In this document: positions 1-64,000 of the stretch, in pieces
Numbering within the stretch: the stretch's first letter is position 1
Layout: the number at the start of each line of letters is the position of its first letter
Assembly (NCBI GenBank): GCA_024222295.1
Contig: JAAEPF010000023.1
Location: 124,001-188,000 of the forward strand
DNA: 64,000 nucleotides
Direction: 5' to 3'
Source: Actinomycetes bacterium
Lineage (GTDB): Bacteria; Actinomycetota; Acidimicrobiia; Acidimicrobiales; Microtrichaceae
Notes under the pieces: model-generated
Told to the model about the DNA's origin: nothing
Seen by the model: the letters and a program-made list of their open reading frames with translations, nothing else
Databases searched by the model: none
Made by a program: the position numbers and the translations under genes

Positions 1-2
1 TC

Positions 3-944
3 TATGGCTCCGATGACCTTTCCAGCCAACCCAATACGCGATCAGCCACCATCGACTTTTTCGACCGGACATGGGCAGTCGGCGTAGCACAAGTACCAGT
101 TGCGTATGAGGCCCTTCCCTGGCTCGCACTACTGCTTGCGCTCACGGTTGTCGGTCTGTCGTTGCTGTACCTGGCCAACCTCTACAAAGTGCGTGATCAG
201 GCGGAAGCCAAGAGTCGCATACTGGCCAAGAGCGAGAGCAACCTAAGTCGATCGAATCAGGATCTCCGGGACTTTGTATACGGAGTCTCGCATGATCTGC
301 AGGCACCGCTCCGCCACGTCTCCGGCTCATTGGATCTCTTGGTAGAGGACCTACCCGAGCCCGCAATGGATGAGGAGGTCTCAACGTCGATATCGCACAT
401 GCAAACAGCGGTTGACTCCATGGCAGCGCAACTCAAGGGCCTTCTGGAGTATTCACGCCTCGACTCAGTAGCCACGTCGGGAGTACAGGTAGACCTCAAC
501 GAGGTCCTCGCCGACGCTCTAATACTGCTATCGGCTGAGATCGAGCAGCTTGGTGCGGAGGTGACGGTTCGTGAGTTGCCGCGGGTTACTGGGAATCGGG
601 AGGCTCTGACAAGCCTCTTCTCCAACCTTGTGAAGAACTCACTGGATTACCGGGACCCGAGTAGGACTCCGAGCATCGAGATACTACAAACCGAGCCCAC
701 GCAGTCACATGTAGTCATTCTCGTAATCGACAATGGGCTCGGTATCAAGCCCGCGTTTAGAGTCGAAGTCTTCAAGATGTTCAGACACTTCGGCACCCGT
801 CAGGGTGGTGACGGCTCGGGGATGGGTCTAGCCATCTGCCGGCGCGTTGTCGATCGACATGGAGGTCATATCTATGTCGCCGATCCGCCGACTACGGGTG
901 GTAACACCATGCGAATCGAGTTGCCGAAAGCCGGTGCGGGATGA
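3..944 (+). CDS. sensor histidine kinase, 5' end missing
   Basis: The reading frame is open from the first bases of the window, so the true start lies upstream; an internal ATG at 162 is not a likely start because the preceding in-frame codons encode sensible protein. The visible part begins with residues resembling the end of an extracytoplasmic CHASE-type sensor domain (TIDFFDRTW), then one membrane helix at about visible residues 41-58, a short coiled coil, and a HisKA dimerisation domain with the phospho-acceptor in VSHDLQAPLR (visible residue about 97). The HATPase domain shows the N box (LFSNLVKNSLDYRD), a G1 box (VIDNGLGI) and a G2 box (GDGSGMGLAI). The protein should autophosphorylate and pass phosphate to a response regulator not present here. 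It converges on a c-di-GMP enzyme gene and lies in lower-GC DNA. Confidence 0.9.
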   Translation, partial: YGSDDLSSQPNTRSATIDFFDRTWAVGVAQVPVAYEALPWLALLLALTVVGLSLLYLANLYKVRDQAEAKSRILAKSESNLSRSNQDLRDFVYGVSHDLQAPLRHVSGSLDLLVEDLPEPAMDEEVSTSISHMQTAVDSMAAQLKGLLEYSRLDSVATSGVQVDLNEVLADALILLSAEIEQLGAEVTVRELPRVTGNREALTSLFSNLVKNSLDYRDPSRTPSIEILQTEPTQSHVVILVIDNGLGIKPAFRVEVFKMFRHFGTRQGGDGSGMGLAICRRVVDRHGGHIYVADPPTTGGNTMRIELPKAGAG

Positions 945-978
945 TTCGCGGGACGCCACCACCAACTGCTCCGGGGCG

Positions 979-3504
979 TCAGTATGTCACTGAGCTTTCG
1001 ATCGGGACTTCCACCGCAGGGGAAAATAGATAGCCTTGGCCGAAATGCCAGCCAGCATCCAATACCGCGCGGGCTTCGTTTTCGGTCTCTACTCCTTCAG
1101 CGATTAGGAAGCATCCAAGCGCATTGCCAAGCTGGGCGAGACCAGCCACAAGTTCCATAGCTTGGATCCCCTGTGCGGCGGCTGATGTGAATGAGCGGTC
1201 CAGCTTGATACCGGAGATCGGATGCTCTGCAAGCGAGGAGATCGACGAGTAGCCCGTTCCAAAGTCATCCAAGACGAGCTGGACCCCCTCTTTGGAGAGG
1301 TCCCAGAGCGCTGACTTGGCGTGACCCTGAAGTACGAATAGACCAGCTTCGGTTATCTCCAACCTCACCCTTTGAGGATCAATCTGGGCGGAGTCCATCT
1401 GGGTCTTCAGGAGTTGAGCAAAGCGTGGATCCGATAGCTCGTCGGGCGATGCGTTGATTGACATGTGAGTCAGTGGCTCTAGTTGTGCGAGCTGTAAGAA
1501 GGCTGCAGTGATGACCGACTCCGCCACTTTGACCATGACGCCTGCTTCTGCTGCGCCGGCCAGGAAGTCTGCCGCAGAAACCACACTCCTGTCTGCGTTG
1601 GTCATCCTGGCGAGTGCCTCGTGCCCAACGATCGTTCGCCTACGCAGGTCGACAATCGGCTGGTACCAGGCTGTGACCCGCTCCTCATCCACCGCCCGTC
1701 GAGCGTTCGTAACCGCTCGGAGTCTCTCTGCTGCGGATGAGCCAATGGCCGAGTCGTAGGCAACTACGACGCTGTTCGTCCCTGCCCTCGACTCAAGCTT
1801 GGCCGTGTGAAGGGCGGCAGCCGCCCTGTGAAGCACCTCCTCGGCCGATAGGGAGGCCGAACTTGCGGCACCCACGGAACTCGTCACTGTCAATCGGAAT
1901 CCATCAATATCCATTGGGGCAGTTGTCGCTGTAGCAACGAGGCGTTCAGCGAGACTTCGCACTTCAGCCGCGCTCGAAGACTCAGTGCGAAGCGCGACGA
2001 CGAACTCGTCTCCGCCAATTCTGCTGACCACATCGACGCCGGAGCGGGTGGCTTCTGTCAGCCGCTCGGCGAACTGCCTGAGGACGTTGTCACCTGCTGA
2101 GTGGGACATTCCATCGTTGATGGACTTGAACTTGTCGATGTCTATGAACATGACAGTGAAGTTGCCCCTAGCCATCTCGTCCTCGAGTGTTGCAAGGCAT
2201 CCATGACGGTTCAGAAGGCCTGTCAACGAGTCGGTAGTGGCCAGTATCTCCATTTGGGAAAGGGTGGTGCTCAGCAGTTCGGTCTTCTGCTTGGCCTGCT
2301 CGATCGCATCAGTCTCCAGAGTTGCGTCATCGACAACCACCGCTGCCTGGACGCCGGACGGCCCGTCGATCTTCTGAAGTCGCGCGTAGACACTACGAGC
2401 CTCGCCCGATTTCGTCAGAAGCTCGACTGGTCTGGTAGGAACCGTTGTCAGCATCGAGGAATCCCAAAAGTGATCCATCAACCGCTGATGCTCGTCCTCG
2501 GAGATGGTCGATCCAAGCAATGCAGAGACCGGAGCACCGAGCACCTCATCTTCTGAGTAGCCTGTGATCTCGGTATAGCCACCGTAGGCCTCCACGATCC
2601 GACCAGACCGGTCGACCAAGAGGAAGGCATTCGCATCGTGCTCGAGGATATGTTTCCACTGTGCCTGTGATTCAAACCTGTTGAGGGTGGCTGCGACAAT
2701 CAGTGAAATGATCGCTAGCTTCAGAAGAAGTACTGGCAAGTTGGGTTCTGAAACCCCAAGATCGAACGGGTCGCCCGAAAGGGTTGTCAATACCGACGTC
2801 TCGAGGGGCAAGGCCATACCGGCTGAGCCGAGAAGCGCAACACCTAGACCTAGAAGCGACAGCCGATCAGTTCTTCCGACACCGATCTGTAGGATGACAG
2901 CGGAGCCCAGAAAGCCAGCAATCCCAACGGCAACCAGCAGCAAAGCAGAGCTGGCGCTATTGCGTGATTGATAGGCGGCGACAATGAGCAAGCTGCCCGA
3001 GAAGACCGCCGAGGCGGATATCAGCGCACGGGAGAACTGATGAACCCTCGACGCCCCCGCGCCCACGAGCCACTTCCTTCTACGCCACGCGGTACGGGCG
3101 AAACAGGCGGCGAGACCACCTAGGCACGAGAAGAGTGTTGTGAAAGCGAATGCGACGTCACCCTGCACCAGCAGGATGATTGACAGTAGAAGCGCAGAGG
3201 CCAGGAGAATTCTCATTGCAACGGCGCTGCGGACAGAGACAAATGAGGCGGCCCCGATCAGGATGATCCCACCGCCCATGGCGGCCATCGCGCCTGGACG
3301 GCCAAGGCCACCGGACGGACCGAACAGTCCTGTGAAGAAGAGAAGTATCCCGAGTGCCAAGAGAAGCGCCGAGCTGGCTACCCGAGTCCAGTCGAGGCGA
3401 GGCTTGGTTCCAGCTGCAACTGTGCCATGGGAAGGGGCTGGGGGAGCCGCCGTCTCGTGGCTGGATTCTGGGGGGCCAGCGGGCCCGGGTTCTTGCGACT
3501 CCAC
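979..3504 (-). CDS. membrane-bound PAS-GGDEF-EAL c-di-GMP enzyme
   Basis: This 841-residue protein has a Pro/Ala-rich cytoplasmic start, about eight hydrophobic segments between residues 43 and 270, a PAS domain (about 285-395), a GGDEF domain and an EAL domain. The GGDEF signature is intact (IGGDEF, residues 497-501), so diguanylate cyclase activity is plausible. The EAL signature is intact (HEALAR, 629-631), with EITEAG, DDFGTGYSS, KLDRSF and AEGVE, so phosphodiesterase activity is plausible too. The protein could make and break c-di-GMP in response to a membrane or PAS-sensed signal. It converges with the kinase gene across a 34-bp gap; a weak GACGCC/GGCGTC repeat lies there. Its GC content is lower than that of the genes to the right. 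The first ATG is taken as start without a strong ribosome site. Confidence 0.93.
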   Translation of the reverse strand: MESQEPGPAGPPESSHETAAPPAPSHGTVAAGTKPRLDWTRVASSALLLALGILLFFTGLFGPSGGLGRPGAMAAMGGGIILIGAASFVSVRSAVAMRILLASALLLSIILLVQGDVAFAFTTLFSCLGGLAACFARTAWRRRKWLVGAGASRVHQFSRALISASAVFSGSLLIVAAYQSRNSASSALLLVAVGIAGFLGSAVILQIGVGRTDRLSLLGLGVALLGSAGMALPLETSVLTTLSGDPFDLGVSEPNLPVLLLKLAIISLIVAATLNRFESQAQWKHILEHDANAFLLVDRSGRIVEAYGGYTEITGYSEDEVLGAPVSALLGSTISEDEHQRLMDHFWDSSMLTTVPTRPVELLTKSGEARSVYARLQKIDGPSGVQAAVVVDDATLETDAIEQAKQKTELLSTTLSQMEILATTDSLTGLLNRHGCLATLEDEMARGNFTVMFIDIDKFKSINDGMSHSAGDNVLRQFAERLTEATRSGVDVVSRIGGDEFVVALRTESSSAAEVRSLAERLVATATTAPMDIDGFRLTVTSSVGAASSASLSAEEVLHRAAAALHTAKLESRAGTNSVVVAYDSAIGSSAAERLRAVTNARRAVDEERVTAWYQPIVDLRRRTIVGHEALARMTNADRSVVSAADFLAGAAEAGVMVKVAESVITAAFLQLAQLEPLTHMSINASPDELSDPRFAQLLKTQMDSAQIDPQRVRLEITEAGLFVLQGHAKSALWDLSKEGVQLVLDDFGTGYSSISSLAEHPISGIKLDRSFTSAAAQGIQAMELVAGLAQLGNALGCFLIAEGVETENEARAVLDAGWHFGQGYLFSPAVEVPIESSVTY

Positions 3505-3599
3505 GCACCAAGTCTGCCCGTAGGAGAGCCGGATTGCTACGGCTGCCAGGTGGAGCCCGGATCGCAGTACGAACCGCTTCGGGTCACGGATCTCGTCAG

Positions 3600-3673
3600 C
3601 GCGCTTGGAGGGACTCGAACCCCCAACCTTCTGATCCGTAGTCAGATGCTCTATCCAATTGAGCTACAAGCGC
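3600..3673 (-). tRNA. tRNA-Arg (anticodon ACG)
   Basis: On the minus strand a 7-bp acceptor stem (GCGCTTG/CAAGCGC), a D arm, an anticodon arm CTGA-ctACGga-TCAG and a T arm with GGTTCGAGTCC fold into a complete cloverleaf. The discriminator is G, and no CCA is encoded after it. The loop triplet ACG reads CGU/CGC arginine codons. The 3' end faces the lower-GC segment at 1-3530. Confidence 0.97.
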
Positions 3674-3791
3674 TGGGCGGGAGATGACTGTAGACGTTCG
3701 GGCAGCGACGGGCCACACGGCAATGTCGGTCCGAACGCGGCTCCGGTCCACCCGACATGGGGCCGGGTGGACCGGAATCGGTGCGTGGTCG

Positions 3792-4157
3792 TCAGACCTT
3801 CTTGCCGCAGTGCGGCCACTGGCCACGGCCGGCCATGTGCCACAGAGCTCGCGCCATGGCGTCCTGCTCCCAGGGCCATGCCTCGGCCGGGTCGACGCCG
3901 TTGAGGTGGGGGTAATGGGTGCGGGCGACGCTGTTCCATGTGGTGCGGCTGAACTGGTAGGCACCGCGGTACTTGCCCGAGGGGTTCAGGGCGTTGTAGT
4001 TGCCGCCGGATTCACATCCCCGCAGGCGTGCAAGCCCGTCGTCGGAGACGACATGGGCGAACTTGTCGGGGAAGGGCGGTGCGCCGGCGCATGACGTGAT
4101 GGCCACGGCCCCGGCTAGCGCGATGAGAATGGTCGAGAGAGTGCGTCGTGTTCGCAT
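3792..4157 (-). CDS. Rpf-like transglycosylase lipoprotein
   Basis: The protein is about 121 residues and starts with a lipoprotein signal (MRTRRTLS, a hydrophobic stretch, lipobox AITSC). It then has one small transglycosylase-like domain of the resuscitation-promoting-factor type: RLRGCESGGNYNALNPSGKY, then GAYQFSRTTWNSVA and a C-terminal RALWHMAGRGQWPHC. The Glu in CESGG corresponds to the catalytic acid of Rpf, and the paired cysteines are typical of the fold. Known relatives cleave peptidoglycan and help dormant actinobacteria resume growth. An ATG three codons upstream (4166) is the alternative start. It stands alone between two tRNA genes. Confidence 0.88.
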   Translation of the reverse strand: MRTRRTLSTILIALAGAVAITSCAGAPPFPDKFAHVVSDDGLARLRGCESGGNYNALNPSGKYRGAYQFSRTTWNSVARTHYPHLNGVDPAEAWPWEQDAMARALWHMAGRGQWPHCGKKV

Positions 4158-4304
4158 GGGGACCATTGATGCAACAGGACGTCACACAAATGCAACATGA
4201 GCGACGCCGAATCGTCATAGACTTCACGCGATCGCTGCTCTCCGAAGGGGTCTGACGTCATGTGACAGTTGTCGTACTGCCCTGGGTGACACCGTTGGGA
4301 CGCG

Positions 4305-4338
4305 CAACGGGCGCCGGGTTCACACCCGACGCCCGTTG
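4305..4338 (-). terminator. hairpin downstream of tRNA-Ser(GCT)
   Basis: A 9-bp plus 5-bp stem (CAACGGGCG with CGGGT against ACCCG with CGCCCGTTG, one C/A mismatch, 4-base loop) lies just past the 3' end of the tRNA-Ser gene on the minus strand. There is no clear U tract. It is most simply a transcript end or processing stop. Confidence 0.5.
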
Positions 4339-4345
4339 GCTCTGG

Positions 4346-4434
4346 CGGAGAGGGTGGGATTTGAACCCACGGAGGGGTTGCCCCCTCACCTCCTTAGCAG
4401 GGAGGCCCGATCGGCCTGACTCCGGCACCTCTCC
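4346..4434 (-). tRNA. tRNA-Ser (anticodon GCT)
   Basis: On the minus strand the acceptor arms GGAGAGG/CCTCTCC, a long class II variable arm (GAGGGGGCAACCCCTC), a T loop GGTTCAAATCC and the anticodon stem CTCCCT-GCT-AAGGAG define a serine tRNA reading AGC/AGU. The discriminator is G and a genomic CCA follows it (4343-4345). Confidence 0.97.
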
Positions 4435-4543
4435 AGAACGCCGGACACTGTAGTGCCTCGTGCCCGAGACGGCGAGGGGGAGCTGTGAGCCCGGCGCGGC
4501 GAGGACGCTGCCTGAACGGACAACTGACCGATGGGCTGGGAAA

Positions 4544-4564
4544 CTTGAGTGCTTGGTACTCAAG
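4544..4564 (+). promoter_or_regulatory. HAIR operator for HspR in front of lon
   Basis: The 21 bases read CTTGAGT, seven bases (GCTTGGT), ACTCAAG. This matches the HspR-associated inverted repeat consensus CTTGAGT-N7-ACTCAAG at every defined position. HspR represses heat-shock genes in actinobacteria, and lon is a known HspR target in Streptomyces. The site is 80 bp upstream of the lon start, and an AT-rich stretch (AATAAT, 4572-4577) just after it may be the -10 element. Confidence 0.92.
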
Positions 4565-4644
4565 AAATCGGAATAATTGGTTCGCCCGCCTGTTGTTGCA
4601 GGTCCGGGCCAGACAACAACACGAGTAGACGGAGTCACCCAACC

Positions 4645-7038
4645 GTGAATGAAACAGCCACCTTGACCCTTCCCATGCTCACCCTGACCAGCGGAGTAGT
4701 CCTGCCGCAGATGGTCTTGACAGTGGCGCTGGAGACCCCGGAGGCCAATGCCGCGGTCGACGCCGCGCTGGGAACCGAGGGCCTCGTGGTTCTCGTACCC
4801 AGGATCGGCGATACGCACGCATCGGTCGGCACGGTCGCGAAGATCGACCAGGCGGGCGAACTGCCGGGAGGCACGCGGGCGGTCTTCCTGCGAGGACTGC
4901 ACCGCGCACGCCTCGGCGTGGCGGTTCCCGGCACCGGCGATGCCCTGTGGATCGAAGCAGACGAGGTCGCCCCATCCGAGCCGACCGAGGAGGACGAGGC
5001 CCTGGCCCGCGAGTACCGGGTCGTGCTCGAGGCCATCCTGGAGCACCGGGGTGCCCCGCAGATCGCGGAGTTCGTACGCAGCGTCGAGGGGCCGGAAGCG
5101 CTCGCTGACATCGTTGGCTACAGCCCTGACGTCTCCCTCGAGCACAAGGTCGAGGTCCTGGAGACGCCCGACCTCACCCAGAGGCTGCTGATGGTGCTGG
5201 ACTGGGGTCGCCAGACGCTCGCGGAGTTGGAACTCTCCGCGAAGGTGCGAAACGAGGTCTCCGACAACCTCGAACAGCGCCAGCGCGAGGCCATTCTTCG
5301 TGAGCAGATGAGCGCCATCCGCAAGGAACTCGGCGACGACGAGGGATCCGCGCTCGATGAGTACCGCAAGGCGCTCGAGGAGCGCGATCTGCCGGAGGCC
5401 GTGGCCAGCGAACTCGCCTCCGAGATCGACAAGCTAGAGCGCACGCCTGAACAGGCGGCCGAACACGGCTGGATCCGGACCTGGATCGAGACGGTGCTGG
5501 AGCTGCCCTGGGACGTGACCGTGCCGGAGCGCCTCGACCTGGAGGCGGCTCGCCGGCAGCTCGACTCGGACCACACCGGGCTCGATGTGGTCAAGGATCG
5601 GCTCGGCGAGTTCCTGGCAGTGCGCAAGTTGCGCGCAGACCGCGCGGTGTCCGGTGACACCTCCGAGGCAACCGCCCCCCGCAGCAAGGGAGCCATCCTG
5701 GCGCTCGTGGGGCCCCCGGGTGTTGGCAAAACATCACTGGGCCGCTCGGTTGCCGAAGCGCTGGGGCGGCCCTACGTGCGTGTGGCCCTTGGTGGCGTGC
5801 GCGACGAGGCGGAGATTCGCGGACACCGCCGCACCTACGTCGGTGCGCGTCCCGGTCGCATCGTGAAGGCGATCGAAGAGGCGGGCGCCATGAACCCTGT
5901 GATGGTGCTCGACGAGATCGACAAGGTTGGCGCCGACTGGCGCGGCGACCCGTCCTCCGCGCTGCTCGAAGTGCTCGACCCCGCACAGAACTCGACCTTC
6001 CGCGACCACTACCTCGAACTCGACCTGGACCTCAGCGACGTGCTGTTCGTGACCACGGCCAATGTGCTCGACACGATCCCGGCCCCGCTTCTGGACCGTA
6101 TGGAGGTCATAGAACTGGATGGCTACACGACCGACGAGAAGGTCGCGATCGCGCGGGACCACCTGGTGCGCCGCCAGCTCGAGGAAAGCGGTCTCACCGA
6201 TGACGACGTGAGCATCGAGGACGATGCCTTGCGGTCCATAGTGGAGGGCCATACCCGTGAGCCTGGCGTCCGCGGCCTCGAGCGGAAGCTGGGCGCCGTG
6301 ATGCGCAAGGTCGCGGCACGCGTCGCAACAACCGACCAGTCCGGGCCCGCGATTGAGGTGGACCCCGACAAGGTCCGCGAGCTGCTCGGTCGACCGCGGC
6401 ACCGTGTCGACGAGGATCGGCCCAACGGCCTGCCGGGGATCGCCACCGGACTGGCCGTGACCGGCGTCGGCGGCGATGTGCTCCTCGTTGAGGCTGCCCG
6501 GGTCGATGACCGATCCGACGGCGAGCGTGACGGTGACCATCTGTCCTCCGGTGCCCTCGAGCTCACGGGCCAGCTGGGTGACGTGATGGTGGAGTCCGGC
6601 CGCATCGCGCTGAGCTACCTGCGTGCCAACCCGGAGGTTCTGCGCACCCGCGGTGGAGTCGCGTCGAAGGTTGATCCGGTCGAATCGGTGCACACCGGCC
6701 GCTTCCACGTGCACTTCCCGGCCGGCGCGATCCCGAAGGATGGTCCTTCGGCCGGGGTCACCATGACCACGGCCATGGTGTCGCTGCTGACCGGCCGTCC
6801 CATGCGGCCAGAGGTGGCGATGACCGGGGAGGTGAGTCTGCATGGCCGGGTGTTGCCGATCGGCGGTGTGAAACAGAAGCTGCTGGCCGCCCACCGCGGC
6901 GGGCTGACCGAAGTGATCCTGCCGGCTGACAACGAGGCCGATCTGGAGGACGTCCCCGACCGGGTGCTCGCGGATCTCGATGTGCACCTGGTGTCGAAGG
7001 TCGACGACGTGCTCGACATCGCCCTCGTGCCCGCCTGA
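4645..7038 (+). CDS. lon: ATP-dependent Lon protease
   Basis: Lon is a cytoplasmic AAA+ serine-lysine protease that degrades misfolded and regulatory proteins. The 797-residue chain has an N-terminal substrate domain (about 1-200), a coiled-coil region, an AAA+ module with Walker A GPPGVGKT (Lys about 362) and Walker [10 protein letters not shown], and a protease domain with the catalytic serine in PKDGPSAG (Ser about 702) and lysine in IGGVKQK (Lys about 743). The start chosen is the GTG at 4645, with GGAG ten bases upstream; a longer frame from 4549 would begin inside the HspR operator and encode an unlikely leader. Expression is probably heat-inducible through HspR. A palindrome follows the stop codon. 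Confidence 0.97.
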
Positions 7039-7068
7039 CCGCCACCACCGCCGCCGCCTGACCCGTTT

Positions 7069-7109
7069 CGTTGGTGCTGGATCACGCCAGGCGTGACCCA
7101 GCACCAACG
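7069..7109. repeat. palindrome copy 1 after lon
   Basis: Two 20-base arms around a single central base pair with one A/C mismatch (left arm CGTTGGTGCTGGATCACGCC, 7069-7088; right arm 7090-7109). It shares GTTGGTGCTGGATCAC with a second palindrome at 7665-7709, but the inner stem bases differ in a compensated way (GCC/GGC here, CT/AG there). It could act as a transcription terminator for lon, yet there is no U tract. Confidence 0.75.
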
Positions 7110-7132
7110 GAGCCACAGGTCATGATTGCGTG

Positions 7133-7657
7133 ATGGAGTTGGAGCACGCACAGGACTGGGAGGCGCTGGTCGCGTCCATGGAGCGCGAGGACCTCTCGTC
7201 TCTGGCCGAGATGGTCCGCGACGAGCAGATGCGACGGGCCCTCGAAGCGGAGGACCTCGATGCCGTGATCAGTGATGCCTTCGACAACGGATTCGACGGC
7301 CGCGGGATGGCAGTCGAGCCCTGGCTCACTCCCGGGGGCCTGCTCGTGTGCCCCGGGTCCAAGATCCACCGCTCGAAGCAGTCCCACCGATGCCGGTTCG
7401 TGGCTGTGGGGGAGCGCTGGGTGTGGGACGCAGCGGAACGCCTGGGTGACGAGGTGCGACAGTTTCCCCAACGGTCTGACTCGGTGCAGACCGTCACCCT
7501 GCTCGCCGCGGTGGACGGACTCGTGGTCGACGTGATCACCTCGAAGGCCTCGGGCGGAGCGCATACGCGCGAGTCGGCTTCGGCGTGGGAGGTGAGACAC
7601 GGGGAGCTGGTGGCAGTGGCGCCCTCGAGCAACACGTCGGGCAGCCACAACCGCTGA
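7133..7657 (+). CDS. unknown protein between two palindromes
   Basis: The 174-residue product is not recognised. It begins with an acidic helical region (about residues 1-50, rich in Glu, Leu and Ala) followed by a probable beta-rich part (PWLTPGGLLVCPGSKIHRSK, then FVAVGERWVWD). It has no signal peptide or membrane helix. Third codon positions are GC-rich as in the neighbours, which supports real coding. ATG 7133 is preceded directly by an in-frame GTG at 7130, either of which could start translation. It is a single-gene unit bracketed by palindromes at 7069-7109 and 7665-7709 and followed by tRNA-Ser on the other strand. Confidence 0.7.
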   Translation: MELEHAQDWEALVASMEREDLSSLAEMVRDEQMRRALEAEDLDAVISDAFDNGFDGRGMAVEPWLTPGGLLVCPGSKIHRSKQSHRCRFVAVGERWVWDAAERLGDEVRQFPQRSDSVQTVTLLAAVDGLVVDVITSKASGGAHTRESASAWEVRHGELVAVAPSSNTSGSHNR

Positions 7658-7664
7658 GGCCCGG

Positions 7665-7709
7665 TTTGTTGGTGCTGGATCACCTGAGAGGTGATCCAGC
7701 ACCAACAAA
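7665..7709. repeat. palindrome copy 2, perfect 21-bp arms
   Basis: The left arm (7665-7685) and right arm (7689-7709) are perfect reverse complements around the loop GAG. Sixteen bases (GTTGGTGCTGGATCAC) are identical to the palindrome at 7069-7109. It sits between the end of the unknown gene and the 3' end of tRNA-Ser(TGA), so it could stop transcription from both sides. Confidence 0.8.
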
Positions 7710-7721
7710 GGACGTCTGGAG

Positions 7722-7808
7722 CGGAGGGAGGGGGATTCGAACCCCCGGAGACCGTGAAGCCTCAACGGTTTTCAAGACCGTCGCAATCGTCCGCTCTGCC
7801 ATCCCTCC
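7722..7808 (-). tRNA. tRNA-Ser (anticodon TGA)
   Basis: On the minus strand the acceptor arms GGAGGGA/TCCCTCC, a class II variable arm, the T loop GGTTCGAATCC and the anticodon arm ACGGTCT-TGA-AAACCGT define a serine tRNA reading UCA/UCG. The discriminator is G and CCA is not encoded directly after it. Confidence 0.97.
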
Positions 7809-7927
7809 ACCGGCGACTGTAGCTGCAGGCGCACGCTCGTCCCATGGTGATGGGCGCCCGGCAACGCGGCAGTTCAGACGCGGGTACGGGGATTCCGCAC
7901 CGTCCATCGGCTGCGTTCGGCTTCGGC

Positions 7928-8989
7928 TCAGGTGAACAGGTCCAGGGATCCGCCGGGCGACTCCGGGACCACCTGCGCCGGGTCGGTGCCGAGTACGGCA
8001 CCGGTCACCTCGGCCATCACCACACGAATATCGTTGACCGTGCGCACGTCTCCCTCGTCGAGATCGGAGAGACCGGGCCAGTCACCCTTGACGCCGCCGT
8101 TCACTTCCGGGCCCGCCACGACCACAAGGCTGCCTCGCCCATGGTCACAGCCACCCGAGGAGTTGGGAGCCACGCGGCGCCCGAACTCGGTGATCACCAC
8201 CACGGTCGCGCCCGGCACCCCGGCCATCAGGGCATCGATGGAGCCATCGAGATCCGCCGCAAGGGACGCGAAGGCGCCATCGTTGGTGCCCTGGTTGTCA
8301 TGGGTGTCCCATCCACCGATGTTGACGACCGCCACCTCGGCGCCGACGCCCGCGTTCAGCGTCGCCACGGTGTCGGCAACACCGTGGTCGCGGCCGTCAC
8401 TACCGCCTGCACTGATCGACGAGGCGGTCCTGAGGGCGCCGAAACCGGACACCGCAGCCGCCTTGATCGGTGACGCGCTGGTGGCCCACATCTCCTCGAG
8501 GGTGTCGGTGAACTGCGGGAAGGGGTCGAGGCGGCCGTTGCCGATGCTCAACCCAGTGAGAGTTGTCGCTGTCACGACATCAGCCGATCCCGCGAGGAGG
8601 CGGGGCACCCCGGCCTGGCCGAAGCTGACGCCGCGGAAGGGGTTGGTGTCGCCGGCACTGGATGCCAAGTGCCTGCCCAGCCAGCCCGTGCCGTCGCCGG
8701 ATCCGCTCGATTTGCCGGCTTCCTCGACGCGGAACTGGGCGTCGAAGTGCGACCGCGAGAGTTCGGGGATCCCACAGGCGGGCACGAGGGCTACCTCACC
8801 CCTGACGAACCGGGCGTGCAGCTCACCGAGGGCCGGGTGCATGGCGAAGGTGCCGTCGAGCGGATTGGCGGCGCCGTCTGCGACGGCCAGGCCACTTCGC
8901 ACCGAGGCGTAGTCGGCGTCGCCGGTCGGCGGTGCGAGCGACAGGCCGTCCGCACCACCGCGAAGGAACACGACGATCAAGGGTCCCAT
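7928..8989 (-). CDS. DUF1501 family protein
   Basis: The protein (about 353 residues) matches the DUF1501 family, an alkaline-phosphatase-like fold of unknown substrate: LIVVFLRGGADGLSL at the start, a central GGWDTHDNQG and a late VVVITEFGRR with CDHGRGS, where His and Asp residues look like metal ligands. Most relatives carry a Tat signal, but this one starts directly at the first strand. It follows the DUF1800 gene with the stop and start overlapping (TGATG), AGGAG lying five bases before the ATG; the GTG at 8992 is the alternative. The pair is probably co-translated and may act as a two-part extracytoplasmic enzyme, the second part being carried by its Tat-exported partner (inference). 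Confidence 0.87.
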   Translation of the reverse strand: MGPLIVVFLRGGADGLSLAPPTGDADYASVRSGLAVADGAANPLDGTFAMHPALGELHARFVRGEVALVPACGIPELSRSHFDAQFRVEEAGKSSGSGDGTGWLGRHLASSAGDTNPFRGVSFGQAGVPRLLAGSADVVTATTLTGLSIGNGRLDPFPQFTDTLEEMWATSASPIKAAAVSGFGALRTASSISAGGSDGRDHGVADTVATLNAGVGAEVAVVNIGGWDTHDNQGTNDGAFASLAADLDGSIDALMAGVPGATVVVITEFGRRVAPNSSGGCDHGRGSLVVVAGPEVNGGVKGDWPGLSDLDEGDVRTVNDIRVVMAEVTGAVLGTDPAQVVPESPGGSLDLFT

Positions 8990-10503
8990 CACCGCTCCTG
9001 GAAGTCGGGGCTGGCGAAAACGAGGGTCCGCACGCCGATGGACTCTGCTTGTGAGCCCGGCTGGGCGCCGAGGTCGTTTCCGAGCGCTGTGGCAAGCTCA
9101 GGCGATGGCGCCCTGCCCAGCAGCGCTGTTGCCACCGACGTGCGGTCGGCGCCGTCCTCGGTGGAAGTGCCGGGCAGGGGATCGAGGGTCTGGAAGCCGG
9201 CGCCGGCGGTCAAGGCGGCATTCCAGCGGCCGACCATTGCGCCGGGGCTGATCCATGCCCTTCCCGGCAACGGGTAGCCGTTGGGTGCCGGCCAGGCCCA
9301 AGGCGACTGGCCCAGCACCCGCACGGTGCGGCCGAGCGGGTTCAGCAGGTCGTCGAGTTGGGACTCGGTGACCGGAGTGCTGCCCATCCGCAACATGGCG
9401 GCCACCAGGTCGATCGGACGACGCGGTATCGGGGTGCTGTCGGCGAATGCGGGCGAGTCCACGATCGAGCGAACCGCAGACGCAATCGAGGTGTCATCAG
9501 CGGTGAAGGCAGCTGCTGCATCGGCTACCACCGGGTCCGTAGGCGACACACTGTCGCCGACGAGGCGGACCGCCAGGCGGTGGCACACGTGGTTGGCCGT
9601 GGCCGGCAGGTGGGCGAGGTGGGCCAGGAAGTCCTCGCCGTCGCGCTCACCGGCACCGCTCGGGCGGTACCCGAGCACGTCGCCGGTCGCCGCCGGTCCG
9701 AGGTCATGCCAGGCCTGTCTGTAGGTGTACTCACGGGACTTCCTCACCAGCGAGAAGCCGCTGAGTACGTGGGCCGCCTTGAGCACATCTGTCTCGTCGT
9801 ATCCACCGTCGACACCGACGGTGTGCAGCTCCATCAGCTCGCGTGCGTAGTTCTCGTTGGGCACGTTGTCGCGATCGGCGCGGCTGCTGGCCTGGTCGAG
9901 GTAGGTGAGCATCGCCGCGTGCCGTGCCGAGGCAAGCAGCATGTCGGTGAAGCTGCCCATCGCATGGGGGCGGATCACCTCAGCGTCGTAGTAGGGGACG
10001 AAGAAGAGCTCGGGCTGCTGTCCGATCGACACGTGCAGGTGGTCGGACCAGAAGTCCACGAGCAGGGCGTGCAGCTGGCGGGACGACCAGGCGGCGCCGG
10101 CGGTCGTGCGGAGGGCGGTGGTCTCCACCGCGGCACGACGCCTGTTCTTGCTGCCCCCGTCCGACGGGGGTGTGGAGGCAATGTCCTCACCGCGGGCGTC
10201 GATTGCGGCGAACAGGTCGGCCATGGCGGGTGCCTCCGCCGCTGCAGGGTCCAGCTGGTCGGCCAGGTAGGCGTCCACCCCGCCCTCTGCCAGTGCAAGC
10301 AGCTCAGGACTCGGCCCGAAGGAGAGGCGACTGGCGAGCAGGAACGCGGCCGGGTCACCCGCGTTGCCGACCACGGTCGTGGTGGGGGTGGTGGTCGTGG
10401 GTGAGGGATGCTTGGGTGGGGTGCATGCCGCGACGGTCCCGGTGGCCCCGCAGATGGCCAACGCTTCCATCACCTGTCGCCTGGTCAGTTGCAGACGTGC
10501 CAT
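8989..10503 (-). CDS. DUF1800 family protein with Tat lipoprotein signal
   Basis: This protein of about 504 residues starts with a twin-arginine-like lipoprotein signal (LTRRQVMEALAICG, then VAAC). The DUF1800 hallmark is clear: DFWSDHLHVS, then NENYARELMELHTVGVDGGY, and AAHVLSGFSL. The family is widespread next to DUF1501 in planctomycetes and actinobacteria; its reaction is not established. ATG 10503 is chosen over GTG 10518 because the Tat motif then lies near the N-terminus. A Pro/Thr-rich linker (about residues 24-45) separates the signal from the domain. Confidence 0.87.
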   Translation of the reverse strand: MARLQLTRRQVMEALAICGATGTVAACTPPKHPSPTTTTPTTTVVGNAGDPAAFLLASRLSFGPSPELLALAEGGVDAYLADQLDPAAAEAPAMADLFAAIDARGEDIASTPPSDGGSKNRRRAAVETTALRTTAGAAWSSRQLHALLVDFWSDHLHVSIGQQPELFFVPYYDAEVIRPHAMGSFTDMLLASARHAAMLTYLDQASSRADRDNVPNENYARELMELHTVGVDGGYDETDVLKAAHVLSGFSLVRKSREYTYRQAWHDLGPAATGDVLGYRPSGAGERDGEDFLAHLAHLPATANHVCHRLAVRLVGDSVSPTDPVVADAAAAFTADDTSIASAVRSIVDSPAFADSTPIPRRPIDLVAAMLRMGSTPVTESQLDDLLNPLGRTVRVLGQSPWAWPAPNGYPLPGRAWISPGAMVGRWNAALTAGAGFQTLDPLPGTSTEDGADRTSVATALLGRAPSPELATALGNDLGAQPGSQAESIGVRTLVFASPDFQER

Positions 10504-10581
10504 GGCCGCACTGTGCACCCGAAAGGTTGGAGCGCGGTAAGAGGAAGTTCAGAATTCGTCAACGGTGTGGCCGGCGACGGA

Positions 10582-11535
10582 TCAGCCGATCTGGTCACGC
10601 AGCCCCGAGATCCACGATCGTGCATCCTCGTGCGCCGTGTTGGCTGCTGCGCGCCTGTCGGGACCATCGGCGCCAGCCGCTGGATAAGAGCCGAGGAACT
10701 TCACACCGCCCTGGTTGGCCTTGAGGGCACGTAGAGCGTCGGCCACCACCTCATCCGCAATGTGTCCCTCGAGGTCGAGCACGAAGCAGTAGTCACCGAG
10801 GTGGGTCTTGGTGGGACGGCTGAGCAGCAACGTCAGGTTGATCGACCGGGCGGCGAACTCCTGGAGGATCGACATGAGCGACCCGGGCTCATCCGCGCGC
10901 TGGTAGACGACTATCGAGGTCTTGTCGTGCCCCGTCGGTGCCGGAATCCCGTCGCGCCCCACGACCACGAATCGGGTCTGGTTCTCGGGATGGTCCTCTA
11001 TGCCCGTCGCGGCGATCTCGAGCCCGTAGACCTCCGCGGCGCGTTCATTGCCGATGGCGGCAAGCGTCGGATCGGCCTGCTTCGCGACGAGGGCCGCAGC
11101 CTCCGCCGTGGAGTTGGCGGCCAGATGCTCTGCATCGGCGAGGTTGGTGCGCAACCAGGAGCGGCACTGCGCAGTGGCCACCGGGATCGACATCACGCCG
11201 CGGATGGCATCGAGCGACGTGCCGGGGGCCACGAGCAGGTTCATCGCCACCGGCTCGAGGAGCTCGCGCTGCACCAGCAACTCGACGTCCATGGCAAGTG
11301 TGTCGATCGTGGCGTTGACCGTGCCTTCGATGGCGTTCTCGATCGGCACGACGCCGAAGTCGGCCGGCCCCTCGTGTACCGCGAAGAGCACATCGACCAT
11401 GGAGTCACATGGCATGAGTTCGCCTGCGCTGAGGTCGGCCTCGCGGTGCAGGGCCTGCTCGGTGAACGTGCCGGCCGGGCCGAGGAACGCGACGCGTCGC
11501 TCCTGGTCTCCGGTCGGATCGGGGCTCTGGGGCAT
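10582..11535 (-). CDS. pheA: prephenate dehydratase
   Basis: PheA converts prephenate to phenylpyruvate in phenylalanine synthesis. The 317-residue protein has the periplasmic-binding-protein-like catalytic domain (VAFLGPAGTFTEQAL near the start, VVPIENAIEGTVNATIDTL, and the NQTRFVVV catalytic Thr-Arg-Phe motif) and a C-terminal ACT domain (about 205-295) for feedback by phenylalanine. In that domain the usual ESRP reads LSRP (LTLLLSRPTKTHLGDY), losing the Glu of the effector-binding signature. The start at 11535 places the domain at the N-terminus as in monofunctional PheA; a longer frame to 11964 would run through the divergent gene at 11626. Confidence 0.95.
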   Translation of the reverse strand: MPQSPDPTGDQERRVAFLGPAGTFTEQALHREADLSAGELMPCDSMVDVLFAVHEGPADFGVVPIENAIEGTVNATIDTLAMDVELLVQRELLEPVAMNLLVAPGTSLDAIRGVMSIPVATAQCRSWLRTNLADAEHLAANSTAEAAALVAKQADPTLAAIGNERAAEVYGLEIAATGIEDHPENQTRFVVVGRDGIPAPTGHDKTSIVVYQRADEPGSLMSILQEFAARSINLTLLLSRPTKTHLGDYCFVLDLEGHIADEVVADALRALKANQGGVKFLGSYPAAGADGPDRRAAANTAHEDARSWISGLRDQIG

Positions 11536-11625
11536 GGCACCGAGGCTACCGGCGTCGCCGTCGGTCACCCTCAACCCGTTTCGCGGCTGTGAGGGGGGAG
11601 CCGGCAGCAGTCGTAGTCTTGCTGC

Positions 11626-11991
11626 GTGTACCCCGATGCTCTGGACGGAACCCGATGGGCACTCGAGTACGTGACCCTGCGGGGAGTGAGCCACATGGTG
11701 AGTGGCAGGCGTATCCCGGAGCTGGCCTTCCTCGATGGCAGGGTGTCGGGCGACGACGGTGTCAACCTCGGCGAGGGCACCTACTCCTTGCGCGGCAATG
11801 CCCTCACGGTTGCGATCGACACCGTGACGTCGCTGCAGTACGGCTCGGAGCCGCTGGTCGAGTACGACCTCTTCGAGTACCTCCGTGGTGCACGCTTGGC
11901 CACGGTGCACGCCGACTTCCTGCACATCGCGTTCGGTGAGGGATCCGACGAGCTCGTCTACCACTCCGAGGTACTGGAGACCCCGGCGTGA
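11626..11991 (+). CDS. small META/HslJ-like protein
   Basis: A 121-residue cytoplasmic protein with a GTG start. LDGTRWALEYVTLRG, ELAFLDGRVSGDDGVNLGEG and TYSLRGNALTV follow the pattern of META (HslJ-like) domains, although the usual GCN turn reads GVN. No signal peptide is visible, unlike most META proteins. The role is unknown. It is transcribed divergently from pheA across about 90 bp and converges on the desaturase gene. Confidence 0.65.
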   Translation: MYPDALDGTRWALEYVTLRGVSHMVSGRRIPELAFLDGRVSGDDGVNLGEGTYSLRGNALTVAIDTVTSLQYGSEPLVEYDLFEYLRGARLATVHADFLHIAFGEGSDELVYHSEVLETPA

Positions 11992-12015
11992 CCGGCCGGC
12001 GTCCCGGCACCCCGG

Positions 12016-13077
12016 TCAGTTCCTCGGGAAGTCGGTGCCACCTGCAGCGGTGTCGCTCAGGTCGACACCCTTTTCGGCCAGGTCGACGTCGTCACCCGGG
12101 GCCGGCTCGGGCACGCCGCTTCGGGCGTGGCGCCAAAGGGCCAGGTAGCTGGGCCACTCGAGCTCGGCGGTGATGTAACCCGCCTCTTCGAGCTCGCGCT
12201 GCAGTGCGGGGAGCTTGGAGAACGGCACGCCGATGTCGACGTGGTGCGCGAGGTGGTAGCCGGTGTTGAACGGCACGAACACGAACTTGGCGATCCACGA
12301 CTGCCGGATGTGGTGGGTGGTCACCCTGCGGTCGGGCGACGCCCCCAGGCCGCCGTGTTCGGCAACCGAACGCAGGCGGTTGAGCACCCGCCATACGGTC
12401 ATCCAGGGCAACAGCCAGAACACGGGCCACACCCACCAGTGACCGGTCGCCAGCCACATTCCGGCAAACATGAGAGCCTGCACCCCGAGGATGCGCAACA
12501 CGATCGGGCGCGCGGTGGGGCTCCTGAGTGCGCCGAGGAGTCCCATGAGGTTCTTCCACCCGGAGTTGCCGAACAGGTCGCGGCGCATCTTGCGCCACCA
12601 CGAGTCAGCCGGCACCGGGTATCCGCGGTAGTAGGCGATGTCGGGCTCGTTGCGCCCGAACTCCTCCTTGTGGTGCGCCATGTGGCCGCGCCTGTATGCC
12701 TCGATGGGAACGAATGCGGGGTAGGCGACGAGCCAGCGGCCCACCCAGTCGTTGGCCTTCTTGTTGCTGAACAGCAGCCTGTGGGCCGCTTCGTGCATGA
12801 GGATGGCGAAGCGCACCATGCCTCGGCCGCACAGCAGCCACGCCAGTATCCACCCGAGCGGGTTGCCCCACCAGGCTGCCAACACCACTGCGCCGACCGA
12901 CTGGAGCCACACACCGATCACGTGGGCGGCGTTGGCGGCGTTGGGGATGCGGTACAGGTCGTCACGGAGCTCGCCGAGTGGGCGACCGTCTTCGTTGAGG
13001 CGGTCGGTGGGCAGTGCATCGGTCAGGGTGCCGTCGGGCGGGAACATCGTTGCGGGCACCACGCGGGCTGAAGTCAT
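12016..13077 (-). CDS. fatty-acid desaturase (membrane di-iron)
   Basis: The roughly 353-residue protein carries the three histidine boxes of membrane desaturases: HEAAH, HMAHH and YHLAHHVD, with membrane helices between them (about residues 50-105 and 175-235). It should insert a double bond in an acyl chain or hydroxylate a lipid, using O2 and an electron donor not encoded nearby. ATG 13077 is preferred because a promoter-like TTGACT and TAAGAT pair on the minus strand would place the transcript start only a few bases upstream, giving a leaderless mRNA; ATG 13086 is the alternative. A palindrome overlaps the -10 region. A PaaX-type regulator gene lies divergently 76 bp away. Confidence 0.9.
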   Translation of the reverse strand: MTSARVVPATMFPPDGTLTDALPTDRLNEDGRPLGELRDDLYRIPNAANAAHVIGVWLQSVGAVVLAAWWGNPLGWILAWLLCGRGMVRFAILMHEAAHRLLFSNKKANDWVGRWLVAYPAFVPIEAYRRGHMAHHKEEFGRNEPDIAYYRGYPVPADSWWRKMRRDLFGNSGWKNLMGLLGALRSPTARPIVLRILGVQALMFAGMWLATGHWWVWPVFWLLPWMTVWRVLNRLRSVAEHGGLGASPDRRVTTHHIRQSWIAKFVFVPFNTGYHLAHHVDIGVPFSKLPALQRELEEAGYITAELEWPSYLALWRHARSGVPEPAPGDDVDLAEKGVDLSDTAAGGTDFPRN

Positions 13078-13082
13078 GGACA

Positions 13083-13115
13083 CCATCTTACAGATGGGGT
13101 CACAGCTGTAGTCAA
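13083..13115 (-). promoter_or_regulatory. putative desaturase promoter with overlapping operator-like palindrome
   Basis: On the minus strand TTGACT (13110-13115) is followed by TGTAAGAT (13085-13092) at -35/-10 spacing (17 bp to TGTAAG, 19 bp to TAAGAT). A perfect inverted repeat CCATCT-tac-AGATGG (13083-13097) covers the -10. The expected transcript start is within a few bases of ATG 13077. A repressor bound to the repeat would block the promoter; the adjacent PaaX-type protein is an obvious candidate, but this is inference. Confidence 0.4.
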
Positions 13116-13153
13116 GGTGTAATGCCATCGGACCCTTGGTAGGATCGACCTCC

Positions 13154-13951
13154 GTGACCGAGCGCCCCGCCCCCATCGTCGGCGGCAAGCCCCTGCCACC
13201 GCTCACCGCCCGCTCCGTCGTGGCGTCCGTGCTGCTCGGTACCCACCCCCCGGTGATGTCGGCGCGTGCCCTGGTGCGCTCCGCCACCTTGTTCGGCCTC
13301 GCCGAAGGAACCGTGCGCACCGCGATATCCCGGATGGTGACCAACGGCGAGCTGTCGCCACAGGGTGAGCATCGCTACGAGCTCGCCGGCGACCTCGCCG
13401 AACGCCAACGGCGTCAGCAGGCCAGCCGCCGCCCTCGGCTGCGCACGTGGGGTGGCCAGTGGGAGATGTGGGTGGTGCCCACCGCCGCCCGTGAAGCGGG
13501 CCGACGCGCCGAGTTGCGACGCGCCGCGCGGGCGCTGCGCCTCGCCGAGGTGCGTGAAGGGGTGTGGATGCGCCCCGACAACCTCGACCCGGCGAGGCTG
13601 CCGGGCCAACGGGAAGTCATCGCCGCTCAGGCGCGCCGAATGACGGCCCAGCCAGACGCCGACGACGAGCTGGTGTCGATGCTGTGGGGCCTCGACTCCT
13701 GGAACGACGGGGCGCTCGAACTGCGAAGGTTGATGGCTCCGATCAAGAAACGACTCGACGCCGACGATGTGGAGGTGCTGGGCAGCGGATTCGTGCTGGC
13801 GGCTGCGGTGCTGCGTCACCTCAACGAAGACCCGTTGCTCCCGCGCGAGTTGTTGTCCCGCCACTGGCAGGGCGACCGCCTGCGGGCCGACTACGAGTCG
13901 TATGACGCCGCCTACAGCGCCACGCTCACCCGCTGGCTGCTTGCCGACTGA
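13154..13951 (+). CDS. PaaX family transcriptional regulator
   Basis: The 265-residue protein matches the PaaX family of GntR-like winged-helix repressors. The N-terminal DNA-binding part shows SARALVRSATLFGLAEGTVR and TAISRMVTNGELS; a central domain carries LRTWGGQWEMWVV; the C-terminal domain ends in LPRELLSRHWQGDRLRADY, typical of PaaX. PaaX itself senses phenylacetyl-CoA, but no paa genes are visible here, so the ligand is probably another acyl-CoA or unknown. GTG 13154 is chosen with AGGA nine bases upstream; a TTG at 13136 is less likely. It is divergent from the desaturase, which it may control. Confidence 0.85.
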   Translation: MTERPAPIVGGKPLPPLTARSVVASVLLGTHPPVMSARALVRSATLFGLAEGTVRTAISRMVTNGELSPQGEHRYELAGDLAERQRRQQASRRPRLRTWGGQWEMWVVPTAAREAGRRAELRRAARALRLAEVREGVWMRPDNLDPARLPGQREVIAAQARRMTAQPDADDELVSMLWGLDSWNDGALELRRLMAPIKKRLDADDVEVLGSGFVLAAAVLRHLNEDPLLPRELLSRHWQGDRLRADYESYDAAYSATLTRWLLAD

Positions 13952-13957
13952 ACCGTC

Positions 13958-13985
13958 GGGCACCGAGTCGAACGATTCGGTGCCC
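13958..13985 (+). terminator. hairpin terminator after the PaaX-type gene
   Basis: GGGCACCGAGTCG (13958-13970) pairs with CGATTCGGTGCCC (13973-13985) over 13 positions with one G-T wobble and a two-base gap at the tip. It begins seven bases after the stop codon and ends 18 bases before the next start. No U tract follows. Confidence 0.55.
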
Positions 13986-14003
13986 ACGGCGTAGCGTCTT
14001 GGT

Positions 14004-14720
14004 GTGAGCGACGACCGTTTCTACTTCCGCCAGCTCCTTGCCGGAGCCGACTTCGCCGAGTCCGACCTTCTCGCACAGCAGATGGTCAACTTCTCCTACC
14101 TGATCGGAGACCGCGAGAGCGGCGAGTGCCTGGTGGTCGATCCTGCGTACGGTGTCGCGGAACTCAAGTCCATCGCCGAGTCCGACGGCATGACCATCGC
14201 CGGCGCACTCGTGACCCACTACCACCCCGATCATTGCGGCGGCGACATGATGGGCATGCGCATCGAGGGCGTCACCGAGCTGCTGGCCCTGCAGTCGATG
14301 CCGGTGCACGTGCAGGCAGACGAGGCCGAGTACGTGCTCAAGGTCACCGATCTCGAGGCGGGCGACCTGGTCCAGCACAGCTCAGGCGACAAGGTCAGCG
14401 TCGGCGAGGTCGACGTGACCCTGCTGCACACTCCCGGCCATACCCCGGGGAGCCAGTGCTTCCTGGTTGAGAACAACCTCGTCGCGGGCGACACGCTCTT
14501 CCTACAGGGTTGTGGCCGCACCGACCTGCCCGGCGGTGATCCGGCGCAGCTCTACGAGAGCATCACGACGCGACTCGCCAAGGTGCCCGACACCGCCACC
14601 CTGTTTCCCGGCCACCTGTACTCGCCTAAGCCGTCGGAGCAGATGGGCGAGGTACGCCGTTCGAACATGGTGTTCAAGCCCCGCTCGGCTTCGGAATGGC
14701 TGCGGATCTTCGGGTCCTGA
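14004..14720 (+). CDS. MBL-fold metallo-hydrolase (glyoxalase II/persulfide dioxygenase-like)
   Basis: The 238-residue protein has the metallo-beta-lactamase signature THYHPDHCGGD, a second histidine in HTPGHTPGS, an aspartate in VAGDTLF and a late histidine in LFPGHLYS. These are the dinuclear metal ligands of the glyoxalase II-like group, which includes hydroxyacylglutathione hydrolases and persulfide dioxygenases. It is somewhat longer than minimal members because of an insertion around residues 85-125. The start is GTG. A terminator-like hairpin separates it from the upstream regulator, so it is probably transcribed alone. Confidence 0.85.
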   Translation: MSDDRFYFRQLLAGADFAESDLLAQQMVNFSYLIGDRESGECLVVDPAYGVAELKSIAESDGMTIAGALVTHYHPDHCGGDMMGMRIEGVTELLALQSMPVHVQADEAEYVLKVTDLEAGDLVQHSSGDKVSVGEVDVTLLHTPGHTPGSQCFLVENNLVAGDTLFLQGCGRTDLPGGDPAQLYESITTRLAKVPDTATLFPGHLYSPKPSEQMGEVRRSNMVFKPRSASEWLRIFGS

Positions 14721-14739
14721 GGCGGGTCGCTGCGGTTGC

Positions 14740-15321
14740 TCAGGTGTCGGTGCCACGTCGCCCGCCGGCGACTCCCGCGGCACCGGCACCCGGAAGCACC
14801 CGGCAGAGGGTGAACACGCCCAGTGCGCGCAGAGCAGCTCCCACCCGGTCGTCCCACTCACTCATGGGTTCGCTCCAGTAGATCTGAAGAGCCCCCAGCA
14901 TGCGGTTTCCGTCGCGCAACGGTAGATGCACGGCGCTCGAGTAGCCGAGGTCGCCTGCGCGGCCCGAGACGGGCAGCGGCAGGTCGCCCGCAGCTTCCAC
15001 GAGTACGAACCGCGACGGCTGCAGTGAGGGCATGGCCCAGGGGAACTCCTCAGCCTGCTGGTCGCGCAACAATGGCGATGCCAGGTGTGGTGGTGCAAGG
15101 CCCATGCAACGCACGGTGTTCGAGTCGCACTTGTACAGCGCCACCTGCGCGGCGCCCGTCATCTCGGCTGCCACCTCCACCAGTTCCTGGGCCAGGCGCG
15201 AGGGCGTCCAGCTCGCGGCCGAGTCGATCACGGCATCGAGGGCGGCCGTGGGCACTCCGGGCGGAAGGAACGATCGCTCGTCACTGACGGCGTCGAGGCG
15301 CGGGTCGTTTCTGATAATCAC
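14740..15321 (-). CDS. GAF domain protein
   Basis: This 193-residue soluble protein contains one GAF domain (about residues 30-170): LVEVAAEMTGAAQVALYKCD, LGYSSAVHLPLRDG and MLGALQIYWSEP. No output domain is attached, so it may be a stand-alone sensor or a partner of a separate signalling protein. The start is GTG. The last residues are Gly/Ala/Arg-rich and probably disordered. It lies downstream of doxX on the same strand after a 104-bp gap, which may hold its own promoter. Confidence 0.75.
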   Translation of the reverse strand: MIIRNDPRLDAVSDERSFLPPGVPTAALDAVIDSAASWTPSRLAQELVEVAAEMTGAAQVALYKCDSNTVRCMGLAPPHLASPLLRDQQAEEFPWAMPSLQPSRFVLVEAAGDLPLPVSGRAGDLGYSSAVHLPLRDGNRMLGALQIYWSEPMSEWDDRVGAALRALGVFTLCRVLPGAGAAGVAGGRRGTDT

Positions 15322-15425
15322 CAGTCCGGGGATCGGCGCGATCCTCGTCCGACTGAAATCGTTTCGTGCCCACGCGCGCGGGTCGGCGGGCCGATGCCTG
15401 CAGGGCGCCTCGTGCAGAAGCTGGT

Positions 15426-15956
15426 TCAGGTGTCCGCAGTCGGCGGATCCGGGCGGTGGAAGAGCGCAAGCGTGCCGAAGCCAGCGACCAGGCCCAGGCC
15501 GGCCGAGATCGCAAGGCCGGTCCAGCCAGCGAGGTCCTCACCGATTCCCAGCAGGTGGTCCACCGACCACTGGCCGGCGCCCAGCGTGCCCACGGCGATC
15601 GCCACGGCCCCGATCACGAAGTTGTACTCCCAGCCGTCCTTGAACACGAAGAACTCGCCACGGTGGGTGAACCAGGCCACGACCATCACACCGACCATGC
15701 CTGCGGCCGCGAACGGTGTGAGCAGCCCGATGGTCATCAGCACGCCGGTTCCGGTTTCGGTCAGGGCCGCCGCCCACGCGTTGAGCTTGCCCGGCTTCAT
15801 TCCCATCGACTCGAACCAGCCGGCGGTGCCCTCGATGCGTCCGCCGAGGAACAGCTTCTGGTAGCCGTGGGCGAACAGCATCGGACCCAGCGCCAGGCGC
15901 AGGATCAGCATGGCCGTATCGAAGCTGGATGAAGTGTCGGCGAGCAGGGTTCCCAT
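15426..15956 (-). CDS. DoxX family membrane protein
   Basis: The 176-residue protein shows four membrane helices and the DoxX signature (LILRLALGPMLFAHGYQKLF, then WAAALTETGTGVLMTIGLLT). DoxX-type proteins are associated with quinone-linked redox or thiol stress functions, but the activity of this group is poorly defined. ATG 15956 aligns with the family N-terminus; the upstream in-frame extension would run into the divergent gene's region and looks non-coding. The C-terminus is soluble and short. Confidence 0.85.
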   Translation of the reverse strand: MGTLLADTSSSFDTAMLILRLALGPMLFAHGYQKLFLGGRIEGTAGWFESMGMKPGKLNAWAAALTETGTGVLMTIGLLTPFAAAGMVGVMVVAWFTHRGEFFVFKDGWEYNFVIGAVAIAVGTLGAGQWSVDHLLGIGEDLAGWTGLAISAGLGLVAGFGTLALFHRPDPPTADT

Positions 15957-16101
15957 GCAGGCGATCCTAAACGGATGCTGCAGCGCGCTCCCTTTTCGGA
16001 ACGGCCCGCGCCGCGGGGCTCTGGACAACCCAGGGTGGTGCTGTGGTTGACTTGTCAGGTCGGCACAGTGCCCGCTGGGGGACGCGGACCACAGGTGACG
16101 G

Positions 16102-17220
16102 ATGTCTGGAGTCGACAATTCGCCAAGGGCTGCCACGGTGGAGATCGGTGGCGTACCTGTTGGTGACTTGCCGCGCTCGCTGCGACGGCGTGCCGCCGAG
16201 CTGCGCCTCGCCGCCACCCGACCCCGCCGGTCAGCAGCCAAGCTGGCCGTGATCGTCGCCGTTGCCGTGGGGGCAGGGGCCTTGGCAGTGGTGCTCGACA
16301 ACCCGTTGATGTGGGCCGTGTACGCGGTTGTCGCGGGGATCGTGCTCACCTCCCTGTTCGCCGTGGAGCACGAGGCGCTTCACACTTCGCTGTTCGGCCA
16401 TCCCTTCGCGGATCACGTCGTGGGCACCCTTTGCGGTGTGGTCTGCCTAACTCCGTATGCCGCGTACCGCCCGTTTCACTTCGAGCACCACATCCGTACC
16501 CATGTGGAAGGCGACCCCGAGCCGATCGTGGTGGTGCGCGGCCACCTGTCGCACCTCGGCATGGTTGCCTTCGGTGTGCTCGGGCTGGCCGCCATGTTGT
16601 GGGCCCAGTTGCTGTCGATGCTGGTCGGCCGCGGTCCGGCATTCGCGCGCCGCAGTCGACGCCATGCTCTGGAATGGACGAGCCTGGTCGCAGGTCTCGC
16701 GTTGCCGGTGGCGTGCGTGGTCACCGGCTTGTTCGCCGGTTGGCGTTTGCCTCTCTTGCTGTGGGCCGCACCGCTGGCGGTGTTTCTTCCGCTGGCAGGG
16801 TTCGTATCGACCACTGAGCACTATGGGTGCGAGTACGGCCCCGCTCCCGCGGTGCGCACGAGCCGCACGGTGAGGACCAACGCCGCGGCGCGCTGGCTGT
16901 TGTGGAACGCCAACTTCCACACGGCTCACCATGTGCTGCCCGGAGTACCCGCGCACAACCTCGCGACCCTGCACGAACTGATCGAGCCGGACTGCGAGTA
17001 TGTCGCCGACTCGTATGTCGGCTGGCACCTGCAAATGGCCCGGCGCATACGGGCCGGGGACTACGTGGATCCCCCGCCCTGGGATGGCTCCGACGAACCG
17101 GCGGACCTCTCCGATGCCGGCCGCGACGACCGCATGTCCACGAGCACGTCGCGTATGGGTTCCACTGGCACGTCGCGAAGGTCGATGGACCCCGTGGCCC
17201 AGTCGAAGAACTCGGGGTGA
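16102..17220 (+). CDS. second fatty-acid desaturase-family protein
   Basis: The 372-residue protein has histidine boxes HEALH, HFEHH and NFHTAHH, with hydrophobic pairs at about residues 48-85, 150-180 and 195-235. It belongs to the membrane di-iron desaturase/hydroxylase family but differs strongly from the enzyme at 12016-13077. The last 53 residues are Ser/Thr/Arg-rich, low in complexity, and overlap the 3' end of the opposite gene by 160 bp, so the true functional end may be near residue 320. It starts with ATG. The substrate is unknown; context next to an acyltransferase-like protein suggests a modified acyl chain. Confidence 0.88.
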   Translation: MSGVDNSPRAATVEIGGVPVGDLPRSLRRRAAELRLAATRPRRSAAKLAVIVAVAVGAGALAVVLDNPLMWAVYAVVAGIVLTSLFAVEHEALHTSLFGHPFADHVVGTLCGVVCLTPYAAYRPFHFEHHIRTHVEGDPEPIVVVRGHLSHLGMVAFGVLGLAAMLWAQLLSMLVGRGPAFARRSRRHALEWTSLVAGLALPVACVVTGLFAGWRLPLLLWAAPLAVFLPLAGFVSTTEHYGCEYGPAPAVRTSRTVRTNAAARWLLWNANFHTAHHVLPGVPAHNLATLHELIEPDCEYVADSYVGWHLQMARRIRAGDYVDPPPWDGSDEPADLSDAGRDDRMSTSTSRMGSTGTSRRSMDPVAQSKNSG

Positions 17221-17825
17221 AGGCACGAGCGCTGCACCAGGTCGATCAGGCGCGCTCCCATGGGGAAACACTCGCCGCCCATGTACCAGCGACTCGGCCC
17301 GAGTTGTTCGAAGCCGAACGGGTAGCTCGTGTTGAGCAACTCCATCAGCCACCGCTCGCCGACGCCGACCACGCCCGCCGCGTTGCATCGCACCGCGTAC
17401 TGCCACACCTCGCGGTATAGCCACGACGCCACCCCCGTGCGGCGTGCCGCGTCGGGCACGGCGAGCGAGGCGTACTCGAGTACCGGGTCGGGAAAGGGCC
17501 GGTCCTTTTCGAACGATCCGATCTGCAGCTCCTGGTAGTTGCCCAGCGTCACCCTCACGACGCCACGGATCTCGCCGTCGGGTGACGTCACCACCACGAA
17601 CTCCGACATGTCACGCCAGGGGTCGAACTCGGTGACGCGACCCATATCCGAGCGCTTGCAGAACCCCGCTTCGAGGAAGACTTCGTACTCGACCCTCTCT
17701 GCCTCGCCGATCTGGTCGCCGGCGGCCTCGAGGGTCGTCCAGCCCGGTGGCATCTCGGGCGGAGCCACGATCGCGCCCGGCGCCGGGTCACCCGTTGGGT
17801 TCTTTCGGCCAGCCGGGTCCGACAT
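17061..17825 (-). CDS. FeeM-like acyltransferase (GNAT/autoinducer-synthase fold)
   Basis: The 254-residue protein resembles the N-acyl-amino-acid synthase (FeeM) and autoinducer-synthase branch of the GNAT fold: EFVVVTSPDGEIRGVVRVTL, LEYASLAVPDAARRTGVASW and a late SYPFGFEQLGPS. Known relatives join a fatty acyl group to an amino acid or homoserine lactone. Whether this one does so is inference. Its C-terminal 53 residues overlap the convergent desaturase gene and are Ser-rich and probably disordered. It starts with ATG and stands alone on its strand. Confidence 0.65.
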   Translation of the reverse strand: MSDPAGRKNPTGDPAPGAIVAPPEMPPGWTTLEAAGDQIGEAERVEYEVFLEAGFCKRSDMGRVTEFDPWRDMSEFVVVTSPDGEIRGVVRVTLGNYQELQIGSFEKDRPFPDPVLEYASLAVPDAARRTGVASWLYREVWQYAVRCNAAGVVGVGERWLMELLNTSYPFGFEQLGPSRWYMGGECFPMGARLIDLVQRSCLHPEFFDWATGSIDLRDVPVEPIRDVLVDMRSSRPASERSAGSSEPSQGGGST

Positions 17826-17944
17826 GTGCGCGAAACTAGCGCTCCGGTGCTTCAGCGGCCGGGCATCGGACGACGCCCCCTCCGGTCTGGTGGTGATGCG
17901 GGGTCACCCCACCATCTGACGGCACGGGGAGTACGGTCGCTGCG

Positions 17945-18439
17945 GTGGAGCAAGCACGGAGCGCCCCGAACCGACAGGCCTTCGTAACGACTCTCTGGTG
18001 GTGGTTCATCACCCTGTTGGTTCTGGTCATCCTCGATGACCTGACCTTCGGGCCGTTCTTCTGGCTGATCGCACGACTCGCCGGTGCGGTGTGGGCCATG
18101 TTGGCGGTGTACGCGGTCTACATCCCGGTGCAGCTGTTCCTCGTGAGCCGGGGTACCCGCGACGAACCGGGCAGGGTTGCGCACTGGTTCCTGTCGCGGC
18201 TCGACCTCGAACGTCGGTACCGGCAGGTTCAGGACAACGAGTCCAAGGTGCGGTCCCGAGTGGCGGGCGGCGTATCGGCGGTGCTGACCTGCCTGATCAT
18301 CGGTGGGGTTCTGCCGCCGCTGCTCTTGTGGAGACAAGGATTCGAACGTCGCTACGTGATGCAGATAGCCGGTGTTTGCAGCGTTGTCTATGCAACAGAG
18401 TTCGCCTTGCTCCACGGGCTGGTTCCGGCAGTGATCTGA
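17945..18439 (+). CDS. unknown four-helix membrane protein
   Basis: The 164-residue protein has hydrophobic helices at about residues 17-33, 38-65, 105-125 and 138-160, with a charged cytoplasmic-like loop between (RLDLERRYRQVQDNESKVRS). It is not recognised. The start is GTG and the gene is divergent from the FeeM-like gene. A possible explanation is a small channel or anchor, but nothing in the context says which. Confidence 0.65.
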   Translation: MEQARSAPNRQAFVTTLWWWFITLLVLVILDDLTFGPFFWLIARLAGAVWAMLAVYAVYIPVQLFLVSRGTRDEPGRVAHWFLSRLDLERRYRQVQDNESKVRSRVAGGVSAVLTCLIIGGVLPPLLLWRQGFERRYVMQIAGVCSVVYATEFALLHGLVPAVI

Positions 18440-18574
18440 TGTCCCAGACCCCGCTGTTACCAAGGCTTTCCTGCTGTCGTGAGACGTCTGCGCGACCGCT
18501 ATCCCATTTTCTAAACCGCCCAACTGGCATGCCGATCACCGGCGTGGGACAACTCTCTGCGCCCGCACCCTCCG

Positions 18575-21500
18575 ATGAGTCAGACCCCGACGGCAACACC
18601 GAAACTCCATTACAACGGCAGTGCCCAGATGAGGCGTTTCCGCTGGTTCGTCGCGGTCTCGGCAGTCTCCCTCGTGGCCATCGTGGCCCTTCCCGAATCC
18701 GCCGCAGCCAATGCCGCTTTCATCTACTCCGTATTCGGCATCGGTGTGGCCGTCGTACGCTGCTGGACGCTTCGGGGGCCCGTGCGCTTGCCGGCCGTCA
18801 TCATCGCCGTGGCCGGTGTGGCCGTGCTTGCCAGCGGGCTTGTCCGTGACCTGGACAGCGTCGGACGACTCGATGACTACCCATTCCCGTCACCCGCCGA
18901 CGTTCTCGTGGCCCTTGCCACGGTCCTGTTCATCGCCGCCATCTGGATCATCGTGCGCCGCAGAAACCCGTCACTCGGCCTCGACCCGATACTCGACGCG
19001 ATCGTGGGTGCCTGTGCCGCTGCGCTGCTCAACTGGTCGCTGATCCTGCCCTACCTTCAGGACGACTCGTTTCCCGCCAGCGAGCGCGTCGTAACATTCG
19101 GCTTCAGCATCCTGTCATTCATCCTGATGATGCTGGCAGTGCTTGCACTGGTGGCCGGCTCGTTGCCCACCACCAGCAACCGTCTGCTCGCCGCCGCGCT
19201 CGTGGCCAGCTTCGCCGTGGACGTGGCCGCCAACCAGGTGGTTGCAGGCAGGATCGAGCCCAACTTGCTCGTTCCGATGACCATGCTCGTGCTCGTGCTC
19301 GGCGGCGCCGGTCTCATGCACCCCTCGGTCAAGAGCCTGCTCGACCGCCCTGCCGGTGCAGGCATGGTCAGACGCCTCAGCAACCGACGCATCGCAGTGC
19401 TCACATTCGCGCTGGTGACCCCACCTGCGGTGCTCGTGTGGCAGGTGATCGTGGGTGGAACCGGGCTACGACTGCTTCTGCCTGCCATCGGCGCGATCAC
19501 GCTCGTGCCGCTGGTCCTCGTGCGCCTCGGACGCCTTGTGCGCCAGAACGAGGCCCTTGCCGCACAGGAAGCAACCCTGCGCACAGTTGGTGAGCGATTC
19601 GTAGTCGCTGAACGCGAGCTCGACGTGGTCATGGCGGTGCGTGCCGGCCTGGATCAGCTCTTTGGCGAAGAGCTCATCGAAGGTGAGCTCGTGCTCTCCC
19701 CGATGGAGGAGACCAGCCGCTACCGCAACCCGCTGCGCCCCGCGATCCAGCCTGCTTTGCGGGCCCTTCAAGCAGAGATCGAGTCGATCGACGGTCCTGT
19801 GAACGGCGAGTTCCATTCCCTCGAGTCAGTCGGCCATACCGGTTGCTGGCAGGCCGGCTTGATCGTCGTGCAGGGCGAGGTCAGGGGGGCGATCCTGGCC
19901 GCTACGGAGACAGAGATGACCGAAGAGCACCGCAATGCGCTCTCGGCACTGTGTCGTCAGGGAGCCGTCGCGTTCCGTGCGGTGGAACAGACCGAACGGA
20001 CCGTGCGCGAGCGGTCCGAAGCGCGGTTCGCCTCCCTCATCGAGAACTCGTCGGACATCGTCGCCATCCTCGACGAAGGTGAGCACCTCGCATATGCATC
20101 GCCGGTTGCCGAACGGCTTCTCGGTCGTGAGCCGGACCCTGGCGCAGTCTTCGACCTCGAAGAGCTCGTGCACCCCGAAGACCTCGGGGCCGCACGCAGC
20201 CTTCTCGACGATGCTCGGTTCAGCGCCCGCTCCACCGGAGAAGTGCGGCTCCGCCACGCAAACGGTGACTACCACTGGTTCGAAGTCATCGTCGCCGACC
20301 TCGTGACCGATCCGAACGTCGGCGGACTGCTGCTGAACGCCCGTGCCATCGACGACCGCAAGACCGCCGAGGAGCAGCTGCTGCTCTCCGAGGCCCGCTT
20401 CAAGTCGCTGGTACAGCACTCGAGTGACCTCCTTGTCGTGGTCGACCCCCACGACAAGGTCACCTACGCGAGCCCCTCGGCCGAGAAGATGGTGAACGAG
20501 AGCCACGGAGGGCTGGTCGGGCGCCACCTGGCCAGCGTGTTTCGCGGTAGCGAGGTGGACTGGCGTGCCGCCCTGCGCTCCGGAGCCGGTGACGACTCGC
20601 CGACTTCGATCGAGTTCGGCTTCACAGATGCCGATGGCGACTGGCTGACACTCGAGGCGCTGGTGACCGACTTGCGGGCCGACCCGGCTGTGGGTGGATT
20701 CGTGCTCAACGCGCGCGACATCACAGAGCGCAAGTCGATGATGCGCCACCTGCGCCATCAGGCCACCCACGACAGCCTCACCGGTCTGGCAAACCGCGTG
20801 CTCGTGGTCGAGGAGCTCGACAACATGCTGTCGCACAACGCGGGCAACAGCTCAGTCGCCGCGATCTGCATCGACCTGGACGACTTCCGCGACATCAACG
20901 ACAGCCTCGGCCAGGGAACCGGAGACCAGGTCCTGCAGGGGGTTGCGGAACGGCTGCGCTCCGCACTCGAGTTCGGTGACCAGGCAGCCCGCATCGGTGC
21001 CGACGAATTCGCAGTGATCGTCGAACGGGCGCACGGCGAGGAGATCGTGCTTGAGATTGCGCAGCAGATCCTCGAGCAGATTGCAGAGCCGCTCAGCATC
21101 GATGGCCGCCGACTCACGCTGTCGGCCTCGGCGGGCATCGCAGTCGACCACGACCGCGGTCTCGTCGGTGAGGGCCTGCTGCGCAACTCCATCACGGCCA
21201 TGCATCAGGCGAAGCGCGACGGCCGTTCCCAGGTGGTCCGCTTCGAGCGGTCCATGCGTACGGCGTCCTCCGATCGTCTCGAGCTGCGAGCCGACCTTGC
21301 CCGCGCCATTGGAACCGAACAACTCGTGGTCTTCTACCAACCGATCGTGGACCTGGAGGACGGCAGCATGCTCGGCGCAGAGGCCCTGGTGCGCTGGGAC
21401 CATCCTGAACGGGGCAGGCTGAGTCCGGCAATGTTTGTCCCGATCGCCGAAGATGCCGGCCTCATCGAAGGACTCGATGCCCAGGTGCGCCGCCAGGCCT

Positions 21501-22060
21501 GCGAGGACCTCGCGTCGTGGCGTGCCGAGGTGCCCGGGGCGACCGACCTGTACGTCACCACCAACCTCTCGGTCCAGGAGCTGCACTCAGACCACTTGCT
21601 GTCGTCGGTGCTCCGCGACCTCCGCGAGACCGGCCTCCCGCCCGACCGCCTGCTGCTGGAGGTGACCGAGTCGAACCTGCTGGACGACAGTGACCTCGTG
21701 CGCCAGCACATGGCCTCACTACGTGCCAACGGCATCAAGATCGGCATCGACGACTTCGGCACCGGCTACTCGAGCCTTGGCTACATCCACCGCTTCGAGT
21801 TCGACCTGCTCAAGATTGACCGGTCGTTCGTGGTCGGTCTCGCACGGGCAACCAACCAGCGGATCGTGTCGGCGGTGCTCGACCTCGCATCCGACCTCGG
21901 CGCCAACGTCGTGGCCGAAGGAATCGAGACCCCATCGCAGGAACAGCAGCTGCTCGACCTCGGATGCCGCCGTGGGCAGGGATACCTCTACTCCCGACCA
22001 GTGCCTGCCGCCCAGTTCCGTCGGCTCCTCACATCGACCGAGAGCCTCCAGTCGCACTAG
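18575..22060 (+). CDS. membrane PAS-PAS-GGDEF-EAL protein with a GADEF motif
   Basis: The 1161-residue protein begins with eight to ten membrane helices (about residues 12-320), followed by a GAF-like stretch (about 340-480), two PAS domains (about 490-600 and 615-730), a GGDEF domain and an EAL domain. The GGDEF signature reads IGADEF (808-812), so cyclase activity is doubtful and the domain may instead bind GTP as a regulator. The EAL half looks active: AEALVRW (EAL 936-938), TNLSVQEL, EVTESN, DDFGTGYSS, KIDRSF and AEGIE. The protein is therefore likely a membrane-linked c-di-GMP phosphodiesterase. It starts at ATG 18575. Confidence 0.92.
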   Translation: MSQTPTATPKLHYNGSAQMRRFRWFVAVSAVSLVAIVALPESAAANAAFIYSVFGIGVAVVRCWTLRGPVRLPAVIIAVAGVAVLASGLVRDLDSVGRLDDYPFPSPADVLVALATVLFIAAIWIIVRRRNPSLGLDPILDAIVGACAAALLNWSLILPYLQDDSFPASERVVTFGFSILSFILMMLAVLALVAGSLPTTSNRLLAAALVASFAVDVAANQVVAGRIEPNLLVPMTMLVLVLGGAGLMHPSVKSLLDRPAGAGMVRRLSNRRIAVLTFALVTPPAVLVWQVIVGGTGLRLLLPAIGAITLVPLVLVRLGRLVRQNEALAAQEATLRTVGERFVVAERELDVVMAVRAGLDQLFGEELIEGELVLSPMEETSRYRNPLRPAIQPALRALQAEIESIDGPVNGEFHSLESVGHTGCWQAGLIVVQGEVRGAILAATETEMTEEHRNALSALCRQGAVAFRAVEQTERTVRERSEARFASLIENSSDIVAILDEGEHLAYASPVAERLLGREPDPGAVFDLEELVHPEDLGAARSLLDDARFSARSTGEVRLRHANGDYHWFEVIVADLVTDPNVGGLLLNARAIDDRKTAEEQLLLSEARFKSLVQHSSDLLVVVDPHDKVTYASPSAEKMVNESHGGLVGRHLASVFRGSEVDWRAALRSGAGDDSPTSIEFGFTDADGDWLTLEALVTDLRADPAVGGFVLNARDITERKSMMRHLRHQATHDSLTGLANRVLVVEELDNMLSHNAGNSSVAAICIDLDDFRDINDSLGQGTGDQVLQGVAERLRSALEFGDQAARIGADEFAVIVERAHGEEIVLEIAQQILEQIAEPLSIDGRRLTLSASAGIAVDHDRGLVGEGLLRNSITAMHQAKRDGRSQVVRFERSMRTASSDRLELRADLARAIGTEQLVVFYQPIVDLEDGSMLGAEALVRWDHPERGRLSPAMFVPIAEDAGLIEGLDAQVRRQACEDLASWRAEVPGATDLYVTTNLSVQELHSDHLLSSVLRDLRETGLPPDRLLLEVTESNLLDDSDLVRQHMASLRANGIKIGIDDFGTGYSSLGYIHRFEFDLLKIDRSFVVGLARATNQRIVSAVLDLASDLGANVVAEGIETPSQEQQLLDLGCRRGQGYLYSRPVPAAQFRRLLTSTESLQSH

Positions 22061-22329
22061 CACGCGGGCAGGAGAGAGCCGTACCGTCGCCGCAGAACGC
22101 GCCGGTGGAACCACCGGTCGGCCAGCCGCATCCGCAACAGCAGCTCCCAGGTGCGCGCGTCGGAGCGATAGTGCTTCCGCACCTCAGCGGGGTGGAGGCT
22201 CTCACCCAGCCGCTCGTCGCCAGCAACGAGCACAGCACCAACCCATCGCTGAAGCCGTTCCTTGTAGAGGTTCGCCGCCAGGTCCATGACTACGCCCCGC
22301 GCCGAGTGGTATTGCGTCGCAGCGTTCAT
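22057..22329 (-). CDS. small unknown basic protein
   Basis: A 90-residue helical, Arg/Leu-rich product (NLYKERLQRWVGAVLVAG, then WELLLRMRLADRWFHRRVLR). Third codon positions are strongly GC-biased on this strand, as expected for a real gene, and it fills the only gap of over 300 bp in this area. No family is recognised. It overlaps the end of the large c-di-GMP protein gene by four bases, tail to tail. It could also be a chance open frame. Confidence 0.5.
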   Translation of the reverse strand: MNAATQYHSARGVVMDLAANLYKERLQRWVGAVLVAGDERLGESLHPAEVRKHYRSDARTWELLLRMRLADRWFHRRVLRRRYGSLLPAC

Positions 22330-22467
22330 CGGCGGCCCGATGGCGGCGCCGGTCGGCCGTTTGCGCCCACCTGCGCTTGGTAGGGCTCTCAGGCGCTCAA
22401 GTACCCTCGCTGGCAGGGCAGCGACGCTGCCCGCAGCCCGCCCCCCGGGCCGACGACGGAGGTGACC

Positions 22468-24381
22468 GTGGCCGCATCGGCCGAGTCGACTTTCGCCGGC
22501 GAGTTCCAGCCGGCGAGCGAGCAGGACTGGCGTGAGGCAGTCGAACGCGTGCTTAAGGGAGCACCCTTCGACCGGCTCGTGTCGCGAACGTCCGATGGCA
22601 TCGAGGTACAGCCCCTGTTCACCGATGGGCCCGACGATGCGGCCACCGGTGCTCCCGGCGCGCAGCCGTTCACCCGGGGCTTCACCGCCATCCAGCGGCC
22701 CGACGGTGCATGGGACCTACGAGCTCCCATCGGCTCCGGCGACGCCGTGGTCGACAACGCCACCGCACTGCGCGAGCTGATGCGAGGGGCAACGTCGCTT
22801 GTGCTCTCCGGTGGAGCCATGCACGACAAGCAGACCATGTCGAGCGTGCTCGACGGTGTGATGCTCGACCTCGCACCGGTGGTTCTCGCCCCCGGCGCCG
22901 CCTTCATCACCACCGCCGAGTGGCTGATGGAGATCTGGCAGGACAATTCGGTCGCCGACGACAAGGCGCTCGGTGCATTCGGGGCCGATCCGATCGGCAC
23001 CCTCGCAGCAACTGGCGAACTGCCCCAGGGAGTGGACCGGGCGCTGGCAGACATGGCCGGCCTCGCTTCGATGACCGCGGCCAGGTACCCAGGTGTGCGG
23101 GCGATCACGGTCGACGCCACGCCATACAGCGAGGCAGGCGCCACAGAAGGCACCGAACTGGCAGCGATGCTGGCCACGGCGGTCGCGTACCTGCGGGCCC
23201 TCGAGCGTACGGACATGTCTGCGGCGGATGCCGGCGGACAGATCGAGGTGACCCTCGGAGCGGATCCCGACTTCTTCACCACGATTGCCAAACTCCGTGC
23301 CGCGCGGAGGGTCTGGGCGGCAATGGCCACCGCGTGCGGTGTTGACCCCGCGCAAAACCCACCACGGTTCGTTGCGCGCACCCTTCACCGTGCGATGAGC
23401 AGCCGCGATCCGTGGGTCAACATGCTGCGGGTCACCTCGGCTGCCTTTGCGGCCGTACTCGGCGGAGCAGACAGCGTGACCACCCTGTCCTTCGACTCCG
23501 AACTCGGTGAACCCGGCGAGCTCGGGCGGCGCATGGCGCGCAACACCCAGCTCCTGCTCGGCGAGGAGTCCGGCATCGGTGCCGTGATCGACCCGGCCGG
23601 CGGATCCTGGTACGTGGAGTCGCTCACCGAGCAGCTCGCGGCCGAAGCATGGAGCCAGTTCCGCACCATCGAGGCAGCGGGTGGCCTGCCGGCGGCCCTC
23701 CTCGACGGCACCCTCGCCGCCCGCATCGGCCAGGCCCGCGACAAGCACTTGTCGGCGGTGGCGACCCGCAAGGCACCGATCACCGGTGTTTCCGAGTTCC
23801 CGCTCATCGACGAGGAACTCCCACAAACCGCACCGACCAGCGCTGCCCGACCTGTGCAGGTGGATGCCGGCGGGTCGGCGACGCGCTGTGAACCACTGCA
23901 GCCAGTTCGCTGGGCCGAACAGTTCGAAGCGCTCCGCGACGCCGCCGACGCCGCAGCGGCGTCCGGGGGTAATCCGAGAGTGTTCCTTGCCAACCTCGGC
24001 AGCGTCGCGACCCACACCGCACGCGCCACGTGGGCCAAGAACTTCTTCGAAGCCGGCGGCATCGAGGCAGTCACCTCCGCCGCCGGAGCCAGCACGGGTT
24101 TCGATGACGACGAACTCCTGGCAGCTGACTTCGCCGGCTCGGGCGCGTCGATCGCATGCATCTGCTCATCTGACGAGGTGTACGCGCAGCGGGGCGCCGA
24201 AGCAGCCGCTGCCCTCGGTGGTGCCAAGCGTGTGTACATGGCCGGCAAGCCGGGCGAAGGGCGCGAGCAGCTCGAAGCGGCCGGGGTGGATCAGTTCATA
24301 CACGTCGGAGTAGATGTGCTCGCAGTGCTGCGAGCCGCACACCAACTGCTCGGAATCAGCCAGTCGGAGGAGGGCCGATGA
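22468..24381 (+). CDS. mutA: methylmalonyl-CoA mutase small subunit
   Basis: MutA is the non-catalytic beta subunit of the heterodimeric, adenosylcobalamin-dependent mutase that interconverts methylmalonyl-CoA and succinyl-CoA. The 637-residue chain keeps the mutase barrel (for example [20 protein letters not shown] and [19 protein letters not shown]). It has a degenerate B12 domain in which the ligand motif is lost ([18 protein letters not shown] instead of DxHxxG). The start GTG 22468 is preferred because GGAGGTGA (22458-22465) lies just before it; GTG 22462 would overlap that site. Its stop overlaps the mutB start (ATGA), so the two are co-translated. Confidence 0.95.
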
Positions 24382-26528
24382 GCGACCTGTCCGTACCCGA
24401 CTTCACTTCCATGGACCTGCCGTCCGCGGCGCCCGGCGCCGCACCACCCGTGCAGGGAGAGGGAACCGACCTGCCCGAGGGCATCCACGTCGACCCGTCC
24501 TACGACTCGGCATCCCGCAAGGGCCTCGACTTCCTCGGCACCTATCCGGGTCTGGCGCCATTCGTGCGCGGGCCTTACCCCACCATGTACGTCAACCAGC
24601 CGTGGACGATCCGTCAGTACGCCGGGTTCTCCACCGCAGAGGACTCCAACGCCTTCTACCGGCGCAACCTCGCTGCCGGCCAGAAGGGCCTGTCTGTCGC
24701 GTTCGACCTGCCCACCCACCGCGGGTATGACTCGGACAATCCACGGGTCGCTGGTGACGTGGGTATGGCCGGTGTGGCGATCGACTCCATCTACGACATG
24801 CGGGTGCTCTTCGACGGGATCCCGCTCGACAAGATGTCGGTGTCGATGACCATGAACGGTGCTGTGTTGCCGGTGCTCGCCCTCTATGTGGTGGCTGCCG
24901 AAGAGCAGGGGGTGAAGCCGGAGCAGCTCGCAGGGACCATCCAGAACGACATCCTCAAGGAGTTCATGGTCCGCAACACCTACATCTACCCGCCGTCGCC
25001 GTCGATGAAGATCATCGCCGACATCTTCAGCTTCACTTCGGCCAACATGGGCCGCTTCAATTCGATCTCCATCTCCGGCTACCACATGCAGGAAGCTGGA
25101 GCGACGGCCGACCTGGAGCTGGCCTACACGCTCGCCGACGGCCTCGAGTACGTGGGCGCCGGCATCGACGCCGGAATGGACGTGGACGCCTTCGCCCCGC
25201 GGCTGTCCTTCTTCTGGGCGATCGGGATGAACTTCTTCACCGAGATCGCAAAGATGCGCGCCGCCCGACTGCTCTGGGCGAAACTCATGAAGGAGCGCTT
25301 CGACCCGCAGAACCCGAAGTCGCTCAGCCTGCGAACCCACTCGCAGACGTCGGGCTGGTCGCTCACCGCGCAGGATGTCTTCAACAACGTGATGCGCACC
25401 TGCATCGAGGCGATGGCCGCCACCCAGGGCCACACCCAGAGCCTCCACACCAACGCGCTCGACGAGGCCCTCGCACTGCCCACCGACTTCTCCGCACGGA
25501 TCGCCCGCAACACCCAGCTGTTCCTCCAGCAGGAATCGGGCACAACCAAGGTGATCGATCCTTGGGGCGGCAGCTACTACGTCGAGAAGCTCACCGCAGA
25601 GATCGCGGGCAAGGCGCTCGCCCTCATCGAGGAGGTCGACGAACTCGGCGGCATGGCCAAGGCCATCGAGGCGGGCATCCCGAAGCTCCGTATCGAGGAA
25701 GCGGCGGCGCGCACCCAGGCGCGCATCGACTCGGGCCGCCAGCCCGTCATCGGGGTCAACAAGTACCAGCTGGATGTCAACGAGGACATCGACGTGCTCA
25801 AGGTCGACAACTCGGCGGTGCGGGCCGGCCAGGTCGCCAAGCTGGAGCGTCTTCGCTCCGAGCGCGATGCCGACTCCGTGGAGCAGGCACTTGAGGCACT
25901 CACCAACTGCGCTGATGGCCGCGGCGGAAACCTGCTCGAGCTCGCCATCGACGCCGCCCGCCAGAAGGCGACGGTCGGTGAGATCTCGGACGCCCTCGAG
26001 AAGGTCTACGGTCGCCACCGAGCCGACATCCGCTCTATCTCGGGCGTGTACCGCCAGGAACTCGACGAATCCGGAGGGGTCGTGGACGATGTTCGCGCAA
26101 TGGTCGACGAGTTCGAGGCCGTCGAGGGCCGCCGCCCGAGGATCCTGCTGGCCAAGATGGGCCAGGACGGTCACGACCGCGGCCAGAAGGTGGTCGCCAC
26201 AGGCATGGCCGACCTCGGCTGGGATGTCGACATCGGCCCGTTGTTCCAGACACCGGCCGAAGCGGCCCGTCAGGCCGTCGAGGCCGACGTGCACGTGGTC
26301 GCCGCTTCATCTCTTGCGGCCGGGCACCTCACCCTCGTGCCCGAGCTCAGGTCAGCGCTCGAGGAATTCGGTCGGCCCGACATCATGATCGTGGTCGGTG
26401 GCGTGGTTCCTCCCCAGGACTACGACGAGCTCTACGCTGCCGGCGCGGAGGCGATCTTCCCGCCGGGCTCCGTCATCGCCGAGTCCGCCAAGGAGCTGCT
26501 CGCCAAGCTCGCAGCCAGGCGCGACTGA
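24378..26528 (+). CDS. mutB: methylmalonyl-CoA mutase large subunit
   Basis: MutB is the catalytic alpha subunit, 716 residues. The barrel domain shows [20 protein letters not shown] and [17 protein letters not shown], which match the methylmalonyl-CoA branch (the YAG of substrate recognition). The C-terminal B12-binding domain carries MGQDGHDRG with the cobalt-ligand histidine at residue 599, followed by the conserved ASSLAAGH and [11 protein letters not shown]. With mutA it routes propionyl-CoA carbon from odd-chain lipids, cholesterol or branched amino acids into the TCA cycle. The repair GTPase MeaB is encoded 19 kb away. Confidence 0.97.
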
Positions 26529-26669
26529 CGGTCCACGGCTGCACGGGAGCCGCGTGTCGGATCCCACAGGCACGCTCGATCACAGGCTGCTGCACAACCC
26601 GGGCCCCTGCAGGGGTGCTCATCGGCCCGCCGCCGGCCCCGGCCTGGCGAGGGTCGAGCGGCCGAGCAG

Positions 26670-27467
26670 TCAGGCGTGGTTGGTGCTCACCCCGCCGTCG
26701 ACCGGGATCAACGTGCCGGTGAGGTAGGAACCTCCGGATCCGGCCAGGAACAGCACGGCTGCAGCGATGTCCTGCGGTGCCCCGATGCGGCCCAGTGGGA
26801 TGCCGGCCTCGATGCGTTCCTGCATCCCGGGCGCAGCAAGTACCCGCTCGGTCATCGCGGATTCGAACATGCCGGGGGCGATCGCGTTCACGGTCACATG
26901 TTCACCGTTGAGGGTGTGAGCGAGTTGGCGGGTGAGGGAGTGCACGGCGGCCTTGGAAGCGCCATATGTGAACAGCGGAGTGACCGGCACGCGGATGCCG
27001 TCGACCGATCCGATCATCACGACCCTGGCCGGGTCGTGCGCGGTTGCGCCGTCCTTGAGCTGCTCGGCGAGGGCCTGGGTGAGCAGGAGCGGTGCGGTGA
27101 CGTTCAGAGCCAGCATCGCGGCGGACAGGTCTGCATCCGCGCCCGCAGGCGACTCTGGCACGGCCATGCCGGCGTTGTTCACGAGGATGTCGAGCCCTCC
27201 AGCGGCACCGACGGCGTCCACCAGAGCGGAGCGTCCTGCCTCGGTCGCCACATCGGCGGCGACACCGCTGCAGTTGCCGAGCTTGGACAGCTCGCTGACC
27301 GCAGCGTCGACGTCATCGGCCGTGCGGGACGCGATGATCACCTCAGCGCCGTTGGAGAGCAGCGCCGAGGCGATCATGCGGCCGATGCCACGGGACCCGC
27401 CGGTGACGAGGGCACGCTTGCCTGCAACGCTGAACAGTGAGTCGATGGAGAGGTCTGTGTCGCTCAT
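26670..27467 (-). CDS. short-chain dehydrogenase/reductase
   Basis: The 265-residue protein has the classical SDR layout: cofactor motif TGGSRGIG (about residues 22-29), NNAG, a catalytic serine in VMIGSVDG, and YGASK, ending in GTLIPVDGG. Arg after the first Gly-Ser and the SRT stretch after strand 2 favour NADPH. The substrate cannot be told from sequence; 3-oxoacyl or secondary-alcohol substrates are usual for close types. It lies 48 bp downstream of the cytochrome c gene on the same strand and may be read through from that operon. Confidence 0.9.
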   Translation of the reverse strand: MSDTDLSIDSLFSVAGKRALVTGGSRGIGRMIASALLSNGAEVIIASRTADDVDAAVSELSKLGNCSGVAADVATEAGRSALVDAVGAAGGLDILVNNAGMAVPESPAGADADLSAAMLALNVTAPLLLTQALAEQLKDGATAHDPARVVMIGSVDGIRVPVTPLFTYGASKAAVHSLTRQLAHTLNGEHVTVNAIAPGMFESAMTERVLAAPGMQERIEAGIPLGRIGAPQDIAAAVLFLAGSGGSYLTGTLIPVDGGVSTNHA

Positions 27468-27515
27468 CGGGCCAGCCTGCCACAGATTCCGGAACGCTGT
27501 TCCGGGACTCGCGGC

Positions 27516-27914
27516 TCAGCCGCCCAGTTCTCGGATGTAGGCGGTCACGTCGTCCAACTGCTCCGCGCTGAGTTCCTGGCGCGGCATGGTGGCGCGGTAG
27601 CCCTCCACGACCTGTGCCGTGGGGTCTTCGATAGCCCGGCGAAGGTAGTCGTCGTCGGCGACGGCGGTCCCCCCGTCGATGAATGTGACCTCGGATCCGT
27701 AGAGGCCCAACCAAGATGGGCCGAGCGAGTCGGAGCCGTCACTGGTGTGGCAGCCGGTGCAGTTGAAGCGTTGTGCGATAGCCAGGCCGCGTGCACCGCT
27801 CTCGCTCAGGTCCGCGGCATCGGGTGCAGTGTCCGACGAGCAGGCCGCAACCAGCAGCACGATCGACAGCGCGATGGCAGCGGCCCACCAGATGTGGCAG
27901 CGCGAGAGCCTCAC
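27516..27914 (-). CDS. cytochrome c lipoprotein
   Basis: The 132-residue protein begins with a lipoprotein signal (hydrophobic residues 9-22, lipobox VAAC). It then has a single class I cytochrome c domain with haem site NCTGCH and an axial methionine in ATMPRQ. The domain closely resembles the C-terminal haem domain of caa3-type oxidase subunit II (LGPSWLGLYGSEVTF, DDDYLRRAI). It should shuttle electrons on the outer face of the membrane. It is last in the SCO1-PCuAC-CtaG run, 22 bp after ctaG, so it may feed the same terminal oxidase. Confidence 0.9.
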   Translation of the reverse strand: MRLSRCHIWWAAAIALSIVLLVAACSSDTAPDAADLSESGARGLAIAQRFNCTGCHTSDGSDSLGPSWLGLYGSEVTFIDGGTAVADDDYLRRAIEDPTAQVVEGYRATMPRQELSAEQLDDVTAYIRELGG

Positions 27915-27936
27915 CTCGCTCCGGCGGCCATGGTGT

Positions 27937-28836
27937 TCACTTGCCGCTCGCAGCCGGCGATGCCGGCTTTCGCTGCGAACCCGGGTTGTCGAGGTCGATG
28001 TCCTCGCGCCGTACCGGGTCGCGGCGATGGGCGGGACGCACGTTGTCGTTCTGGTACCAGCGGAACCAGATGACTCCCATGACGGTCCAGATGACCGGGA
28101 TGCTGCCGATCTTCATCACGACGCCTGCGAGTTGCTGGTCGTGGATGGGACTCAGCCCGAGCCGAGGTGCGAGCTCGTAGGTCTCATACAGCGGTACCGG
28201 CGAGAAGGTTATGAAGGCGCCGGGGATCATCGGCACGAAGGCAACTGCGAAGAACAGGTAGGCGATGCGGATGGGGTCGGAGCTGTGTACGGCCTCGCGG
28301 ATCGGGTTGACGATCGGGGCCCACAGCACGAATCCGGACAGTAGCCAGACCATGTCCATGAGGAACGACCCGACCTGGGTGGATCGCAGAGTGTCGACTC
28401 CCGTGGGGGAGTGCGTGACCACGAGGATCACGTTGGTGACCAGCACCGCTACGAGCGGCCGGGAGAGCACCAGCCACACGTTGCGCAGGCGCAGTCGTTC
28501 CAGCACGGCTTCGGCCATCCACTGGGGGGTGCCGAGGATCAGCAGCGGCGCGGCAGCGAAGGTGTAGAGCATGTACTGCAGCATGTGGACCGAGGCGAGG
28601 TATCCGCCCCCGAGCGTTCCGACGGGCCAGTCGGACGCGATCCACAGGAAGAACACGCCAGCGGCGAAGCGCCTCATGTACTTCCTGTCGTGCTCCTGGG
28701 CAGGGTGGTCGGCGCGGTGCCTGCGCCAGGCGTTCCAGTACCAGGCGACGATGCCGGCCACCAGAAGCCAGACACCGATGTACGGACTCGGAGTCCAGCT
28801 CCAGGGTTCCTCGACCGCGGAGCACCAGAACCTCAT
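27937..28836 (-). CDS. ctaG: CtaG cytochrome c oxidase assembly protein
   Basis: The 299-residue membrane protein belongs to the caa3_CtaG family (not the eukaryotic Cox11 type). Seven helices are visible, and the signature region SVHMLQYMLYTFAAAPLLIL contains the conserved histidine. Further histidines in VVTHSPTG and SPIHDQQLAG probably bind copper. The family is needed to build the copper A or B centre of cytochrome c oxidase. The cytoplasmic tail is long and charged. It sits between the PCuAC chaperone and the cytochrome c gene. Confidence 0.9.
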   Translation of the reverse strand: MRFWCSAVEEPWSWTPSPYIGVWLLVAGIVAWYWNAWRRHRADHPAQEHDRKYMRRFAAGVFFLWIASDWPVGTLGGGYLASVHMLQYMLYTFAAAPLLILGTPQWMAEAVLERLRLRNVWLVLSRPLVAVLVTNVILVVTHSPTGVDTLRSTQVGSFLMDMVWLLSGFVLWAPIVNPIREAVHSSDPIRIAYLFFAVAFVPMIPGAFITFSPVPLYETYELAPRLGLSPIHDQQLAGVVMKIGSIPVIWTVMGVIWFRWYQNDNVRPAHRRDPVRREDIDLDNPGSQRKPASPAASGK

Positions 28837-28897
28837 CGGGCGGCCACCAGTTCCCTGGCAGGATCGGGGCGGCGGACGGTGGGCATCTCCACAATGT

Positions 28898-29371
28898 TCA
28901 CCGCTGCGGCACCCTCTCGGCCAGTTCTTGGAGCGGCACGACCGGTGCCTCGAGCGTGATCGGCTCGCTGTCGGCGAACTCCAGGGTCACGTCGACCTGC
29001 TGGCCCGCCTCCAAGGGCTGGGCCAGGCCTTCGAGCATTACGTGTGTGCCACCGGGGTGAAGGGAGGTGGTCTCATGGGCCGGGAGAGTGACGCTGTCGG
29101 CGCCGAGCATGAGCAGGATGCCGTCTCGGTCCTCGGTGACGTGCAGCGATGTCGTGCCGGCGCAGTCGCATTCCGCGGCCACGAGCGAGTCGTCGGCGTT
29201 GCCGGTGTTGCTCAGGTCGACGTAGAGGGCGGCGGAGTCCCCGGGGTTGGCCCCGACCGCGGCATTGGACGCCTCGACGCCGCCGTTGGCCACGGATCCG
29301 CACGCGGATCCCCACGCGATGGTGCCCAGCGTGAGTGCCGCGGGTGCGGCGAACCGAGCGAGGCGGGTCAT
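28898..29371 (-). CDS. PCu(A)C copper chaperone lipoprotein
   Basis: The 157-residue secreted protein carries a lipoprotein-like signal ending in WGSACG. Its PCu(A)C domain (about 45-140) shows the copper-binding spacing of His and Met: SLHVTEDRDGILLML and later HPGGTHVMLEGL. Such proteins deliver Cu(I) to the copper A site of cytochrome oxidase together with SCO proteins. The start ATG overlaps the stop of the upstream SCO1 gene (ATGA), which shows translational coupling. Confidence 0.9.
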   Translation of the reverse strand: MTRLARFAAPAALTLGTIAWGSACGSVANGGVEASNAAVGANPGDSAALYVDLSNTGNADDSLVAAECDCAGTTSLHVTEDRDGILLMLGADSVTLPAHETTSLHPGGTHVMLEGLAQPLEAGQQVDVTLEFADSEPITLEAPVVPLQELAERVPQR

Positions 29372-30063
29372 GCCGCGGGCTGTTCGCCCGCCACGAGCCG
29401 GGGCAGGTCGCGCACCCAGTCCTGCTGACGGGTGCCGAACGGGTAGACGATGCGGGCGATGCCGTCGTCCTGGTAGGCAATGATCTGGCTTGCGTGGCCG
29501 ACGGTGTAGTTACCGTCCTCGTCGGGTGTCTCGCGCACCGCCGGCGGCACGTTGGCGAGCCGCTGTGCCTCGTCGATCTCGTCGGTCGTTCCCCAGAGCC
29601 CGACGAAGTCCCTGTTGTAGCCGTCCAGGTAGTCCCGCAGTTCCGCGGCGGTGTCGCGTTCCGGGTCCGCCGTTACGAACACCATCTCCACGTTGTTGGC
29701 CACCGCGGGGTCGAGCTCCTCGAGCGCCGACTGCAACGTTCCGAGGCTGATGGGGCAGACGTCGGGGCAGTTGGCGTAACCGAACATCAACAGTGTCAGC
29801 CGGCCGTCGGTGTCGGCCCGCAGGTCGAACGGGTTGCCATCGGTGTCGGCGAGGGCGATGGCGGGCTTGTCCTCGGGCTCGGGCAGGACGCGGCCCGCCC
29901 ATTCGGTTGCGGACGGGTCGTTGCCCGATGTCAGCAGCGCGATGGCCCCGAGCACAACGGCGACGGCCGTGACGAGGATCGCGGCATTGCGCACGCGCGT
30001 GTTGCCGTGCGCTGGGACGGGCTCGGGTGGTTCGTCGAGCTCTGTGTCGGGGGTTACTGACAA
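29368..30063 (-). CDS. SCO1/SenC family copper-redox protein
   Basis: The product of about 231 residues has one N-terminal membrane anchor (RNAAILVTAVAVVLGAIALL, about residues 24-43) and a thioredoxin-like SCO domain with the metal/thiol motif NCPDVCP and the third ligand histidine in VGHASQI. SCO proteins reduce or metallate the copper A centre of oxidase subunit II. The TTG at 30063 (followed by SVTPDTELDE) has GGAAG seven bases upstream and gives a sensible length; a GTG two codons earlier or a longer frame to 30171 are alternatives. It heads the operon SCO1-PCuAC-CtaG-cytochrome c. Confidence 0.9.
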   Translation of the reverse strand: MSVTPDTELDEPPEPVPAHGNTRVRNAAILVTAVAVVLGAIALLTSGNDPSATEWAGRVLPEPEDKPAIALADTDGNPFDLRADTDGRLTLLMFGYANCPDVCPISLGTLQSALEELDPAVANNVEMVFVTADPERDTAAELRDYLDGYNRDFVGLWGTTDEIDEAQRLANVPPAVRETPDEDGNYTVGHASQIIAYQDDGIARIVYPFGTRQQDWVRDLPRLVAGEQPAA

Positions 30064-30196
30064 GGGCACTCTTCCGCTCTGACCGTCCACGTCGCCGCTA
30101 CGTGGCCGAATCGTCAACCCCTCAAGCGTGGACTGACTGCCGCGCACACGCAAAGCGGCGCCGGGTGTCACAGGGGCCAGCTACCTTCCGTGCCGG

Positions 30197-33100
30197 ATGT
30201 TGTATGTGCACACTGCTGGGGAGCTGGGGGTGTTGGCCGACAAGCTGGCCGATGTCCTGTCGGTCGCGCCCAAGGACCCGATGGCCCGGGAGTTCGTCGC
30301 GGTTCCCTCAGCTGGCATGCGCACCTGGCTGTCGCTCGAGTTGGCGAAACGCCTGGGGGCCGGCATCGGCGACGACGGGGAGGCGCTGGCCGACGGGGTC
30401 AGCGCCAACATCGACTTCGCGTTCCCGGGCACTCTGCGGCTCCGGGTGCTGGAGGCCGATGGCAGCGTCGCGCGCGACTCGGATCCGTGGGATCTCACGC
30501 GGTTGCCATGGTCGATCCTCGAAGTGGCCGATTCGCCGGCCGGTAACCCAGCACCAGCCGGGTTGCCTCCAGCACTGCTCGAGTCACCGGTAGGTGGCTC
30601 CAGGTACGGAGCCGCGCGAGCTGTTGCCGACCTGTTCGACCGCTACCACCTGCACCGCCCGGCGATGGTTCAGGCATGGGCCGCCGGGCACAACCACGAC
30701 GGGATCGGCAAGCCGCTCCCTGATCGCCACGTCTGGCAGCCCGAGCTGTGGCGGGCCGTGCGCGACCTGGTCGACGTCCCCAGCCCTCCCGAGCGGATGG
30801 ACACCGTATTGCCACGGCTGCGCAATGGCGAACTCGACGTCGACCTGCCCGATCGGGTGTGTGTGTTCGGCATGTCCTTGCTCCCCGGCGGGCCGGGATT
30901 CATCGACCTGGCCAACGCGTTGGGCCATCTCCGAGAGGTTCACCTGTTCGTGGTCGAGCCGTCACCCGTGCTGGCCGGTCGCTTCGAGGCGGTGGCCGCC
31001 GACTCGCACACGGCAGCCACCACAGCGAACACCACCGGCCACCGGCTGCGGTCCGAGGTCGACCCCGCTGCGCTGAAGCACCCCTTGCTGCGTTCATGGG
31101 GTCGCCTGCACTACGAGACGGCTTCGGTGCTGGCAGATGCCCGCTCAGATGGCCGGATACCCACCGGGGAGGATGCCGAGCCTGCGGCCCAGTCGTCGGA
31201 GCAGAGTCTGCTCGGTCTGTTGCAGTCCCAGATCCGCGCCGATGGGGCGTCGGTCGGCGACCTCGAAGCGGCGCACCCGGCGCTCGAGATGCCTGATGGC
31301 CGGCCACGGTCGATCGAGTTCCATGCCTGCTACGGCGATGCCCGCCAGGTCGAGGTGATGCGCGACACCGTCCTTCGCCTGCTGGATGACGACCCGGGCA
31401 TGCAGGAGGACGACGTCCTGGTGGTCTGCCCCGACCTCGAACGGTTCGCGCCACTGATCGAAGCCACGCTGGGTCCATCAGCTTCAACCGGTGAGCTGGT
31501 GGCCGAGGCCGGTGACCTCCCGGCGCTGCGGTACCGGCTGGCCGACCGCTCCCTCGGTTCATCAGTCGCGCTGGTGGGCGCGTTCCAGGCATTGCTGGAG
31601 TTGGTGACGGGCCGCTTCGACGCACCCGCAGTGCTCGACTTCCTCGCGCTCGACCCGGTTCGGCAGCGCTTCGGTTTCGACGACGACGCCCTCGCGACCA
31701 TCACGCAATGGGTGCTCGACGTCAACATTCGTTGGGGACTCGACCCTGGATCGCGAGAGGCCGACGGAGTGCCGGCCACGATCACAACGAACACCTGGCA
31801 GGCCGGGATGGACCGGCTGCTGCTCGGCGCCGCGGTCAACGACCCGTCCCAGGCCGGCAGCGGAGATGCCATCCTCACCGACACGGTCGGTGACGTGATC
31901 CCGCACGGGGTCGAAGGCTCCGACGTGCGTGTTGCGGGCAGGCTCAGCGATGCACTCTGGCGGCTCGGCCACCTGGCCACGGAGGTCGCGGTCGACCGGC
32001 CCGTGTCCGAGTGGGTCGAGCTTTTCAGAGGCGTCGTGGCCGACGTGTTCTCTGTCAGCCGCGAGCAGGGGTGGCAACTCGACCGTCTGTCGCGGTCGTT
32101 GGGAGCCATGGTCGACTCGTCGGTGCGCGACCGTGGCGCTGGAGAATCGCCGGCCGGTACGTCGTTGGGCTTCGCGGACTTCCGCGGCCTTGTGGATGAC
32201 CATCTGGCTGACATCGAGGGGCGTCCGTCATTCATGCGCGGGGGTGTCACGATCAGCTCGCTCACGCCGCTGCGCTGGGTGCCGCACAAGGTGATCGTGA
32301 TGGTCGGCATGGATGCCGAGTTGCTCGGCTCGGGCACGGCTGACGGTGATGACCTTGCTGCCGTGGAGCCGTTGGTCGGCGACCGCGACCGGCGCGGCGA
32401 GCTGCGCCAATCGATGCTCGAGACCGTGCTGTCGGCCGGCGAGCAGCTCGTGGTGATCCGCAACGGCCATGACGTGCGAACCAACCAGATGGTGCCCATG
32501 CCGGTCGCGGTGGCCGAGCTGCGCGACGCAGTGTTGGCGATGGTCGCCCCCAACGACCGTGACGGCGTGGCGAAGGCCCTCGAGGTGGCCCATCCGCGCC
32601 AACCGTTCGACGAGGCCTACTTCGGCGGCGCCACTGGTCATGGGGGCGAGCCATCCCCGCCGGCAAGGTCGTTCGACCCTGCTGCCTTGCGGGGCGCGCA
32701 GGCGAGGCGCGGCCGGGCCGACCAGCTCGCAGCGTTCCTCGATGAGCCACTCGATCCGCTGGAGCTCGCCGAGGTGAGCCTTGCCGACCTGCTGCGCTTC
32801 CTGCGCTGCCCGGTACAGCACTTCGTCGAACGGCGACTCGATGTGCGGTTTCCCCGCGAGGCGGACTCACCGGCAGGGATCCTCGCAGCCAACCTCGAAC
32901 CGCTCAAGGTCTACTCGCTCGGCGATGACCTTCTGACGCTGCTCTGCACCGCAGCGGGTGTCGACGACGCGGTGCAGGTCTGGAACCAGCTCAATGCGAG
33001 GACCGGGGCTGTGCCCGCAGCACGGATCGGCGCTCACGAACAGCGCAGGATCGAGCTCCAGGTGCGCGACCTCCATGCTCAGTGCGAAGACGCAGGGGTT

Positions 33101-33751
33101 TCGTTCATCGACCCGGGGTCAACGGTGGCCATCGATGTGGCCGCCGGCGACGGCACCCGCGTTGTCGGGTCGGTGCAGACCCGTCTCGACACGTCTGGTG
33201 GCGCAGCCGACGGGCCGGCACTGGTGCGTTTCGTCAAGCGCCGACCCGAGCACGGCCTGGCTGTCTGGCTCGAACTCGCAGCTCTCACCCTTATGCATCC
33301 CGAGCGGCCGTGGCGTGGTGTCGTGGGCACCCGTGCCTCGAGTGGCCAACGCAGCGTCGATGGACTGAGGATCGGCAAGGTTCAGGTGACAGGCCACGCA
33401 CTCACATCCGCCGACCCGGCCTCCGCAGCCCAGATGGCGCTCGACACCGTGGTCGACCTCTACCGGCGGGGCATGTGTGAGCCGTTACCGCTCCTGCGCA
33501 AGCTGTCCGAGCAGGTGTTCGCCAACCCCGACAGTCGACTCGAGTGGCCAGACGAGCATGCCAACGAGGCCGAGATGCTGGTCTACGGCGGGCACTCGGC
33601 ATCCGGCCTGCGGCAGCTCGACGTGCTCGACCGGGACCCTGCGGGAAGCGCCACGGATCGTCTGGGTCTCTACGCCGAGTACCTGTTCGGCACCCTCGCG
33701 GCGACCACCGCGGACCCTGTCGGGTCCAGCAGGTCGGGGGCCGGATCATGA
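30197..33751 (+). CDS. recC: RecBCD enzyme subunit RecC
   Basis: RecC is the recognition subunit of the RecBCD helicase-nuclease that processes double-strand breaks for RecA. The 1184-residue protein has the helicase-like fold without a working Walker A motif: an N-terminal MRTWLSLELAKRLGAG segment, IEFHACYGDARQVEVMRDTV in the middle and an inactive nuclease-like C-terminal domain (SLADLLRFLRCPVQHFVERR). It is close to the usual RecC length. Translation starts at ATG 30197; the stop overlaps the recB start (ATGA). It is divergent from the copper operon across about 133 bp. Confidence 0.95.
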   Translation: MLYVHTAGELGVLADKLADVLSVAPKDPMAREFVAVPSAGMRTWLSLELAKRLGAGIGDDGEALADGVSANIDFAFPGTLRLRVLEADGSVARDSDPWDLTRLPWSILEVADSPAGNPAPAGLPPALLESPVGGSRYGAARAVADLFDRYHLHRPAMVQAWAAGHNHDGIGKPLPDRHVWQPELWRAVRDLVDVPSPPERMDTVLPRLRNGELDVDLPDRVCVFGMSLLPGGPGFIDLANALGHLREVHLFVVEPSPVLAGRFEAVAADSHTAATTANTTGHRLRSEVDPAALKHPLLRSWGRLHYETASVLADARSDGRIPTGEDAEPAAQSSEQSLLGLLQSQIRADGASVGDLEAAHPALEMPDGRPRSIEFHACYGDARQVEVMRDTVLRLLDDDPGMQEDDVLVVCPDLERFAPLIEATLGPSASTGELVAEAGDLPALRYRLADRSLGSSVALVGAFQALLELVTGRFDAPAVLDFLALDPVRQRFGFDDDALATITQWVLDVNIRWGLDPGSREADGVPATITTNTWQAGMDRLLLGAAVNDPSQAGSGDAILTDTVGDVIPHGVEGSDVRVAGRLSDALWRLGHLATEVAVDRPVSEWVELFRGVVADVFSVSREQGWQLDRLSRSLGAMVDSSVRDRGAGESPAGTSLGFADFRGLVDDHLADIEGRPSFMRGGVTISSLTPLRWVPHKVIVMVGMDAELLGSGTADGDDLAAVEPLVGDRDRRGELRQSMLETVLSAGEQLVVIRNGHDVRTNQMVPMPVAVAELRDAVLAMVAPNDRDGVAKALEVAHPRQPFDEAYFGGATGHGGEPSPPARSFDPAALRGAQARRGRADQLAAFLDEPLDPLELAEVSLADLLRFLRCPVQHFVERRLDVRFPREADSPAGILAANLEPLKVYSLGDDLLTLLCTAAGVDDAVQVWNQLNARTGAVPAARIGAHEQRRIELQVRDLHAQCEDAGVSFIDPGSTVAIDVAAGDGTRVVGSVQTRLDTSGGAADGPALVRFVKRRPEHGLAVWLELAALTLMHPERPWRGVVGTRASSGQRSVDGLRIGKVQVTGHALTSADPASAAQMALDTVVDLYRRGMCEPLPLLRKLSEQVFANPDSRLEWPDEHANEAEMLVYGGHSASGLRQLDVLDRDPAGSATDRLGLYAEYLFGTLAATTADPVGSSRSGAGS

Positions 33752-36700
33752 GCCCGATCGACACCTCCGAACCACTGCCGTTCAGCCCGTCGGAGCCACT
33801 GCCTTCGGGCGTGTTCGCCGTCGAGGCGAGTGCGGGCACCGGCAAGACCTACACCCTGGCCGGGTTGGCCACCCGCTACCTCGCGGAAGGCACGATCACG
33901 GCTTCGGAGTTGCTGATGGTCACCTTCACCCGGGCAGCCACCGGCGAGCTCCGTAGCCGGGTTCGCGAGCGTGTGTCGGAGGCCGCAGAGCACCTCGGGC
34001 AGGTCCTGGCAGCACGCGGCGTCGACACGTCAGACCCGTTCCTGGCGTGGATCGCATCGCCGGAGGCACCCGGAGGCACACTCCAGCAGAGGCTGAAACG
34101 TCTCGAGGTCGCCCTGTCAGAGTTCGATTCCGCCACGATCACCACAATCCACGGTTTCGCAGCCCAGGTGCTGGGAGCTCTTGGTGTGTCGAGCGGAAGC
34201 TCGCTCGAGCTCCGCTTCGCCGAGGATGGCGACGAGTTGCTGCTCGAGGCGTGCAGCGACGTGCTCGTCGCAGCTGCCGCCGATCCTGCCGTGACCGCCG
34301 ATCTTCCCACCTGGCTGACCTTCACGAAGAAGGTCCGCGCCGTTCTGGGGTCGCCCGATGTGGTGGTGACGCCCGCCGCTGGTGACACCGATGCACCTGG
34401 CAAGGCGGTACTTCTCGCACAACTGGTGCGCGACACGCTTGCGCTGATCCGCGACCGGCGTCGACGCCGCGGCACCCAGAGCTTCGACGACCTGCTGGTG
34501 CGGTTGCGTGACGCACTCGCCGACCCTGTGCGCGGCCAGGTTGCAGCCAGCATGCTCAGGAGCCGGTTCGGTGTGGCGCTCATCGACGAGTTCCAGGACA
34601 CCGACCCCGTCCAGTGGGAGATCTTCCACACCCTGTTCGCGCCTTCCGCCACGGTCGGCGGCTCAGCGGGTGACGACGCCGAGGTGGCGGCCCTGGTCCT
34701 TGTGGGCGATCCGAAGCAGGCCATCTACTCCTTTCGCGGGGCCGACGTGACCACCTACGTCGCAGCCGTCAACCACACCGATGGCATCGACAAGCGAACG
34801 CTCGAGACCAACTGGCGGTCCGACGGACCCGTGCTGGACGCAACCGCCACCCTGTTCGACGGGATCACCTTTGGCGACGGCATCCACTTCGGCCCTGTGG
34901 GAGTAGCCGCGGGCAACGAGCTCCAGCAGCTTCGCCGCAGCGATGTCGGCGACGAACCCATGACAGCGGTCGAGGTTCGCTGCCTCACCTCCCCGTCCGT
35001 GCGGACCAGCAAGGGGGCGATCAGCTCACCGGTCGCGAAGGACGCAATCAACGCCGACCTGGTGGCCCACACGATCGGCATGCTCGACCGGTGCGTCCTG
35101 CCTGATGACCGACCCGGCGCGTCGCGGGGCGCGACCCGGCCGCTGCGGCCGAAGGACATCGCAGTGCTGGTGCGGTCCAACGATTCCGCACAGGCGGTGC
35201 AGTCCGCCCTGCTGGCGGCCGGGGTGCCGGCGGTGCTGGCGCGAGGTGCGAGCGTGGTGCAGAGCCCTGCGGCAGAGCAGCTCACATGGCTGCTGGAGGC
35301 TCTGGTGAGGCCGTCCGACCAGCGCCGTGCCCGTACGTTCGCGGTGTCGTGGTTCGGCGGCAGGTCACCCGAGTGGGTGGCCGGTGCGACCGAAGGCGAC
35401 ATCGGACAACTCCAGGACCGTCTCGTCGGATGGTCTGCGCTTCTCGCCACCCGCGGGGTCGTCGAGTTCATGCGGACCGTCTGGGCTGAATCGGGTGTGG
35501 TCGAGTGCGTGCTGGCGATGCCCGACGGCGACCGCAGCGCGACCGATCTCGAGCATCTGGGCGAGCTGTTGCGCACCGCAGTCGGTGACGCGCCCATGAG
35601 CCCCGCCGGGCTGCTCGCAGCACTCGCCGGGCTGCAGGAGGGTGTGAAGACCCAGGCCGACACCGACCGGGACACCGATGTCACTTCGCGGCGAGTCGAA
35701 TCCGACGCCGAGGCAGTGCAGATCATGACGGTCTGGGTTTCCAAGGGCCTCGAGTTCCCTGTCGTGCTGTGTCCCAACCTGTGGTCCGCACCCAACCCCG
35801 ACCTCGACTACCACGATCCCGCGACCGGCCTGCGCACAGTCGATGTGGAAGCCCCGGGGGCGGCAGAGAAGCGGCTGGCAGCCGAAGTCGCCATAGCCAG
35901 GAGGGAACACGCGGATGAGGCGATGCGGCTGCTCTACGTGGCGCTGACCCGCGCCAGACACCACACGTCGATCTGGTGGGTCAACTCCGCCAGTGCCGAC
36001 AAGTCGGCGCTGGCCAAGGTGTTGTTCGCCCGCGAGTCCGGCGGCGCCCTGTCCGCAGACCTTCTCGCCGAACACTCGATCAAGGAGCACCTACCGGCCC
36101 ACGAGGACACAGTCGGGCGACTCGCTCCGCTCGCGGCGCTATCCGATGGCGCGATCGCGGTACGCGACATCGGCGACCCGACGGCGCTTGCCGACGTGCG
36201 ATGGACTGATCCGACAGCGGGTGTGGAGCAACCAGCGCTCGATGTCGCCGTGTTCGGGCGCCGTGGTGCCACAGCGCTTCAGCGGTCACGGTCGCGTTGG
36301 TCCTTCACCGGAATCGTGAGCCGGGACATCACCCACGGCGACCCGTGGGACCTCACGATCGACGACGAGGGCGCGGATGATGAACAGCGCCCGCCGGATG
36401 TCGGCCTCGGCGACGACGCGGCCGCCGGAGATGCGGCCGACCCGTTGGCCGCGCAGCCGGGCGGCGCGCAAGACGACGCGCCCGCGGACGGAGGGCCGGC
36501 TGTGTCCCCGCTGGCATGGCTGCCCGCAGGCGCCGCCTTCGGAACGCTCGCCCACGACGTGCTGGAGATCGTCGACTTCACTGCGGGCGATCTCTCGTCC
36601 GAGGTTCGCGCAGCAGTCGTTGCCCAGCAGCAGTGGCGGTCTCTCAGCCTGCGTCCTGTCGGCGACCAGCGGGCCTTCGGTGACCCGGCAGCCGAGCAGG

Positions 36701-37428
36701 CGGGCACCGACCTGCTCGTCGACGGTCTGGAGGCCGTGATCGAGACCCCGCTCGGGCCCCTGTTCGACACGGGTACCGGATCACCCCTGCGGATGCGTGA
36801 CATCGCCCCGGGCGACCGGCTCGACGAGATGGCGTTCGAGCTCAACCTCGCAGGCTTCCACGGTCACGATCGGGTACGCGTGGCACCGACCGACGCCGCC
36901 ATCGGGCGCCTGCTGCTCGACCACCTGGCAGCCGGGGATCCGTTCAGGCCCTGGGCAGCGCACCTCGCCGACGGAGTGTTCCGCGTCAACCTCGAAGGCC
37001 ACCTCACGGGCTCGATAGACGCCGTCATCCGTTTGGCGGGCGCGGGCGACCAGCCCGACCGGTTCGTGGTCGTGGACTACAAGACCAACCGGCTGCACGA
37101 CCATGGCGCCGAGCCCGTTGCCGGCGACTACGGCGCCGCGTCGATGCAGCGTTCGATGATGGAGCACCACTACCCGCTCCAGGCCCTGCTCTACAGCGTT
37201 GCCTTGCACCGCTACCTGCGCTGGCGGCTGCCCGACTACGACCCAGCTGCGAATCTCGGTGGCACCGCCTACTTCTTCCTTCGCGGAATGGCCGGTGCGG
37301 GCGTCACCACCGACGGTGCAGCACCCGAGGGTGTCTGCTCGTGGAACCCGCCTGAATCGCTCGTGCCCGAGTTGAGCGACCTCCTCGACAGTCGCCATCC
37401 GATCCTCGACGCGGGGGTCGGGCGATGA
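33748..37428 (+). CDS. recB: RecBCD enzyme subunit RecB (helicase-nuclease)
   Basis: The 1226-residue protein is a UvrD/Rep-type 3'-5' helicase joined to a C-terminal nuclease. Walker A is ASAGTGKT (residues 27-34), motif II is IDEFQDTDPVQW, and motif VI lies in LLYVALTRARHH. The nuclease centre shows VVVDYKTNRL (Asp about 1110), with an upstream Asp in TGSIDAVIR. The start ATG 33748 overlaps the recC stop; a longer frame from 33544 lies wholly inside recC and is not used. A poorly conserved acidic linker (about 870-920) joins helicase and nuclease. Confidence 0.96.
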   Translation: MSPIDTSEPLPFSPSEPLPSGVFAVEASAGTGKTYTLAGLATRYLAEGTITASELLMVTFTRAATGELRSRVRERVSEAAEHLGQVLAARGVDTSDPFLAWIASPEAPGGTLQQRLKRLEVALSEFDSATITTIHGFAAQVLGALGVSSGSSLELRFAEDGDELLLEACSDVLVAAAADPAVTADLPTWLTFTKKVRAVLGSPDVVVTPAAGDTDAPGKAVLLAQLVRDTLALIRDRRRRRGTQSFDDLLVRLRDALADPVRGQVAASMLRSRFGVALIDEFQDTDPVQWEIFHTLFAPSATVGGSAGDDAEVAALVLVGDPKQAIYSFRGADVTTYVAAVNHTDGIDKRTLETNWRSDGPVLDATATLFDGITFGDGIHFGPVGVAAGNELQQLRRSDVGDEPMTAVEVRCLTSPSVRTSKGAISSPVAKDAINADLVAHTIGMLDRCVLPDDRPGASRGATRPLRPKDIAVLVRSNDSAQAVQSALLAAGVPAVLARGASVVQSPAAEQLTWLLEALVRPSDQRRARTFAVSWFGGRSPEWVAGATEGDIGQLQDRLVGWSALLATRGVVEFMRTVWAESGVVECVLAMPDGDRSATDLEHLGELLRTAVGDAPMSPAGLLAALAGLQEGVKTQADTDRDTDVTSRRVESDAEAVQIMTVWVSKGLEFPVVLCPNLWSAPNPDLDYHDPATGLRTVDVEAPGAAEKRLAAEVAIARREHADEAMRLLYVALTRARHHTSIWWVNSASADKSALAKVLFARESGGALSADLLAEHSIKEHLPAHEDTVGRLAPLAALSDGAIAVRDIGDPTALADVRWTDPTAGVEQPALDVAVFGRRGATALQRSRSRWSFTGIVSRDITHGDPWDLTIDDEGADDEQRPPDVGLGDDAAAGDAADPLAAQPGGAQDDAPADGGPAVSPLAWLPAGAAFGTLAHDVLEIVDFTAGDLSSEVRAAVVAQQQWRSLSLRPVGDQRAFGDPAAEQAGTDLLVDGLEAVIETPLGPLFDTGTGSPLRMRDIAPGDRLDEMAFELNLAGFHGHDRVRVAPTDAAIGRLLLDHLAAGDPFRPWAAHLADGVFRVNLEGHLTGSIDAVIRLAGAGDQPDRFVVVDYKTNRLHDHGAEPVAGDYGAASMQRSMMEHHYPLQALLYSVALHRYLRWRLPDYDPAANLGGTAYFFLRGMAGAGVTTDGAAPEGVCSWNPPESLVPELSDLLDSRHPILDAGVGR

Positions 37429-39356
37429 GCGCGCCAACAGCGTTGGCGGGCCGGCGCCAAAGGGATGTTCCCGACTCAGTGGCGTTCCTGGTGCCCTTCG
37501 TCGAGGCCGGCGTGTTCAGCGAGGCAGAGGTACACCTCGCAGCCGCGGTGGCCCGCCTCGTTGCCGACACCCCGCCGGACGTGCTGCTGGCGGTGGCGGT
37601 TGCTGCGCGCGGCCCGCGTCTCGGCCACATCTGTGTGGTGCTCGACGACGTGGCAGCCACGGTGCTGCCCGAACGACAGGCCGCGGTCGCAGCCGGCAGC
37701 ACCGGATCCACCGACGAAATCGAGGAGCTTCCATGGCCCGACAGTGCAGCCTGGGCAGCCGCGCTCGAGTCATGGCCAGCTGTGGTCGCCAGCCCGGCCA
37801 CCGCGGCCGACCTTCCGCTGAAGCCACTCGTGTGGGACGGCACGAGGCTCTATCTCCAGCGGTACTGGAACTACGAGGGGTCAGTGGCTGAGTCCCTGGT
37901 GGCGCGTGCGTCCAGTGCTGGAGGACTGTTCGGAAACGTTGACGCCGCGGCGCTGGAGCAGGTGCTGGATGCGCACTTGGGTGCGCCCGCAGCAGACGGT
38001 GAGCCCAACCTCCAGCGGTCGGCAGCAGCGGTGGCGCTTCGCTCGCCGCTGTCGGTGATAGCGGGGGGTCCGGGCACCGGCAAGACCACAACGGTCGCGA
38101 AGCTCCTGCTCGCCGCTGCCGACCTGGCGATGTCCCAGGGGTTACCCGTTCCCTCCGTCGCACTCGCAGCCCCCACGGGCAAGGCCGCCGCCCGCATGAC
38201 CGAGGCCGTCACCAAGGCGCTGGGCGATCGCGACTCGCCCAGTGGTCCTGCGACCACGATTCATCGACTGCTGCGGGCGATCCCGGGAGTCGGGTTCAGA
38301 GCCAACGAGTCCGAGCCGATCGAGGCCGACCTGGTCGTGGTCGACGAGACCTCGATGGTCGATCTGTCGCTGATGGCCCACCTTCTTGCCGCGGTCAGGC
38401 CGGGTGCGTCCCTCGTGCTGGTGGGTGATCCCAACCAGCTCGCCAGCGTCGAGGCTGGCACGGTGTTGGGCGACATCGTGGCGGCGGCGACAGACCCTGC
38501 ATCCCCACTGGCCGCCAACCTCACGGTGCTCACGCGCGTGCACCGCTACGAGGAGGCTTCCGCGATCGCCTCGCTGGCGGAAGCGATTCGCCAGGGCGAC
38601 GAGGAGGCGGCCGTGACCACGCTGTCGCCGACGATCACCGATCCGCCGGTGCGTGGAGTCGGCGGCGATGAGACCGAGACCGACACGGAAGGTGAGATGG
38701 AGTGGGTCGGCCGCGTGGAACCGACCGACGCGGATTCTCTCGGGCAGATCACCGACGAGCTCGCCGGAGCCGGCGCATCGCTGGTCACCAGCGCGCGAGG
38801 CGGCGATGCAGCGGCAGCCGTCGCGGCGGCTGCAAGTGTGAAGCTGCTGGCAGCGACCCGTCGCGGCGAACTCGGGCTCTACAGCTGGACCGACCGCATC
38901 GAGGCCGCGGTGGCGGAGGCCGTCGAGGGCGATGCGACCACGCTTCGCCGCGGCGAGCGCTGGTACGTGGGCAAGCCGGTGATGGTCACTGCCAACGATC
39001 CGGTCGTCGGGGTGGCCAACGGCGACGTGGGCGTGGTGGTTGACGACCACGGCGAGCGGATGGTGGCGTTGGCCGAGGGCGACGACATGCGCATGGTGCT
39101 CTCCGCCAGGTTGGGATCCACCGAGCCGTGGTGGGCGATGACGGTCCACAAGAGCCAGGGATCGGAGTTTGCCGACGTCGTGGTGTCACTTCCCGATCAC
39201 GACTCGCCGATCCTCACCCGCGAGCTGCTCTACACGGCGGTCACGAGGGCGAAGCGCTCGGTCACGGTCGTGGCCACCGAGGAGCGGATCCGCCAGGCGG
39301 TAGGCCGTCCGGTTGCACGTGCCTCCGGTCTGGTCGGCCGACTCTCCGGCTCCTGA
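37425..39356 (+). CDS. recD: RecBCD enzyme subunit RecD
   Basis: The 643-residue protein is the 5'-3' superfamily 1B helicase of the complex. It has an N-terminal domain (about 1-180), Walker A IAGGPGTGKTTT (Lys about 220), LVVVDETSMVDL as motif II, and the C-terminal WAMTVHKSQGSEF and LLYTAVTRAKRSV. An acidic insertion at about residues 400-440 (DETETDTEGEMEW) is unusual and probably a surface loop. The start overlaps the recB stop (ATGA), so all three subunits are co-translated. Confidence 0.95.
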   Translation: MSAPTALAGRRQRDVPDSVAFLVPFVEAGVFSEAEVHLAAAVARLVADTPPDVLLAVAVAARGPRLGHICVVLDDVAATVLPERQAAVAAGSTGSTDEIEELPWPDSAAWAAALESWPAVVASPATAADLPLKPLVWDGTRLYLQRYWNYEGSVAESLVARASSAGGLFGNVDAAALEQVLDAHLGAPAADGEPNLQRSAAAVALRSPLSVIAGGPGTGKTTTVAKLLLAAADLAMSQGLPVPSVALAAPTGKAAARMTEAVTKALGDRDSPSGPATTIHRLLRAIPGVGFRANESEPIEADLVVVDETSMVDLSLMAHLLAAVRPGASLVLVGDPNQLASVEAGTVLGDIVAAATDPASPLAANLTVLTRVHRYEEASAIASLAEAIRQGDEEAAVTTLSPTITDPPVRGVGGDETETDTEGEMEWVGRVEPTDADSLGQITDELAGAGASLVTSARGGDAAAAVAAAASVKLLAATRRGELGLYSWTDRIEAAVAEAVEGDATTLRRGERWYVGKPVMVTANDPVVGVANGDVGVVVDDHGERMVALAEGDDMRMVLSARLGSTEPWWAMTVHKSQGSEFADVVVSLPDHDSPILTRELLYTAVTRAKRSVTVVATEERIRQAVGRPVARASGLVGRLSGS

Positions 39357-39379
39357 GACGCTCCGGCAGAGCGGTCCGC

Positions 39380-40413
39380 TCAGTCGTCGGTGTAGGTCGT
39401 GAGGGCGTGGCGGTACCAGGCCCGCTCGAAGGCTTCCGGGTCGGGCACGTTGCCGGCACTCATTGCGCCACGGGCCTGGCGGATCGACTCGTAGCCGTGG
39501 TTCGTGAGGCGGCGGGCCAGGCCGTCGCGGATCACCGAGGCAAACCCGGGGCCGTGGCGGAGCAGCGCCGACGTGCTCATCGCCACGTCGGCTCCCACGA
39601 GCACGGCCTTGGCGGCAGCGTCGCCGTCGTGGACCCCGCCGCTCAGCGCTATCGAGCAATCGACCTGGTCGCGCAGCAATGCGGTCCAGCGCATCGGCAG
39701 GAGTATCTCCGCCGGCGAGGACAGGTTCACGTCGTCGACCACCGACAGGTTGTCGAGGTCGATGTCGGGCTGCACGAACCGGTTGAACAGCACGAGCCCC
39801 GATGCCCCCGCCTCCACCAGCAGCCCGGCCAGGTTGGCCAGCGCCGACCACCATGGCGACAACTTCACCGCCACCGGCACTTCCACTGCGGCGCATACCT
39901 GGCTGACGAGGTCGATGAGTCGGCGTTCCACCTCGTCGGGCGTCACGGTCGGGTCTGCTGCCACGAGGTAGGGGTTGACTTCGATCGCGGCTGCGCCGCT
40001 GTCGCCCATCATCGCTGCGTACTCGGTCCAGCCGCCCGGCGTGATGCCGTTGAGCGATCCGATCACCGGGATGGCCAGAGCCTCCACCGCGGCCTCGAGG
40101 TGGCGCAGGTAGGGGGTGGGGCCGGTGCGGTACTCGTCCATCTCGGGGATGTAGGTGGCTGCCTCCACGAACGCGTCAGCACCCTGGTGCAGCAGGTTCT
40201 GGAGCGTCTGGGCGTCCTGTTCGACTTCTTCCTCGTAGAGGCTGGGCAGCACGACGGCTCCCGCGCCCGCGGCTTCGAGGTCGCGTAGCGAGTCCATGTC
40301 GCGACCCAGCGGCGATGACGACGCCACGACTGGTGATGCCAGCTCGAGGCCCAGGTAGTCGGTGTGCAGGTCGAAGTCGGCGTCGGATCGGGGGCCGGGC
40401 GATGGCGTGGGGT

Positions 40414-40417
<4 letters not shown>
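39380..40417 (-). CDS. dihydroorotate dehydrogenase-like flavoprotein
   Basis: The 345-residue protein has the TIM-barrel fold of class 1 dihydroorotate dehydrogenases: TDYLGLELASPVVASSSPLG near the start, IEVNPYLV, VAVKLSPW and ALSGGVHDGDAAAKAVLVGA at the FMN phosphate site. Proteins of this subgroup occur next to pyruvate:ferredoxin oxidoreductases and are probably not pyrimidine enzymes; an electron-transfer or other reductase role is inference. Its start overlaps the stop of the PFOR gene (ATGA), so expression is coupled. No pyrimidine genes are nearby. Confidence 0.85.
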
Positions 40418-43998
<3,581 letters not shown>

Positions 43999-44108
43999 CT
44001 CAGAGTCCCTTCGGCCGTTGCTGGATGTCAGCGGTGACAGTCTGCCAAGGGCAACAGGCTCGTTGACCCCACAAAGGCGGGTTTTTCGTTCCCAGGGTTC
44101 TACGAGCG

Positions 44109-45362
44109 TCAGGCCTGGCCGGACTGGGTGCGCACGACCTCGATCAGGTCACCGATCGTGAAGTTGACGTCGGCCAGATGGGTGCCCCACTCGGGTGTGA
44201 GACGGCCGCCCAGTTCCTGGGGCAGCCCGGGTGCGGTGGACGGTGTCACCTGGAGCCAATCGAAGTCCTCGTTGGACACGCATTCGCCCTCGAGCAACTC
44301 GGTGTAATGGACCCATGGCGTGCCGACCGCCGGTGAGTCGGGGGCGTGACCGGCTTCGAAGTAGCTGGAGAGGTTGGCTGCCCCGCCCGACAGTGCAGCC
44401 GGGTTGTTGCACAGAGCCCGGCCACCGCCGTCGCGGGGCCGGCCGAAGAAGCTGTTGTCCGGCGGCGGCTCGGCTTCGTAGAAGGTGGCGTAGGAGATCA
44501 CACAGTTGGTCTCGTTGGGTGAGCTGCAGCCGGCGACGTTCTCGAAGCTGTCGTTGTCACCACCGTCCACGGTCACCGAGGAGCCGATCAGAAGTGCGGA
44601 GAGCATCTGGTCGCGTAGCTCGTCGTTGCCATCGATCTCCTCGGAGATCAGGCGGTTGAGGTGCCCGGCACCCTGGGAGTGGCCCATCAGCACGAAGGGG
44701 CGGCCCTCGTTCTTCGTGGCCAGGTAGTGCATGAAGGAATCGCGCACATCGCCGTAGGCGATGTTGCGCGGGTTGGCGGGATCGTCGGCCGGCAGCGTGG
44801 TTGCCGTGCCGGACTCCCGCGCCTCGATGCCGGAGAACATCGCAGTGAGAGGTGTCTGGCGGTAGACGGGTGCGTACACGTTGCAGACTTCGGCGAAGCG
44901 AGCCGCCTGGTTCTGTGTGATGCCGATCTCGGACTCGCCCGGGTCGAGGTCCGAGTTGGCGCCGGGGTCGGTGGAGATCGTCGGGTAGTAGTAGATGCAG
45001 TCGATCGGCGGGTCGGTTGCCGGCTCGAACGGCTCGACGCTCTGGGTGCCGTCGGGTGCGATCAGTGTGGAGTCGAGGTCGATGTCGCAGCTATCCCCGT
45101 CTTTGTCGGGGTGACACAGCCATACGGAGAGGTCCGAGTAGGTGGCGCTCACTGCCGGTTCGGTGAATGCGGTATCAGTTGAGGAATCCGACTCGCCGGA
45201 CTCTTCGTCGCTTTGCTCGGCGGTGTCGGTCGAGTCGGCGTCCGAGGTGGCGGCCGTGGTCGAGGAGGAAGAACTGTCGTTGCTGTCGTTGGAGCATGCG
45301 GCGCCGATGAGTGCCAGCGCGGCCAAGAGTGAGCCGATGGCTCGGAGGAGGGTGCGGTTCAT
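44109..45362 (-). CDS. DUF3089 alpha/beta-hydrolase lipoprotein
   Basis: The 417-residue protein starts with a lipoprotein signal (hydrophobic 8-20, lipobox IGAAC) followed by a 50-residue acidic Ser/Thr/Asp linker. The DUF3089 domain then shows DCIYYYPTISTDPGANSDL and the nucleophile motif VLMGHSQGAGH. A late histidine (THLADVNF) may complete the triad. The family is thought to hold secreted esterases or lipases, but substrates are unknown. ATG 45362 fits the signal peptide; an upstream in-frame ATG (45416) would add residues without a reason. Confidence 0.85.
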   Translation of the reverse strand: MNRTLLRAIGSLLAALALIGAACSNDSNDSSSSSTTAATSDADSTDTAEQSDEESGESDSSTDTAFTEPAVSATYSDLSVWLCHPDKDGDSCDIDLDSTLIAPDGTQSVEPFEPATDPPIDCIYYYPTISTDPGANSDLDPGESEIGITQNQAARFAEVCNVYAPVYRQTPLTAMFSGIEARESGTATTLPADDPANPRNIAYGDVRDSFMHYLATKNEGRPFVLMGHSQGAGHLNRLISEEIDGNDELRDQMLSALLIGSSVTVDGGDNDSFENVAGCSSPNETNCVISYATFYEAEPPPDNSFFGRPRDGGGRALCNNPAALSGGAANLSSYFEAGHAPDSPAVGTPWVHYTELLEGECVSNEDFDWLQVTPSTAPGLPQELGGRLTPEWGTHLADVNFTIGDLIEVVRTQSGQA

Positions 45363-45445
45363 GGCCCGCAGTATTGCCCAATGCTGGGCGGTGGTGCCCA
45401 GCAGGTTCCGTCGCACACCGACCGTATCGGTAGCCTCGGCACGGA

Positions 45446-46441
45446 ATGGTAGGACAGCTCACCGCAACGCAGTACGTCGAGGGAGTCACCTCGGCCGACC
45501 CGGCGGTGCTCGCAAAGGCGATCACGCTGGTCGAGTCGAGTCATCCCGAGCACCGTCACCTGGCACAGCGCGTGCTCACCGAACTGCTGCCCCGCTCGGG
45601 TGGCGCCCACCGCGTCGGGATCACTGGGGTACCAGGCGTCGGCAAGTCGACCTTCATCGACCAGCTGGGGGTGAATCTCACCGGTTCGGGCAAGCGGGTG
45701 GCGGTGCTGGCCGTGGACCCCACGAGTTCGCGTACCGGCGGCTCGATCCTCGGCGACAAGACCCGGATGGAGCGACTGGCAACCGATCCCGACGCGTTCA
45801 TCCGCCCATCTCCCGCGGGGGACTCGCTCGGCGGGGTGGCCGGTGCGACCCGCGAGACGATCGTGTTGTGCGAGGCAGCCGGCTTCGATGTGGTGCTGGT
45901 GGAAACGGTGGGTGTCGGCCAGTCCGAAACCGTCGTGGCCGACATGGTCGACTTCTTCTGCGTGCTCATGTTGGCGGGCGCTGGCGACGACCTGCAGGGC
46001 ATCAAGAAGGGCGTGCTCGAGCTGGCCGACCTGATCGCCGTCAACAAGGCCGACGGCGACAACGCACAGCGTGCAGAGCGCGCGGCGGCCGATTACCGGC
46101 TCGCGCTACACATGATGACGCCGGCCACACCGACGTGGACCCCTCCGGTGCTCACATGCTCCGGGCTCGACGACCTGGGCCTGGACGAGCTCTGGGCACA
46201 GGTGGAGCTGCACCGGCGCAAGCTCACCGAGACCGGCGAGCTCGAGGACAAGCGGCGCGGCCAGCAGGTGCGGTGGATGTGGTCGATGCTCCGCGACAGG
46301 TTGCAGGCCGACCTGAGCGACACGGCGGAAGTCACTGCGGAACTCGAGCGGATGGAACGCGAAGTGCGCGCTGGTCGCTCCACCCCGACCACTGCTGCGG
46401 AGGCGGTGTGGAACTTGTACCTACGGGTGCGCCAGGGCTGA
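45446..46441 (+). CDS. meaB: methylmalonyl-CoA mutase chaperone GTPase MeaB
   Basis: The 331-residue G3E-type GTPase protects and reloads the B12 mutase. Walker A is GVPGVGKS (residues 61-68), the Mg/switch region is VDPTSSRTGGSILGDKTRM, ETVGVGQSE forms the Walker B/switch area, and NKAD gives guanine specificity. It matches the MeaB/ArgK family over its full length, including the C-terminal dimerisation helices. It should serve MutAB encoded at 22468-26528 although it is transcribed separately, divergent from the DUF3089 gene. Confidence 0.95.
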   Translation: MVGQLTATQYVEGVTSADPAVLAKAITLVESSHPEHRHLAQRVLTELLPRSGGAHRVGITGVPGVGKSTFIDQLGVNLTGSGKRVAVLAVDPTSSRTGGSILGDKTRMERLATDPDAFIRPSPAGDSLGGVAGATRETIVLCEAAGFDVVLVETVGVGQSETVVADMVDFFCVLMLAGAGDDLQGIKKGVLELADLIAVNKADGDNAQRAERAAADYRLALHMMTPATPTWTPPVLTCSGLDDLGLDELWAQVELHRRKLTETGELEDKRRGQQVRWMWSMLRDRLQADLSDTAEVTAELERMEREVRAGRSTPTTAAEAVWNLYLRVRQG

Positions 46442-46538
46442 CCCTGGGGTAGGCGCCGGCCCCCTCCGGGCCGGCCCGGGAACAATCGCCCTGCGCGTTC
46501 CACTTGCGGGCGCTGAGCCGTGGGTGTTCCCTTTTGTG

Positions 46539-47243
46539 ATGGCTGGGCGACACGTGAGGGACACGTTGCTTGCTGCGCTTGCGGGCGTATTGCTGGGCAC
46601 CGGCGTCTACTGGGTGACTGCGCCCGATCTGGCGGCGGGTCAACAGCAGCAGGTGTCGCCCCTCGCGCCGACCGAGATGCAGGACTTGTTGTCCCGATCG
46701 GTGTTGCGCGCCGATGTGCGGGCCTGCGGGGTCCACCGCCAGGGAACCGTGACGGTGCTCGACCGCGACGGCAGCCCGAGCGGCTTCACGAACGCGCATG
46801 TCGTGCGGGGTGCGGCCACAGCGCAGGTGAGCGGTGGCCGCATGGGCGTTGCCGATGGCCTGGTGTCGAGCTACCTGGCTGACCGTGATGCCGCGGCGGT
46901 CGATCTGACGGGACTGTCCCCGTCGGCGGGCAGTGGGCTCGTGGCCGGGCCGCTTCCGTCCGTCGGCGATCCCGTGGTGTTGGCCGGCTTCCCCCGGGGC
47001 AGCTGGACCGTTTCGGACGGCAACGTCGCCGCCATCGAGGCGCGCAGCGGGTGGGGTTCGGTGAGCGATGTGCTGCTCGTCGACGTTCCGGTGCAGCAGG
47101 GCATCTCGGGCGGTGTCGTGGTCGATGTGGAAGGTCGCGCGGTCGGACTCATCGTTGCCCGGGACCCGGGCACCGGTTGGGCGGTGGCGTATCCGATCGG
47201 TGACGTGCTCGATCGCCCAGAAGGTCCTCGGGCATCCTGCTGA
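46539..47243 (+). CDS. membrane-anchored trypsin-like serine protease
   Basis: The product of about 234 residues has an N-terminal hydrophobic anchor (LLAALAGVLLGTGVYWVT) and a chymotrypsin-fold domain. The triad is readable as His in FTNAHVV, Asp in DRDAAAVDL and Ser in QQGISGGVVVD. It lacks a PDZ domain, unlike HtrA/DegP, and is short. Cleavage targets are unknown. Several starts are possible (GTG 46524, GTG 46536, ATG 46539). A WS/DGAT gene follows 79 bp downstream on the same strand. Confidence 0.8.
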   Translation: MAGRHVRDTLLAALAGVLLGTGVYWVTAPDLAAGQQQQVSPLAPTEMQDLLSRSVLRADVRACGVHRQGTVTVLDRDGSPSGFTNAHVVRGAATAQVSGGRMGVADGLVSSYLADRDAAAVDLTGLSPSAGSGLVAGPLPSVGDPVVLAGFPRGSWTVSDGNVAAIEARSGWGSVSDVLLVDVPVQQGISGGVVVDVEGRAVGLIVARDPGTGWAVAYPIGDVLDRPEGPRASC

Positions 47244-47322
47244 ACGGGTCCGGTTCGAGTTCTGGGCGCACACGTCCACCGCGCGTGGGAAAATTGTGCC
47301 TACAGCTACCTGCGGAGGCCCC

Positions 47323-48720
47323 ATGGCACACGAGCGACTCACGGCCACCGATGCCGCGTTCCTCTACATCGAGACTCCTCACGAACCCCAGCACGTCGGC
47401 TCGCTGACCATCCTCGAGGGTGAGCCGTTGCGGGACGCATCCGGCCGGATCCGCATGGAGGAGCTCAGGGGGGCGGTCTCCGATCGCCTTCATCGCGTGC
47501 CGCGCATGCGCCAGCGGATCCGCATGGTGCCCTTCAGGCAGGGCCGGCCGGTGTGGGTCGACGACGACCGGTTCGACCTCGACTACCACATGCGCCTCAC
47601 TGCCCTGCCGCGGCCGGGAACGCGCGAACAGTTGCTCGACCTGATGGGCAGGCTGCAGTCTCAGCCACTCGACCGCACGCGCCCCCTGTGGGAGTTCTGG
47701 TTGGTCGACGGACTCGAGGATGGCACCGTCGCGCAGATCAGCAAGATCCACCACTGCGTCGGCGACGGTATCGCCACCGTCGATCTTGCGATGGCACTGG
47801 TCGACTTCGAACCGGACCCCGAGCCGCCGCCGGCGGCCCCCACCTGGGTGCCCAATGAACCTCCGTCGGATCGCGAGCTGCTGGTCGAGGCGGTGGCCGA
47901 GCAGATCACCCGGCCGGCGACTCTGATACGCAACCTCACAACTGCGGTTCGCAACCCGCGGGCGTTCGCAAGCATGCTGGGTGACGTGGCGTCGACGGCG
48001 CTCACCTTCCAGGACCGGCCCCGCCCGGCCCCTTGGAACACCGAGGTCAGCTCGCACCGCCGCTGGGTGGATGCCACCGCGTCGATCGAGCAGGTTGGCC
48101 GTATCCGCAGGGCGGCTCCTGTGAAGGTCACGCTCAACGACGTGGTGCTGACAGCGTGCACAACGGCTCTGCGGTCGTTCATGGCCGATCGCGGCGAGGA
48201 TCTCGACCATGACCGCGCGCTCAAGGCGATGGTGCCCGTTTCGCGGCGGCCCGACGAAGAGCGCGGTGAGCTCGGCAACTCGGTGTCGTTGATCGTGGTC
48301 GATCTGCCCGTGCACGAATCCGACCCCGTGCTCTGCCTCGAGGCGATCAGCTCGCAGACCGATGCACTGAAGGACTCGGGGATGGCCGATGGCGCCGAGC
48401 GCATCGTGGAGGCTGCGGGCGAGTTCTCACTCGTGGCACCAGAGCTGGCCCGTGTCGTGAGCCGGCAGATCCCGATGAACCTGGTGATCACCAATGTGCC
48501 CGGGCCGCCGGTGCCGCTCTGGATGTTCGGTGCGAAGGTGCTCGAGACCTACCCGTATGTGGAGGTGATCGACGGCGAGGGTCTCACCATCGGCGTCGTC
48601 TCCTACGAAGGCGTGCTGCACTTCGGGCTCACCGCCGACCGCGATGGCATGGCAGACCTGCCGAAGCTGGCGGACAGCATCTCGCGGGCCTTCGGCGATC
48701 TCGAGAGTGCGCTCGGCTGA
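47323..48720 (+). CDS. wax ester synthase/diacylglycerol acyltransferase (WS/DGAT)
   Basis: The 465-residue protein joins acyl-CoA to diacylglycerol or fatty alcohols to make triacylglycerol or wax ester storage lipid. The catalytic HHxxxDG motif reads HHCVGDG (His 143-144), and the start TATDAAFLYIETPHEPQHVG and the C-terminal VISNVPGP-like VITNVPGPPVPLWMFG are family hallmarks. GGAGG (47314-47318) stands just before ATG 47323; a longer frame from 47068 overlaps the protease gene and is not used. It fits the lipid-handling theme of the region. Confidence 0.94.
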   Translation: MAHERLTATDAAFLYIETPHEPQHVGSLTILEGEPLRDASGRIRMEELRGAVSDRLHRVPRMRQRIRMVPFRQGRPVWVDDDRFDLDYHMRLTALPRPGTREQLLDLMGRLQSQPLDRTRPLWEFWLVDGLEDGTVAQISKIHHCVGDGIATVDLAMALVDFEPDPEPPPAAPTWVPNEPPSDRELLVEAVAEQITRPATLIRNLTTAVRNPRAFASMLGDVASTALTFQDRPRPAPWNTEVSSHRRWVDATASIEQVGRIRRAAPVKVTLNDVVLTACTTALRSFMADRGEDLDHDRALKAMVPVSRRPDEERGELGNSVSLIVVDLPVHESDPVLCLEAISSQTDALKDSGMADGAERIVEAAGEFSLVAPELARVVSRQIPMNLVITNVPGPPVPLWMFGAKVLETYPYVEVIDGEGLTIGVVSYEGVLHFGLTADRDGMADLPKLADSISRAFGDLESALG

Positions 48721-48740
48721 CCGCGGACCACCCACGGCAT

Positions 48741-49832
48741 TCAGGCCCGGATCTCTTCGGGTGGCTCGTACGGACGGGTCCACGCCTGCCACGCGATGAC
48801 GCCGAGGGTCACGAGAGTGAGTGGGATCACGAAGACGCCCATCACGATCGCGAAGGGGTCCCGCAGGCCACTGCCCGTCTGGTCGAGCACCAGGAACACG
48901 ATGTAGGCGACGTAGTAGGCGAGGAAGAATGCGCCTTCGGTGCGCGTGATCGAGAACCCCTTGAAGAAGACGGGCAGGCAGGCCGCAGCCACCGCGACCA
49001 TGATCGGCATGTCGAGTTGCAGGGCTTCGTCGCTCACGGGCAGTCCGTCAGGTGCCACGAGGGCGGTCACTCCCAGCACGCTCAGCAGATTGAACAGGTT
49101 GGAGCCGACAGCGTTTCCGACGGCGATGTCGCGCTCGCCCTTCGCAGCCGCGACGAGCGAGGTGGCCAGTTCCGGCGCGCTGGTACCGATCGCCACCACG
49201 GTGAGGCCGACCACGAGGTCTGACACACCCAGGTCGACTGCGATCTCGCGCGCCGAGTTGACCAGCCAGGTCGAGCCCAGCACGAGCGCTCCGACTCCCC
49301 CGAGCACGAAGAGGATGTCGACCCAGAGCGGTTCACCCCCCGACTCGCCGTACTCGTCCTCGTACTCAGCAACTACTGCAGCCGACGCCGTCCGGGCGCT
49401 GCGCACCGTCCACGTCACATAGGCGACAATCGCCAGGAACAACAGCCCGCCCTCGATCCTGCCGATCGAACCGTTGAGTGACATCAGCAGCACCGCGAAC
49501 GAGGCGGCGATCATCAGAGGTACGTCGATCCGGACGATCTTTGCGGCCACGATCAGTCCGCCTCCTAGCGCGGCTGATGCGCCGAGCACCAACAGCACGT
49601 TGGCGATGTTGGAGCCGATCACGTTTCCGACAGCGAGCCCGGTCTGCCCCTTAAACGCGGAGCTGACCGACACCGCCAGCTCGGGTGCGCTGGTGCCGAA
49701 CGCCACCACTGTGAGACCCACGACAATCGGAGACAGCCCGAAGCGCACCGCGACCCGGCCGGCTCCCCGCACGAGGAACTCCGCCCCGCCGATCAGCACG
49801 ACGAAGCCCAGGATGAGCAGCACCCAGGTCAT
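48741..49832 (-). CDS. calcium/sodium (CaCA family) antiporter
   Basis: The 363-residue membrane protein has two inverted five-helix exchanger repeats. The alpha motifs are VVAFGTSAPELAVSVSSA with NVIGSNIANVL in the first half and VVAIGTSAPELATSLVAA with NAVGSNLFNLL in the second. These acidic and Asn residues bind Ca2+ and Na+ in known relatives. An acidic loop (EYEDEYGESGGEP) joins the halves. The protein should export Ca2+ in exchange for Na+ or protons. It converges with WS/DGAT across only 20 bp. Confidence 0.92.
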   Translation of the reverse strand: MTWVLLILGFVVLIGGAEFLVRGAGRVAVRFGLSPIVVGLTVVAFGTSAPELAVSVSSAFKGQTGLAVGNVIGSNIANVLLVLGASAALGGGLIVAAKIVRIDVPLMIAASFAVLLMSLNGSIGRIEGGLLFLAIVAYVTWTVRSARTASAAVVAEYEDEYGESGGEPLWVDILFVLGGVGALVLGSTWLVNSAREIAVDLGVSDLVVGLTVVAIGTSAPELATSLVAAAKGERDIAVGNAVGSNLFNLLSVLGVTALVAPDGLPVSDEALQLDMPIMVAVAAACLPVFFKGFSITRTEGAFFLAYYVAYIVFLVLDQTGSGLRDPFAIVMGVFVIPLTLVTLGVIAWQAWTRPYEPPEEIRA

Positions 49833-49895
49833 GGCTCATCACCCTGCCACGCTCGATGCCGGTCCACCCAGACCTCGAATGGCGTCGGAGCCTGC

Positions 49896-51494
49896 TCAGC
49901 AGGTGGCCGCGGCACCCGGCACGGTGATCGTGTCGCGCAAGCTTCCTTCGACGTAGAGGTCGAAGCGGTACTCGGTCGCCACGCATGAACGCGGAGTCTG
50001 GAAGGAAGCGCCGTCGCCGGATGTGGGCGGGCCGATGTAGTAGATCTCCTCGGGCTGCACCCAGCCGGCATCGCCGCCCGGGTTCTCGTACCCGGCGATC
50101 ACGATCGTGTCCTGCTCATCGAGCCCTTCGAGCTGCACGTTGACCGAGGTGATGCCCTCGTCGTACGAGGCCGTCGCGCTGGCGATGCGGGCATCCGGCG
50201 AAGCGTCGGTGCCGGCGCGGTCGGAACGGTTCGCAGTGAGGGCAGCGACAAGGTCGCTGGTGAACTCCGCCGCCAGATCAGCTTGATCGGGCGTGGTTGC
50301 CGCAACGTGCTCGAGCAGGGTGATGTACTGCGCCGCCAGCGAGCGGCCGCGCTCGACTCCCACATCGCCGAAACGCGTCACGGCCTCCTCCAACCATTCT
50401 TCCGCCGCCTCGGCATCACCCTGCGCGACGGCCACGGCCGATCGCCACAGGTACAGCTCCGCGGCCAGCTCGTTGAGGGCGATGCCCTCCTCGATCCGCG
50501 TTGCCGCCTTGTCCCAGTCGGCTTCGCCGACCGCCGCGATCGAGGCTACGGCGAGCAACAGCGGGTCCTCATCGCCGCCGGCGGCCAGTGCAGCGGCGAT
50601 GTCGGCCTCCACGGCATCGAATACTTCGGTCGAGGTGTCGGTGAACGCAAGCGTGGTGAGCAGGTCCGGGTTCGCAAGCGCCATCCGGGCGAGGGCGCGC
50701 GCCTGCAGGGCCTCGACGTAGTCCGGAGTGGCTTCGAGGGCCTCGTCGTACTCGTCGATGGCCTCCTGCGCGGCACCGGTGCCCAACAGGTACTGGCCCT
50801 TGGCTGTGGCGCTGATGGATTCGGCCGCGACCTCGGGGGTGGGCTTGTAGTAGATCTGCAGTGCCCAGCCGGCGCAGATGACGGCGAGGATGAGGCCCGG
50901 TACGGCAACGGGTGGCCGGAGCTTGCGGCCCAGCACGAGGGTGAAGCCCACCAGGAAGATCGCCACTGCCAGCACGGTCAGGACCGTCTCGTACTGGGAC
51001 GCCTTCGCGTTCCAGCTCACGCGCTGCTCCACCGTGAGCTGTTGTTCGAGCGACAGCTCGTTGGCGCTGATCTCGAGCTCGGCCGCGACCGTGCCGTCGC
51101 CACCGAGAGCCTCTTCCAGGCTGTCCGCTGCTTGCTGTTGGCGTTGCGCCGCCCGGTCGGGGTCAGTGGCAACTCCGTATTCCTCGGTGACCGTTGCTGC
51201 GTCGCCGAACACCGGGCGGATCGTCAGCAGCTCCAGTTCCGCGTCGACCTGGTCGAGGCCGGTGTTGACGCCCTTTGACAGCACGTCAGCGGTCTGTGAC
51301 TCCGAGGCCAGCCTCGTGGCCTGGCGGGCCGCGGTGGACTCGTTGGTTGCGGCGTTGGTGGCCAGCACCGCGATCCACGCCCCGAGTACCGCGAGGGTGG
51401 CCAGCGAGATGCCGATGCGTCGCTTGAATCGCCTCTCGGCCGGCGTGGCCTGTGGCTCCTGGTCGCCCGGCTGGTTCTGCTCGTCGTCGACCAT
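49896..51494 (-). CDS. unknown membrane protein with TPR-like C-terminal region
   Basis: The 532-residue protein has a helix at about 27-46, an outside-facing helical region with many Gln/Glu/Ala, two helices at about 168-187 and 193-210, and then a TPR-like array (EALEATPDYVEALQARALAR and ELYLWRSAVAVAQGDAEAAE). It ends with an Ig-like or beta-rich tail containing two cysteines. No family is recognised. The start overlaps the stop of the upstream gene (ATGA), so the two work together. The TPR region probably binds another protein. Confidence 0.72.
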   Translation of the reverse strand: MVDDEQNQPGDQEPQATPAERRFKRRIGISLATLAVLGAWIAVLATNAATNESTAARQATRLASESQTADVLSKGVNTGLDQVDAELELLTIRPVFGDAATVTEEYGVATDPDRAAQRQQQAADSLEEALGGDGTVAAELEISANELSLEQQLTVEQRVSWNAKASQYETVLTVLAVAIFLVGFTLVLGRKLRPPVAVPGLILAVICAGWALQIYYKPTPEVAAESISATAKGQYLLGTGAAQEAIDEYDEALEATPDYVEALQARALARMALANPDLLTTLAFTDTSTEVFDAVEADIAAALAAGGDEDPLLLAVASIAAVGEADWDKAATRIEEGIALNELAAELYLWRSAVAVAQGDAEAAEEWLEEAVTRFGDVGVERGRSLAAQYITLLEHVAATTPDQADLAAEFTSDLVAALTANRSDRAGTDASPDARIASATASYDEGITSVNVQLEGLDEQDTIVIAGYENPGGDAGWVQPEEIYYIGPPTSGDGASFQTPRSCVATEYRFDLYVEGSLRDTITVPGAAATC

Positions 51495-52237
51495 CAGAAC
51501 ACCAGTGAGAACGTCGTGACCGACACGACGATGTAGATGACCGAACCGACGGCGAACATCGCCCGGCGGGTGACGATGCGGGGCGTCAGCTCCGCAACTG
51601 TGTAGGCGACCACGGCGAGCAGGAGCAGCAGGGCGGCCACGCGCAGCGACCGCACCTGCTTGCGTGTGGTGTCGGCCTGGGTGGCCCATCCGTCGGGGTC
51701 GAGCACTCCCGGTGAGGTGATCCCGGTGCTGACGGCGGCCTCGTTCTCGGTGAGGGCCTGGTCGAAGTCGAACGGCACCGGCTCGGTGGGGTCAGCGACG
51801 ATCTGCGCGAGGAGTGTCTGGTCGCCGAACACGCCGACTGCCTGTGCCTCACCGGTGGCGGCGGTGCGTTCGTCGTCTGCTTGGTCCCGAAGGCGTGCAG
51901 CGACCTCGGCGAGACCTTGCTCCTCTGCCTCGGCCGCCAGGTCGTCGAGGGCGGCGGCCTCGGCGAAGTCGGCCACGTATGACACATACGCCACGGAGTC
52001 GTTGATGGTCGCGAGGCCTGCCTCGCTGACCTGCTGCTGCTGGGTGATCGTCTGGCCGACCGACTGGCGGTCCTCGAACGCTGCCGCTGACGCCAGCTGG
52101 CCGGCACGCCAGGTGACCACACCTGCGGTGATGGTGACGAGGCCGATCAGCAGTGGCACCAGCCACCCGGGGATCAGCCGTCGGTGTTCGTCGGGGGGTG
52201 TGTGTTCGTCTGGGGTGGGATCGTTGTCGTCGGGCAT
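51494..52237 (-). CDS. unknown membrane protein, partner of the TPR protein
   Basis: The 247-residue protein has a helix at about residues 22-43, a long Ala/Glu/Gln-rich helical region outside the membrane (QSVGQTITQQQQVSEAGLAT), and two or three C-terminal helices (VRSLRVAALLLLLAVVAYTV and AMFAVGSVIYIVVSVTTFSL). The layout of helix, helical bundle, helix pair is the same as in the first half of its downstream neighbour, suggesting paralogues. It is not recognised; a sensor-like or scaffold role is a guess. It heads the two-gene unit and is divergent from the rhodanese gene. Confidence 0.7.
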   Translation of the reverse strand: MPDDNDPTPDEHTPPDEHRRLIPGWLVPLLIGLVTITAGVVTWRAGQLASAAAFEDRQSVGQTITQQQQVSEAGLATINDSVAYVSYVADFAEAAALDDLAAEAEEQGLAEVAARLRDQADDERTAATGEAQAVGVFGDQTLLAQIVADPTEPVPFDFDQALTENEAAVSTGITSPGVLDPDGWATQADTTRKQVRSLRVAALLLLLAVVAYTVAELTPRIVTRRAMFAVGSVIYIVVSVTTFSLVF

Positions 52238-52308
52238 TGGCTCAGATGCTTGCGGGGTCCTGAGTCTGCCCCGAGCGGGTGTGGTACCACAACGACCCGG
52301 ATGACCTG

Positions 52309-52328
52309 ATACCCTAGGGGGTATAAAT
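52309..52328 (+). promoter_or_regulatory. CsoR/CstR-like operator over a -10 element
   Basis: The 16 bases ATACCCTAGGGGGTAT form a pseudo-palindrome of GC tracts flanked by AT, the type bound by CsoR-family repressors (copper-sensing CsoR, persulfide-sensing CstR). It overlaps a strong -10 box TATAAAT (52322-52328), so binding would block transcription. The rhodanese gene begins 25 bases downstream. No CsoR-family gene is seen in this window, so the regulator must be elsewhere; the assignment rests on motif similarity. Confidence 0.5.
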
Positions 52329-52352
52329 CAGCTTACTGCTTTCCGAGGTGTC

Positions 52353-52751
52353 ATCCGACTGTTTCTGCTTGCGCTGGCTGGTTTTGCTCTCGTAGTCGCC
52401 GGCTGTTCGAGCGACGACGAATCGTCCGGCGCCGGGTCGGATGTGCCGTCGCCCGGGGTGCCGGCCGCAGAACAGGCGCTGGCCCAGGACCGCACCGTGA
52501 TTGATGTGCGCACGCCGCAGGAGTACGCGGTTGCTCACGTCACCGACGCGGATCTGATCGATGTGCAGGACCCGACCTTCGCCGAACGCATTGCCGAACT
52601 CGACCCCAGCGGCGAGTACGTCGTGTACTGCCGCAGCGGCAACCGCTCTGCTGTTGCCGCTCAGTCGATGTCCGAGGCCGGACTCGACGTGTGGGACGGC
52701 GGCGGCCTGACCGACATGGAGGCCGCGGGCTGGCCGAGCACCTCCGGCTGA
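52353..52751 (+). CDS. rhodanese-domain lipoprotein with non-canonical start
   Basis: The frame encodes a lipoprotein signal directly before the rhodanese domain: IRLFLLALAGFALVVAGCSS, with lipobox VAGC. The domain shows DVRTPQEYAVAH and the active-site loop VYCRSGNRSAVAA, whose cysteine takes up sulfane sulfur. No ATG, GTG or TTG lies in frame between the upstream stop (52302) and the signal. The best start by position is ATC at 52353 with GAGG four bases upstream; a CTG at 52359 is possible. A start at GTG 52443 would lose the signal. A missing base after GTG 52348 would also restore a normal start. It may handle persulfide or thiosulfate outside the membrane. Confidence 0.7.
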   Translation: MRLFLLALAGFALVVAGCSSDDESSGAGSDVPSPGVPAAEQALAQDRTVIDVRTPQEYAVAHVTDADLIDVQDPTFAERIAELDPSGEYVVYCRSGNRSAVAAQSMSEAGLDVWDGGGLTDMEAAGWPSTSG

Positions 52752-52767
52752 ACGGCGCCGCCGGCCC

Positions 52768-53982
52768 TCAGACCGACGTCTTGGGCTGTGGGCGCACAAG
52801 CAGTCGACGCAGCACCCTCGGTGCCTTCGACGGCCGGGCCATGAGCGGCCCGATCACGGCAAGTACCAGCACGTAGGCAGCGGCCAGTGGGCCCAGGTCG
52901 GACTCGACCGCCTGAGCGGTTCCGAGCCCGGCGATCACTATCGAGAACTCACCGCGCGCGATGAGGGTGGTGCCTGCCCTCCATCGGCCGTCGATGCCCA
53001 CACCCGCTCGCGCGGCCACCACCCAGCCGGTGGCCATCTTGGTGATCACACCCACCGCGGCCAGGGCGATGGCTGCGGGCAGCACGGGCGGGAGGGTCTC
53101 GGTGTCGATCCCGAGTGCGAACGCGAAGAAGAAGATCGCGGCGAAAAGGTCGCGCAGCGGGCTGATCACGTCGGCTGCGCGCCGTTGCGCGGGCCCGGAT
53201 ATGGCCACCCCCACGAGGAACGCCCCGACGGCCGCCGACACGTCCACCTGCTGGACGAGTCCGGCCACGAGCAACACGGCCCCGAACGTCGACAGCAGGA
53301 CGACTTCGTCGCCCACCGACCCACTGCGCCGGTGGAGCAGCTCTCCGATGTCCTCGCCGAAGCGGCCCAGCACGATCAGGATCGTGGCAACGACGGCCAG
53401 GGCGACGGCAACGTCGAGAGCGCCCTCGCTCATCGACGTGCCGACCAGCAGCACGGCCACCACCGGCAGGTAGACAGCCATGACCAGGTCCTCGAGGACC
53501 AGGAGGGTCAGGACGTGGGGCGTCTCGCGGTTGCCGATCCGTCCGAGGTCGCCGACCAACTTGGCGATGACCCCCGAGGAGGAGATGTAGGTCACGCCAC
53601 CCAGCAGGATCGCGGCTACTGGATCCCAGCCCAGCAGCAGCCCTGCGAGCACTCCGGGGACACCGTTGACGACGAGGTCGAACCCGCCACCAACGGCTCC
53701 GCGTCGCAGCGCCGAGGTCAGCTCGCGCGGTGTGTACTCCAGCCCGAGCATGAACAGCAGCAACAGCACCCCGATCTCGGCCCCGAGTGCGGCGAACTGC
53801 CCCGAGTCGTCGAGCGACAGCGGTCCGCCGATGCCGGCAAGGATTCCCGCGAGCAGGTAGAGAGGGATCGGGCTGATGTGAAGCTTGGCCGCGACGAAGG
53901 CGAGGGCAGCCAGCACGAGCAGGTTGAGACCCAACTCGAGGAACGAACTCGCGACCTCTGAGGTCGTGGCTGCGAGCATCAA
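52768..53982 (-). CDS. khtU: KhtU-like K+/H+ antiporter (CPA2 family)
   Basis: The 404-residue membrane protein has about twelve helices in the Na+/H+ exchanger fold: ISPIPLYLLAGILAGIGGPL, GVLLLLFMLGLEYTP and TYISSSGVIAKLVGD, with acid residues in LLVLEDLVMAVYLPV typical of CPA2/KefB proteins. It lacks the cytoplasmic KTN domain of KefB/KefC, and the preceding gene supplies a separate regulatory protein, as in KhtTU/AmhT-AmhM. It should expel K+ or NH4+ at high pH or under electrophile stress (family knowledge). The start overlaps the upstream stop (ATGA). Confidence 0.87.
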   Translation of the reverse strand: MMLAATTSEVASSFLELGLNLLVLAALAFVAAKLHISPIPLYLLAGILAGIGGPLSLDDSGQFAALGAEIGVLLLLFMLGLEYTPRELTSALRRGAVGGGFDLVVNGVPGVLAGLLLGWDPVAAILLGGVTYISSSGVIAKLVGDLGRIGNRETPHVLTLLVLEDLVMAVYLPVVAVLLVGTSMSEGALDVAVALAVVATILIVLGRFGEDIGELLHRRSGSVGDEVVLLSTFGAVLLVAGLVQQVDVSAAVGAFLVGVAISGPAQRRAADVISPLRDLFAAIFFFAFALGIDTETLPPVLPAAIALAAVGVITKMATGWVVAARAGVGIDGRWRAGTTLIARGEFSIVIAGLGTAQAVESDLGPLAAAYVLVLAVIGPLMARPSKAPRVLRRLLVRPQPKTSV

Positions 53983-54461
53983 GCGCCGAGGAGCTCCGCC
54001 AGCTGCTCGACCGCACCGGGTGTGCCCACAGCGACGACCTGGGCGCCGGCGGTGAGCACGGTGTCGGGGCCGGGGTCGGGCACCGAGTCCCCGCGATGCA
54101 GCACGGCGGCGATGCTCGCTCCCGTGCGGCTGCGGATTTCGGCCTCACCGATGGTCTTGCCCGCGAACTCCGAGCCGGCGTCGATGCCCACCCAGTCGAT
54201 CGCGATTCCTTCGAGGTTTATGAGCGTCGACGCGGCGTCACTGACACCGCTGGTGGCGCCGAGCAGTTCCGCAAGCACGTCGGTGTCGCGCTCGTCAAGG
54301 GGAACGACCGTGCTGCACATGTCGGGGTCGTCGCTGTCATACAGCAGCAGGTCGTGCTTGCCGGTTCGGTTGGCGATGACACCCAGGCGCTTACCCCCAC
54401 GGGTGGTGAACTCGCGCCTGATGCCAATCCCTGGCAGTTCGGTCTCGTCGATCTCGGTCAT
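53979..54461 (-). CDS. khtT: KhtT-like RCK_C regulator of the antiporter
   Basis: The 160-residue cytoplasmic protein has a KhtT-type N-terminal domain (GIRREFTTRGGKRLGVIANR) and a C-terminal RCK_C (TrkA-C) domain (about 80-158: FAGKTIGEAEIRSRTGASIA, then VLTAGAQVVAVG). In KhtT this domain binds a nucleotide such as c-di-AMP and gates the antiporter. ATG 54461 is chosen because GGAGG lies seven bases upstream; a frame from 54500 adds 13 residues without a ribosome site. It is directly upstream of and overlaps the antiporter gene. Confidence 0.87.
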   Translation of the reverse strand: MTEIDETELPGIGIRREFTTRGGKRLGVIANRTGKHDLLLYDSDDPDMCSTVVPLDERDTDVLAELLGATSGVSDAASTLINLEGIAIDWVGIDAGSEFAGKTIGEAEIRSRTGASIAAVLHRGDSVPDPGPDTVLTAGAQVVAVGTPGAVEQLAELLGA

Positions 54462-54543
54462 GGGTGGACCTCCGATGAGAAGATACGCCCACCTGGGCAC
54501 CCGGGGTTGCCAACAAGCGTTACCAGGCCTCGCGGCCGCCCAG

Positions 54544-56772
54544 TCAGCTGATGTCGTCGACTATCGCGTTGAGCGTCGCGCTCGGGCGCATGACAGCGGT
54601 CGCGCGCCCTGGATCGGGGTAGAAGTATCCGTCGAGGTCGACCGGATCGCCCTGCACGGAGTTGAGCTCGTCGACGATCACCTGCTCGGCTTGCTCCATC
54701 GCTGAGGCGATCGGCGCGAAGCGCTCGGCGATCGCCTGATCGTCGCCCTGGTCGGCCAGAGCCCGGGCCCAGTACATGGCGAGGTAGAAGTGGCTGCCCC
54801 GATTGTCGAGCTCGTTGACCTTGCGCGACGGTGAGCGGCCTTCCTCCAGGAAGCGACCCGTCGCACCGTCGAGTGCGGCGCCGAGGACCCTGGCCACCGG
54901 GTTGCCGAACGACTCGGCGAGGTGCTCCAGGCTCGCGGCGAGGGCCAGGAACTCCCCGAGTGAGTCCCACCGAAGGTGGTTCTCGGCCACGAGCTGCTGC
55001 ACGTGCTTCGGGGCCGAACCGCCCGCGCCGGTCTCGAACAGGCCGCCGCCGTTCATGAGAGGTACGACGGAGAGCATCTTGGCGCTGGTGCCCAGCTCGA
55101 GGATCGGGAACAGGTCGGTGAGGTAGTCGCGCAACACATTGCCGGTGACCGAGATCGTGTCCTCGCCGCGGCGGATCCGCTCGAGGGAGTACGCGGTTGC
55201 CTTGACCGGGGCCAACACCTCGATGGTGAGGCCATCGGTGTCGTGCTCGGGGAGGTAGGCGTTGACCTTCTCGATGAGCTGGGCGTCATGTGCGCGGGTG
55301 GAGTCGAGCCAGAACACCGCAGGTGACCCGGTGGCGCGGGCACGGCTGACCGCGAGGCGAACCCAGTCGCGGATGGGAGCGTCCTTCGTCTGGCAGGCCC
55401 GCCAGATGTCGCCCTCGTTCACATCGTGGGACATGAGCACGGTGCTCGACCCGTCCACCACCTGCACGGTGCCGGCGGCCCCGATCTCGAAGGTCTTGTC
55501 GTGGCTGCCGTACTCCTCGGCCTTCTGCGCCATGAGGCCCACGTTGGGCACAGAACCCATGGTGGTGGGGTCATAGGCGCCGTTGGCACGGCAGTCGTCG
55601 ATGACGGCCTGGTACACACCGGCATAGCTGGAGTCGGGGATGACGGCGAGTGTGTCCTGCTGGTCGCCCTCTGCGTTCCACATCTGTCCGGACGTGCGGA
55701 TCATCGCCGGCATGGAGGCATCGATGATCACGTCGCTCGGCACGTGCAGGTTGGTGATGCCACGGTCCGAGTCGACCATCGCGAGCGGCGGCGCTGCCTC
55801 GAGCGCGGCGGCGAGCGAGGCTTCGATCGGAGAGCGTTCCGCCTCGGTTAGGTCGGCGATCTTCGCTTCCAGGTCTCCGAGGCCGTTGTCGGGGTCGATG
55901 CCGAGGCGTTCGAAGGTGGCGGCGTGCTCGCGGTACACGTCGCCGCACACGGCCATGACTGCGTGGCCGAAGATGATCGGGTCGGAGACCTTCATCATCG
56001 TGGCCTTGAGGTGCACCGACAGCAGCACGCCGGACTGCCGCGCAGCTTCGACCTGTTCGGCGAGGAAGGAGCGCAGCGCGTCGACGCGCATCACGGTGGA
56101 GTCGACCACCTCGCCGGCAAGCACGGGCACCGACTCCTTGAGCACTGTGGTGCCCGAGTCGGTGACCAACTCGATGCGCAGTGTGTCATCGGCCTCGATG
56201 GTCACCGACTGCTCGCTGGAGCGGAAGTCGTCGGCGCCCATCGTGGCCACGTTGGTCCGCGAATCGCCGCTCCACTCGCCCATCGAATGCGGGTGGCTGC
56301 GTGCATATGACTTCACGGACCCGGGTGCGCGCCGGTCGGAGTTGCCCTCACGCAGCACGGGGTTGACGGCGCTGCCCTTCACCTTGTCGTAGCGGGCCTT
56401 GATGTCCTCTTCCTCGGCGGTCGAGGGCTCCTCGGGGTAGAGGGGCACGTCGTAGCCCTTCGAGCGAAGCTCCTCGATGGTTGCCACGAGCTGTGGGACC
56501 GAGGCGGAGATGTTGGGCAGCTTTATGACGTTGGCCTCGGGCTGCTTCACGAGCTCGCCCAGCTCGGCGAGGTCATCGGCGATGCGCTGCTCGTCGGTGA
56601 GCGCCTCGGGGAAGGTGGCGAGCACACGCCCGGCCAGGGAGATGTCACGGGTCTCGACCGACACGCCGGCCACCCCTGAAAAGGCCTCGATCACCGGTAG
56701 TAGCGACCGGGTTGCGAGGGCGGGGGCCTCGTCGGTGATGGTGTAGATGATCGTGCCGGCGGAGACGCTCAT
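54544..56772 (-). CDS. icd: monomeric NADP-dependent isocitrate dehydrogenase
   Basis: The 742-residue protein is the large monomeric form of isocitrate dehydrogenase (oxidative decarboxylation of isocitrate to 2-oxoglutarate). Telling stretches are [20 protein letters not shown] at the start, [29 protein letters not shown] and [17 protein letters not shown]. Length and motifs match the type II enzyme of corynebacteria and Azotobacter rather than the 400-residue dimer. It is a single gene, divergent from the flavoprotein gene; the 279-bp gap between them holds no evident gene. Confidence 0.96.
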
Positions 56773-57051
56773 TGGGGTCCTCGGTGCTTTCGCGCAGTCG
56801 TGTCGGGGCGGCCGCCGTGGGACGCGGCTGCCGCTTTGCGGGCCGAGCCACTCTATGGCGCGCGGGCGCCGAACCCCGAGCCGGAGCGATCGCCCGGGGC
56901 GCCGAGCACCTGGGCGGCGAGTCGAGGACGAACGAGTTGATGGTCACCGTGATCGAGCCGCACCTGCCGCCGGTGCCTCCCGGAATCAGCTGACGCTGGG
57001 CGCGGTCTCACCAGTGTCTACAGTGCGGTGCTCCGTAGGGGGTTCGACAAC

Positions 57052-58656
57052 ATGGCGGCAAGAGACCGTTTCACGCGAAGAAGCGTGCTCGGCGCGGGAG
57101 CGGCGCTGAGCGGTGGCGTCCTTGCCGCCGCATGCGCGCCACCGCGGCCGGGTCCTGTCTCTCCTGATGCCACCCAGCGAAGCGAACGCAGGCGTGTGGT
57201 CGTGGTCGGAACCGGATTCGGCGGTGCCGTGACCGCCCTCCGCCTCGCACAGCGGGGCGTGGACGTGACGCTCGTGGAGCGCGGAAAGCGCTGGGCCAGT
57301 GGCACGCGTGGTGCCTTCCCCACGATGTTTGCTCCGGACCGCAGGGTCTCCTGGCTGAGCGAAGCCAACACCGCCACCGAGAAGCTGTTCCCGGCCCCTC
57401 CGTGGCAGCGCTACACCGGGCTGCTAGAGCGAATCCCGGGCGACGGAATGGACGTCATGTGCGCAGCCGCGGTTGGTGGCGGGTCCGTGCCGTACCACGG
57501 CATGTCGGTGCAACCGCGCAGTGACCTGTTCGACCGGGTGATGCCCGGTGCCCTCGACTACGACGAATTCGACCAGCGCTGGTATCCGATGGTGATCGAC
57601 GCCCTCGGCGCGTCTCCGCTGCCCGACGACGTGCTCGCCTCAACCAGGTACTCCTCGAGCCGCCTGTTCATGGACATCGTGCGTGACGCCGGCCTGCCGG
57701 AAGCGACCCGAACGCCGATGCCGGTCGACTGGGACGTGGTCCGCCGCGAGCTGCGCGGCGAGCTGCCTGCGGTCATCTCGAGAGGCGACGTGATCTACGG
57801 CGCCAACGGTCCGGGCAAGAGGTCACTGGACACGAACTACATCCCCGCGGCCGAGGCAACCGGGCGGGTGGAACTGCTGGCGCAACACCAGGTCCAACGC
57901 GTCCAGCGCGGCGGCGACGGTACATGGGTCGTCTCGACCGACCGGCTGGACACCGACGGCGTGGTCCAGGAGTTCGTGGAGATCACGTCGGACGCCCTCT
58001 TCCTCTGCGCCGGTTCGGCCAACACGACGAAGCTCCTCGTGCGCGCCGCAGCACTGGGCGACATCCCGGACCTGCCCGACGACACGGGCGCCTGGTGGTC
58101 GACCAACGGCGACCTGTTGACCACCCAGATCCTCGACCAGCCCACCGGCACCTTCCAGGGTGGGCCCGCCAGCATCGCCAGCTACGACCTCGACGATCCC
58201 GAAGGACCGGTGGCGGTGCTGTTCGGCCCCATCCCGTTGCCATTCGAGGCCAACGCGATGGAGGTGGTCGGGATCTTCATCCCCGATGGCCACGGCCGGT
58301 TCACCTATGACCCCCGACGCGACGAGGCCCGCCTCAGGTTCCCACCGGAAGCACACGGCGCCTCCCTCGCAATGGCTCGACGCCGGATCGCCCGGTGGGG
58401 CAGAGCTGCGGGCACGCTCACATCGATCGACATGACTGCCCGGGACCCGGCGACCTACCACCCACTCGGAGGTGCGGTGATCGGAAAGGTGTGCGATGCG
58501 TACGGCCGGGTGATGGACCAACCCGGGCTCTACGTGAACGACGGTGCGCTCATCCCCGGATCGACCGCCTGTGCGAATCCGTCGCTCACCATCGCAGCGC
58601 TGGCGGAGCGCAACGCCGCCCACATCGTGGCCAACGACGTGGATGTGCTCTTCTGA
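57052..58656 (+). CDS. Tat-exported GMC/cholesterol-oxidase-like flavoprotein
   Basis: The 534-residue protein starts with a twin-arginine lipoprotein signal (FTRRSVLGAGAALSGG, then AAACAPP). A dinucleotide-binding motif VVGTGFGGAVTALRLAQRG is followed by a GMC-type substrate domain, and the C-terminus has the FAD-closing AYGRVMDQPGLYVNDGALIP with NPSLTIAALAER. The layout resembles class I cholesterol oxidases, which convert 3-beta-hydroxysterols to 3-ketosterols; other alcohol substrates are possible. The start ATG 57052 has AGGGGG nine bases upstream. It fits with propionyl-CoA metabolism by MutAB, because sterol breakdown yields propionyl-CoA (inference). Confidence 0.87.
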   Translation: MAARDRFTRRSVLGAGAALSGGVLAAACAPPRPGPVSPDATQRSERRRVVVVGTGFGGAVTALRLAQRGVDVTLVERGKRWASGTRGAFPTMFAPDRRVSWLSEANTATEKLFPAPPWQRYTGLLERIPGDGMDVMCAAAVGGGSVPYHGMSVQPRSDLFDRVMPGALDYDEFDQRWYPMVIDALGASPLPDDVLASTRYSSSRLFMDIVRDAGLPEATRTPMPVDWDVVRRELRGELPAVISRGDVIYGANGPGKRSLDTNYIPAAEATGRVELLAQHQVQRVQRGGDGTWVVSTDRLDTDGVVQEFVEITSDALFLCAGSANTTKLLVRAAALGDIPDLPDDTGAWWSTNGDLLTTQILDQPTGTFQGGPASIASYDLDDPEGPVAVLFGPIPLPFEANAMEVVGIFIPDGHGRFTYDPRRDEARLRFPPEAHGASLAMARRRIARWGRAAGTLTSIDMTARDPATYHPLGGAVIGKVCDAYGRVMDQPGLYVNDGALIPGSTACANPSLTIAALAERNAAHIVANDVDVLF

Positions 58657-58688
58657 GCCTCCACGAGCTGTAACCGGTGGCTGGGTGG

Positions 58689-58772
<84 letters not shown>

Positions 58773-58869
58773 GAGTGGAGAGCCGAGGTTAGCGCGGGCC
58801 CTCTACGGCGCCCCAACCGCCTTGCGGTGCGACGGCGGGCTGCAGGCGGCCCACAGCTAACGTGTTCGT

Positions 58870-59532
58870 ATGGGCATCCGTGGATTCGAGAACCGACTCG
58901 AACGCGCCGTCGAAGGCACCGTTTCGCGGATCTTCCGAGGCGGGCTGAAGCCGGTGGAGTTCGGCCGGAAGCTGGTCCGCGAGATGGACGGTCACCGGTC
59001 GGTTTCGGTCAGCGGTGCCACGATCGTGCCCAACGCCTACCGCTTCGGTGTGGCCGAGCAGGACCTCGAGCAGTTCGCCGACATCCAGCAAACCCTTGTT
59101 CGCGAGCTGGCCGACGCCGCCAGGGAACATGCCCGCGACGAGGGATATGGGTTCGTGGGCCCGGTCGAGGTCGCCATCGACGCCGACTCCACCGTGCGCA
59201 GCGGCGTACTCACCGTCGAGGGCCGGTTCGTCGAGGGCGAGGGCGCCACCCCGCCGGGTTCGCTGCTCCTGTCCACCGGCGACCGGGTCCCACTGGGCGA
59301 GTACGCAGTCACGATCGGCCGTCACCACGACTCGGTGATCGTGCTGGCCGACCCCAACGTGAGCCGCAACCACGCCGAGATCGCACCGTCGGGAGACGGC
59401 TTCGTGGTCACCGACCTGGGCTCCACCAACGGCACGCGGGTCAACGGAACGAAGATCGTCGGCCCGCACCAGCTCGTCGATGGAGACGAGGTGCGTTTCG
59501 GCAACACGGCCATGCACTTCGAGGCGTCGTAG
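58870..59532 (+). CDS. fhaA: FHA-domain protein FhaA
   Basis: The 220-residue protein has an N-terminal DUF3662 domain (about 1-120: FENRLERAVEGTVSRIFRGG) and a C-terminal FHA domain (about 140-218) with the phosphothreonine-binding residues in TIGRHHDS, NVSRNHAEI and LGSTNGT. In mycobacteria FhaA binds phosphorylated MviN and CwsA to control cell-wall synthesis. The usual long disordered linker between the two domains is short here. It opens the block fhaA-fhaB-pstP-rodA-pbpA. Confidence 0.94.
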   Translation: MGIRGFENRLERAVEGTVSRIFRGGLKPVEFGRKLVREMDGHRSVSVSGATIVPNAYRFGVAEQDLEQFADIQQTLVRELADAAREHARDEGYGFVGPVEVAIDADSTVRSGVLTVEGRFVEGEGATPPGSLLLSTGDRVPLGEYAVTIGRHHDSVIVLADPNVSRNHAEIAPSGDGFVVTDLGSTNGTRVNGTKIVGPHQLVDGDEVRFGNTAMHFEAS

Positions 59533-59541
59533 GGTCTCGCG

Positions 59542-60018
59542 ATGCCCGAGCAGCTGCTCACGGTCCTCAAGATCTGTCTCCTGGTCCTGTTGTACCTGTT
59601 CTTCCTCCGCGTGCTGCGCGCCGTGTGGGCAGAGGTGAGTCCGCCGAAGGTCGCGGCCGAGGTTCCCCAGCAGGCTGCGGTGCAACCGAAGCCGCTCGCC
59701 AGATCGCCCCGCGCGTCGCGCAAGTCGGTGGTGCCCACGAAGTTGGCCGTGATCGAGCCGGCGGACCGGGCTGGCACTGAGTTCCCGATCGGTCCCGAGA
59801 CCACCATCGGTCGGTCGTCCGGTTGCACGATCCAGTTCGACGAGCAGTACGTGTCGCAGGTGCACACACGTGTGTTCCAGCGCGAGGGCCAGGTGTTCGC
59901 CGAAGACCTGGGCTCCACCAACGGCACGTGGGTCAACGGTGTGCGCGCCGTGGGCCAGATGCCGGCACGCCTGGGTGACCGCATCCAGATCGGCAACGTG
60001 ATCCTGGAGCTGCGTTGA
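59542..60018 (+). CDS. fhaB: FHA-domain protein FhaB
   Basis: The 158-residue protein has one N-terminal membrane helix (LLTVLKICLLVLLYLFFLRV) and a C-terminal FHA domain with TIGRSSGCTI, YVSQVHTRVF and LGSTNGTWVNG. FhaB/FipA recruits division proteins in mycobacteria through phosphothreonine binding. Here the second motif reads SQVH rather than SRxH, which may weaken phosphate binding. Its stop overlaps the pstP start. Confidence 0.94.
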   Translation: MPEQLLTVLKICLLVLLYLFFLRVLRAVWAEVSPPKVAAEVPQQAAVQPKPLARSPRASRKSVVPTKLAVIEPADRAGTEFPIGPETTIGRSSGCTIQFDEQYVSQVHTRVFQREGQVFAEDLGSTNGTWVNGVRAVGQMPARLGDRIQIGNVILELR

Positions 60019-61400
60019 TACGCCTCGACATCGGCTCGGCGTCGCTTGTCGGCCAGGTGCGCGCCGCCAACGAGGACTCGCTCCTCGCTGCCGACGGCCT
60101 GGCGGTCGTGGCCGACGGCATGGGCGGGCACCGGGGCGGAGCAGTGGCATCGGCGGACGCGGTCGGAGCTCTCGCCGAGGTGGAGGGCAGCCGGTCACTC
60201 GATGACCTGGTGCGCACCGTTCACTGGGCCAACCGCCAGATCTCCGAACGGGCTGACGTAGACCCGGAGCTGAGGGGGATGGGCACCACGGTATGCGTGG
60301 TCGGGCTCATCCGCCGCGACGATGCTGATGAGGTGGCTGTGCTCAACGTGGGCGACAGCCGGGTGTACCTGCTGGCTGCCGGCGAGATGAACCAGCTGAC
60401 CGAAGACCACTCGTTGGTCGAGTCGCTGGTGCGTGAAGGCCAGATCACCGAGCAGGAGGCCCTTACCCATCCGCAGCGCAACGTTCTTACCCGGGCACTC
60501 GGGGTGGAACCCCTGGTGACCGTGGACGCCTGGCTGCTGTCGCCCCGAGACGGCGACCGACTGCTGCTCTGCAGCGACGGACTCACCAACGAGCTCGACG
60601 ACGAGCGCATCGCCGAGCTTCTCGCGGAGGGCGAGCCGGCAGATGTGACCGCCCGCCGCCTCGCGGCCGAGGCCGACGCAGCCGGTGGGCGAGACAACAC
60701 CACTGCCGTGGTGGTGGACGTGGTTGGCAGCGGCGCCGATGCTGCCGCCCTCGGCGACCGGTTCCGCAAGATCACCACGCCGGCAGTCGACCTGTCCGAA
60801 GAGGATCTCGGACCTCATACCGAAACAGTGATGGCCGTGATCGCATCGCCGGATGCGCAGGCCGACTCGGACCCGCAGACTGATCCGCCCCCGGAGGAGC
60901 TGCAGGGCGACGAGGGCATTGCGGCGTTGGCCACCGGCGAGTCCGAGGAGCTGATCGCTGCGCAGGCTGCCGCCGATGCGGCTGCAAGCCGGGCGGCACG
61001 CTGGCGTACAGCGGCGTTCGTGGTGGCGATCTTCGGGGTGATCGCGCTGGCCGTCGGTGCGATCTTCTTCACGGCCGGTCGCGGTTGGTACGTGGGCGAG
61101 GACGACGACGGCTACGTGGCGCTCTACCGGGGCACGCCCGTGCTGTGGTTGCAGCCCGAGTACGTGAAGAGCTCCGACAAGCTCGTGGCCGACCTCACCC
61201 CGGCCGCACAGAGCAAGGTGGAAGAAGGACTCACGTTCAGCGACGAGGCCGATGCAATCGCGCGAATCGACAGCCTCACGGTCACCACGACCACGACGAC
61301 CACGACCACGACGACCACGACCACGACCACCACGACCACCACGGTGCCCGTCATGGCACCGGCCGGCGCCCCAGCGCCGCCGGCGACTGGCGGAGGGTAG
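60015..61400 (+). CDS. pstP: PP2C-type Ser/Thr phosphatase PstP
   Basis: The 461-residue protein has a cytoplasmic PP2C domain (about 1-240) with metal ligands in RAANEDS, VVADGMGGHRGG, NVGDSRVYLL, LLLCSDGLTNE and GGRDNTTAVVV. An acidic linker follows, then one membrane helix (about 333-355) and an outside part ending in a run of 20 threonines and Pro/Ala. PstP removes phosphate from the kinases PknA/PknB and their targets. The start TTG at 60015 overlaps the fhaB stop (TTGA). The threonine tract is coded by alternating ACC/ACG codons. Confidence 0.94.
   Translation: MIRLDIGSASLVGQVRAANEDSLLAADGLAVVADGMGGHRGGAVASADAVGALAEVEGSRSLDDLVRTVHWANRQISERADVDPELRGMGTTVCVVGLIRRDDADEVAVLNVGDSRVYLLAAGEMNQLTEDHSLVESLVREGQITEQEALTHPQRNVLTRALGVEPLVTVDAWLLSPRDGDRLLLCSDGLTNELDDERIAELLAEGEPADVTARRLAAEADAAGGRDNTTAVVVDVVGSGADAAALGDRFRKITTPAVDLSEEDLGPHTETVMAVIASPDAQADSDPQTDPPPEELQGDEGIAALATGESEELIAAQAAADAAASRAARWRTAAFVVAIFGVIALAVGAIFFTAGRGWYVGEDDDGYVALYRGTPVLWLQPEYVKSSDKLVADLTPAAQSKVEEGLTFSDEADAIARIDSLTVTTTTTTTTTTTTTTTTTTTTVPVMAPAGAPAPPATGGG
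61283..61342 (+). repeat. ACC/ACG triplet repeat coding 20 threonines
   Basis: Sixty bases consist only of ACC and ACG codons in the pstP frame, giving 20 consecutive Thr residues in the extracytoplasmic tail. The repeat unit is a multiple of three, so slippage would change length without breaking the frame. The tract may be O-glycosylated or serve as a flexible wall spacer (inference). Confidence 0.9.
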
Positions 61401-62740
61401 TGACAGCCCCCACCGCAAAGGCCCCCGACGTGGTCGTCGACGCGCTCGCGAAGAGGCGTCGCACCACCGAGTTGGGCCTCCTGCTGCTGGCGTTCATGGT
61501 GGTCGGTGGTCTCTACGCGCTGGCGAGCCTGGGTCGCAACGCGTCGCTACCCGCCGACGTGGGCCCGTTCCTCGCGGGCGTGCTTCTGCTGGTGGTTATC
61601 GCCCACATCGTGACCCGCAAGGTGGCCCCTGCCGCCGACGCACTGCTGTTGCCGATCGCGGCGTTGCTCAACGGCATCGGCTACGTGTTCATCGCCCGCC
61701 TCGACAAGGACCTCGCCGCCCTGCAGGCCACGTGGACCTTCGTGGGCATCACCGGATTCGTCCTCACCCTCGTGCTGGTGCGCGACATCAAGGTGTTGCA
61801 GCGATACCGGTACACGTTCGGGCTCGTGGGCCTGCTGCTTCTGATGCTCCCGCTGCTGCCCGGCATCGGACGCAACATCAACGGCGCGCGCATCTGGGTC
61901 GAGATCGGCCCGGTCAGCTTCCAGCCCGGAGAGTTCGCCAAGATTGCGCTGGCCATCTTCTTTGCCGGCTACCTGATGGAGAAACGCGAGTTGCTCGGCG
62001 TCGCCACGTTCAGGCTCGGCCCGGTCAACATCCCCGACCCGCGGCACTTCTTTCCCATCCTCGGAGCGTGGGGCGTGGCCCTCGTGGTGATGATCTTCGA
62101 GCGCGACCTCGGATCTGCGCTGCTGTTCTTCGTGTTGTTCGTGGTGATGCTCTGGGTGGCGACCGGCCGGGTCAGCTACCTCGTCGCCGGCGGGGGCCTG
62201 TTCGCAATCGGCGCGTGGCTCAGCTGGTCGCGGTTCGACCACGTGAAGACGCGTGTCGACATATGGCTCGACCCGTGGGCCGACCCCTCCGGGTCCGGCT
62301 ACCAGATCGTGCAGGCCGCCTACGCGCTCGCGTGGGGTGGCACCACCGGAACGGGCCCAGGCCTCGGCATCGCGGGTCGCATCCCGTTCGAGGAGACCGA
62401 TTTCATCTTCGCGATCATCGCGGAGGAACTGGGCGTGCTCGGCTCCACAGCGATCCTGTGCGCGTTCCTGCTGTTGGCCGGCAGCGGTCTACGCATCGCA
62501 CGCAGGTGCAGTGACGGGTTCATGGCCCTGCTGGCGGTCGGCCTCACGACCCTGATCGCGGTGCAGGCTTTCATCATCATCGCCGGTGTGATCCGCCTGC
62601 TGCCGCTCACCGGCATCACGCTGCCGTTCGTCTCCTACGGCGGTTCCTCCCTCGTGGCCAACTATGTGTTGTTGGCGCTGCTCATGCGCATCTCCGACCA
62701 GGCATCGCGGCGGATAGCGCAGCCGGCGGTGGCGCAGTGA
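61400..62740 (+). CDS. rodA: RodA/FtsW family cell-wall polymerase
   Basis: The 446-residue SEDS protein has ten to twelve membrane helices and polymerises lipid II with its partner penicillin-binding protein. Signature regions are PGIGRNINGARIWVEIGPVS, FQPGEFAKIALAIFFAGYLM, FERDLGSALLFFVLF and LPFVSYGGSSLVANYVLLAL. The start GTG 61400 shares one base with the pstP stop (TAGTG); a longer frame to 61085 lies inside pstP. Position in the fhaAB-pstP-rodA-pbpA block supports the RodA name. Confidence 0.95.
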   Translation: MTAPTAKAPDVVVDALAKRRRTTELGLLLLAFMVVGGLYALASLGRNASLPADVGPFLAGVLLLVVIAHIVTRKVAPAADALLLPIAALLNGIGYVFIARLDKDLAALQATWTFVGITGFVLTLVLVRDIKVLQRYRYTFGLVGLLLLMLPLLPGIGRNINGARIWVEIGPVSFQPGEFAKIALAIFFAGYLMEKRELLGVATFRLGPVNIPDPRHFFPILGAWGVALVVMIFERDLGSALLFFVLFVVMLWVATGRVSYLVAGGGLFAIGAWLSWSRFDHVKTRVDIWLDPWADPSGSGYQIVQAAYALAWGGTTGTGPGLGIAGRIPFEETDFIFAIIAEELGVLGSTAILCAFLLLAGSGLRIARRCSDGFMALLAVGLTTLIAVQAFIIIAGVIRLLPLTGITLPFVSYGGSSLVANYVLLALLMRISDQASRRIAQPAVAQ

Positions 62741-62765
62741 AGGCGACCCAACCCGAGGGCGACCG

Positions 62766-64000
62766 GTGAACCGCCAGATCCGTCGGCTCGGAATAGCGTT
62801 CGTGGTGCTCTACCTGGCGCTGTTCCTGAAGCTCAACCAGGTGCAGGTGTTCCAGGCCACGGCACTCAACGACCGCCCGGAGAACACCCGGGTGCTCCAG
62901 CGCGACTTCAACGAGCCGCGGGGCGACATAATCTCCGCCGACGGCGCAGTACTCGCCACCTCCGAGGAGCGCCGCGCAGCTTTGCGGTTCCAGCGGGTGT
63001 ACCCCGACGGGGAACTGTTCGCGCATGTCACCGGCTACTACTCGTTCTCCCTCGGAGCCAGTGGTGTGGAGCGCCAGTACAACGACGAGCTGGCCGGCCG
63101 TACCGCAGCGCTCGAATTCAAGCAGTTCAGCGACTTCTTCAGCGCCGAGTCGTCCGAGGGCGACGTGCTGTTGACCGTCCGCAAGGACCTCCAGACCGTT
63201 GCCCGCGACGCACTCGCCGGCCAGCGGGGCTCGGTCGTCGCAATCGACCCCCGCGACGGAGCGATCCTCGCCATGTACTCCAACCCGAGCTATGACCCGA
63301 ACCTGATATCGGACAACGAGACACAGCGCGCCGCGGACGTGAAGGGCCTCTACGACATCGCTGAGGGCAAGCCACTGCTCGCCCACACCTACCAGGAGCG
63401 CTACTTCCCGGGATCCACCTACAAAGTGCTGACCGCCGGCGCCGGACTCGCGACCGGCACCGTCACGGTGGACTCACCCGACTACGAAGTCGTCACCGAG
63501 TACACGCCGCCGCTCACCAGGCGGCCTATCCGCAACTTCGGCGGACAGCCCTGTGGCGGCACACTGCTCACGATCATGGCCCGCTCGTGCAACACGTCGT
63601 TCGCCCAGATGGGTGTCGAGCAGGTCGGGGCGACGCCGATGATCGAGCAGGCCGAGGCAGCGGGGTTCAACGCCGAGGTGCCCATCGACATGCCCAACCC
63701 CGCGGAGTCGTTCTACCCGACCGACTTCGGCGACATCGTGTCGAGGCCCGATGGACTAGCCCCCGTCAACGAAGACGCCCCGAAGCTCGCCCAGACGGCG
63801 ATCGGCCAGAACGACGTGGCGGCCACACCGCTGCAGATGGCGATGGTGGCCGGTGCGGTCGCCAACCGGGGCGAGGTGATGGTGCCGCACGTGATGTCGA
63901 CCGTGCGCGCACGCGACGGCTCGGTGGTGTCGACGTACGAGCCGGCCACCTGGCGTCGGGCCTTCACCGATGGCAACGCCGCCACGCTCTCGGAGGCAAT
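62766..64000 (+). CDS. pbpA: penicillin-binding protein PbpA, 3' end missing
   Basis: The frame is open to the end of the window, 411 residues visible. It has an N-terminal anchor (LGIAFVVLYLALFLKLNQVQ), a dimerisation domain (QRDFNEPRGDIISADGAVLA) and a transpeptidase domain. The catalytic serine is in FPGSTYKVL (Ser about 217) and the SxN motif in ARSCNTSF (about 274). The KTG motif lies beyond the window. GTG 62766 is 25 bp after the rodA stop. PbpA cross-links peptidoglycan made by RodA. In other actinobacteria pknA and pknB follow it. Confidence 0.95.
   Translation, partial: MNRQIRRLGIAFVVLYLALFLKLNQVQVFQATALNDRPENTRVLQRDFNEPRGDIISADGAVLATSEERRAALRFQRVYPDGELFAHVTGYYSFSLGASGVERQYNDELAGRTAALEFKQFSDFFSAESSEGDVLLTVRKDLQTVARDALAGQRGSVVAIDPRDGAILAMYSNPSYDPNLISDNETQRAADVKGLYDIAEGKPLLAHTYQERYFPGSTYKVLTAGAGLATGTVTVDSPDYEVVTEYTPPLTRRPIRNFGGQPCGGTLLTIMARSCNTSFAQMGVEQVGATPMIEQAEAAGFNAEVPIDMPNPAESFYPTDFGDIVSRPDGLAPVNEDAPKLAQTAIGQNDVAATPLQMAMVAGAVANRGEVMVPHVMSTVRARDGSVVSTYEPATWRRAFTDGNAATLSEA

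Follow-up and report, generated by a model that had tools for sequence, protein, structure and literature searches.

What do two overlapping genes build when each encodes a membrane protein that could be put into no family? The question is raised by a locus on the minus strand of a 64,000-nucleotide stretch of an actinobacterial genome (the window), which the initial annotation had described as a two-gene membrane module that looks like a duplicated sensor or scaffold whose second copy had gained a protein-binding arm. Both open reading frames are present at the positions listed in Table 1, and they do overlap.

Table 1. Features of the two-gene locus (positions in the window; transmembrane (TM) segments, domains and their locations are predicted).
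Feature	Position	Strand	Remarks
Gene 1	51494-52237	-	247 aa, three-TM membrane protein, DUF4337-type; ORF with stop
Gene 2	49896-51494	-	532 aa, three-TM protein, DUF4337-type, bearing a TPR arm plus a beta domain; ORF with stop
TGATG overlap, gene 1 stop / gene 2 start	51492..51496	-	1 nt in common (..TTC[TGA]TGG..)
Gene 1 TM1, aa 24-42	52112..52168	-	hydropathy
Gene 1 extracytoplasmic helical domain, aa 43-199, net charge -18	51641..52111	-	hydropathy/charge, AlphaFold2
Gene 1 TM2-basic loop-TM3, aa 200-246	51500..51640	-	hydropathy
Gene 2 TM1, aa 27-45	51360..51416	-	hydropathy
Gene 2 extracytoplasmic helical domain, aa 46-170, net charge -14	50985..51359	-	hydropathy/charge, AlphaFold2
Gene 2 TM2-basic loop-TM3, aa 171-214	50853..50984	-	hydropathy
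Gene 2 TPR array and following helices, aa 222-424, predicted outside	50223..50831	-	Pfam, model, structure alignment
Gene 2 C-terminal beta domain, aa 436-532, low-confidence model	49899..50189	-	R.DLYVEG-like conserved stretch near the end
Cys504 codon	49983..49985	-	kept in 10/10 main-type genomes read
Cys532 codon, last residue	49899..49901	-	kept in 10/10 main-type genomes read

Hydropathy indicates that each product crosses the membrane three times, TM1 being followed by TM2 and TM3 at residues 200-218 and 228-246 of gene 1 and at residues 171-189 and 196-214 of gene 2. The loop between TM1 and TM2 is long and acidic (157 residues in gene 1 and 125 in gene 2), and that between TM2 and TM3 is short and basic, with a net charge of +3 in both proteins; by the positive-inside rule this combination puts the N-terminus inside and the helical domain outside. 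The same rule places outside the last 318 residues of gene 2, which follow TM3, and the predicted cytoplasmic parts of the two proteins are an N-terminal tail and a loop of 4-12 residues. This topology was obtained for all 11 complete gene 1 proteins, for 12 of 12 gene 2 proteins and for the four stand-alone DUF4337-like proteins (described below) that were checked. In the AlphaFold2 models helices span residues 26-106, 110-134, 181-217 and 221-246 of gene 1 (pLDDT 74, pTM only 0.42) and residues 18-96, 112-130, 135-188 and 197-215 of gene 2 (pLDDT 76, pTM 0.68). The order of elements is equal in both and agrees with hydropathy: a first helix of about 80 residues comprises TM1 and its extension outside the membrane, shorter helices lead back, and a second long helix runs into TM2. 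This agreement bears out the architecture that had been proposed as common to both proteins, namely a helix, an outside helical bundle and a helix pair. Sequence and models together predict an inside N-terminus, a TM1 helix that continues into an outside hairpin, a TM2-TM3 pair and, in gene 2, TPR and beta domains outside. Foldseek and VIA-align matched the gene 1 model to helical bundles of many unrelated kinds; nothing was concluded from these matches (pore-forming toxin subunits with a best Z of 12.8, BAR domains, chemoreceptors and Smc arms), the alignment tool itself cautioning that helical-bundle alignments below a Z of about 13 may show only a common arrangement.

The arm of gene 2 had been called TPR-like, and here structure is explicit: residues ~222-410 align with solved TPR proteins at Z 16.6-16.8 over 142 residues and 1.9-2.5 Å among the top matches. 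Known TPR proteins (TPR_16 and related) are represented in the PDB by PilF, PilW, MamA and YrrB. The likeness to these proteins is that of the helical repeat array and covers roughly the TPR part only, whereas in gene 2 the array ends a three-TM protein and is predicted to lie outside. A sequence search of the PDB with gene 2 likewise returned TPR proteins, together with designed proteins that contain or resemble TPR. The Pfam model TPR_16 scores 24.6 bits against gene 2 of the window, under its cut-off of 32.7, and a TPR is found above the Pfam cut-off, at 34.6 bits, in the orthologue of genome G011. Behind the array, residues 436-519 contain the strands of a beta domain that the model renders poorly (pLDDT 35-77 in this block), for which Pfam and PDB profile searches gave nothing convincing. 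The cysteine-containing tail is a conserved feature of the main type of gene 2: Cys504 and Cys532 are both present in all ten main-type genomes read, which span at least two classes (the window's own, G001, G016, G011, G021, G003, G140, G256, G469 and G181, the last read in the second frame of its gene 2; the shorter gene 2 of G112 was omitted from the alignment). Equivalents are absent from the distant-type proteins of G295 and G461, though the C-terminal domain can be aligned in both. Conservation of the two residues and their predicted location outside suggest a Cys504-Cys532 disulphide.

Searched separately, each gene retrieves the identical six of 61 related genomes, these being the window's own, G001, G016, G011, G021 and G003, and since the same six contain both genes the pairing goes beyond chance. 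The genes are adjacent in five of them; in G021 they lie at the ends of two contigs, an arrangement which fits adjacency, and the partial gene 2 match on contig G021:C170 was retained as a sign of a split pair. A scan of 296 genomes of the class added G140, G181 and G256 as well as the low-scoring G295 and G112, gene 1 of the last having been missed by the class-wide profile and found on inspection of the locus. Two further pairs came from the phylum, that of G469 from the DUF4337 search of 296 genomes described below and that of G461 from scans of 316 genomes. Both genes are consequently found on one contig in 12 genomes, in addition to the split pair of G021, and gene 1 always precedes gene 2. 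Ten junctions were measured, with one overlap of 1 nt, five overlaps of 4 nt and four gaps of 1 to ~20 nt (the gap in G003 is approximate, gene 2 having been taken to begin at a position that lacks a start codon). Within the phylum sample gene 1 was counted in seven of 316 genomes, G506 and G061 included, and gene 2 in five of 316, leaving aside three weak matches and one DUF4337-like match. The pair is sparse but extends beyond the class, in scattered actinobacteria. Genes 1 and 2 form a co-inherited, closely spaced pair, and in the second member the membrane part is followed by a TPR array and by a beta domain in which two cysteines are conserved.

Several of the loci are incomplete. A contig end cuts gene 1 of G506, downstream of which an isocitrate-lyase-like ORF was recognised by eye; no gene 2 of this genome was among the matches of the phylum scan, which does not name every genome sampled. 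The locus of G061 looks by eye like a relic, the first part of gene 1 leading directly, with a change of frame, to the final part of gene 2, and frames are broken in gene 1 of G256 and in gene 2 of G181 and of G461. Weak profile matches were dropped before counting: for gene 1 those in G225, G323 (on score and length only) and G038 (histidine-kinase-like by eye), and for gene 2 those in G195 (efflux-like by eye), G428, G086 and G440. A plasmid collection gave no match to the N-terminal part of gene 2 or to a DUF4337-like protein.

As to family, the proteins of the window match nothing above cut-off in Pfam or NCBIfam, no anti-phage defence family of PADLOC-DB 2.0.0 up to E=1 and nothing in PHROGs better than E=0.067; these collections and the structure search assign them to no known chemoreceptor, secretion or stress system. 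A PDB sequence search gave nothing convincing for gene 1 or for the DUF4337-like profile. There is, below threshold, a trace of DUF4337 (PF14235) in gene 2 of the window, with 19.6 bits for the whole protein and 21.5 bits for its N-terminal part against a gathering score of 27, and the N-terminal parts of six out of 10 members match at E <= 0.5 (best G469, 25.2 bits). Pfam finds nothing in gene 1 of the window; of six gene 1 proteins scanned, a single one resembles DUF4337, below threshold (E=0.011).

We have to consider how far the DUF4337 group itself extends. PF14235 passed its cut-off in two of 296 genomes of the phylum (G109 and G573); G435 has a borderline protein (25.7 bits, 26.8 on rescan) and G421 a weak match (19.3 bits), in which the Pfam rescan showed no DUF4337 at 0.05. 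With a profile of these four proteins, 41 of 346 genomes of the Actinomycetota gave a match, in contrast to the two of 296, a different sample; it should be noted that the 41 include the four query genomes, the gene 2 homologues of G469 and G461, weak matches in G374 and G338, partial ones in G493 and G630 and one with an internal stop in G350. One stand-alone relative is encoded elsewhere in the genome to which the window belongs (G000:C34:45812-46396, E 8e-20). PF14235 at E <= 0.01 matches three of 24 DUF4337-like proteins, so the group, which we name the DUF4337-like superfamily, is wider than the Pfam model. The four stand-alone proteins that were checked consist of TM1, an outside domain of 125-130 residues, TM2, a short basic loop and TM3; most members have ~200-240 residues after trimming of long ORF starts, and they are similar in profile to gene 1 and to the N-terminal part of gene 2 over most of their length, gene 2 differing by its TPR and beta domains.

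Compared with the profile of the 24 DUF4337-like proteins, the gene 1 profile, built from 12 sequences, reaches 73.0 (prob 96.8 over 195 columns), and that of the gene 2 N-terminal part, also built from 12, reaches 60.0 (prob 95.1 over 174 columns). The respective controls are 28.6 and 29.8 with reversed profiles and 29.5 and 30.8 for the best of 60 local shuffles, and 12 other families score at most 25.0 against the gene 1 and gene 2 profiles; these families are mostly membrane proteins, eight of them single sequences and several labelled by eye, none chosen for equal topology. The match persists when the profiles are divided, at 58.4 for gene 1 and 42.0 for gene 2 with near members only and at 51.7 and 56.6 with distant members only. 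Plain profile searches do not connect gene 1 with DUF4337. In G435 a whole-genome search with the gene 2 profile retrieves the DUF4337-like protein at 2.4e-6; within the window's genome this profile lists gene 2 alone, without gene 1 or the C34 relative, the DUF4337-like profile at E 0.001 lists neither gene, and PF14235 at 0.001 has no match. The gene 1 profile gave E 0.3 or worse on four DUF4337-like loci. Because plain searches with gene 1 are negative, its tie to DUF4337 depends on profile-profile comparison and topology. These comparisons identify genes 1 and 2 as divergent relatives of the DUF4337-type three-TM proteins. The initial annotation, which had recognised no family for either, is right insofar as neither passes a Pfam cut-off, but both group with DUF4337-type proteins well above the controls.

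Did gene 2 then arise from gene 1 by tandem copying, or gene 1 from gene 2, with the TPR arm gained later? Topology and adjacency speak for such an origin, as does a direct match between the two profiles of twelve sequences each (score 39.7, 67%, 212 collinear columns), for which 60 shuffles reach at most 27.3 and reversed profiles 21.5 and 19.2. Each gene is, however, nearer to the stand-alone DUF4337-like proteins than to the other, and the direct match falls to 1.4%, the background, without the distant members and to 14.5% with the distant members only. With profiles of ten and eleven sequences the probability was 22% in local and 4% in global mode, and with thin profiles there was no alignment; the outcome of this check of paralogy depends on the sequences used. 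The proposal that a duplicated second copy gained an arm is supported indirectly, the direct match being lost in a subset. What the profiles support is a common ancestry of genes 1 and 2 through the DUF4337-like group, local duplication not being demonstrated, and we regard a tandem copy as possible though doubtful.

The surroundings of the pair lie behind one of the rival readings of its function. In G001 and G016 genes for a TrkA-C-like protein and a Na_H_Exchanger (CPA2) antiporter lie directly upstream on the same strand, and in the window they are upstream as well, where a rhodanese gene of opposite orientation intervenes; we take this antiporter and TrkA-C protein to be KhtT/KhtU-like. 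Genes 1 and 2 could serve this CPA2 (KefB/KhtU-like) antiporter and its TrkA-C protein as accessory or regulatory subunits, sensing the outside or holding the antiporter in an assembly, a reading with which the gap of 78 nt between antiporter and gene 1 at locus L014 and a Na/Ca exchanger gene 63 nt after gene 2 of the window are in keeping. The arrangement was seen, however, only in this Microthrixaceae trio, three of the six family genomes, and by eye no antiporter was seen among the gene calls around six more distant pairs; the survey found no conserved partner outside the trio. Upstream of the pair there is instead a DUF2252 gene in G011 (by Pfam) and G021 (by eye) and an oxidoreductase-like ORF (by eye) in G003. 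Elsewhere the neighbours are a molybdopterin oxidoreductase in G140 and MscL at ~2 kb in G256; in G469 the pair is preceded by a gene for a PAS-GGDEF-EAL protein and followed by one for a sigma-70 factor. G295 and G112 have NiFe-hydrogenase genes, recognised by Pfam in the former and by eye in the latter, with a small ORF intervening. Gene calls were made with a simple GC-frame script and ten neighbours were run through Pfam, the antiporter of L014 among them; the antiporter and TrkA-C genes of the window were identified by Pfam as well. The likeness to CPA2 systems with TrkA-C is one of neighbourhood, the antiporter itself being unlike genes 1 and 2 in profile comparison (scores 15.4 and 25.0). 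No common gene was seen by eye around DUF4337-like genes at 20 loci. Among functional alternatives the accessory subunit ranks before a sensor and a sensor before a channel, and we consider even the first of these unlikely.

A transmembrane sensor, in which the outside helical domain or the TPR arm would bind a ligand and the helices would signal inward, was one half of what had originally been proposed. It draws on the long helix that leads from TM1 into the outside domain in both models and on alignments of the gene 1 model with chemoreceptors at Z ~10 (for example 9a65_A, Z 10.5, rmsd 7.7, 195 aligned), which are within the range where a common helical-bundle arrangement may suffice. Pfam detects no HAMP, kinase or other output domain, the parts predicted to lie inside are the N-terminal tail and the short loop, no conserved partner gene was seen, and one HAMP-sensor control scores at most 16.0 in profile comparison. 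As no cytoplasmic output domain was found, the sensor half of the proposal is unsupported and the other half, a scaffold, fits better; we hold a sensor to be quite improbable. Least likely of all is a small channel or transporter, in which three-TM subunits would oligomerise into a pore capped on the outside by the TPR part. The three TM segments and the long helical stretch outside would suit it, as would a Bestrophin-like (PF14023) gene beside two of 30 DUF4337-like loci, one of them the query's own, in G435, and the other, at the end of a contig, matching only in part. Against it, a phmmer search with a single Bestrophin-like protein, which would miss distant relatives, gave no match within ~1.5 kb of the other 28 loci, and no channel stands out among the structural matches listed.

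The pair looks like a membrane-anchored scaffold. The best explanation as a whole, to which we give about an even chance, is a paired, hetero-oligomeric extracytoplasmic scaffold or adaptor; a hetero-oligomeric membrane anchor is favoured since neither a catalytic nor a cytoplasmic output domain was found. The two products would be made together and would assemble, by way of their TM segments and of their helices outside the membrane, into one hetero-oligomeric complex. The TPR groove of gene 2 and its beta domain, probably closed by the disulphide, would then keep a protein or peptide partner in place on the membrane's outer side, the complex acting as a scaffold or adaptor outside the cytoplasm and not as a transmembrane signal transducer. 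In some Microthrixaceae this partner may be the neighbouring CPA2 cation/proton antiporter, or may act on it. A bolder extension, which we think rather improbable as it stands, is that the DUF4337-like proteins make up a broad, mostly unannotated superfamily of three-TM proteins with an outside hairpin, of which two members in this lineage form an obligate heteromeric envelope receptor, with the TPR arm capturing partner proteins outside the membrane, for instance so as to gate or position a cation antiporter. We know of no counterpart to an outside TPR adaptor complex of this sort, and the literature searched did not bring Microthrixaceae and tetratricopeptide together.

The meaning of the locus lies first in its family. 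Two genes without a Pfam name are joined to a single superfamily, which Pfam appears to cover only in part. For DUF4337 the portions of the literature consulted give no function, the name turning up there in two papers and PF14235 in one, incidentally to judge by the titles. A pair of genes inherited together, one of which adds a TPR arm predicted to lie outside, provides an experimental handle on the family.

Two genomes carrying the distant type of the pair showed the same upstream neighbours. In G295 (locus L051), where neighbours were assigned with Pfam, the pair comes after genes for the large subunit of a NiFe-hydrogenase and for a maturation protease of HycI type, and after a small ORF of unknown kind; this arrangement was also seen by eye in G112 (L052). 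A further genome, G061, appears to retain a relic of the two-gene module (L087:4951-5484), where by eye the first part of gene 1 continues into sequence resembling the last residues of gene 2 in another frame. Members of the wider DUF4337-like group were also found alone, as in the window's own genome, or beside a Bestrophin-like gene (see table). At a contig end in genome G364 (L095) a partial relative of the Bestrophin-like gene of G435 is followed by a DUF4337-like gene.

Coordinates of the rhodanese ORF, the inverted repeat and the DUF4337-like genes
Feature	Location	Strand	Details
Rhodanese ORF	window 52443-52751; 52380-52751 with in-frame upstream stretch	+	PF00581, 4.4e-12
Inverted repeat ATACCC-N4-GGGTAT	window 52309-52324	+/-	perfect; between gene 1 and rhodanese ORF
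Further stand-alone DUF4337-like gene	L121:3762-4415 (G000:C34), window's own genome		E 8e-20
DUF4337-like and Bestrophin-like gene pair	L067:4420-5894 (G435)		4-nt overlap; Bestrophin-like gene PF14023, 6e-30

Inspection by eye showed that the in-frame stretch preceding the rhodanese ORF is lipoprotein-like and ends in a VAGC lipobox-like motif; no usual start codon could be picked for it.

The inverted repeat was never produced by chance in 100 shuffles, and the whole window genome contains three such sites, including that of the window, against none for the backward control. A second site (position 3310 of locus L144) lies immediately upstream of a thioredoxin-like gene (L144:2901-3275). 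Among 69 loci, the repeat was present solely in copies of the window's own locus. The repeat resembles CsoR/CstR-type operators. The rhodanese, gene 1, or both may be the targets of its control. Rhodaneses are described, in one published study, as frequent repression targets of CstR homologues, and the same study gives TACNNTACNNNNGTANNGTA for a CstR-like protein (PMC10318464).
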